This document shows positions 1-36,245 of a DNA stretch of 36,245 nucleotides, one piece after another (positions within the stretch are counted from its first letter, which is position 1; the number at the start of each line of letters is the position of its first letter). Both the position numbers and the translations under genes were made by a program. This DNA is from Poseidonibacter ostreae (lineage in GTDB: Bacteria > Campylobacterota > Campylobacteria > Campylobacterales > Arcobacteraceae), in assembly GCF_009208075.1 (NCBI RefSeq), contig NZ_WFKJ01000032.1:1-36245 (forward strand), in the 5' to 3' direction. Below the pieces are notes generated by a model. The model ran no database searches and was not told the DNA's origin. It saw nothing but the letters and a program-made list of their open reading frames with translations.

Positions 1-1
1 A

Positions 2-526
2 GACTATATTTACTTATTTCATTACTCAAGGGCATTTGCACTTGCTATGTACAAAAGTGAAAATTTTGAGCAAATGAATTTTTCACGAAATGCTTTAAAC
101 TCTATACTAGATGAAATTCAACTTCATATAAATTATTGTAAAGAGTTTGGAATAGATGAAAAATCTATATATGAAGAAAAAGAATCTCCTGCTTGTGTAG
201 CTTACACTAGATATGTGCTTGATTGTGGGTTAAGTGGTGATTTAACACAACTTTATGCAGGATTAATACCTTGTTTTGTAGGTTACGCAAAAGTAGCTGA
301 TTATATCACAGAAAATAATTTAAGTGTAGCAAATAACCCATATCAATCCTGGATAGATATGTACTCTTCAAAAGAGTATCAAGAAGCTGCAAATGATGCA
401 AGAGAGTTTTTTGAAGAGTTATGCAAAGACTTATGCGAAAAACAAATGGAAAAGATACAAGATATTTTTACAACAGCAACACGTATGGAAATATCTTTTT
501 GGCAAATGGGCTTAGACCTATCATAA
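2..526 (+). CDS. tenA: TenA family thiaminase II / aminopyrimidine aminohydrolase, 5' end cut by window
   Basis: TenA enzymes hydrolyse aminomethyl-pyrimidine breakdown products of thiamine to HMP, feeding thiamine salvage. The frame is open from base 2, ahead of the first ATG at 47. The residues encoded there (DYIYLFHYSRAFALA) match the conserved N-terminal TenA helix, so the real start lies left of the window and the ATG at 47 is internal. About 174 residues are visible against roughly 215-225 for the family. The conserved Pro-Cys of the active-site helix is seen in AGLIPCFVGYAKV, and the C-terminal helix ending FWQMGL is typical. A thiamine-precursor binding protein gene follows after 24 bp and was probably co-transcribed. 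Family assignment is strong; the exact substrate is inferred from the family and the neighbour. Confidence 0.9.
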   Translation, partial: DYIYLFHYSRAFALAMYKSENFEQMNFSRNALNSILDEIQLHINYCKEFGIDEKSIYEEKESPACVAYTRYVLDCGLSGDLTQLYAGLIPCFVGYAKVADYITENNLSVANNPYQSWIDMYSSKEYQEAANDAREFFEELCKDLCEKQMEKIQDIFTTATRMEISFWQMGLDLS

Positions 527-550
527 CAACAAATAAAAAAGGCAAAAAAC

Positions 551-1498
551 ATGAAAAAAATAATATCAAAAATAACACTTAGTTTAATACTTTTAAGTTC
601 AACTGCATTTGCAGATAAAGAAAAAGTTAGCTTACTTTTAGATTGGTTTGTAAATCCTGACCATGCAGCAATTATAATTGCACAGCAAAAAGGTTTCTTT
701 GAAAAAAACAATCTTGAAGTAGAGATTATTGAACCAGCAGATCCATCAATGCCTCCAAAATTAGTGGCTGCAAAAAAAGCTGATTTAGCAGTTGATTATC
801 AACCACAACTTCAAATGCAAGTAGCAGCAGGTTTACCACTAGTTAGAATTGCAACACTTGTCGATTCTCCACTTAATAGTTTAGTAGTACTAAAGAATGG
901 CGATATAAAGAAAATAGAAGATTTAAAAGGTAAAAAAGTAGGATACTCTGTAAGTGGATTTGAAACTGCACTATTAGATTCTATGTTAAAATCAGTAAAT
1001 TTATCAGCAAAAGATGTAGAACTTATAAATGTAAATTGGTCATTATCTCCATCTTTAATGAGTAAACAAGTTGATGCAGTAATTGGAGCTTTTAGAAACT
1101 TTGAATTAAATCAACTACAAATAGAGAAGCACGAAGGAGTTGCATTTTTTCCAGAAAATTATGGAGTTCCAAAATATGATGAACTTATAGTTGTAGCAAA
1201 TAAAGATAACGCAACATCTGAAAAATATAAAAACTTTGTAAAAGCCTTACAAGAAGCTACAAAATATTTAAAAGAAAATCCAAAAAAATCTTGGGAAGCT
1301 TTTGTTAGCTATAAACCAAAAGAGTTAAATAATAAGTTAAATACTCTTGCATGGAGTGATACATTACCTTATTTAGCAAAAAATCCTGCAACTTTTGATA
1401 AAGAGGTATATAAACAAATGGCTACTTTTATGAAAGAAAACAAACTTGTAAAAACTTTACCAAATATAGATGAGTATGCTAAAGAGATATTAAAATAA
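551..1498 (+). CDS. ABC transporter substrate-binding protein, ThiY/NMT1 type (HMP-precursor uptake)
   Basis: This is a 315-residue periplasmic binding protein. An N-terminal signal peptide (about residues 1-21, Lys-rich start, hydrophobic core, cleavage after AFA) precedes a type 2 periplasmic binding fold. The segment LDWFVNPDHAAIIIAQQKGFF is the characteristic opening of the NMT1/ThiY family, which captures formylaminopyrimidine or HMP precursors. The gene lies 24 bp downstream of tenA, the enzyme that processes such pyrimidines, which supports a thiamine-salvage role. The permease and ATPase partners are not visible and may lie left of the window. Family assignment is strong. The ligand is an inference, since related proteins also bind taurine, sulfonates or riboflavin. 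Confidence 0.85.
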   Translation: MKKIISKITLSLILLSSTAFADKEKVSLLLDWFVNPDHAAIIIAQQKGFFEKNNLEVEIIEPADPSMPPKLVAAKKADLAVDYQPQLQMQVAAGLPLVRIATLVDSPLNSLVVLKNGDIKKIEDLKGKKVGYSVSGFETALLDSMLKSVNLSAKDVELINVNWSLSPSLMSKQVDAVIGAFRNFELNQLQIEKHEGVAFFPENYGVPKYDELIVVANKDNATSEKYKNFVKALQEATKYLKENPKKSWEAFVSYKPKELNNKLNTLAWSDTLPYLAKNPATFDKEVYKQMATFMKENKLVKTLPNIDEYAKEILK

Positions 1499-1556
1499 GG
1501 CTTAGAGAAACAATAAAATAAATTATTTATTCAATTTAAAAGTAGTAAAAACACGA

Positions 1557-1562
1557 TATAAT
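1557..1562 (+). promoter_or_regulatory. Probable sigma-70 -10 element for the HDOD gene
   Basis: A perfect TATAAT lies 40 bp upstream of the ATG at 1602 in an AT-rich intergenic stretch, with an AGGA ribosome site just before the start. Campylobacterota vegetative promoters often show a good -10 and a poor -35, and no clear -35 is seen here. Confidence 0.45.
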
Positions 1563-1601
1563 AAATACATTTAAAAAAGTTGTTGATGAATTAGGAATAT
1601 T

Positions 1602-2423
1602 ATGAAGAAAAAGTTAGTACAAAAAATAGATTCCCTACCCCCTTTGCCAGGTAGTATTATAGAGTTAGATGATTTTAAAAAAATAAAAAACTCTACACCT
1701 GAAAAGCTTGTAAAAATTATAGAACAAGACCCTTTAATGGTTACTACTATTTTAAGAGTTGCGAACTCCTCTATGTTTGGTTTTAGAAGTAAGGTTGATA
1801 CCTTAAGTAGAGCTATACATTTATTAGGAATGAATTTTACAATCTCTGTTGCAATGGGAACTTTAATTCAAGATACTCTGAAGTCTAATCTTTGTGCTTA
1901 TGCAGTAACAACTGATGATTTTATGTTTTCAAGCGCATTAGCTAGTAAAATTGTTAATACATGGATATCAAGTATTGATTTTGATTTAAAAGATGAATTA
2001 CTACTTCCTGCTTTTTTACAAGAGACAGGTAAGTTTGTAATTTCTGAGGTAATACAAGAAAATAAACAAACAGAAGAGTTTCTAGATTGTTTAAATAAAA
2101 ATGATGATATGACACTTTGTGAAGAAGAGTTTGTGGGGTATAGCTGTGCTAGAATTACTGCAAATATTTTTAAAAACTGGTCCTTAGGTCATAACTTGGT
2201 ATTTTCAATTGGATTTGTTGGTGATTTAAAGAACTGTCCTAAAGAATTTATTAAAAAAGTACAAATTCTTGAGATTATTAAAATCTTAACAAATATTAGA
2301 GAACCACTTAGCCATAAGGCTATTGAGAAAGCTGTTGAAAAGGTTATTGAATATAAATTAGACTTAGAACACTTTGTTAATGCAATAGATGCAATAAAAG
2401 AAGAGTTAGGCAAAAATTCTTAA
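1602..2423 (+). CDS. HDOD domain protein (signalling, non-catalytic HD-related)
   Basis: This 273-residue cytoplasmic protein has an HDOD domain over about residues 1-200. The opening LPPLPGSIIELD, the LVKIIEQDPLMVTTILRVANS segment and the LSRAIHLLGMNF helix are the standard family signature. HDOD proteins are related to HD phosphohydrolases but lack the metal-binding His-Asp residues, and they act as protein-interaction modules in signalling and motility control. There is no attached GGDEF, EAL or receiver domain, so the partner cannot be told. It appears to be transcribed alone, with its own -10 element upstream. The domain call is firm; the biological role is open. Confidence 0.85.
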   Translation: MKKKLVQKIDSLPPLPGSIIELDDFKKIKNSTPEKLVKIIEQDPLMVTTILRVANSSMFGFRSKVDTLSRAIHLLGMNFTISVAMGTLIQDTLKSNLCAYAVTTDDFMFSSALASKIVNTWISSIDFDLKDELLLPAFLQETGKFVISEVIQENKQTEEFLDCLNKNDDMTLCEEEFVGYSCARITANIFKNWSLGHNLVFSIGFVGDLKNCPKEFIKKVQILEIIKILTNIREPLSHKAIEKAVEKVIEYKLDLEHFVNAIDAIKEELGKNS

Positions 2424-2446
2424 CTTATGCGTAAGTAACATTTAAC

Positions 2447-2475
2447 TATAATATGTAACTTTTTTACACAAGGGA
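2447..2475 (+). promoter_or_regulatory. Likely promoter -10 and ribosome site for ispDF
   Basis: TATAAT at 2447-2452 is followed by an AAGGGA ribosome site at 2470-2475, five bases ahead of a TTG start at 2481. There is no ATG at the N-terminus of ispDF, so this ribosome site decides the TTG start. Confidence 0.5.
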
Positions 2476-2480
2476 CTAAT

Positions 2481-3605
2481 TTGTTAGATGTCACGCTTAT
2501 AGTATTATGTGCTGGTAACTCTAGTAGATTTGAGCATAAAGCAAAGAAACAATGGTTAAGAATAGATAATGAACCACTTTGGCTAAATGTTACAAAAAAA
2601 CTAGCTACTTATGCAAACTTTCAAAAAATCATTGTTACTTCTCATAAAAATGAAATTTCATATATGAACAATTTTTCTGATGATTTTTGTTTTGTAGCAG
2701 GTGGCAATACTAGACAAGAATCTATCAAAAACTCACTTGATGAAGTAAATACAAAATATGTAATGATATCAGATGTAGCAAGAGCAGGAATACCACAAAG
2801 TGTTATTCTTGAATTATTAGAAAACAAAGATAAAGCAGACTGTATTGTACCTGTTTTAAATGTTTCTGATACTGTTATTTATAATGAAAATACTATAAAT
2901 AGAGATAATGTAAAACTTATCCAAACTCCACAACTTTCAAATACTAAAGCTCTAAAAGAATCATTAAAAACAAATACAGAATATACAGATGATAGCTCTG
3001 CTATTAAAGCAAATAATGGAAGCATTAAATATATCAAAGGAAGTACTGAGAGTACAAAATTAACTTTTGGTAATGAATTAGAAGAAATACCTTCTTTAAA
3101 AGCACCATCTAATAATTTTTTTACTGGAACGGGTTTTGATATCCACCAATTTGAAGAGAATAAAGAGATGTACTTAGGAGGAATAAAACTTCCTGTTGAG
3201 TATGGTTTTAAAGCACATAGTGATGGTGATGTTTTAATTCATTCTGTTATTGATGCACTTTTAGGAGCTGCTGGAGCTGGTGATATTGGTGAATTTTTCC
3301 CAGATACAGATGCACAATACAAAGGTATTGATTCAAAAGTTTTATTAAAAGAGATTGTTGATTTTATTTATAATGTTGGATATGAAATTGTAAATATTGA
3401 TTTAACAATAATCGCTCAAAAACCAAAAATCAATCCACATAAACAAGAGATAAAATCTTCAATTGCAAAACTACTAGGAATTGAAAAACAGTTTGTAAAC
3501 ATAAAAGCCACTACTGCTGAAAAGATGGGTTTTATTGGAAGAAGTGAAGGCGTTGCAGTACAAAGTATAGCTACTTTAAAATATTATAATTGGATTAAAA
3601 GATGA
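2481..3605 (+). CDS. ispDF: Bifunctional IspD/IspF enzyme of the MEP isoprenoid pathway
   Basis: This 374-residue fusion catalyses two steps of non-mevalonate isoprenoid synthesis: CTP-dependent cytidylyltransfer to MEP (IspD) and cyclisation to ME-cPP (IspF). Residues 1-205 form the IspD half, with the nucleotide-binding LCAGNSSRF loop and a downstream KKQW. Residues about 214-374 form the IspF half, with the metal ligands Asp220 and His222 in GFDIH and His254 in VLIH. The fused form is common in Campylobacterota and alphaproteobacteria. Translation starts at TTG with a good ribosome site. The next gene overlaps by four bases (ATGA), so the two are translationally coupled. Confidence is very high. 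Confidence 0.96.
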   Translation: MLDVTLIVLCAGNSSRFEHKAKKQWLRIDNEPLWLNVTKKLATYANFQKIIVTSHKNEISYMNNFSDDFCFVAGGNTRQESIKNSLDEVNTKYVMISDVARAGIPQSVILELLENKDKADCIVPVLNVSDTVIYNENTINRDNVKLIQTPQLSNTKALKESLKTNTEYTDDSSAIKANNGSIKYIKGSTESTKLTFGNELEEIPSLKAPSNNFFTGTGFDIHQFEENKEMYLGGIKLPVEYGFKAHSDGDVLIHSVIDALLGAAGAGDIGEFFPDTDAQYKGIDSKVLLKEIVDFIYNVGYEIVNIDLTIIAQKPKINPHKQEIKSSIAKLLGIEKQFVNIKATTAEKMGFIGRSEGVAVQSIATLKYYNWIKR

Positions 3606-4492
3606 ATATATTAATTATAGAAAATGAAATTTACTTAGCACAAAAAGTAGTTTCAAGATTACTAGATGATGGGCACAGTTGTGATTATATTGAATCACCA
3701 AATATAGATAATCTAACAAAAGATTATGATATTGTCTTATTATCAACTTCACTTCCTTCATCTTTATGTAAAAACATAATCAAAAGATATAGTGAAACAG
3801 CAATTATACTTTTATTAGTTTCATATATCTCAGATGAAACAGTTACAAATCCAATAAAAGATGGCGCTAAAGATTATATTATGAAACCATTTATTATGGA
3901 TGAGTTAGTAAGAAAAATATATCATTATAAAGAGTGTAGGTCTATTAGAAGAGAACTTCAAACACTTAGAGAATATGTTGATTTTATAATGGAAGATATC
4001 GATACAAAAGAAGTTTTACTTCCACCTTCATTTCCAACGTTAATAGAATCAAACTCTCAAAAATGTGCCGATAAATTAGTATTTGAATTATCACGTAAAC
4101 TAGATATGCCTATTTCTTTTATATCTTTAGGGACTTCAACATGGCAAAAACAATTAAATAATATTGATAAAAAAAGAATTATATATTTAACACAATTCCA
4201 TTCACTAAAAAGAAGTGCAAAAGAAAATTTAAGTAAATTAATTGAAGATAAAAATTGTATCATCTCTTCACTAGAAACTGAAGAAGACTTCCCATATAGA
4301 AAAATAGAGTTTAATGACTCAAACTTATTAATGTCTAATACAAATATAATGACAATCAATGATTATGTAAAATTAATGGTTTTATCATATCAATCAAAAT
4401 ACCCAGATACAGAACTTTCTAAAAAATTAGGAATTTCAAGAAAGTCTCTTTGGGAAAAAAGAAAAAAACTTGGTATTGAAAAGAAAAAGTAA
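3602..4492 (+). CDS. Atypical orphan response regulator, HP1021/Cj1608-type
   Basis: This is a 296-residue cytoplasmic regulator with a receiver-like domain (about 1-115), a long linker region, and a C-terminal Fis-type helix-turn-helix (LGISRKSLWEKRKKLGI, near the end). The residue that should be the phospho-accepting Asp at the end of strand 3 is Ser48 (IVLLSTSLP). The acidic pocket is also altered (E7, N8, E9), although Lys95 of the KPF motif is kept. This matches HP1021 of Helicobacter pylori, an orphan regulator that works without normal phosphorylation and affects oriC/DnaA and stress genes. The position right after ispDF is the same as HP1020-HP1021 and Cj1607-Cj1608. The ATGA overlap with ispDF indicates coupling. 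Orthology is an inference from order, length and residue changes. Confidence 0.85.
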   Translation: MNILIIENEIYLAQKVVSRLLDDGHSCDYIESPNIDNLTKDYDIVLLSTSLPSSLCKNIIKRYSETAIILLLVSYISDETVTNPIKDGAKDYIMKPFIMDELVRKIYHYKECRSIRRELQTLREYVDFIMEDIDTKEVLLPPSFPTLIESNSQKCADKLVFELSRKLDMPISFISLGTSTWQKQLNNIDKKRIIYLTQFHSLKRSAKENLSKLIEDKNCIISSLETEEDFPYRKIEFNDSNLLMSNTNIMTINDYVKLMVLSYQSKYPDTELSKKLGISRKSLWEKRKKLGIEKKK

Positions 4493-4501
4493 GGATTGAT
4501 T

Positions 4502-4978
4502 TTGAATTTAAGAAAATTTTTTTTAACAGTTGGATATTCAGGATTAAGTCCTAAGGCACCTGGAACAGTAGGTTCTTTTGTATCTTTATTATTGATTTTA
4601 CCATTTATACCATACTTACATGTATCAACTATTTTTATGCTAGCATTGCTAATTAGTGTTATTGCTGTAAAACAAATAGATATATATGAAGAAGAAGTAG
4701 GCGTTCATGATGGAAAAGAGATAGTTATTGATGAATTAGCAGGAATGTGGATTGCTATATCTATTTGTGGAATTACGGCAGAGAACATGATGATTATGGC
4801 ACCACTTGCATTTATTTATTTTAGGTTATTTGATATTTGGAAACCCTCGGTAATTGGTAAAATTGATAGAGACGTAAAAGGTGGATGGGGAGTTATGGGA
4901 GATGATTTAGTTGCAGGAATTGCAGCTGGAGTTGCTACTGCTGGAACATATGAACTTATTCAAATGTTTTTAATATAA
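4502..4978 (+). CDS. pgpA: Phosphatidylglycerophosphatase A
   Basis: PgpA is an inner-membrane phosphatase that makes phosphatidylglycerol from its phosphate. About 158 residues are seen, with the N-terminal YSGLSPKAPGTVGS motif, the central acidic motif IVIDELAGMW and several hydrophobic helices, all standard for the family. Two TTG codons (4496 and 4502) could start the protein. The AAGG ribosome site at 4491-4494 overlaps the preceding stop and is seven bases from 4502 but only one base from 4496, so 4502 is chosen. The gene is the last of the ispDF-regulator-pgpA operon, and the same three genes are near neighbours in Campylobacter jejuni. Confidence is high. Confidence 0.93.
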   Translation: MNLRKFFLTVGYSGLSPKAPGTVGSFVSLLLILPFIPYLHVSTIFMLALLISVIAVKQIDIYEEEVGVHDGKEIVIDELAGMWIAISICGITAENMMIMAPLAFIYFRLFDIWKPSVIGKIDRDVKGGWGVMGDDLVAGIAAGVATAGTYELIQMFLI

Positions 4979-5006
4979 AATATAATCTAAATTTAATTAA
5001 AACAAT

Positions 5007-5044
5007 AAAAAAAGGGAAAGAGTTCTTACTCTTTCCCTTTTTTT
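5007..5044. terminator. Bidirectional rho-independent terminator between pgpA and carA
   Basis: AAAGGGAAAGAGT (5011-5023) and ACTCTTTCCCTTT (5028-5040) form a 13-bp perfect stem with a four-base loop. The A-run on one side and T-run on the other allow it to work for both convergent transcripts. Confidence 0.9.
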
Positions 5045-5122
5045 ATATCTAAAACGCTAACTATAAACAAGATTGTTAAAGAAGTTATACTTTTAACGCA
5101 GTAATTGCAAAAATAAGATGAC

Positions 5123-6244
5123 TTATTTTACAATCTTAGCGAATTCGTTGAAAATATATTTAGACTCATGCGGCCCTGGACTAGCTTCTGGGTGATGTTG
5201 CACTGAGAAAATCTCTTTGTTTTTATATTTTACACCTTCAATTGTATTATCAAATAAATTTTGATGTGTAATTTCTGCTATTTCTATAATATTATCTGGA
5301 ACATTATAGTTATGGTTTTGTGCTGTGATTTCTACTACTTTATTAGTATTAGCAACAGGATGGTTACCACCATGTTGACCAAATTTTAATTTATAAGTAT
5401 CAAAACCATGTGCAATTGATAACATTTGGTGTCCTAAACAAATTGCAAACATTGGAATATTAGCATCTATTAGTTTTTGAACTTCTTTCTTCTCTTCTGT
5501 AAGAGTTAATGGATCACCAGGACCATTTGAAAGGAAAATTCCACCAATTTCTTTTTTCTCAAATCTTGCAATTAAATCTTCTGCTTTAAAAGAAGATGGT
5601 ATTACTTCTACTTCTAAACCTGATTCAACTAATTCATTTAAGATATTTCTTTTAACACCAAAATCAACAACAACAATCTTTTTATCACTCATTACAGCTT
5701 TATTATAAGCTTTATTTTCGTGATTCCATGCTCCAAATTTATGAACATATGCTTCTTTTGTAGATACTTCTTCAATATAGTTAATATCTTCAATTCTAGG
5801 ACTTTTTTCTAATTGCTTAGCTAATTCATCCTTATCGTGAATTTCAGTAGAAGCTATCATCATCATAGCTCCTTCATCTCTTAACATCTTAGTTAAATAT
5901 CTAGTATCAATATTACAAATACCTAAAACATTGTGCTCTTTTAGTAATGAATCTAAATTATCTTCACCTCTATAATTAGAATAATCATTATGATAATTTC
6001 TAACTAATACACCTTTACAATGACAAGATTTACTTTCCATATCATCTGCATTTACTCCAACATTACCAATTTCTGGCATTGTGAAAGTAACAAATTGACC
6101 TGCATATGATGGATCTGAAATAATCTCTTGATATCCAGTTAATGATGTATTAAAAACTATCTCACCAACAGATGTACCTGTTGCACCAAATGATTTTGCT
6201 TCTAAAAATGTTCCATTTTCTAAATATATCCAAACTTTTTGCAT
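5123..6244 (-). CDS. carA: Carbamoyl-phosphate synthase small (glutaminase) subunit
   Basis: CarA hydrolyses glutamine and channels ammonia to CarB for carbamoyl phosphate, the precursor of arginine and pyrimidines. The 373 residues are full length. The N-terminal CPSase small-chain domain (about 1-150, with GEIVFNTSLTGYQEI) is followed by a class I glutamine amidotransferase domain (about 188-373). The catalytic triad is visible as Cys269 (FAICLGHQM), His351 and Glu353 (HHPEASPGP). It is the last gene of a - strand block of carA, DUF507 and purA genes, ending at the strong convergent terminator. carB is not in the window. Confidence 0.97.
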   Translation of the reverse strand: MQKVWIYLENGTFLEAKSFGATGTSVGEIVFNTSLTGYQEIISDPSYAGQFVTFTMPEIGNVGVNADDMESKSCHCKGVLVRNYHNDYSNYRGEDNLDSLLKEHNVLGICNIDTRYLTKMLRDEGAMMMIASTEIHDKDELAKQLEKSPRIEDINYIEEVSTKEAYVHKFGAWNHENKAYNKAVMSDKKIVVVDFGVKRNILNELVESGLEVEVIPSSFKAEDLIARFEKKEIGGIFLSNGPGDPLTLTEEKKEVQKLIDANIPMFAICLGHQMLSIAHGFDTYKLKFGQHGGNHPVANTNKVVEITAQNHNYNVPDNIIEIAEITHQNLFDNTIEGVKYKNKEIFSVQHHPEASPGPHESKYIFNEFAKIVK

Positions 6245-6245
6245 A

Positions 6246-6797
6246 TTAAATCAATCCCCTTTTTATTAATTCTTCTTCATATAATCTATGATAAATAATA
6301 TCATAGTCTTCTGTTCCAGGTATTAGCTTTCTTTTGTATGTTTTTATCTTTTCAAAAACACAAGAATCTGCTTCCTCAAAACCTTTCATAAATTGGTCAA
6401 TTGAAGCAAAAATTACATTTTTAATTTGATTATCTGAACATGTATAATGAATATAATCTTCATCCCATAAATAATCTAAAATTTGATGTGCAATATCAGA
6501 AAATCTATCTTCATTATTTAAAATAACACCAAAATCATTTGCTAATCTTTTTTTAGTCATCCAAAACAGTTGTCTTCTATCTGCATTATGAAATTCGATT
6601 TCTTCTTCTTGTTCATCTAAAATCGTATCGACTTTTTCATCTAAATCATACTCTTTATCAATATCAGCATCTAGTATTTTTTCAACTTCAGCTTCAATAC
6701 TATGCTTTTCTTTTCTAATTTCTACAAAATCACAAGTAACTAAATCTCTTGTGATTCTTCTAGAAATATATGGTGTATGATGTGTCTTCATTCTCAT
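6246..6797 (-). CDS. DUF507 family protein
   Basis: This 183-residue acidic, probably cytoplasmic protein has no known activity. It matches the DUF507 family as found in Campylobacterota, where a gene of this kind sits directly beside carA. Visible features are a basic N-terminus (MRMKTHHTPYISRRI), a central acidic helical stretch rich in Glu and Asp, and a C-terminal half with YDIIYHRLYEEELIKRGLI, which resembles the recurring DUF507 helix pattern. The stop is one base before the carA start and the start is four bases after the purA stop, so it is embedded in the operon. The function is unknown. Its stable place between carA and purA hints at nucleotide metabolism or housekeeping, but nothing in the sequence proves that. 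Confidence 0.85.
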   Translation of the reverse strand: MRMKTHHTPYISRRITRDLVTCDFVEIRKEKHSIEAEVEKILDADIDKEYDLDEKVDTILDEQEEEIEFHNADRRQLFWMTKKRLANDFGVILNNEDRFSDIAHQILDYLWDEDYIHYTCSDNQIKNVIFASIDQFMKGFEEADSCVFEKIKTYKRKLIPGTEDYDIIYHRLYEEELIKRGLI

Positions 6798-6801
6798 AAT
6801 A

Positions 6802-8902
<2,101 letters not shown>

Positions 8903-8907
8903 CTATT

Positions 8908-10017
8908 CTAGTTTCCTTTAAACATATTTGTAGAAAATACTCTATTAGCAGTTCCATCAAATGTTCTTATTTCTAATTCGTCCATTGCTAACTCAACAGT
9001 ATTTAAAACCCAAGCAGCTTCATTGTCATCAACTAATCCCATATGATTAATTCTAAAAATTAGCGATTTAATATGGTCTTGTCCACCTGCAATATTTACA
9101 CCATATTTATTTTTTAATATTTTTCTAATAGCAGGTGCATTTTCTGTATAAATTGTAGTCATTGCATTTGCAGGAGTGGCAGGATAAATTTCACAACCAA
9201 TTGCTTTTAAAGCTTTTCGTGAAGAACTAGCTCTTAAAGCAGTTTTCTCATATAAAGCATCAAAACCACCATTGTTTTTAATATTTGATAAAATTTCTCT
9301 AAGACCAATGATTAAAGTTGTTGCTGCTGTCCATGCAGTTGTATTTTTTCTTTGTTGCTTGATTTCAGTTGCTAAATTAAAGTAAAAACCTCTAGATTTT
9401 TTTTCTATTTTTGCAACTGCATTATTTGATAAACCGATTACTGCAAGTCCAGGAGGAAGCATTAAAGCTTTTTGACTTCCTGTAATTACTGCATCTAAAT
9501 TTGTTGTATCAATTTTTTCTACACCAATTGCTGTAATACCATCTGCAACAATCGTAATATCTCTATTTAATTTTTTAACTTCTTGTGCAATTTGCTCTAC
9601 TGGATGTCTTAATCCTCCAGCACTTTCACAAATTTGTATAAATATTGCATCAATATCTTTATCTTGGTCAAGAGCATAAAGCACCTCTTCAACACTTACA
9701 GCTTTATTCCATTCATTTTTAATTTCAGTATATTCAATATCAAAAGCTTTACATATCTTTCCAAATCTTTCACCAAATTTACCTGAATTAATTGTAAGGG
9801 CTTTTTTGTGTGTTAAGTTTGTGATACATGCTTCCATAGCACCTGAACCACTAGATGCAAGCATAACAACCTCATCCATTCCGTATAGTTCAAATAATAA
9901 CTCTCTAGTCTCTGCAAAAATAGCTTCAAACTCTGGAGTTCTATGATGAATTGTAATATCAGCCATTGCCTTTCTTACAAATTCTGGTACAGGAGTAGGT
10001 CCTGGAGTTAATAACAT
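8908..10017 (-). CDS. Class V PLP-dependent aminotransferase (alanine-glyoxylate / serine-pyruvate type)
   Basis: This 369-residue fold-type I aminotransferase opens with LLTPGPTPVPEFV, the hallmark of the AGXT/purine-catabolism branch. The PLP-binding Lys183 lies in TGSQKALMLPPG. SSGSGAMEA is the cofactor phosphate-binding turn and VADGITAIG holds the ring-contacting Asp. Likely substrates are small amino acids with glyoxylate, pyruvate or hydroxypyruvate. In some autotroph-like bacteria such enzymes serve glycine-serine metabolism or take part as the phosphoserine aminotransferase substitute. It is the first gene of the - strand purA-carA block, starting six bases before the HisZ-like gene begins on that strand, and is divergent from the LysE exporter gene. 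Family is sure; exact substrate is not. Confidence 0.88.
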   Translation of the reverse strand: MLLTPGPTPVPEFVRKAMADITIHHRTPEFEAIFAETRELLFELYGMDEVVMLASSGSGAMEACITNLTHKKALTINSGKFGERFGKICKAFDIEYTEIKNEWNKAVSVEEVLYALDQDKDIDAIFIQICESAGGLRHPVEQIAQEVKKLNRDITIVADGITAIGVEKIDTTNLDAVITGSQKALMLPPGLAVIGLSNNAVAKIEKKSRGFYFNLATEIKQQRKNTTAWTAATTLIIGLREILSNIKNNGGFDALYEKTALRASSSRKALKAIGCEIYPATPANAMTTIYTENAPAIRKILKNKYGVNIAGGQDHIKSLIFRINHMGLVDDNEAAWVLNTVELAMDELEIRTFDGTANRVFSTNMFKGN

Positions 10018-10133
10018 ATTGTTTCCTTATTTCATTCTTTATAGCAAAACGTATTATTTTATCCAAGTTTTTATTATGAAGAGGTTAAGTATTTTTTTGA
10101 TATCTTTTAATATATAAACTACTAGGAAATATT

Positions 10134-10757
10134 ATGGATTTAAATACTTGGCTTACTTTATTACTTGCAACTATTGTTATTTCAATCTCCCCAGGAGCTG
10201 GTGCTGTTGTATCTATGAATTATGGAATTAATTATGGTCTTAAAAAATCTTACGCAGCTATTTTTGGTCTTCAAGCTGGTCTTTTAATTCAAACTTTTAT
10301 TGTAGTAATTGGCTTAGGTGCCCTAATTGCAAAATCTGTACTAATTTTTAATATTATCAAATGGATTGGTGTTGCATATTTAATATATATGGGACTTAGT
10401 AAAATATTTGAGAAAGTTGAAATGGTTGAAGAAGCCCATAGAATAAAAACTTATAGTGCAAAAAAAGCTTTTATAACTGCAACTTTAATAAATCTAACAA
10501 ATCCAAAAGCAACAGTTTTTCTTGTTGCTTTTATTCCTCAGTTTTTAAATCCAAATGAATCTATTTGGTATCAATTATTAATCATTTCTCTAACACTTGT
10601 TATTATTGATGTTATTGTTATGACTGGTTATTCTTCTATGGCATCAAAGCTTAAATTTTTAATAAAAGATACAAAAGCTATGAAAATTCAAAATAGAATT
10701 ACAGGTATGTTTCTTATTTTGGCAGCTGTTTTTATGTCAACTGCAAAAAGATCATAA
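10134..10757 (+). CDS. LysE/RhtB family amino-acid exporter
   Basis: This 207-residue inner-membrane protein has about six hydrophobic helices. The N-terminal ISPGAGAVVSMNYGINYGLKK is the LysE/RhtB signature (SPGP-type turn followed by a Gly-rich loop), and LINLTNPKATVFLVAF is the second conserved block. Such proteins export amino acids such as threonine, homoserine, leucine or lysine. It stands alone, divergent from the aminotransferase gene at its left and closed by a good terminator on its right. Substrate cannot be told from sequence. Confidence 0.9.
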   Translation: MDLNTWLTLLLATIVISISPGAGAVVSMNYGINYGLKKSYAAIFGLQAGLLIQTFIVVIGLGALIAKSVLIFNIIKWIGVAYLIYMGLSKIFEKVEMVEEAHRIKTYSAKKAFITATLINLTNPKATVFLVAFIPQFLNPNESIWYQLLIISLTLVIIDVIVMTGYSSMASKLKFLIKDTKAMKIQNRITGMFLILAAVFMSTAKRS

Positions 10758-10773
10758 ATTTCTAAATTTAGCT

Positions 10774-10799
10774 AAGGGCCATTCTTTGGCCTTTTTTTT
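10774..10799 (+). terminator. Rho-independent terminator after the LysE exporter gene
   Basis: AAGGGCCA and TGGCCTTT form an eight-pair stem (one G-T pair) with a five-base loop, followed by a run of T. Confidence 0.85.
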
Positions 10800-10807
10800 A
10801 GGTTTTT

Positions 10808-10871
10808 TAGTACTAACTAGTAGTATTTTAAATTAAAACTATTGACATTTATTACTAATTAGTAGTATAAT
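10808..10871 (+). promoter_or_regulatory. marR promoter with two operator palindromes
   Basis: TTGACA at 10842-10847 and TATAAT at 10866-10871 are separated by 18 bp and form the clearest consensus promoter in the window. A palindrome TATTACTAATTAGTAGTA (10850-10867) fills the space between -35 and -10. A second copy, TAGTACTAACTAGTAGTA (10808-10825), lies just upstream. A third near-identical copy lies before yceI. The placement over the promoter fits autorepression by the MarR protein encoded immediately downstream; that binding is inferred. Confidence 0.75.
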
Positions 10872-10891
10872 TTCAACAAGGAGTTAGAGAC

Positions 10892-11344
10892 ATGAATACA
10901 AAATCACTTAAAACTTATGGAAAAAGAACAGATAAATCTATGAAAACAATCGTTAGATTAGAAAGAATTAGATTAAAATTTCATAACAACATGGTTAACT
11001 ATTTAAACGACTTTGACTTAACATTTAATCAGTTTAAAGTACTTGAAGTGCTTTATCACAGAGGTGATTTAAATATTGGTTCAATTACAAAACTTACAAT
11101 GAGTACTCCTGGAAATATAACAGTAGTAGTAAAAAATCTAAAAAGAGATGGATGGATTACAACTATTGCAGACCCAGAAGATAAAAGAGCTTCTATACTT
11201 ACTCTTACAAGTAAGGGTGAAGAGGTAATTGAAAAAGTATTCCCAAATCATGCAAAAAATTTACATAACTCACTTGAAGTTTTAAGTGACGAAGAATTAG
11301 ATACTTTATATGCCCTTCTAAATAAGGTTTATAAGGCCAATTAA
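10892..11344 (+). CDS. MarR family transcriptional regulator
   Basis: This 150-residue winged-helix regulator has dimerising N- and C-terminal helices. The central DNA-binding segment includes LNIGSITKLTMSTPGNITVVVKNL (recognition region) and the wing with the family signature DPEDKRASILTLTSKG. MarR proteins of this size commonly sense electrophiles, quinones or phenolics and release a short palindromic operator. Palindromes of that kind overlap its own promoter and precede the next gene. AAGGAG at 10878-10883 gives a strong ribosome site. Downstream genes (yceI, FMN reductase, ring-cleaving dioxygenase, pirin) are plausible targets. The ligand is unknown. Confidence 0.92.
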   Translation: MNTKSLKTYGKRTDKSMKTIVRLERIRLKFHNNMVNYLNDFDLTFNQFKVLEVLYHRGDLNIGSITKLTMSTPGNITVVVKNLKRDGWITTIADPEDKRASILTLTSKGEEVIEKVFPNHAKNLHNSLEVLSDEELDTLYALLNKVYKAN

Positions 11345-11360
11345 AAAAATTTTAAACAAA

Positions 11361-11378
11361 TAGTACTAACTAGTACTA
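11361..11378 (+). promoter_or_regulatory. Operator palindrome in front of yceI
   Basis: TAGTACTAACTAGTACTA is an inverted repeat perfect in 16 of 18 positions (only the central two bases differ). It differs from the copy at 10808-10825 by a single base. It sits 20 bp before the yceI start and ahead of the AAAAGGA ribosome site, so the MarR protein probably also controls the downstream genes directly. Confidence 0.7.
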
Positions 11379-11397
11379 CATATAAAAAGGATAAGAA

Positions 11398-11967
11398 ATG
11401 ACAAAATTAGTAAAATTAGGATTAGCTTCAATTTTAAGTGCAGGTGCTTTATACGCAGGAACATACAATGTGGATGCAAGCCATTCAAATGTAGGATTTA
11501 AAGTAAAACATTTAATGATTTCAAATGTTGCAGGGAAGTTCAATACTTTTACTGGAAAAATCAACTACGATGAAAAGACAAATACGTTAAAAGCCTTAGA
11601 AGGAAAAGTTGAAGTTAATTCTATTGATACTGATAATGAAAAAAGAGACGGTCATTTAAAATCTGCTGATTTTTTTGATGCTTCAAAATATCCAACTTTA
11701 ACATTCAAACTTGATAAAATTGATGATGATAAAGCTTATGGAGTACTTACAATAAAAGGTATTTCAAAAAATATTGAACTAGATTTTGAAAACAATGGAA
11801 CAGTTACAGATCCATGGGGAAATAAAAGAGTTGGACTAGAATTAAATGGTAAAATTAATAGAAAAGATTATGGTCTTAACTGGAATAAAGCCTTAGAAGC
11901 TGGTGGCGTAGTTGTTGGTGAAAAAGTAAAATTAAACATCGCAGTAGAAGGAATCTTAGCTAAATAA
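11398..11967 (+). CDS. YceI family periplasmic lipid-binding protein
   Basis: The 189 residues begin with a signal peptide (about 1-20, ending LYAG), followed by a lipocalin-like YceI beta barrel that in characterised members binds polyprenoid or amphipathic molecules in the periplasm. Conserved landmarks are TYNVDASHSNVGFKVKHL, FDASKYPTLTF, LTIKGISKNIELDF and the closing RKDYGLNWN. It follows marR by 53 bp containing the third operator copy, with an FMN reductase gene 32 bp downstream. YceI proteins are often found with redox or stress genes. The ligand here is unknown. Confidence 0.93.
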   Translation: MTKLVKLGLASILSAGALYAGTYNVDASHSNVGFKVKHLMISNVAGKFNTFTGKINYDEKTNTLKALEGKVEVNSIDTDNEKRDGHLKSADFFDASKYPTLTFKLDKIDDDKAYGVLTIKGISKNIELDFENNGTVTDPWGNKRVGLELNGKINRKDYGLNWNKALEAGGVVVGEKVKLNIAVEGILAK

Positions 11968-11999
11968 TTAGCTAAGTTCAGAAATAAAAGGAGTTCAAA

Positions 12000-12500
12000 A
12001 TGTATTTAATATTTGTAGCAAGTTTAAATGAAAATATGAAGTTAGCAAACACTCTTCAAGGTCAATTAAAAGAGTTAGGAAAAGAGAGTCAAATAATTAA
12101 TTTAGTTGATTTAGACCTTCCTATGTATGATAGTTTTAAAGAAGAACATGATGGCATTCCAAAGAAAATAGGAACTTTAATAGAAGATATGAAAAATGCT
12201 TCAGCATATGTATTTGTGTCTCCTGAATACAACTTCTCACTGCCTCCAGTACTTGTAAATACAGTAGCTTGGATTTCAAGAGTTGGAGATGATTTTAGAG
12301 AAGTATTTACATTAAAACCAATCCAGTTAGCAACACACTCAGGTGGTGGAGGAAGTGATGTAAGTAATGCAATGAGAAGTCAGTTTTCAAAATTAGGTTC
12401 TCTTGTAATGCCAAGAGAAATTATTACAACATACCAAACTCCACTAAGAGAAGATAGTTCTAAAAGAATTTTAGAACAATTTGTACAAGTGGCAAAATAA
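12000..12500 (+). CDS. NAD(P)H-dependent FMN reductase (flavodoxin-like quinone/azo reductase family)
   Basis: This 166-residue cytoplasmic flavoprotein has a flavodoxin-like fold. FVSPEYNFSLPPVLVNTVAW contains the conserved PEYN flavin-contacting turn of the NADPH-dependent FMN reductase family, and HSGGGGSDVSNAMRSQF is the second cofactor-side loop. Members reduce FMN, quinones, chromate or azo compounds by two-electron transfer, which suits a MarR-controlled electrophile response. The start has a good GGAG ribosome site, and the dioxygenase gene follows after nine bases, so these two are co-translated. The substrate is inferred only from context. Confidence 0.85.
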   Translation: MYLIFVASLNENMKLANTLQGQLKELGKESQIINLVDLDLPMYDSFKEEHDGIPKKIGTLIEDMKNASAYVFVSPEYNFSLPPVLVNTVAWISRVGDDFREVFTLKPIQLATHSGGGGSDVSNAMRSQFSKLGSLVMPREIITTYQTPLREDSSKRILEQFVQVAK

Positions 12501-12509
12501 GGATAAAAG

Positions 12510-13283
12510 ATGAACCCAAGTCTATTTATTTCACATGGAGCTCCTAATATGATTTTAGGAAATTCATTTACAAAAAAAAATATAAAAACATTTGCAAATA
12601 CATTAGAAAACCCAAAATATATTATTGTAGTTTCAGCACATTGGACTACAAAAGATTTAAAAATTATAAATTATGAAACAAAAGGTTTAATGTATGATTT
12701 TTATGGCTTTGAAGATGAATTATATAATTACAAATATGAAATAAATAGCCAGAAGAACATCTCCTTAGAGATAATAAAAGAGTTAGAAAAACAAGATATT
12801 AACATAGAAGTTGATACAACTAGAAATACATATGATCATGGAGTTTGGAGTACATTAGCAATGATGTATGAAGAACTTCATATTCCTGTAATACAACTAT
12901 CAATTCCTCTAAATTATTCAATTGAACAATTGATTAATTTAGGTGAAAAACTACAGGTTTTTAAAAAAGACGCATTAATTATAGGTAGTGGAGGATTAAC
13001 ACATAATTTATCAGATATGAGTGTTTTAGGAGAGGTGAAAAAGTATGCCAAGGATTTTAATGACTTTGTAGTAGAAGCTATGAAAAGTGGAAATAAACAA
13101 AAGTTACTTGAAATAAAAAACTTAAATACTTTTTATCAAAATCACCCTAGTCCTGAGCACTTTTTACCTCTATATATTATCTATGGAAGTGCTATAAATA
13201 AAAAAGCAAAATCATTCAACCATGAAATAACATATACAAATTTATCTATGGAATGTTTTGCTTTTGATATGAAAACCGTATAA
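12510..13283 (+). CDS. Class III extradiol dioxygenase, DODA/YgiD type
   Basis: This 257-residue protein belongs to the LigB-like family that includes DOPA 4,5-dioxygenase and E. coli YgiD, which cleave catechol rings using a His-bound metal. The opening MNPSLFISHGAPN places His9, VVSAHW places His44, GSGGLTHNLSD places His165, and HPSPEHFLPL places His212 and His217. This pattern agrees with the metal and active-site histidines of the family. It lies nine bases after the FMN reductase gene. A reductase that makes hydroquinones followed by a ring-cleaving enzyme fits detoxification of quinones or catechols. The true substrate is not shown by sequence. Confidence 0.88.
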   Translation: MNPSLFISHGAPNMILGNSFTKKNIKTFANTLENPKYIIVVSAHWTTKDLKIINYETKGLMYDFYGFEDELYNYKYEINSQKNISLEIIKELEKQDINIEVDTTRNTYDHGVWSTLAMMYEELHIPVIQLSIPLNYSIEQLINLGEKLQVFKKDALIIGSGGLTHNLSDMSVLGEVKKYAKDFNDFVVEAMKSGNKQKLLEIKNLNTFYQNHPSPEHFLPLYIIYGSAINKKAKSFNHEITYTNLSMECFAFDMKTV

Positions 13284-13363
13284 ATGAAGTGAATAGTTTC
13301 ACTTTATTAGGTTTGGAACCAAAAATTATATGCCAAGGACATAATTGAAGGAGGAAATAAACA

Positions 13364-14071
13364 ATGTTAAAAAAACTAAATAAAGAAAATATGGGAACAT
13401 CAAATCTTGGATGGCTAGAATCAAGGTTTCATTTCTCATTTGCAGAATACAGAAATCCAGAAAATATAAACTTTGGTGTTTTAAGAGTACTTAATGATGA
13501 TATTATTCATCCTAATTCAGGCTTTGACACACACCCTCATTCTAATGTAGAAATTATTTCTTATGTTGTACATGGTGAAATTACACATAAAGATTCGATG
13601 GGTAATAGTGAAACTTTAAAGAAAGGTGAGGTTCAATATTTAAGTGCTGGAGATGGAATTTATCATAGTGAGCATAATATTCATAATTCGCAAGATTTAA
13701 GACTTCTTCAAATTTGGATAATTCCACCTACTACTTCACTTCCAAAACTTTATGGTTCATATAGATTTAAAGAAGAAGAAAAAGAGAATAAACTTTTAAA
13801 TATCGTTTCTTCACAAAAAGGAAATGCTAAAATAAAAATCTATCAAGATATAAATATTTATGCTTCAAAACTTCAAAAAAATAAAAAACTGGAGTATAAA
13901 ATAAATGAAAATAGACAAGTATATTTTGTACAAATTGAGGGTTCATCAAAAGTTAATACAATTGAGTTAAGGCATGGTGATGCTTTAGAAATTACAAATG
14001 AGAATATGCTAAATATCGAAGCTCTTAGCAATTCTCACTTTTTATTTATTGAGATGGAAGAAATAAATTAA
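13364..14071 (+). CDS. Pirin family bicupin (possible quercetinase-like dioxygenase)
   Basis: This 235-residue cupin protein has all four metal ligands of the pirin family visible in the N-terminal cupin: His57 and His59 (FDTHPHSN) and His101 and Glu103 (GIYHSEHN). These align with His56, His58, His101 and Glu103 of human pirin. Bacterial pirins such as YhhW cleave quercetin, and others bind enzymes as regulators. The ribosome site AAGGAGG is excellent. The 80 bp leader after the dioxygenase gene contains a small hairpin (AAGTGAA/TTCACTT, near 13287-13304) without a T-run, so read-through from the MarR-controlled genes is likely. Its end overlaps by four bases the end of the convergent ankyrin gene. 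Confidence 0.9.
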   Translation: MLKKLNKENMGTSNLGWLESRFHFSFAEYRNPENINFGVLRVLNDDIIHPNSGFDTHPHSNVEIISYVVHGEITHKDSMGNSETLKKGEVQYLSAGDGIYHSEHNIHNSQDLRLLQIWIIPPTTSLPKLYGSYRFKEEEKENKLLNIVSSQKGNAKIKIYQDINIYASKLQKNKKLEYKINENRQVYFVQIEGSSKVNTIELRHGDALEITNENMLNIEALSNSHFLFIEMEEIN

Positions 14072-14544
14072 AAAAAGCCTTTAACTTTTGATATAAAATT
14101 AGAAATAGTTTCTACATCAATTCCTACTATTTTATATTTTTTTGAAGGTGTTTTATCTTTTAAATATTTTACTATTTCTTTGTGTCCAAAAATACTTGCA
14201 AAATTTATTGAATTACTAGTAACTTCTGCACCATTTTCTACTAGTAATTTTACTATTTTTATATAACCTTTAAAACAAACTCCTTCTAAAGGTGTTTGTT
14301 CTCTTTGGTTTACTTTATTTAAATTGGCACCATTATTTATTAACATTTGTGCAGTTTCATAGTTGCCATTATAAGTTGCAAGCATTAGTAAAGTATCGTT
14401 TTTATGGGTACAAAGATTTATAGGCATTCCATAAGATAACATTTTATCTAACTGATCTGTTTTCCCTTCTCTTGCATAATCTAAGGCAAGTAATTGTAAT
14501 TCTTCAAACCTTTTTTCTTCTTCTTTAGTTATTGCTGCAGTCAT
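14068..14544 (-). CDS. Ankyrin-repeat protein partnered with catalase
   Basis: This 158-residue soluble protein has about three to four ankyrin repeats over residues 40-135 (for example [40 protein letters not shown] and a degenerate third, [16 protein letters not shown]). It starts inside the end of katA (20 bp overlap), so the two are translationally coupled. In Campylobacter jejuni the ankyrin protein next to KatA (Cj1386) is needed for normal heme loading of catalase, and Pseudomonas has a similar KatB-AnkB pair. By position and type this protein is the likely equivalent. No signal peptide is seen, in agreement with a cytosolic helper role. Confidence 0.9.
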
Positions 14545-15967
14545 CTAAAGCCTTTTTTACACCATTTGCATAAGCAGATGATATTTTTTCAAAAAGTTCA
14601 ATTTGTCTATTTATAATATCACTTGGAACACCTTGCATAGCTCCTGCTATATTTGAAAAAAGTTGACTTTTTTGATTATCATTCATTAAATTAAATAAAT
14701 CTCTTGGCTGATAGAAATGATCATTATTTAAACTCCTATCATATCTAGCTGCATCACCTTCAATTGGATATGATGGTTCTAAATATTGAGCATCTTCCTT
14801 TGCTCCACCAAAACTATTTGGCTCATAAATAAGTCCAGCTTTTTTATTTATATCTTCAAAACTCATAGAGCCATCTTTATGATATGTATTAACTTCATTT
14901 AAAGGTCTATTAATTGGTAAAGCTTCATAATGAGTTCCTACTCTATATCTTTGAGCATCTGGATAAGCAAAACCTCTTGCTTGTAACATTTTATCAGGAG
15001 ATAAAGCAATTCCAGGAACCATATTTGATGGTGAAAATGATGCTTGTTCTACTTCATTAAAGTAATTATTTGGATTTCTATTTAACTCTAACACACCAAC
15101 ATCTATAAGTGGATACTCTTTTTGAGACCAAACTTTTGTTAAATCAAAAGGATTGTCTTTATGATTAGAAGCTTCTTCTTCACTCATTACTTGTATCTTT
15201 AAATCCCATTTTGGGAAATCTTTATTTTCAATTGATTCATATAAATCTTTTTGAGAGCTTTCTCTATCATTTGCAATAATTTTATTACCCTCTTCATTTG
15301 TAAGATTTTTAATACCTTGCTGTGTTTTAAAATGAAATTTAACCCAAGTTCTTTCATTGTTTTTATTTATAAAACTATATGTATGAGAACCAAATCCATG
15401 CATATGTCTATAATCAGTGGGTAAGCCACGATCTGAAAATAAAATTGTAATTTGATGTAAAGACTCTGGAGTTAATGACCAAAAATCCCACATTGCAGTT
15501 GTATTACGCATATTTGTTCTTGGGTCTCTTTTTTGAGTATGTGCAAAATCTGGAAACTTATATGGATCTGCTACAAAAAATATAGGTGTATTATTTCCAA
15601 CTAAATCCCAATTTCCCTCTTGTGTATAAAATTTTATTGCAAAACCTCTTACATCTCTTTCTGCATCAGCAGCACCTCTTTCACCTGCAACTGTAGAAAA
15701 TCTTAAAAATAAAGGAGTTTCTTTTCCTACTTCATTAAAGATATCTGCTTTTGTATATTTTGTTATATCATTAGTTATAGTTAAAGTACCATGAGCTCCT
15801 GAACCTTTTGCATGCATAGTTCGTTCAGGTATTCTTTCTCTATTCTGGTGTGCAAGTTTTTCTATTAAATAGTAATCTTGCATTAATAATGGTCCACGCG
15901 CACCTGCTGTTAATGAGTCTTGATGACTACCAACTTTTTCACCTGCTGTTGTTGTTATTGTTTTCAT
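14525..15967 (-). CDS. katA: Heme catalase (monofunctional, small-subunit clade)
   Basis: KatA splits hydrogen peroxide into water and oxygen. The 480 residues are full length for a small-subunit catalase. The catalytic His52 lies in [12 protein letters not shown] and Asn125 in [11 protein letters not shown]. The heme-ligand Tyr lies in [13 protein letters not shown] (about residue 335). No signal peptide is present, so it is cytoplasmic. The ribosome site GAAGGA sits seven bases before the ATG. The 103 bp upstream contains AT-rich inverted repeats (AAAGGA/TCCTTT around 16020-16041), a possible site for peroxide control, but no confident PerR box is claimed. The downstream ankyrin gene overlaps its end. 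Confidence 0.97.
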
Positions 15968-16070
15968 TTCTTTATCCTTCTATTTTTACTTTATTTAAGA
16001 AGTATGTCATAGAAAAACTTAAAGGATAATTATTTTCCTTTAATAATATTTATATATTGTATAATTAATA

Positions 16071-16343
16071 TTAAAGTTTATTTAAATTGATTTCACTAAA
16101 TTTAGCATTTTGAGTAAGTACTTTTAACTTTTTAATGTTTTCTAATATAATAAGTTTATTAATATTTTCACTTGTAATAACCACACACTCTTCTCTTTCA
16201 TCATTTAATTTTGTATCAACTGCAATTCCTCTAAAAATTTCTTCATTAATAGTATGAATTTCAATTTTATATTTGTATAAACATACTATTTCAATATGGT
16301 CATATAAACTGCAACTTATTTGTGTTTTATTCAATGTTTTCAA
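16071..16343 (-). CDS. Rof-like Rho-binding antiterminator (putative)
   Basis: This 90-residue protein resembles the Rof/YaeO family, which binds transcription terminator Rho and inhibits it. The correspondence is ISCSLYDHIEIVCLYKYKIE with the YDNLE-(x)-C opening of Rof, then a small Sm-like beta barrel (EIFRGIAVDTKL, ECVVITSENINKLIILENI). The length (Rof is 84 residues) and strand pattern agree. It sits directly upstream of katA on the same strand. No conserved reason for that pairing is known to me. The call rests on pattern similarity only. Confidence 0.6.
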   Translation of the reverse strand: MKTLNKTQISCSLYDHIEIVCLYKYKIEIHTINEEIFRGIAVDTKLNDEREECVVITSENINKLIILENIKKLKVLTQNAKFSEINLNKL

Positions 16344-16435
16344 TTTCCTTTATATTTATTGTAAATAACTATATCAAAGATAATAAGATAAATGGTACAA
16401 TTTCAAAAATTTTGTATTAAAATAGGTAGCTATAT

Positions 16436-17464
16436 ATGAAAAAAAGAATATTATTAAATGGTGTTGGACGTATTGGAAAGATCATTTTACGATTGTTAGA
16501 TAAAAATGATACTTTTGAAATAGTTTCAATAAATGAAATAAATCCTTATATTAAAAATATTGTTTATTCAATAAACTATGATTCAACTTACGGAAATATT
16601 GAAAATAAATTCAAAATTATAGACAATAATTATATACAAAATAGCTCTTCTAAAATAAAAATATTAAATCACTCTTGTTTAAAAGATATAAACCTCAGCA
16701 ATATTGATATTATAATTGATGCAAGTGGAAAAAAAGAAGATAAAAATATTTTACAAAACCTTGATGTTGATGCAGTTTTTTTAACACATCCAAATTCAAA
16801 TGCAGATATAAACCTAATATTGGGAGTAAATGAAAAACAACTTGACAAAAAAATTCATAAAATCATCTCAACAAGTTCATGCAATGCAACAGCACTACTT
16901 CCTGCTTTAAATCTTTTAAAAGAAGAAAAAGGGATTTTTTGTGGAGATATTGTAACTATTCATCCATTATTAAATCATCAAAGAGTTTTAGATGGAAGCT
17001 TTGTAGGAAGTCCTACTAGAGATGTTGAGTGTAACTTTGAGTTTGGACGATCTTCTACTCAAAATATTATTCCAAATAAAACAACTACAATTGAAGCTTG
17101 CTCATATATTCTTCCTAATATCAATTCAGATTTAATTTCCTCTAGTTCTTTAAGAGTTCCAACTGACACAGTGGGTGCTATTAATGTTACTTTATTTACA
17201 GAAGAATCATCTACAAAAGAAGAGATAATAAATATCTTTGAAGAGTATGAAAAAAATCAAAAGTTTCCTATTATGTTAAATAATTATGAACCTTTAGTTT
17301 CAAGTGACTTTAAAAAAGAGAATAAAACTACTATCATAGATCATAGATATACAGATGTTAAAAATAATAAAATGATTAAACTTCTACTTTGGTACGATAA
17401 TGAATGGGGATATGCTTCTAAAGTTGTTGAGATTTTAAAGTATTATAAAAATAAAAAAGATTAA
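16436..17464 (+). CDS. Divergent GAPDH-family protein, closer to erythrose-4-phosphate dehydrogenase
   Basis: This 342-residue protein has the full GAPDH fold: NAD-binding start LLNGVGRIGKIIL, catalytic Cys149 and His176 at the classic positions, STQNIIPNKTTT, LRVPTDTVGAINVTL, and closing WYDNEWGYA. It departs from housekeeping GAPDH. The active-site run is SSCNATAL instead of SCTTNC. The NAD-ribose Asp is replaced by Glu in INEI, and LTHPNSNADINLILGVNEKQL resembles the corresponding part of E. coli Epd more than GapA. Epd makes 4-phosphoerythronate for vitamin B6. It is a single gene with its own terminator, not in a glycolytic operon. It may be E4PDH or an unassigned aldehyde-phosphate dehydrogenase. 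Confidence 0.75.
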   Translation: MKKRILLNGVGRIGKIILRLLDKNDTFEIVSINEINPYIKNIVYSINYDSTYGNIENKFKIIDNNYIQNSSSKIKILNHSCLKDINLSNIDIIIDASGKKEDKNILQNLDVDAVFLTHPNSNADINLILGVNEKQLDKKIHKIISTSSCNATALLPALNLLKEEKGIFCGDIVTIHPLLNHQRVLDGSFVGSPTRDVECNFEFGRSSTQNIIPNKTTTIEACSYILPNINSDLISSSSLRVPTDTVGAINVTLFTEESSTKEEIINIFEEYEKNQKFPIMLNNYEPLVSSDFKKENKTTIIDHRYTDVKNNKMIKLLLWYDNEWGYASKVVEILKYYKNKKD

Positions 17465-17470
17465 GATATA

Positions 17471-17506
17471 AAAAAAGGCTAAGCTCAAATAAGCTTAGCC
17501 TTTTTT
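17471..17506. terminator. Bidirectional terminator between the GAPDH-like gene and purM
   Basis: AAAAAAGGCTAAGCT (17471-17485) pairs with AGCTTAGCCTTTTTT (17492-17506) around a six-base loop. It is symmetric, with A-run and T-run, and serves both convergent genes. Confidence 0.9.
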
Positions 17507-17531
17507 ATTAAATGAAAAATGTAAAAGTTTA

Positions 17532-18527
17532 TTAGATAAACTCAACACCTTTTTCTCCAGCTGCAATTTCACCAATAACATAACCATCAGTATTAGCAAG
17601 TACTGCATCAACATTAGCAGGATTTACAACTAAAACCATACCAACACCCATATTAAATGTTCTATACATTTCTTCTAATTCTACATGCTCACCCATAAAT
17701 TCAAAAATAGGTAAAACTCTAACAGAGTCTCTTTTTACAACTGCTTTTAAATTATCAGGTAAAACTCTTGGTAAGTTTTCAGTAATCCCACCACCAGTAA
17801 TATGTGCTAATGCATTAATATTATCTTTATTAGCTTTGAACTCTTTTACATAAATTCTAGTTGGTTCTAATAATACATCTTTTAAAGGTTTTCCTTGGAA
17901 ATCATCATCAAGTGACATACCTAATTTATCTAATAATAGTTTTCTAACTAATGAAAAACCATTTGAGTGAATACCAGAAGATGGTAAGGCAATTAAAGTA
18001 TCACCTGCAGCAATTCTTTCAATTCTATTTAACTCTTCTTTTTCTGCAATTCCAACACAAAAACCAGCTAAATCAAAATCACCCTCTTTATACATTCCAG
18101 GCATTTCAGCAGTTTCTCCACCAACAAGCGCACATTCAGATCTAATACAACCCTCAGCTATTCCTTTTACAACATCTGTTGCTTCTTCAACTTCAAGTTT
18201 TGCAGTTGCATAGTAATCTAGGAAAAATAATGGTTCACCAAAGTTACATAATAAATCATTTGTACACATAGCAACTAAATCAATTCCAACAGTATCAAAT
18301 TGTTTACAATCAATTGCTAACTTAAGTTTTGTTCCAACTCCATCAGTACCTGAAAGAATAACAGGTTGCTTATATCCAGTAGGTAATTCAAAAGCCCCTG
18401 CAAAAGAACCTATTCCACCTAAAACACCTGGTATCATTGTTGATTTTACATATGGTTTGATATTTTCTACAAACTGATTACCAGCATCGATATCTACGCC
18501 TGCGTCTTTGTAACTAACTGTGCTCAT
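17532..18527 (-). CDS. purM: Phosphoribosylformylglycinamidine cyclo-ligase (AIR synthetase)
   Basis: PurM closes the imidazole ring to give AIR in purine synthesis, using ATP. The 331 residues match the family. The opening YKDAGVDIDAGN, the Gly-rich GVLGGIGSFAGAFEL, ATP-side SGTDGVGTKLKLA, VGGETAEMPGMY and AHITGGGITENLPRVLP are diagnostic. It is transcribed alone. purT, another purine step, is about 2.8 kb to the right on the other strand. Confidence 0.98.
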   Translation of the reverse strand: MSTVSYKDAGVDIDAGNQFVENIKPYVKSTMIPGVLGGIGSFAGAFELPTGYKQPVILSGTDGVGTKLKLAIDCKQFDTVGIDLVAMCTNDLLCNFGEPLFFLDYYATAKLEVEEATDVVKGIAEGCIRSECALVGGETAEMPGMYKEGDFDLAGFCVGIAEKEELNRIERIAAGDTLIALPSSGIHSNGFSLVRKLLLDKLGMSLDDDFQGKPLKDVLLEPTRIYVKEFKANKDNINALAHITGGGITENLPRVLPDNLKAVVKRDSVRVLPIFEFMGEHVELEEMYRTFNMGVGMVLVVNPANVDAVLANTDGYVIGEIAAGEKGVEFI

Positions 18528-18625
18528 TATTCACCTTTTTAATTGTCTTTGCTTTAATCATTGATTAATTTAAAATATTTTTGCTATTATATCAAAATGT
18601 TTATAAATATTAAGGACTATATATA

Positions 18626-19171
18626 ATGAAAGATAACAAGGCATTTAATGAAATGATGGTACACGTACCATTATGTACTCATAAAGAAGCTTCAAAAGTA
18701 CTAGTTATTGGTACTGCTAGTGAAGACTTAAAAGCACAGGCGCAAAAGCATTCATATTCAACTGTTGAATTTGGAGACTCATCACTTTTAACATCAAAAA
18801 ATGAAAAAGATATTGACGTTATAATTTTAACTGATGTAAATCTTGATGAATTACTTTTAGCAAACATAGAAAGAATCTTAAGTGATGATGGTTTAATCTC
18901 ATTTGCAACTTCAGCTTTTTCAAGAGATGAAAAGCAATTAAAAAAAGATTTACTTTTAGTAGGTACTAAATTTTGGATTGCCATGCCATTTAAATTTGGA
19001 CATAGCACTTCAATATTAGCTTCTAAAAAATATCATCCAACAGCAGATTTAATTTTACAAAGATCTGATTTTATTGATGATTTAAACTACTACTCTTCTG
19101 AAATACATAATGCTTCATTTGTATTTCCAGCTAGTGAACACAGAGAATTAACTGGCATAGCTAAAAGATAA
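18626..19171 (+). CDS. Shortened spermidine-synthase-like protein, probably catalytically degenerate
   Basis: This 181-residue protein aligns with the middle and end of spermidine synthases. FNEMMVHVPLCTHKEASKVLVIG corresponds to the substrate-side helix and the first Rossmann strand of SpeE (HEM(L/M)VHVPL then GGGDGG). The N-terminal beta domain is missing, the SAM-binding Gly-rich turn GGGDGG is replaced by GTASED, and the catalytic Asp strand reads IIILTDVNLD rather than a VDSxDP-type motif. A normal SpeE is about 260-290 residues. It precedes coaE; in Helicobacter pylori speE and coaE are also neighbours (HP0832, HP0831). It is either a repurposed protein or one that no longer makes spermidine. 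Its frame is intact. Confidence 0.7.
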   Translation: MKDNKAFNEMMVHVPLCTHKEASKVLVIGTASEDLKAQAQKHSYSTVEFGDSSLLTSKNEKDIDVIILTDVNLDELLLANIERILSDDGLISFATSAFSRDEKQLKKDLLLVGTKFWIAMPFKFGHSTSILASKKYHPTADLILQRSDFIDDLNYYSSEIHNASFVFPASEHRELTGIAKR

Positions 19172-19217
19172 AACTACTATTAAATTTAAATAAATCTTAA
19201 TTATTGTAGAATCTTAC

Positions 19218-19808
19218 ATGATTAATGATTTATTTAAAAATGCAATCGCCTTAACAGGTGGAATTTCTACGGGTAAAAGTACAGTTTGTAACCTTTTTAA
19301 ACTTCATGGTTTTCTTACAATTGATGCGGATTTAATCGCACATAGATTACTTGATGAAAACTCATCAAAAATAGTCTCTATGTTTGGAGAACAATATGTT
19401 GAAAATGGAAAAGTATTAAGAAAAGAGTTAGGTAAAATCATCTTCTCAAATGAAGAGAACAAACTTAAACTTGAAGCTTTACTTCACCCACTAATTAAAG
19501 AAGAGATTATAAAAGAATCAAAAATATTCGAAGAACAGAATAAGCCATATTTTGTTGATATTCCTTTATTCTTTGAAAAAATGAATTATCCAATTCCAAA
19601 ATCTTTAGTAGTTTATACACCAAGAGATATTCAAATTCAAAGATTAATGAAAAGAGATAATATTGATGAAGCAGAAGCTAAATTAAAAATTTCAAATCAA
19701 ATGGATATAGAAAAGAAGAAAAATTTAGCAGATATGGTAATAGACAATTCAAAAAATTTAAAACATCTTCAAAATGAAGTTGAAAGAATAATGGGAGAAA
19801 TCATATGA
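19218..19808 (+). CDS. coaE: Dephospho-CoA kinase
   Basis: CoaE phosphorylates dephospho-CoA, the last step of coenzyme A synthesis. The 196 residues are full length. The P-loop GGISTGKST is at residues 14-22, followed by the conserved IDADLIAHRLL. The LHPLIKEEI and DIPLFFE segments and VYTPRDIQIQRLMKRD are standard. Its stop overlaps the start of dapF by four bases (ATGA), so the two are translationally coupled. Confidence 0.97.
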   Translation: MINDLFKNAIALTGGISTGKSTVCNLFKLHGFLTIDADLIAHRLLDENSSKIVSMFGEQYVENGKVLRKELGKIIFSNEENKLKLEALLHPLIKEEIIKESKIFEEQNKPYFVDIPLFFEKMNYPIPKSLVVYTPRDIQIQRLMKRDNIDEAEAKLKISNQMDIEKKKNLADMVIDNSKNLKHLQNEVERIMGEII

Positions 19809-20542
19809 CATACACAAAATATAGTGCAAGTGGAAATGACTTTGTGATTTTTCACACATTTATAAAAAAAGACTACTCAAAAGAAGCTATTGAACTTTGT
19901 AATAGAACAGAAGGAATTGGAGCTGATGGCTTAATAGTACTAGTTCCAAATGAGAAAGCAGACTTTGAGTGGTTATTTTATAACAGTGATGGAAGTGATG
20001 CTTCAATGTGTGGGAATGGTACAAGAGCCTGTGCTCATTATGCCTTTAAAAATGGATTAGCTCCTAATTCAATGCAGTTTTTAACAGGTGCTGGCTTAAT
20101 TAAATCAATTGTTGAAGAAGATATTGTCGAAACTCAATTAACTGCTCCTCTTGTTATAAAAGACGAGTTTGAACAAGATGGTTTTACTTGGTATTTAGTA
20201 GATACTGGTGTTCCACATTTAGTTACTATTGTGGATAATTTAGAAGATTATGATCATGATTTATGTGCGAAAATGAGATATGAGCATAATGCAAATGTTA
20301 ACTTTGCAAAAATAGAAAATGGTGTTATAAAAGTTAGAACTTATGAAAGAGGAGTAGAAGGTGAAACACTAGCTTGTGGAACTGGAATGGCTGCTTGTTT
20401 TTTAAGAGCAAATAATTTAAATCTAGTTTCTAATAAAACTTTTGTTTATCCAAAAAGTGACGAAGAACTTACTTTATCTTTAGTGGATAATACTATTTAT
20501 TTTAAAGGTGCTGTAAAAAATGTTTTTACAACAACTAGGTAA
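19805..20542 (+). CDS. dapF: Diaminopimelate epimerase
   Basis: DapF converts LL- to meso-diaminopimelate for lysine and peptidoglycan. The 245 residues are slightly short of the usual 260-280 but contain both catalytic cysteines, Cys69 in SMCGNGTRAC and Cys191 in ACGTGMAAC. The opening YTKYSASGNDFVIF is typical. It is coupled to coaE by an ATGA overlap and followed after six bases by a peptidoglycan hydrolase-type gene, a sensible cell-wall neighbourhood. Confidence 0.97.
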   Translation: MTYTKYSASGNDFVIFHTFIKKDYSKEAIELCNRTEGIGADGLIVLVPNEKADFEWLFYNSDGSDASMCGNGTRACAHYAFKNGLAPNSMQFLTGAGLIKSIVEEDIVETQLTAPLVIKDEFEQDGFTWYLVDTGVPHLVTIVDNLEDYDHDLCAKMRYEHNANVNFAKIENGVIKVRTYERGVEGETLACGTGMAACFLRANNLNLVSNKTFVYPKSDEELTLSLVDNTIYFKGAVKNVFTTTR

Positions 20543-20548
20543 ATAGTT

Positions 20549-21280
20549 ATGAAAATTACTAAGATTTTTTTTGCTATTTTTATAGTTTTTTCTTTAAATT
20601 TATTTGCAAAAGGAATGCCTAGTGAGTATTACAAAATAAAAGATACAAAAAAAGCAAAAGATTATTTTGCTGAATATATTTATAAATTAACAAAAAAAGA
20701 GAATTTAAAAATTTTAGAAGAAAGAACTTTTGTAAAAAAAACACTTTCCTCTAATAAAACAAATATCACTAAAAAAGACTTAAAAAAACTAAGTGAGCTT
20801 CAAAAAAGATACAGAGTAAAAGAACTTTATGATTTAAAATCTTATATGTTGAAAATTGATGTTATTCCTCCAGCAATGAGTATTGCACAAGCTGCAGTTG
20901 AAAGTGCTTGGGGTAAAAGTAGATTTACAAAAAAAGCCAATAATATTTTTGGACATTGGACATATAATGCAAAAAATGGAATTGTTCCAAAAAGAAGAGC
21001 AGCTGGTTCTAAGCATTTAATTAGAGTATTTAATAATTTACAAGATTCTCTTAGTGCTTATATGTTAAATCTAAATAGACATACAGCTTATAAATCTTTT
21101 CGTGAAAAAAGATATCAAGCACGTATAAAAAATAAAAATCCAATGGGAATGGAATTATCCCAAACAATGTTAAAATATTCTGGTATTGGAAAAAAATACT
21201 TAGCTATATTAAAATCCGTTATAAAAAAGAATAATCTTACAAACTATGATAAAAGATTTTATCAAGAGACACAAAAATAA
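20549..21280 (+). CDS. Exported glucosaminidase-domain protein (Bax/FlgJ-like)
   Basis: This 243-residue protein has an N-terminal signal peptide (about 1-20, ending LFAKG) and a glucosaminidase domain from about residue 105 to 225. The catalytic Glu sits in AQAAVESAWGKSRF, followed by NIFGHWTY and, later, LQDSLSAYMLNLNRHTAY, the pattern of Bax and FlgJ-type N-acetylglucosaminidases (family GH73-like). It should act on peptidoglycan in the periplasm. The start lies six bases after dapF, so it belongs to the coaE-dapF operon. Confidence 0.9.
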   Translation: MKITKIFFAIFIVFSLNLFAKGMPSEYYKIKDTKKAKDYFAEYIYKLTKKENLKILEERTFVKKTLSSNKTNITKKDLKKLSELQKRYRVKELYDLKSYMLKIDVIPPAMSIAQAAVESAWGKSRFTKKANNIFGHWTYNAKNGIVPKRRAAGSKHLIRVFNNLQDSLSAYMLNLNRHTAYKSFREKRYQARIKNKNPMGMELSQTMLKYSGIGKKYLAILKSVIKKNNLTNYDKRFYQETQK

Positions 21281-21300
21281 ATTAAAATTAAGGAATAAAT

Positions 21301-22470
21301 ATGAATTTCACAGCACCTTTAAAATCTGACTCTATAAAAATTATGCTTCTAGGAAGTGGCGAGTTAGGAAAAGAAGTTGTAATCGAAGCACAAAGACTTG
21401 GAATTGAAACTATTGCAGTTGACAGTTATAACAATGCACCAGCACAACTAGTAGCAAATAAATCTTATACAATTAATATGAAAAATAAAGAAGAAATATT
21501 AGATGTAATTAGAAGAGAAAAGCCTACTTATATATTACCTGAAGTTGAAGCTATTAATATTCAAGCACTTTTTACAGCCGAAGAAGAAGGTTTTCATGTA
21601 ATTCCAAATGCCAATGCGGTTAATAAAACAATGAATAGAAAAAACATTCGTGAATTTGCAGCAGTTGACCTTGGTGTAAAAACTGGTGGCTATGAGTTTG
21701 TAAGTACTTTTGAACAGCTACAAGTTGCTGCAGATAAAATGGGTTTCCCTTGTGTAATTAAACCTGTTATGAGCTCTTCTGGACATGGACAAAGTGTTGC
21801 TAAGAAAAAAGAAGATTTACAAGAATCATGGGAAATAGCAAAAGAAGCAAGAGGGGATGCTAGCGAATTAATCGTTGAAGAGTTTATTACTTTTGATTAT
21901 GAAATCACTATGTTAACTGTAAGAAATGAAAAGCAAACTGTATTTTGTGAACCTATTGGTCATATTCAACAAGATGGTGATTTTATCTTTTCATGGCAGC
22001 CTATGAATATGAGTGAAGAAGCTAAGAAAAAAGCGCAAGATATTGCCAAAACTGTAACTGATGGTTTAGGTGGTCGTGGTATTTTTGGTGTTGAGATGTT
22101 TGTAAAGGGTGATGAAGTATATTTTTCAGAAGTGAGTCCAAGACCACATGATACAGGTATGGTTACTATGATTACTCAATCTGCTAGTGAATTTGCACTT
22201 CATGTACGTGCAGTTTTAGGACTTCCTTTAGATTATATTGATTATGGTGCAGGAGCAAGTGCTGCTTATAAAGCAAGAAATGATACATTCAATCCACAAA
22301 TTGATATTTTTGATCAATCTTTTACAAAAGATTCTATTATTAGAGTATTTGGAAAGCCTCAGAGCCATGTAGGAAGAAGAATGGCAGTAGCTTTAACATT
22401 TGATAAAGATTCTAGCGATAAAGCTTTACAAAAAGCTAAAGAAATTATAGGAAATTTTGACGATAAATAG
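21301..22470 (+). CDS. purT: Formate-dependent GAR transformylase
   Basis: PurT uses formate and ATP to formylate GAR, an alternative to folate-dependent PurN. The 389 residues match the family. [21 protein letters not shown] begins the preATP-grasp domain, [17 protein letters not shown] is the ATP-grasp loop, [23 protein letters not shown] holds the metal-binding residues, and the tail is typical. It starts 20 bp after the glucosaminidase gene and may be the last gene of that run. Confidence 0.97.
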
Positions 22471-22488
22471 AACTAATATTTTAGTTCT
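22469..22488. terminator. Small hairpin between convergent purT and the following - strand operon
   Basis: AGAACTAA (22469-22476) and TTAGTTCT (22481-22488) form an eight-pair stem with a TATT loop, between two convergent stops. T-rich flanks are weak, so termination is plausible but modest. Confidence 0.5.
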
Positions 22489-22490
22489 AT

Positions 22491-23564
22491 TTAGATTTTA
22501 AAAGAACAAGTATAGGCCATACCTTCATCTTCCATACTTGTAACTTCCATAGTAGCACCTAACATATTTGCAAGGTTTTTTGCTTCAATAATATACTTAT
22601 TTTCTGTATCTGAAATAAAAAGTGTGTGAATATTTTTTACTTCAAATCCGTTATTTTTAACTACTAATTGAATATTCTTCTTATGTACAAAAATATTTAC
22701 TTCAACTAATTTATTAATTTTCCCTTTTTTCATCTCTTTTTTTACTAAATCCATACATGACTGCTCTATAAAAGAAGAAATTATATTTTCAAGATAAAGA
22801 ATATTGATATCAACTTTTTTATTTAAATTTAGATCTAAATTATAGTCTAAAGAGATTTTATATCTAAAGTTTGCATATATATAGTTATCTGCTCTTCTTT
22901 TATGTAATTCAAGTAAATAGTTTAAAGAAGAAAAATCTTTTACTTTTTCATTAGTTTTATTAAAGTTCGCAATAGTATATTCAAACTTCTTTAACTCTTC
23001 AAAATGTAGTCCAAAAGTATCAATAAGTTCAAAAATAAAAGTACTGTTAATTAAATCTTCAACTCCTAATTTATTTAAATATTTATCAACAATTGTAGTA
23101 TCAAACATAGTTACTAAATATTTTAAATTGAATATTTTATTTTTTATATTTGATAAAGTTTGAATATCTTTTAAAAGTTTCTTTTTAGACGTAGCTGGTA
23201 TAACTTTTGTATCAAGATCCATTTCTAGTAAATCTAAAAAGTTTTTATCATCATATATTAAATTAACAGTCTCTATTTGACTTGATTTATTGCACTCTAA
23301 TAATAAGAGTTTCATATACTCTTTTACAGCATCTAAAGCTTGATCTAATTCTGAGATTATTAGAAGAATTTTATTTTGCATTAAATCATGATGATCATTT
23401 AGTATTTGCCGATTTAACTTTGTTTTTCCACCATTTTCACTTATTAAAATTTTATCAAAAACAAATAATTCATTAAATATACTTGTAAAGGGTTTTATTT
23501 CTTCCGAAATATTTTTTATATGATGATTAACTTTTTCATTACATTCACCTACTATATTAGCCAA
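22491..23564 (-). CDS. Uncharacterised cytoplasmic protein with a possible GHKL/HATPase-like C-terminus
   Basis: I do not recognise the family. The 357 residues have no signal peptide or membrane helix. The first 230 are mostly charged helices. The last 110 have a pattern like a histidine-kinase ATPase domain: a helix LENIISSFIEQSCMDLVKKE in the place of the N-box, then IQLVVKNNGFEVK where an l.V.DNG.G strand would be, then a closing helix AKNLANMLGATMEV and strand EDEGMAYTCSFKI like the end of such domains. The key Asn and Asp-Gly-x-Gly residues are absent or altered, and no phospho-accepting His box is seen, so it may be an inactive version. It is the last gene of a tight - strand operon, nine bases after the SH3 protein gene. 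Confidence 0.5.
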   Translation of the reverse strand: MANIVGECNEKVNHHIKNISEEIKPFTSIFNELFVFDKILISENGGKTKLNRQILNDHHDLMQNKILLIISELDQALDAVKEYMKLLLLECNKSSQIETVNLIYDDKNFLDLLEMDLDTKVIPATSKKKLLKDIQTLSNIKNKIFNLKYLVTMFDTTIVDKYLNKLGVEDLINSTFIFELIDTFGLHFEELKKFEYTIANFNKTNEKVKDFSSLNYLLELHKRRADNYIYANFRYKISLDYNLDLNLNKKVDINILYLENIISSFIEQSCMDLVKKEMKKGKINKLVEVNIFVHKKNIQLVVKNNGFEVKNIHTLFISDTENKYIIEAKNLANMLGATMEVTSMEDEGMAYTCSFKI

Positions 23565-23573
23565 GAATACACC

Positions 23574-24584
23574 TTATCGACAATTGTCATCATCTATTGA
23601 TAAATTATTATCTGTAAATTGAACCCAATTAGAGTTAGTATCTACAACCATAACATCACCTGATTTCTTTTTATAAATAGTATCTATATGCAACCAATCA
23701 GCTCTTTTATCTTGAATCGTAAATTGATCATTGATTCTTAGAATTCTTAAAATAGTTGCATCAATATCATATGTATTTCTAACATTTAAATTACTTTTAT
23801 TAACTGTATATAAACATTTTGAGAAATCTTTTTTTGAATCAAAATCCATTTTTTCTTCTTTTGTTATTGCTTTATTTTTTATTTTTGCAAAAGATTCTTT
23901 TATACTAAATTCTTTTTTTGCTACTTTTTCTTTTATTTTAGTATCAGCTGTTTTTACAGTTTTTTCTTTTATTTTTGGTTCTTTTTTTAAATCACTTACA
24001 GATGTTCCATAGTTACTTAAATAAATCACATAACCATATTCATCATCAACTTTTTTATATAGTTTTACAGTTTTAGTTCTAACATCAATTTTTATAATTT
24101 TGTGACCTAGAATATTGTCACCTCTTACATATCGACCTTCAATATTTGAACTTAACTCAGCAGCAGCTTTTGAAGTACTTTTTTTATCAACTTTTAAAAT
24201 TACATAATCTTTACCATTAAAAGAATACATACTTTTAATTTTTATATCTTTAAAATTTTTTGTTCGTGTAAAATCACTCGTTAATCTAGCCATTTCATTT
24301 TGGTGTTTAAAAACATTTTTCTCATAATCTTCTTGTGATACTTCTGGTTTCTCAACGAACACTGTTTGAGGATTTATATTAGGATTTACGTTATTTGTTT
24401 TATTTTGAATTGAATCAATTTGCTCTTCAAGATAATCTTTTTCTAAACCTGTAATACTTTTAAAGAAATTTTTTGATTGTTGATCTAAAATATCTAATTT
24501 ATCAAGGCTACCTTTATTATCTTCTTGTGCATATAAATTAATAACTGTAAAAATAGATACAATAATTAAACTAATTTTCTTCAT
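23574..24584 (-). CDS. Secreted protein with GspC/PilP-like and SH3 domains
   Basis: This 336-residue exported protein has a signal peptide (about 1-20, ending LYAQ). A middle segment (about 130-200) reads like the small beta domain of PilP, MshK or GspC inner-membrane/periplasmic proteins (GRYVRGDNILGHKIIKIDVRT, then a strand of Lys, Leu and Tyr). A Lys-rich linker (about 205-250, repeated KIKEK) precedes a bacterial SH3 domain at about 262-320 (YTVNKSNLNVRNTYDIDAT, closing WVQF). Such proteins bridge membrane assembly parts and peptidoglycan. The gene lies between the RCC1-repeat gene (18 bp) and the possible HATPase gene (nine bp). The SH3 call is firm; the PilP/GspC-like call is a pattern match without search. 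Confidence 0.7.
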   Translation of the reverse strand: MKKISLIIVSIFTVINLYAQEDNKGSLDKLDILDQQSKNFFKSITGLEKDYLEEQIDSIQNKTNNVNPNINPQTVFVEKPEVSQEDYEKNVFKHQNEMARLTSDFTRTKNFKDIKIKSMYSFNGKDYVILKVDKKSTSKAAAELSSNIEGRYVRGDNILGHKIIKIDVRTKTVKLYKKVDDEYGYVIYLSNYGTSVSDLKKEPKIKEKTVKTADTKIKEKVAKKEFSIKESFAKIKNKAITKEEKMDFDSKKDFSKCLYTVNKSNLNVRNTYDIDATILRILRINDQFTIQDKRADWLHIDTIYKKKSGDVMVVDTNSNWVQFTDNNLSIDDDNCR

Positions 24585-24602
24585 TTTTTTCCTTTTAAAC
24601 TT

Positions 24603-26804
24603 TTACTTAAATGTAAATTCATAATTAAATCCACCTATATATGTTGGGTATCGTATAAAGAAATCATTTTTATACTCTTCTGAACCTGTATAGTTTCCAG
24701 TTGTCCAATTACCAGATGTCATATTTGTTAAATATGCACCACTTCCACCTTCTGCTAATAAAAAGTCTTTATCTAAATCATATAAGTTTGTATTAAAAAC
24801 AGGTAGCATAAAAGTATTTCCCATATAGTCGTTATAGCTACTTCCTGATCTATAAAAAGACATTTTACCCCAACAATACATTTGATTATAAATATCTATT
24901 CCACACATACCATTATCATCTTGTATTACTTTTATTTTTTTCCATTTAATCTTTGAAATTGATTCTTTAAAAAACTCATCATTTTGATTATCTGATGTAA
25001 AATAATCACCTTTAAGTTCATTATTTCCATTAACCCAAACTATTCCAGTATTTACACCTTCACCTAGTTTTGTTGAAAAATCAACTGATAATATTTCACT
25101 ATCATCTTCAGCAACATAGTCTGAATAACTTTTTATCTCTTCTTCAATTGATAAAACAATTGGTTTTTTATTTTTTGGTTGATATATTTTATAATATTTA
25201 TTATCTGTAGATTGTGCTACAAAAGCTTCTAATCCACCACTTATACTTTTAAAACTTAAATCCGTATCTACTTTCAAAGGCTTACACAAGTTCATATAAG
25301 TACTTTCCCAATTAACACTACAATTACCACTTGCAATCTCAGACTCTATTCCCCAAATATAAATATCTCCATCTTGTGATAAAGCACCCATTTTTCTATA
25401 TCCAATAGTTAAAAGATATGTTATATCACTAAATTTTACACTTGTACCATTATTACTAACAGTTAATTTTTGAGGGTCTAAATTTTCATTTGTATAATTA
25501 TAATTAAATTGAGTACTTCCATTTCCTGAAAAACCTGAAAAATCATATCCCCATCTATAAATATCGCCGCCTTGTGATAGAATAAGCCAAATTTGATTAT
25601 TTGCAAACATTTTTGATGCTTTATTTGTAATTCCATCAAAATATCTACTTCTATATAACATTTCTGGGTCATTACTATCTACTTGATTACCATTAGAATC
25701 AACTACATGAGTAAAATTAGAACCAAAAGAGGAAGTAAGTCCTGTTGCTCCTCCACAATATATAGCACCCTCAACAGTAACACCACAAGTACTGTGATAA
25801 ACTGTACTAAAAAAATCTACAAATTTTGGTCTTAAAGGAGACGAGAAGTAATCTCTATCATCTATATTAGAATTGTATGTTTTTACTTTTGCTCTAACTA
25901 ATCCTGTAATTACAGGATATCTATTACTTGAAGTAGCTCCGCTATAAGTATTATCTCCTAATCCTACAATTTCATTTGCATTATTACCCCAAGTATATAT
26001 ATCTCCATTAACAATCATGCCACCAGCACGTCTAGAAAACTGAATAATTGTTTTTCCAATATCTCTAGTTGAGTCCCCTACTTTTACAATACCAACATCC
26101 CCACCAATATTTAAATATTCTTGAGCTATTCCATTTTCAATATTTAGAATTTGCTGTCCAGGAGAAGATACTTTTTTTTGATCTAAAATCGTTTCAAAAG
26201 AAGAAGATATATTACCATCAGTATCTAACATTGAAGCACTTGGATATACAATTAATTTTTTATCATAAGAGTAGAGTAAATCACCATTATTATCATACCA
26301 ATGTAAAACACCTTTAGAATCTAACAAATACTCATTTTTAGGTGATGTTGTATCTGTAGTAATAGAGCTTGATTGAGATATAATATACTCTTCTTTTTCA
26401 GAAAGTGCAATTCTTACATTATGATTTACTTTACTAAGAGGAGCTTTTGAATATACTCTATTTTCATTCGAATAATACTTATCATATAAAGCTGATTTTA
26501 CATTTGAGGGGATTTCACTTACTATGTAAGTACTTGTTGAATCTAAAGACATTGAGCTATTAAAAAGATTATTTAGTGTAAAACCATCTGGTAAATATGT
26601 TTTTAAGCTTGTACTTTCATTTCCTAAAATAGAAGTTGGTTTTGAGCCATTTGCTACAATATACTCTTTATATACTTTAGCAATTTGCTCTTCTTTTTTT
26701 ATAAGTTTTTTTATTTTAGATAAAGAAATAGTATCAAAATACATCTCTTGAGAATATAAAGATATTGATAATATAAATAAAATAAAAAACTTAATAAAAA
26801 TCAT
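24603..26804 (-). CDS. Large secreted protein with RCC1-like repeats
   Basis: This 733-residue protein has a signal peptide (about 1-19). The N-terminal 250 residues are unlike anything I recognise. From about residue 260 on there are RCC1-type blades of the form 'GxIYxWG': GDIYTWGNN (267-275), GAIYCGG (346-352), GDIYRWGYD (413-421), GDIYIWGIE (479-487) and NQMYCWGKM (640-648). They occur with diverging spacing, as in a beta-propeller. Cysteine pairs near several blades (Cys340/Cys350, Cys634/Cys644) could form disulfides, in keeping with export. It starts by overlapping the PilO-like gene by four bases, so it is translationally coupled to it. A cell-surface or pilus-tip adhesin role is a guess from context. 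Confidence 0.7.
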   Translation of the reverse strand: MIFIKFFILFILSISLYSQEMYFDTISLSKIKKLIKKEEQIAKVYKEYIVANGSKPTSILGNESTSLKTYLPDGFTLNNLFNSSMSLDSTSTYIVSEIPSNVKSALYDKYYSNENRVYSKAPLSKVNHNVRIALSEKEEYIISQSSSITTDTTSPKNEYLLDSKGVLHWYDNNGDLLYSYDKKLIVYPSASMLDTDGNISSSFETILDQKKVSSPGQQILNIENGIAQEYLNIGGDVGIVKVGDSTRDIGKTIIQFSRRAGGMIVNGDIYTWGNNANEIVGLGDNTYSGATSSNRYPVITGLVRAKVKTYNSNIDDRDYFSSPLRPKFVDFFSTVYHSTCGVTVEGAIYCGGATGLTSSFGSNFTHVVDSNGNQVDSNDPEMLYRSRYFDGITNKASKMFANNQIWLILSQGGDIYRWGYDFSGFSGNGSTQFNYNYTNENLDPQKLTVSNNGTSVKFSDITYLLTIGYRKMGALSQDGDIYIWGIESEIASGNCSVNWESTYMNLCKPLKVDTDLSFKSISGGLEAFVAQSTDNKYYKIYQPKNKKPIVLSIEEEIKSYSDYVAEDDSEILSVDFSTKLGEGVNTGIVWVNGNNELKGDYFTSDNQNDEFFKESISKIKWKKIKVIQDDNGMCGIDIYNQMYCWGKMSFYRSGSSYNDYMGNTFMLPVFNTNLYDLDKDFLLAEGGSGAYLTNMTSGNWTTGNYTGSEEYKNDFFIRYPTYIGGFNYEFTFK

Positions 26805-27295
26805 TTTTTAATATCCTTTGGTTTTGATATATAGTTTACAAAATAAATAGTATTATTTTTTTCACTTTTTTTCATCTGACCTAAATAAGAAAGTATTCCC
26901 TCACCTGCTTTTAAACCTTCTTCACTTTTTGCTGTTAATTGTGTTACTAAAATATAGTTATCAACACACATTTTTTTTGAACTTAGATATTTTAGATTAT
27001 AATCTAAAACTGACATTCTTTTATATATATCTTTTATTTTACTATCTAATTCCTCTTTTTTTATATATCTTGATTCAATTTCTTTCATTTTTTCTTTTTT
27101 ATTAACAATTTTTCTTTTTAAACTAAGAGTTTCTTGTTTTCTAATTTTAAGTTCATTTGTATATTGTTCTTTTTCATAAGATATCTTAAAAAAGTTTGCT
27201 AATTTAAAAAAGAAAAAACCAATAAAATAAGTAACAAATATTATTAAACCTACTTTTATAATTAGTTTAAATCTTTTATTATTAATACTAATCAT
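26801..27295 (-). CDS. PilO-like bitopic coiled-coil membrane protein
   Basis: This 164-residue protein has a short basic N-terminus, one membrane helix (about residues 11-32), and a Lys/Glu-rich coiled coil (about 38-100) outside. A small C-terminal domain of about 60 residues follows (VDNYILVTQLTAKSEEGL, then NNTIYFVNYIS). This architecture (helix, coiled coil, small alpha/beta domain) is that of PilO, MshJ or GspM proteins of type IV pilus and type II secretion inner-membrane platforms. It overlaps the preceding chimeric frame by eight bases and the RCC1 gene by four. Sequence identity to a named family was not recognised, so the call is architectural. Confidence 0.55.
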   Translation of the reverse strand: MISINNKRFKLIIKVGLIIFVTYFIGFFFFKLANFFKISYEKEQYTNELKIRKQETLSLKRKIVNKKEKMKEIESRYIKKEELDSKIKDIYKRMSVLDYNLKYLSSKKMCVDNYILVTQLTAKSEEGLKAGEGILSYLGQMKKSEKNNTIYFVNYISKPKDIKK

Positions 27296-28484
27296 TTTTT
27301 ACCTCATTTGATGTAATACACTCTGTAAACTCTTTATACTTTTTATTTGTTCTATTTAATAAAATTTTTTGTCTTTGAATCAATCTTTTTTCTATTTTTA
27401 TCTCTCTTTTTAATTTCTCTAAAGGCTGTTTATAAATATATTGCTGTGTTACAATATCTAGTCCAAAAAACATAACCCAAGCAATTAAAGCAACAAAAAA
27501 CAATACAAAAATATTTTTTCCAAAATGTGATTTAAAGTTATCTAATTCATTTAAAGACTTAACTAACTCTTTTAATTCCTTAATTAAGATTTTATTATTC
27601 CCTATATATTTTATTCCCTCATCTAAACTATTAAACTTATTTGGGTCTTGAAAGAAATCATAATAAAGCATCAAAAATGATTGTTTATTTTTTTCCATAA
27701 CTTCTTTTGTAAAATCGAAATTATTATCTATAAGTTCTAAAATAAATTCAAAATAACTATGAGATCTTGTTAATAGCCATTTTTTAGAAACTGCTCTTAT
27801 CAGCTCTTTTTCATTGACTTCATCAAAATCTTCTAGAATATCGGCTTCATAACACAATTTAGAAAAACTATCTTTTTTATATAAATTTTCTAAAGAAAGA
27901 TGATTTATCTTCGTAAAATTTCTAATTGTAAGTGGTAAAGTTGTCTGATTTTCATAATTTCTTATTTTTGATATTAATTTTCTTCTACCAAGTGTAGTTG
28001 CTTTTTTAATATTATTTAAAATATGTTCTTTAGCTTTTTTTTCTAAAACTATTGAACATCCTAAAGGTAAATGAGGAAATTCATTTTCTATTTCATCTTT
28101 TACACTATTAGAAGTTTTACCAATTAAGTTTCTAAATTTACCTTCAAAATCATATTCATCTCTAGCATTTCCAACAAAATCTAAAACAGTCAAGCACTCT
28201 TTGTTTTCAGTAAATCTAAGTCCTCTTCCTAACTGTTGTAAAAACACAGTTAAACTCTCAGTTGGACGTAAAAATAAGATAGTATCAATTTGGGGAATAT
28301 CAACACCTTCATTAAAGATATCAACTACAAATAAATAGTTTATTTCTTTTTTTAACAATCTTGATTTCACATCATCTCTATTAGAACTTCCACTTATAAG
28401 GAAATCTGCTTTTAAACCAACTTCCTTAAATTTCTCACTCATAAACTTAGCGTGTTCTTGTGATACACAAAAACAAATTGCCAA
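27288..28484 (-). CDS. Chimeric reading frame: helicase remnant joined to PilN-like membrane fragment
   Basis: The frame encodes 398 residues from a TTG at 28484 (it is open further upstream without a clear start). Residues 1-305 are a piece of a superfamily 2 helicase: motif V-like FVVDIFNEGVDIPQIDTILF and motif VI FLQQLGRGLR are intact. From about residue 305-320 the sequence changes character. It then has one membrane helix (about 324-343, IFVLFFVALIAWVMFFGLDI) and a basic coiled coil (about 352-385), like a PilN or GspL C-terminal fragment, and it overlaps the PilO-like gene by eight bases. No start codon is seen near the junction, so the membrane fragment has lost its own beginning and would only be made as a fusion or not at all. 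Confidence 0.75.
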   Translation of the reverse strand: MAICFCVSQEHAKFMSEKFKEVGLKADFLISGSSNRDDVKSRLLKKEINYLFVVDIFNEGVDIPQIDTILFLRPTESLTVFLQQLGRGLRFTENKECLTVLDFVGNARDEYDFEGKFRNLIGKTSNSVKDEIENEFPHLPLGCSIVLEKKAKEHILNNIKKATTLGRRKLISKIRNYENQTTLPLTIRNFTKINHLSLENLYKKDSFSKLCYEADILEDFDEVNEKELIRAVSKKWLLTRSHSYFEFILELIDNNFDFTKEVMEKNKQSFLMLYYDFFQDPNKFNSLDEGIKYIGNNKILIKELKELVKSLNELDNFKSHFGKNIFVLFFVALIAWVMFFGLDIVTQQYIYKQPLEKLKREIKIEKRLIQRQKILLNRTNKKYKEFTECITSNEVKND

Positions 28485-29587
28485 GACTTCATTAATATCT
28501 GTTAAATATTCTTCACATTTTGTGATAATCTCAGCAACTCTTTTTTCACTTGAAAAAACATCTGTTAATTCGTTTGTTTGATATTTGCCATTTTATATTT
28601 TGTAAATCAACACTATCACTAATTCCAAAATATTGAAAAGGACAAAGTAGTTTTCTATTTAATGCTTCAGGAAGTCTAATCTCAGAAGCAATTACGCCAC
28701 AAAAATCATCTAGAATATTTTCATTATCCATTAGAATTTCTTCTTGATAATGATGTGGTTTTATATCAAAGAAAGTTGAAAATTTATTTGTATCTTTTAT
28801 GGAACCACTTTTTAGTGCAATTTGAAGTTTTTGCTTTTTCTCTTATGTAAAAACTTCAAATTCTTTATCTTCCCAATATGTTTCAAAAGTTTTTTGAAAC
28901 TTTTTTATTATGTGTGAAATTTCTGAATTTGTTACTTTTAAATTCCATTCTAATCCACTGGTAAGTGCACTTCTTGAAATATTTGAAGAACCTATATATC
29001 CTGTATGAAAACCCGTATCTCTAAAAAACAAATAAGATTTTGCATGCAATCTTTCATTTGCTGTATTATATGAAACTTTGATTTCAGTATTTGGTAAACT
29101 TGCTAAAAATTCAACCGCTTTTAAATCAGTTGCTCCCATATAAGAAGTAGTGATAATTTTTAATTGTTTTCCTCTTTTTGTAAATTATCTTAACTCTTTT
29201 TCAAATATTCTAATTCCTGACCACTTAATAAAAGAGACCAAAAAATATATTTTATCTGAGGAAAGTATTTCTTCTTTTATTTCACTTTCTAAAGAAACAC
29301 CTGCATTACCTCCTGTAAAAAGTTCACTTTGAGTAAGCCCTGTATATGGTGTAATTTCTTTGATATAAGAATCAAAATCTTTTATATGGGAATCAAGTTT
29401 AGGTATAACCGCTTATTAAATTTAAAGAATAATTTATGAAGTTACTTATATATTGCGTTAAAAAAGTTGAAGCTTCTGATTTCTCAATGGCAGTAGTTTT
29501 ATAATAGATAGTTTCTAAATCTAAAGAATTTAGTTTGTTTGAAATCAAACTATTTATGAGTTGTTCGTATAATCCATTTTTAAACAT
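27558..29587 (-). pseudogene. Decayed PLD-domain / superfamily 2 helicase gene (DUF3427-type layout)
   Basis: Reading from 29587 downward, pieces of one protein can be chained. The N-terminus (MFKNGLYEQLINSLI) runs to a frameshift near 29402. A PLD-like domain follows ([11 protein letters not shown] then [12 protein letters not shown]), with an in-frame stop at 29185-29187 before it and another at 28843-28845 after it. Next come KPHHYQEEIL and then, without a break in frame near 28731, MDNENILDDFCGV. The latter normally lies after the ATPase motifs, so the Walker A and DEAD-box region is deleted. A frameshift near 28590 follows, and then the helicase C-lobe. The end is lost at the junction near 27558. 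The intact ancestor was probably a PLD-fused helicase of the kind found in accessory regions. It cannot work now. Confidence 0.88.
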
Positions 29588-29632
29588 TTAGAATCCAATT
29601 ATTTTTGTAAATTGAGTTTATCATATTTTTAA

Positions 29633-29771
29633 TTTAACATATATACTAAATTAAAAGTGGTTTCTCAAATATTTACAATCTACACCCTAATATTTAGTAT
29701 ATAAACTAAATTTAAAGTGAATATTTATTTTAAAAGCTATATAATTAATAATATTTAACTTATATACTAAA
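29633..29771. promoter_or_regulatory. Three evenly spaced operator palindromes upstream of hipB
   Basis: The motif TTTARY-N6-ACTAAA occurs three times: 29633-29650 (TTTAAC ATATAT ACTAAA), 29693-29710 (TTTAGT ATATAA ACTAAA, arms perfectly inverted) and 29754-29771 (TTTAAC TTATAT ACTAAA). Their starts are 60 and 61 bp apart, close to six helical turns, so they face the same side of the helix. The last is 26 bp before the hipB start. They are the likely HipB binding sites for autoregulation, by analogy with multi-operator hip promoters. Confidence 0.7.
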
Positions 29772-29797
29772 TAAGAACATATATTAAAGGTATTAAA

Positions 29798-30010
29798 ATG
29801 GAATCTACTTCTACTAAAATAGGTAAAACTATAAAAATAAGAAGAAAAGAATTAAATCTTGAATTAAAAGATTTACAAGATTATTCAGGTGTTAATTATG
29901 TTTCAATATCTGAAATTGAAAATGGAAAAGCTAATCCTACCGTTAAGACACTAGAGAAACTTTTAGATGTACTTGGAATGGAATTAGATATCAAAGTGAA
30001 GATTAAATAA
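29798..30010 (+). CDS. hipB: HipB-like XRE-family antitoxin/repressor
   Basis: This 70-residue protein is almost entirely one Cro/C1-type helix-turn-helix (IGKTIKIRRKELNLELKDLQ, YSGVNYVSISEIENGKANPT, LEKLLDVLG). It is the DNA-binding member of a HipBST-type toxin-antitoxin operon and should bind the three palindromes just upstream. Its stop TAA shares one base with the next start (TAATG), so it is translationally coupled. It lacks the long tail of classical HipB. Confidence 0.9.
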   Translation: MESTSTKIGKTIKIRRKELNLELKDLQDYSGVNYVSISEIENGKANPTVKTLEKLLDVLGMELDIKVKIK

Positions 30011-30336
30011 TGCAAAGAGCAAAAGTTTTTAGAAATACAATATTTACTGGTTTACTTACAAAGTTTGATGAAAATAGTTATAGCTTTGTTTATGACAAAG
30101 AGTATTTAACTAAAGATAATTCAAAAGCTATTAGTCTAACATTCCCTTTAAAAGAAGAAGAATTTACATCAAAAAGTTTGTTTCCTTTTTTTTATAATCT
30201 ATTAGCAGAAGGAAAATTAAAAGATATACAATGTAAAGAGCTTAGAATTGATAAAAATGATGATTTTTCAAGGTTATTATTAACAACCAAAGAGAACACA
30301 ATAGGTTCAATTACAATAGAAAAAGATGAGATATAA
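30010..30336 (+). CDS. hipS: HipS-like protein (stand-alone HipA N-terminal domain)
   Basis: This 108-residue protein corresponds to the N-terminal subdomain that is fused to the kinase in classical HipA: RAKVFRNTIFTGLLTK, FVYDKEYL, ISLTFPLKEEEF, FPFFYNLLAEGKL and the closing KNDDFSRLLLTTKENTIGSI. In the tripartite HipBST system this piece is a separate protein, HipS, which neutralises the kinase. It lies between HipB (one base overlap) and the kinase gene (two bases gap), in the same order as E. coli O127 HipBST. The split is not a frameshift artefact, since both proteins have proper ends and starts. Confidence 0.88.
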   Translation: MQRAKVFRNTIFTGLLTKFDENSYSFVYDKEYLTKDNSKAISLTFPLKEEEFTSKSLFPFFYNLLAEGKLKDIQCKELRIDKNDDFSRLLLTTKENTIGSITIEKDEI

Positions 30337-30338
30337 AA

Positions 30339-31337
30339 ATGGAAGATAAGATATGTTTAGGCTGTTTAGCAGAAAATAAAAAACTAAGAAATAACTATTG
30401 TTCAAAGTGTATTAAAGAACTATTTAATGGAAAGGTACCAAATCCTTTAAATTTTGACAGAATTGAATTTACTAAAAAAAGAGCAGAATTATCACCTAGA
30501 ATGTCAATCTCTGGAGTACAAGATAAAATCTCTTTAACTTTTGAAAAAAAAGATTTAGTCCCAACTGCAAGTAATGGAAAATATATTTTAAAACCTATTA
30601 CAAATGGAGATGGGCATATTCAAAATGAAAAAGATATTGTGGCAAATGAACATTTATCAATGATTATCTCAAAGAATATATTTAAAATTCCTACAGCTTT
30701 GTGTGGTTTGATTATGTTTAGTGATGGAGAGTTAGCTTATATAACAAAGAGATTTGATTATGATGAAGAAACAAACTTGAAATATGATCAAGAAGATTTT
30801 GCTGGAATTATGGGAATAACACCAGTAACTCATGGAGAAAATTATAAATATGATGCTTGTAGTTATTTAGATTGTGCAAAGATGATAAAAAAGTATGTTG
30901 CATCAAGTGTAATATCACAAGAAGACTTTTTTAAAAGAATTATTCTAAATTATCTAATATCTAATGGTGATGCACATATTAAAAACTTTTCTTTGTATAG
31001 TAAAGCAGATTCTAGAGAATACTTTTTAACACCAAGTTATGATTTATTAAACACAAGATTTCATATAAATGAAAAATATGGAGATATGGCAATAGATTTA
31101 TTAGATGATTATACGGATACTTATGAAGCTTATGGTTACTATACTTATGATGATTTTAAAACTTTTGCTAAGTTCATAGATTTACCAGAAATCAGATTTA
31201 ATAAAATTATGAAATTTATTGAAGACTCATATTTAGATGTAGAAGACTTGATTGATAAATCTTTTTTAAGTCCTAAAGCAAAAGAATTTTATAAAGAATC
31301 ATATAAAGATAGAATAAAAAGAGTAAGGAGCAAATAG
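30339..31337 (+). CDS. hipT: HipT-like Ser/Thr kinase toxin
   Basis: This 332-residue kinase has the HipA C-terminal fold. RMSISGVQDK (residues 54-63) is the regulatory Gly-rich loop, with Ser56 and Ser58 in the same spacing as the two autophosphorylated serines of E. coli HipT. ATP-binding Lys85 is in ILKP. NEHLS, TKRFD, the catalytic loop NGDAHIKNF (Asp211, Asn216) and metal-binding Asp235 in SYD are all present. At the N-terminus two CxxC pairs (Cys6/Cys9 and Cys21/Cys24) look like a zinc ribbon, an extra absent from E. coli HipT. HipT of E. coli phosphorylates tryptophanyl-tRNA synthetase; the target here is unknown. Confidence 0.9.
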   Translation: MEDKICLGCLAENKKLRNNYCSKCIKELFNGKVPNPLNFDRIEFTKKRAELSPRMSISGVQDKISLTFEKKDLVPTASNGKYILKPITNGDGHIQNEKDIVANEHLSMIISKNIFKIPTALCGLIMFSDGELAYITKRFDYDEETNLKYDQEDFAGIMGITPVTHGENYKYDACSYLDCAKMIKKYVASSVISQEDFFKRIILNYLISNGDAHIKNFSLYSKADSREYFLTPSYDLLNTRFHINEKYGDMAIDLLDDYTDTYEAYGYYTYDDFKTFAKFIDLPEIRFNKIMKFIEDSYLDVEDLIDKSFLSPKAKEFYKESYKDRIKRVRSK

Positions 31338-31450
31338 TCTAAGTTTACGATTGGTGTTGCACTTCTAAGTTAAAAGAGCGTCCTTTATATTTATCTTTCT
31401 AAATTTTATATTTAGTGTGATATAGGTATGAATTGATTTTTAAGAGACAT

Positions 31451-31497
31451 AAAAAAAGCCCGACCTAAACACTGCAAACAGTGATTAAATCGGGCTT
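31451..31497 (-). terminator. Rho-independent terminator of the interrupted tRNA
   Basis: On the - strand, AAGCCCGA pairs with TCGGGCTT (31456-31463 with 31490-31497), with an inner CACTG/CAGTG stem (31470-31474 with 31479-31483), followed by a T-run (31451-31457). It lies six bases beyond the CCA of the tRNA fragment, as a native tRNA terminator would. Confidence 0.85.
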
Positions 31498-31502
31498 CTA
31501 GG

Positions 31503-31545
31503 TGGTACGCCTGGAGGGATTCGAACCCCCAACCGCCGGGGCCGA
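31503..31545 (-). other. 3' fragment of a tRNA gene: attachment site at the left end of an integrated element
   Basis: On the - strand the sequence carries a full T arm (GGGGG-TTCGAAT-CCCTC), a 3' acceptor strand CAGGCGT, discriminator A and encoded CCA (31503-31505). Nothing to its right can form an acceptor 5' strand, D arm or anticodon arm; the DNA turns AT-rich after about 31545. Fragments of this kind mark the end of an element inserted into the 3' half of a tRNA gene. GC-rich bases before the T arm (CGGCCCCGGCGG) could be part of a long variable arm (Leu, Ser) or of the anticodon stem, so the amino acid cannot be assigned. Confidence 0.85.
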
Positions 31546-31678
31546 AACTCTTTTTATATCTTTATCTTATCTTTCTTAAAGTTATACAAATATCTCTACA
31601 TTTACCTTAAAATAGTACTTTCTTTAAACTTCTTATTACCTTAAGTACTCTACAATATTATTATCTTATATAAATTTA

Positions 31679-31698
31679 GGTTAGCAATAGGTTAGCAA
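31679..31698 (+). repeat. Tandem GGTTAGCAA repeats before the integrase
   Basis: GGTTAGCAA occurs at 31679-31687 and 31690-31698, 11 bp apart, between the attachment site and the integrase start. Such helically phased repeats are typical of integrase arm sites or of an autoregulatory site. A related GGTTAGC lies inverted near 34759. Confidence 0.45.
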
Positions 31699-31716
31699 AA
31701 TAAAGAGGTGTTTAAT

Positions 31717-32799
31717 ATGGCAAGAGTTAGAAGCAAAAAAAATGATGGTGTTTATATCAACAAACTACAAAATGGTGATATTAGTTATTCCATTACTTAT
31801 AAAGATGAACATAATAAATTAAAATGGTTCAATGTAGGAAAAAAAAGCGGTGGGATAACTGAAACCTATTGTAATGCAAAAAGAAATGAATTTATAAACA
31901 AAATCAATTTAGGTGAAGATCCTCAAGCCAAGAAAAAGAAAAAAAACATTATTACTTTTGATTCAATTGCTAAAAAGTATTTTGATAGTGTAGAAGGCAT
32001 AAATCGAGATAACAAAAATTCTATCGCAAGATATGAACTGCATATAAAACCTTTTATTGGACATAAAGACATTTCATTAATTGACTATACAGATATTGAA
32101 AAGATACAAAAAGCAAAACAAAAAACACACGCACCAAAAACAGTAAATCATTTAACTACACTTGCAGGAACAATTTTCAACTATGCAATCAAAAAAGAAA
32201 GAATGAGAATAATAAATCCAGCAAGTGAAATTGATAATCTAAAGGTCGATAATAAAAGAGAAAGGTTTTTAAACCTGGAAGAGATAAAAGCTTTACTTGA
32301 TGAAGTTGCAGAGAATGAAACATTAAATCTATTCACAAGATTATCTTTATCAACTGGTGGTAGAGCTTCAACAATTATGAACATAAAGAAAAAAGATGTA
32401 GATATTGAAAACCACACCATTAACTTATATGATTTTAAAAATGGTACTTCTTACAAAGGATTCATAACAGATGATCTATTTCCTATAATAGAAAACCTAT
32501 TACCTCATCTCAAAATTAATGATTATCTTATTACAACTTATGCAATGGATACCATACAACACAAAATGAAAGCCATACTTGATGATTTATTCAATATAGG
32601 GTTAAAATCCAATGATTCAAAGAATAGAGCAGTTACCCACACATTAAGACATACTTTTGCTTCACAACTTGCAATGAATGGAACTCCAATCTATACAATT
32701 CAAAAACTAATGAACCATAAAGATATAAATATGACTTTAAGATATGCAAAACTTGCTCCTGATAATGGAAAAAATGAAGTGAAAGGACTATATAAATGA
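31717..32799 (+). CDS. int: Tyrosine-type site-specific integrase
   Basis: This is a 360-residue phage-type integrase. A GTG at 31708 is also in frame, but AAGAGG at 31703-31708 is well spaced for the ATG at 31717. An arm-binding N-terminal domain (about 8-60, NKLQNGDISYSITYKD) is followed by a core-binding domain (about 78-165) and a catalytic domain. The catalytic residues are Arg216 (TGGRAS), His308 and Arg311 (HTLRH), His334 (MNHKDI) and Tyr343 (LRYAKL). It points away from the tRNA fragment about 170 bp to its left, the usual layout for elements inserted into a tRNA gene, and it should catalyse integration there. Confidence 0.95.
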   Translation: MARVRSKKNDGVYINKLQNGDISYSITYKDEHNKLKWFNVGKKSGGITETYCNAKRNEFINKINLGEDPQAKKKKKNIITFDSIAKKYFDSVEGINRDNKNSIARYELHIKPFIGHKDISLIDYTDIEKIQKAKQKTHAPKTVNHLTTLAGTIFNYAIKKERMRIINPASEIDNLKVDNKRERFLNLEEIKALLDEVAENETLNLFTRLSLSTGGRASTIMNIKKKDVDIENHTINLYDFKNGTSYKGFITDDLFPIIENLLPHLKINDYLITTYAMDTIQHKMKAILDDLFNIGLKSNDSKNRAVTHTLRHTFASQLAMNGTPIYTIQKLMNHKDINMTLRYAKLAPDNGKNEVKGLYK

Positions 32800-32827
32800 A
32801 TTACATTTTTTTAAGAGGAAAATCAAG

Positions 32828-33874
32828 ATGAAAAAGAAAATTACTACACCTGAAAAAATAAAGGCATATAAAGAGAAGATGGACGAACTCAGTAAAACTG
32901 ATTATGAATTAACAGATGAACAAATTAAATTAATTGTTGATTTTATTGAAGTGCTTAGAGCAAAAAATAACGGATTAATCTTTGAGGGTTTTTTTGATGA
33001 GAACGAAAAGGCAATACATAAATTTAATGCAATACTTACTTTTTGTTTGCAAAGTAGTATTAACATGCAAGGAACACTAGACATCTTAATAAATTGTGAT
33101 ATTGCTTTTATAAAATGCATAAGAAAGCTTTTTATTTCAAAGGATTTGATTAATCTTAAAGAAACTCACCTAGAAGAAATAACAATAGAATATGAACGCG
33201 ATCTAAGAAAAGAATTATTAATTAGAATTGAAGAGCTTTCAGAATATGGTAATAGAATTCAGCTAAATAAATACAGTAATTTATATCAAGAAATTTTAAA
33301 TAATAGCTATGAGGAAACGATAAAAAGAATTAACAACAAGATTAATGATATTCACTTACCTTTTAACCAATATAAGATTGATCAATCAGAAGTTATTCAA
33401 AATTTAGAACATGAAAAAAATACATTCAATGACTTGATAACCAACAATATGAAAAGAAGTAAATTAATAGGCAATAATCATTTTTTATCTCACTTAGTAA
33501 ATGATGATATTGAAATTACAGATGACTACAATATAGTATTTAAAGGACATACTGAAAGTTTAGTAATTGGTTATACTTCCAAAGCAATACTTTTATCAAT
33601 TGATAAGAATATCGTAATAAGAGAGTTAAAAACTAAAATAAAGATTTTGACTGATTTTAGACAAGAGGAAAGCGATATTTTAATAGAGTATAGTAAAACA
33701 TTGATTGAATTTGCACAAACAAAACGATATGCAAACTACATACCATTTAAGATTATTGCAAAAAGAATGAATTTAACAAAGAATGTTGCAAAAAATTATG
33801 CAAAAGCACTAATTCAAATTAATGAAAAATCCTTTAAAGATAGATTTGATGAATTGAATACTTTAGAATTCTAA
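32828..33874 (+). CDS. Uncharacterised element protein downstream of the integrase
   Basis: I do not recognise this 348-residue protein. It has no signal peptide or membrane helix, is rich in charged helices, and has a long coiled-coil-like stretch at about 115-215. The last 60 residues (YIPFKIIAKRMNLTKNVAKN, then YAKALIQINEKSFKDRF) could hold a helix-turn-helix. It starts 28 bp after the integrase with an AGAGGA ribosome site. A 146 bp AT-rich gap separates it from the next gene, so integrase and this gene may form one unit. Confidence 0.7.
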   Translation: MKKKITTPEKIKAYKEKMDELSKTDYELTDEQIKLIVDFIEVLRAKNNGLIFEGFFDENEKAIHKFNAILTFCLQSSINMQGTLDILINCDIAFIKCIRKLFISKDLINLKETHLEEITIEYERDLRKELLIRIEELSEYGNRIQLNKYSNLYQEILNNSYEETIKRINNKINDIHLPFNQYKIDQSEVIQNLEHEKNTFNDLITNNMKRSKLIGNNHFLSHLVNDDIEITDDYNIVFKGHTESLVIGYTSKAILLSIDKNIVIRELKTKIKILTDFRQEESDILIEYSKTLIEFAQTKRYANYIPFKIIAKRMNLTKNVAKNYAKALIQINEKSFKDRFDELNTLEF

Positions 33875-34020
33875 TAATCCTTATTACTACTACAAAGCAT
33901 AAATAATTAAAGCCACTTAGTACCCCTACAATACTTATGTAAATTTATTAAATATGCTTCTTCTCAACTCTTTCATAATTTTCTATACTTCCATATACAA
34001 ACCAAAACAAAGGCTAACTT

Positions 34021-34275
34021 ATGGAACTTAAATTTACAAACCCTCAAACAGAATTAGTTTATCAAGATTTAAAATCAAGATACAACAAAGCAACACTCAC
34101 AAAAAAAGAACTTGCTAATGAATTTACAGTATCAACATCAACAATTGATTTGTACATTTCAAAAGGTATTGGAATACCCAACTATAAAAAATTAGGTACA
34201 GCAAAAAATGCAAAAGTAGTGTTCAATATTATAGATGTAGCTGAATACTTATCACAAACAATCAAAACGGCTTAA
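34021..34275 (+). CDS. Small helix-turn-helix protein (AlpA/excisionase-like)
   Basis: This 84-residue protein has a predicted winged-helix or MerR-type HTH over residues 25-75. LTKKELANEFTVSTSTIDLY is the helix-turn-helix, and GIPNYKKLGTAKNAKVVFNI fits the wing with a beta hairpin, followed by VAEYLSQ. This is the usual shape of excisionase and AlpA-type phage regulators. It begins the right-hand gene group of the element and precedes the next gene by two bases. The role in excision or regulation is inferred from shape and position. Confidence 0.65.
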   Translation: MELKFTNPQTELVYQDLKSRYNKATLTKKELANEFTVSTSTIDLYISKGIGIPNYKKLGTAKNAKVVFNIIDVAEYLSQTIKTA

Positions 34276-34277
34276 CC

Positions 34278-34562
34278 ATGAAACTAGAAACTAGAATAAA
34301 AGCAATTGTAACGCATACAATAGAAGATTTTAATAATAGTGGGTCTCACTTCAAGGAGAGCAATAAAAAGATTATAAAGTGGCTTGCAAGTGATTTAATG
34401 AATTTAAAAGATATTGAAGAATTATCAACTATTGAAATATCTCTTCTTATACTTCAAAAACTGAACAGTTTAGATTTAGTAAATTTAGAAATGATTACAG
34501 AAACTATTACAAATAGCAAAAAATCCGATATTGTTCAAATTAGAAAAAAGGAGAGTAAATGA
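34278..34562 (+). CDS. Small unknown element protein
   Basis: These 94 residues are mostly helical, charged and cytoplasmic (LETRIKAIVTHTIEDFNNSG at the start, LEMITETITNSKKSDIV near the end). No family is recognised. It follows the HTH gene by two bases and is presumably co-transcribed with it. Confidence 0.6.
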   Translation: MKLETRIKAIVTHTIEDFNNSGSHFKESNKKIIKWLASDLMNLKDIEELSTIEISLLILQKLNSLDLVNLEMITETITNSKKSDIVQIRKKESK

Positions 34563-34805
34563 AAAAAACATAAAAACCCCATCAAAGTTATTTGATTAAA
34601 AAAGATGAGGTATATAATTAACGTAGTAAGTTATTATATCATATCTCAATATCAATATTTAAATCAAAAACTTAAATTCTAAAATTTGTTAAAAGATAGC
34701 TATAGAGCCTAAATAATAGTTATTTCACTATTACTCAAGAATATCTTGTTGCCTAAAAAATGGCTAACCAGTAATTAAAACAATAGAAAACTTAAAAGGT
34801 TTAGT
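34563..34805 (+). promoter_or_regulatory. Gene-free stretch with inverted repeats before the replication gene group
   Basis: This 243 bp has no convincing frame. Near its start ACCCCATC and GATGAGGT (one mismatch) flank a 20-base loop without a T-run. Further on, AATAGT/ACTATT (34715-34720 with 34727-34732) and CAAGA-ATA-TCTTG (34736-34748) are adjacent inverted repeats, and GGCTAACC lies just after. They could be operator sites controlling the following genes. This is a weak, pattern-only call. Confidence 0.35.
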
Positions 34806-34970
34806 ATGAATAAAGAAAAAAGAATCGAAATTCTAAGACTAAAAGCAAAACAGAGTGGAAAGCTTATGATTAGTTTCTTACTAGATGGAAAGAAAATGGA
34901 ACTAGAAAACCTTGAATTTGAAAAAAGGTTTGGAGAATTAAATGATTACAAAAGAGAAAAAGGGAGTTGA
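34806..34970 (+). CDS. Very small element protein (54 residues)
   Basis: The frame starts with an ATG six bases after AAAAGG, a good ribosome site, and encodes 54 charged residues (MNKEKRIEILRLKAKQSGKL at the start, ending YKREKGS). Its stop TGA (34968-34970) is two bases before the TTG start of the next gene, as in coupled genes. No function is recognised. Confidence 0.55.
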   Translation: MNKEKRIEILRLKAKQSGKLMISFLLDGKKMELENLEFEKRFGELNDYKREKGS

Positions 34971-34972
34971 TT

Positions 34973-35314
34973 TTGACTACAAATAAGAACAAAAGACTTA
35001 CAGACAGTAAATATATTGCTAAGAAAGAGTTTGAAGCTAATAAGCTGAAAGAATTAACGATAAAAGGCATAAGTCTAACTCATGCAGATAAATATAACTT
35101 CATAGTTGAAGGAAACAATTCTAGAGGTTACTTTGGAATATTAAAAGCTGCACTTAGAAGATTCTTTGTTTTGCTAAATGGAGAGATAAGTATAGCATTT
35201 GAGAACTTTGCAGATCTGTATGAAGATGTTAAGCCTAGTATGCCTTGCAACTTGATTGATATTGAAAATATAAAAAAAGAATTATTGAAAGGATTAAATA
35301 ATGAAAAAGCCTAA
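34973..35314 (+). CDS. Small unknown element protein
   Basis: This 113-residue protein of unknown family is basic at the start and helical. It starts at TTG 34973, six bases after AGGGAG (34961-34966). The other in-frame TTG at 34967 lies directly on that ribosome site and is less likely. The middle (NNSRGYFGILKAALRRFFVL) is hydrophobic-basic but too charged for a membrane helix. It overlaps the next gene by 14 bp. Confidence 0.6.
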   Translation: MTTNKNKRLTDSKYIAKKEFEANKLKELTIKGISLTHADKYNFIVEGNNSRGYFGILKAALRRFFVLLNGEISIAFENFADLYEDVKPSMPCNLIDIENIKKELLKGLNNEKA

Positions 35315-35615
35315 AGGAGTATCTCATTATCTGGTATTAAAAGATTTAATAAAAGGTGTTGATGTAAGAGCAAAAAGTGATTCTGTATTTTATCTTACAT
35401 CAAGGATAGAGAATGTTAAGTGTGAACTAAATAAGCAAGGGTTAGATTTTATTGAAGATGTAACAAAAGAAACAACATTTTCTCATTACAAGCCATATAT
35501 ATTAACTCCATCAAGTAGAAATATTAAAAAAGCAGAAGATTTGATACAGATATATGCAACAGATGATGTTTTGGATTTTTTAGAAGAAACAAAAAAGCTA
35601 AACAATGGCAAGTAA
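35301..35615 (+). CDS. Small unknown element protein
   Basis: These 104 residues overlap the preceding gene by 14 bp and the next by 11 bp, showing translational coupling in one gene group. The N-terminal part (GVSHYLVLKDLIKGVDVRAK, then SVFYLTSRIENVKCELNKQG) looks like a small helical DNA-associated domain of the phage helix-turn-helix type found before replication genes. That is only an impression; no family was recognised. Confidence 0.55.
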   Translation: MKKPKGVSHYLVLKDLIKGVDVRAKSDSVFYLTSRIENVKCELNKQGLDFIEDVTKETTFSHYKPYILTPSSRNIKKAEDLIQIYATDDVLDFLEETKKLNNGK

Positions 35616-36012
35616 TTTAAAAATTGGAAGTGAAGATAATGGTTATGCAATTCTTGATGAGTTTTTTAAGTCATTAATGTTCCAACAAGTAATGGATTCA
35701 GATTTAAGTAGAAATGAAAGAGATGTATTACTCGTCATCTTTAGAAAAACAATTCACTATGAAAAATGGAACGACAGAATCAGTATGTATTGGTTATCGA
35801 AAACTGTTGGAATAAGCCCTACTACTTTAAGAGTTACTCTTAAAAGGCTTGAGAATAAAAGCTTCATTGATGTAACAAGATCAACTGGTGGGAAAACAGT
35901 AAGTAGTAAGAAATACAATGAGTTTAGTATCCATACTTATCTTGTAAATATGGTTTTTAAAAAATGGGAAGAAATAAAGCTATATAATGGATTTGATATT
36001 CAATATGACTAG
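35605..36012 (+). CDS. Phage replication protein O-like N-terminal domain protein
   Basis: This 135-residue protein resembles the N-terminal DNA-binding domain of lambda O-type initiators. DNGYAILDEFFKSLMFQQVM, then DLSRNERDVLLVIFRKTIHY, DRISMYWLSKTVGISPTTLR and LKRLENKSFI follow the family order, with a winged helix at about 35-95. Lambda O binds the origin and recruits helicase to it. This protein ends soon after the domain, so a helicase-loading part is missing or encoded by a separate gene to the right. It marks the integrated element as phage or phage-like. Confidence 0.65.
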   Translation: MASNLKIGSEDNGYAILDEFFKSLMFQQVMDSDLSRNERDVLLVIFRKTIHYEKWNDRISMYWLSKTVGISPTTLRVTLKRLENKSFIDVTRSTGGKTVSSKKYNEFSIHTYLVNMVFKKWEEIKLYNGFDIQYD

Positions 36013-36245
36013 CTTATAAACTAATCATTGTATCAATGGATGATATTTAAGCTTCAAAGACTAGTAAATAAAGGGGTCTTTAATTAGTACCCTTTTGTTT
36101 TAAGACCCTTTGGATTGGTAGGCAACAAAGAATAAACTTCTACATAGTAATAATTCTTTTAAAAAGAAGAAACACACATAGGTGCTAAATTCCAAAAAGA
36201 GAATTTACACGATGTCTTTTAATCTTGTAGAAAACTAATATAAGA
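36013..36245 (+). promoter_or_regulatory. Gene-free right edge with two competing hairpins
   Basis: AAAGGGGT (36070-36077) can pair with ACCCTTTT (36089-36096), followed by TGTTTT, like a terminator. The same left arm can instead pair with AAGACCCTTT (36102-36111) as AAAGGGGTCTT with one bulged base. The two structures exclude one another. No coding frame is seen in this 233 bp, but the window ends here. Confidence 0.4.

Follow-up and report, generated by a model that had tools for sequence, protein, structure and literature searches.

A tRNA-Arg(UCG) 3' fragment beside a tyrosine integrase as a probable attachment-site copy among tandemly stacked islands

The presence of the 3' end of a tRNA gene next to an integrase raises the question of what has been inserted at this locus, and whether the DNA on the other side of the fragment is native chromosome. 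The window, i.e., the whole stretch of DNA that was analysed (36,245 bases), comprised all of contig C83 of a genome assembled in 156 contigs. The features around the fragment, and those of the element that starts there (element 1), were as follows:

31452..31497 (about), minus strand: terminator-like hairpin, duplicating that next to the intact tRNA (no mismatch to contig C135 in 46 positions, and folding)
31503..31548, minus strand: shared att core, a tRNA-Arg(UCG) 3' fragment running from the anticodon loop through CCA (46-nt identity to the C135 tRNA)
31541..31547, minus strand: anticodon loop, the probable region of strand exchange (end of the identity, and fragment ends in relatives)
31679..31699, plus strand: tandem 11-bp arm repeat of element 1, GGTTAGCA type, beside the integrase (same 21 bp on contig C115)
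31717..32799, plus strand: predicted tyrosine integrase of element 1, 360 aa from ATG (PF00589, 1.1e-23; PF22022, 1.4e-8; phrog_1 integrase, 2.9e-51)
32828..36245, plus strand: left part of element 1 as far as the contig reaches, with ORFs mostly without a family match
35605-36012, plus strand: phage replication protein O-like gene in element 1 (profile match)

Comparison with the intact gene on C135 showed that 31503-31548 holds a 46-nt 3' piece of tRNA-Arg(UCG) without the 5' half. The two sequences were identical over 46 nt counted from the CCA end, the first mismatch being tRNA position 31, and the identity ended at tRNA position 32, the 5' edge of the anticodon loop. ARAGORN found no tRNA in the window, and Rfam at gathering scores gave no match there. 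A permissive Rfam scan of 31300-31720 produced six weak matches, the tRNA family not among them, and one of the six was a 17-nt tmRNA match (7.7 bits) on the T arm of the fragment. The 3' piece without a 5' half that had been read from the bare sequence was thus confirmed, and the left boundary placed at about 31545 fell inside the anticodon loop. The fragment consisted of the last 46 nt of the gene, cut at a known subsite (the anticodon loop), as is expected of the end piece of a tDNA island.

The gene pointing away from the fragment was predicted to encode a tyrosine recombinase from its match to a family profile (PF00589, Phage_integrase). Its ATG at 31717 lay 169 bp from the fragment, in agreement with the distance of about 170 bp originally given, and an alternative GTG start was possible at 31708. 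The phage-profile matches of element 1 before the contig end were the integrase, the replication O-like gene and two weak ones of unknown function, with nothing else, and a megablast of 28000-36245 of the window gave no match among phage records. On the other side of the fragment, a 100-nt stretch of the minus strand containing the hairpin folded at -44.1 kcal/mol (z -4.47), with 0 of 200 shuffles as good, while a simple terminator scan of 31300-31800 returned 0 sites and did not call the hairpin. A native terminator had been predicted beside the fragment. The strong hairpin was present, and its native origin was not supported, because the terminator at the C135 tRNA is identical over 46 letters and the hairpin is therefore no mark of native chromosome.

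A genome search with the first 32 bp of the fragment (up to 3 mismatches allowed) returned three mismatch-free copies, one each on C83, C115 and C135. The C135 match was the only one with an intact tRNA (77 nt, tRNA-Arg, anticodon TCG), and this tRNA adjoined a UbiA-family gene with a close homologue in 10 of 10 genus genomes. The UbiA-family gene was next to this tRNA in most stretches read, with G001 having other genes between them. The intact tDNA and its cognate 3' fragment were thus present in one assembly on different contigs; on C83 the integrase adjoined the fragment and the contig stopped before any tRNA. The third core copy, on C115, was accompanied by a second integrase (40% identical to the element 1 integrase) and by HsdM, HsdS and HsdR genes (profile matches). 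The arm repeat at 31679-31699, upstream of the window integrase, was GGTTAGCAATAGGTTAGCAAA, and its 21 bp recurred in the same orientation at C115:491-511. The intact tRNA of the same sequence that was expected elsewhere in the genome was therefore located, with 46 identical nucleotides. The further expectation that it would close the same element is probably wrong: given the second fragment with a second integrase on C115, this tRNA most likely bounds a different element.

These results make it probable that islands have accumulated in tandem within one tRNA-Arg(UCG) gene and that the fragment is one of the attachment-site copies among them. Integration of an element into a tRNA gene, as first proposed, was supported by the core copies, the intact tRNA and the identity ending in the anticodon loop. 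Elements 1 and 2 each had their own fragment and integrase, as members of a tandem array do, with the contigs presumably adjacent. The order would be chromosomal gene cluster, eroded island 0, core (window), element 1, core (C115), element 2, rebuilt tRNA (C135) and ubiA-like gene. Island 0 would consist of hip genes and a broken restriction gene, and element 2 would have HsdMSR at one end and a Fic gene at the other. Each island would bring the tRNA 3' part from the anticodon loop on, often together with a terminator. The integrase would recombine the attP core with the tRNA anticodon loop, strand exchange probably taking place in the loop, and the incoming copy would rebuild the tRNA while the old 3' part shifted to the far side. 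Both ends of an island would bear the same tandem 11-bp word, just upstream of the integrase at one end and about 91 bp outside the next core at the other, and the N-terminal domain of the integrase would presumably read this word.

The DNA to the left of the fragment contained the following features, which were assigned to a putative older island (element 0):

27561..27571, no strand: junction of element 0 with the chromosomal gene cluster (11-bp overlap of two alignments)
27561..29587, minus strand: broken PLD-helicase gene, type IV restriction-like, assigned to element 0
29798..31337, plus strand: hip module, placed in element 0 (protein with a HipA N-terminal domain, 30010-30336; HipA_C protein, 30339-31337)
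within 29798..31337, plus strand: 70-aa ORF of the hip module, which we take to be HTH-like
31413..31435, plus strand: GTGTGATATAGGTATGAA, a decayed arm repeat taken to mark the far end of element 0 (flank comparison; self-repeat 6/11)

In the hip module the N-terminal and C-terminal parts of HipA are separate proteins, and the small, presumably HTH-like ORF makes a third gene, an arrangement that is in our view reminiscent of HipBST. GTGTGATATAGGTATGAA stood left of the window terminator, about 90 bp from the core; at the same place G004 had GTGTGAAATAGGTGTGAA and G003 a more decayed form, both beside hip genes as well. The 52-bp left flank of the window scored 35 against G004, 31 against the far end of an island in G041, 23 against the C135 flank and 22 against G003, and each of these scores beat all 300 letter shuffles (best shuffle 14 for G004, 14.5 for G041 and 12.5 for G003). 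Scores against the native flank of G041 (8), the empty site of G009 (8) and the left flank of C115 (8.5) were within the shuffle range, the low-scoring C115 flank being itself read as a far end. The G041 island, from another genus, measured 11.5 kb, occupied the same tRNA and carried a GTGTGAA word at both ends, with none on the native side. Synteny in relatives was conserved on both sides.

The original prediction had placed the hip module outside the element of the integrase and on plain chromosome. The first part was upheld and the second was not supported: the module lies outside element 1 and probably belongs to an older, eroded island, since the left flank resembles the far island end of another genus and not a native or empty site. 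A search for an integrase or an outer tRNA fragment of element 0 found neither, and element 0 was not counted as a third full member of the array. The PLD-helicase gene broken in the window was one 1042-aa frame in G003 and G004. The N-terminal part of the ORF at 27288-28442 was 97% identical (297 aa) to the helicase-type gene of G004, and its C-terminal part matched a gene of the chromosomal cluster at 69-71%. By these alignments the ORF is a predicted deletion fusion of the broken restriction gene with the chromosomal cluster gene, with an 11-bp overlap, and the deletion at 27561-27571 could have removed an outer end of element 0.

It is unlikely, though compatible with the array, that the hip region is ordinary variable chromosome, with the GTGTGA word a chance resemblance and elements 1 and 2 the only islands. 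The region has no bounding integrase or second fragment, and its word is weak as a self-repeat, at 6/11, where the island-free sites of G009 and G002 reach 8. No hip match was obtained in the G041 island. In G003 the fragment is followed by the hip and restriction genes and then by a chromosomal gene that adjoins the tRNA in G009 (presumably a diguanylate cyclase gene); a search allowing up to 6 mismatches in 22 gave no tRNA relic separating the hip and restriction genes from this chromosomal gene. However, the flank resembles the far end of G041 (31, against 14.5 for the best shuffle) rather than native flanks, the distance from word to core is that of other far ends, and the G041 integrase that has this word adjoins a fragment of this very tRNA. 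G004 (L017, L018, L067) had two hip gene copies, one between the tRNA and the fragment and one outside, with HipA_C proteins 93% identical over 297 aa.

A single island in the tRNA, with native chromosome and a native terminator on its left, would account for the fragment, the integrase and the intact tRNA, all of which are present, and the hip module does lie on the gene-cluster side of the fragment in the window genome (G000), G003 and G004. Against it, a third core with a second integrase exists, and the left flank resembles a far island end rather than native or empty sites. G009, in which the tRNA stands island-free beside conserved genes, has no hip genes between the gene cluster and the tRNA, and neither hip genes nor a second core occurred in the 19.5 kb of it that were examined. 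Given the C115 core and the flank comparison, the single island with a native flank was set aside as improbable.

The arm words provided a means of joining the contigs. Over 21 bp, the C83 word was the same as the one to the left of the core on C115. The integrase-side word of C115 and the one to the left of the C135 tRNA showed 2 differences in 23 positions, both close to an edge. The words therefore pair C83 with C115 and C115 with C135, from which we infer the order C83 - element 1 - C115 - element 2 - C135. The order remains inferential because the two contig ends searched, the right end of C83 and the left end of C115, gave no match elsewhere in the genome. A comparable layout was found on one contig in G035, where a two-island array had three cores and matching words, with no word on the native side. 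The G035 islands sit in the 3' end of a protein gene, which we take to be desulfoferrodoxin-like. That the three contigs represent separate loci or a mixed assembly, C115 coming from a plasmid, another site or another strain, would agree with the 156 contigs, a contamination estimate of 1.52, the unmatched ends and the mixed look of another genome of the set (G008), but is very doubtful given that the core matches include only one intact tRNA, that the left word of C115 fits element 1 and its right word fits C135 as an array predicts, and that G035 has such a layout on one contig. In G008 (L023, L066), two contigs carried two versions of the same conserved gene region and the bin looked mixed; a reading of G008 as a tRNA allele swapped by integration was dropped for the same two versions.

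The frequency of such words was determined among relatives of the integrase. Of 37 related integrases, 28 had a tandem repeat of at least 9/11 at a distance of 16-94 bp upstream, compared with 2.0% of 740 letter shuffles. The 37 were distinct relatives from the loci examined at that point, a subset of all matches, and repeated integrases had been dropped by identical middle segments. In the stretches read for partner words, no upstream repeat at 9/11 was found for either G096 integrase, the first of G077, the second of G031, the second of G091 and that of G003, whose arm-word pair was weak. The exact arm pattern gave 38 hits in 104 family genomes compared with 58 for the reversed control, and because the bare pattern is rarer than this control, only position and pairing carry weight. 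Eleven of the 38 hits lay beside an integrase (nine among 30 loci examined, two by coordinates: G035:871783 and G004:2240857). A second copy of the same or nearly the same word was present for 7 of the 11, in G000, G004, G019, G020, G069 and twice in G035; G019 and G020 look like close copies of each other. The second copy was lacking in the other four: G015, G039 and G067, with about 20 kb searched, and G096, with no second exact hit in the genome.

In a wider set of 11 integrases with an upstream repeat, a clear partner word was found in four. For the G004 island in this tRNA the partner was borderline, its 5 mismatches being matched by the best among 100 shuffled words, and the remaining six (G015, G031, G039, G067, the second integrase of G077, and G091) had no partner word in stretches of which many may end before the far end. 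Arm-word pairing of island ends was thus frequent, with its generality not established.

Word similarity tracked residues 1-75 of the integrase when the catalytic domain was partialled out (0.41, 0 of 500 permutations, 28 integrases with a repeat), and the correlation was 0.34 (2 of 1000 permutations) among the 23 integrases left after removal of those more than 85% identical. The catalytic domain showed no tracking (-0.09). The correlation was strongest in residues 1-34 and exceeded that of the neighbouring upstream DNA (0.15). A nearest-neighbour test gave 8.87, 8.61 and 8.74, with no separation between the integrase domains, and physical linkage of the word and the N-terminus could contribute to the correlation. 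That the N-terminal domain binds the word is suggested by this tracking of residues 1-75 and by what is described for other integrases (PMC2951348).

Fragments of tRNA-Arg adjoined 10 of the 37 integrases, in 5 genera, with 0-7 mismatches in 45 (shuffles at least 20), and ended within a few bases of the same place. Other relatives adjoined a tmRNA (G019, G020) or a protein gene (G035). Integrases with the common tRNA-Arg target bore different words, and the GGTTGGAA word occurred with the tRNA-Arg target in C115 and G078 and with another target in G015. The G015 target was tRNA-like by eye, with 21 of 45 mismatches to the tRNA-Arg core. We tentatively suggest that the arm words may act as interchangeable addresses, in which islands would share a core and each integrase would read its own word through its N-terminal domain. 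Stacked islands would then be individually excisable, with no recombination through the identical cores, and the address would be inherited separately from the choice of target (one tRNA with many words, one word with different targets).

Several parts of this arrangement are already known, namely tandem tRNA islands, composite islands with hip genes, and Arcobacter islands that end in integrases. The tDNA islands of Islander are described as having a tyrosine integrase, with ends marked by the intact tRNA and a displaced 3' fragment; their subsites include an anticodon-centred crossover, and islands in tandem count as an array if every one of them possesses a fragment and an integrase of its own, with 125 arrays of two or more and 4 of three or more (PMC4383910). 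The present locus is like these in anatomy, anticodon subsite and tandem arrays; unlike them as there described, its members can be matched up through their arm words, and one of them, a likely third, is eroded and lacks an integrase (PMC4383910). In the KplE1 prophage, whose integrase IntS acts at argW, the N-terminal domain of the integrase binds arm-type sites that overlap the integrase promoter beside the 3' end of tRNA-Arg, and autoregulation has been proposed for most tRNA-associated integrases (PMC2951348). The likeness lies in the arm words beside an integrase and a tRNA-Arg, which here are read from sequence.

A composite island of Shewanella, stabilised by HipAB, is described as one island inside another (PMC8978831). 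Common to both cases are several islands at one tRNA locus and a hip toxin-antitoxin module in one of them; in contrast, the islands of the window genome appear to be side by side, not nested, and hip is recognised here by its genes. The islands ABGI1-3 of Arcobacter butzleri have terminal integrases and direct repeats, with ABGI1 in the 3' end of tRNA-Leu and ABGI2 encoding HsdS and HsdM; they are described as separate islands, and the passages of that account considered here give no tRNA-Arg array (PMC2147049). Arm-word pairing of stacked islands was not met in a limited literature search of titles and abstract openings, and may be published already.

With the DNA left of element 1 probably an older island, the hip genes would be part of a cargo history and not of the core chromosome. 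Arm words may help to match up the ends of islands in fragmented assemblies, in which the rule of a tRNA plus a fragment cannot assign fragments. Should the words be true addresses, islands stacked with a single shared core would offer a direct test of how integrases avoid recombination between wrong pairs.

Two further observations were made in relatives. In G003 and G001 (L064, L065), the T-arm of tRNA-Arg(UCG) differed from most others read in the genus and is possibly island-borne. In G006 (L022 16008-16080), an eroded terminator and tRNA fragment stood between hip and Fic genes in a stretch without an integrase, which looks like a collapsed array.
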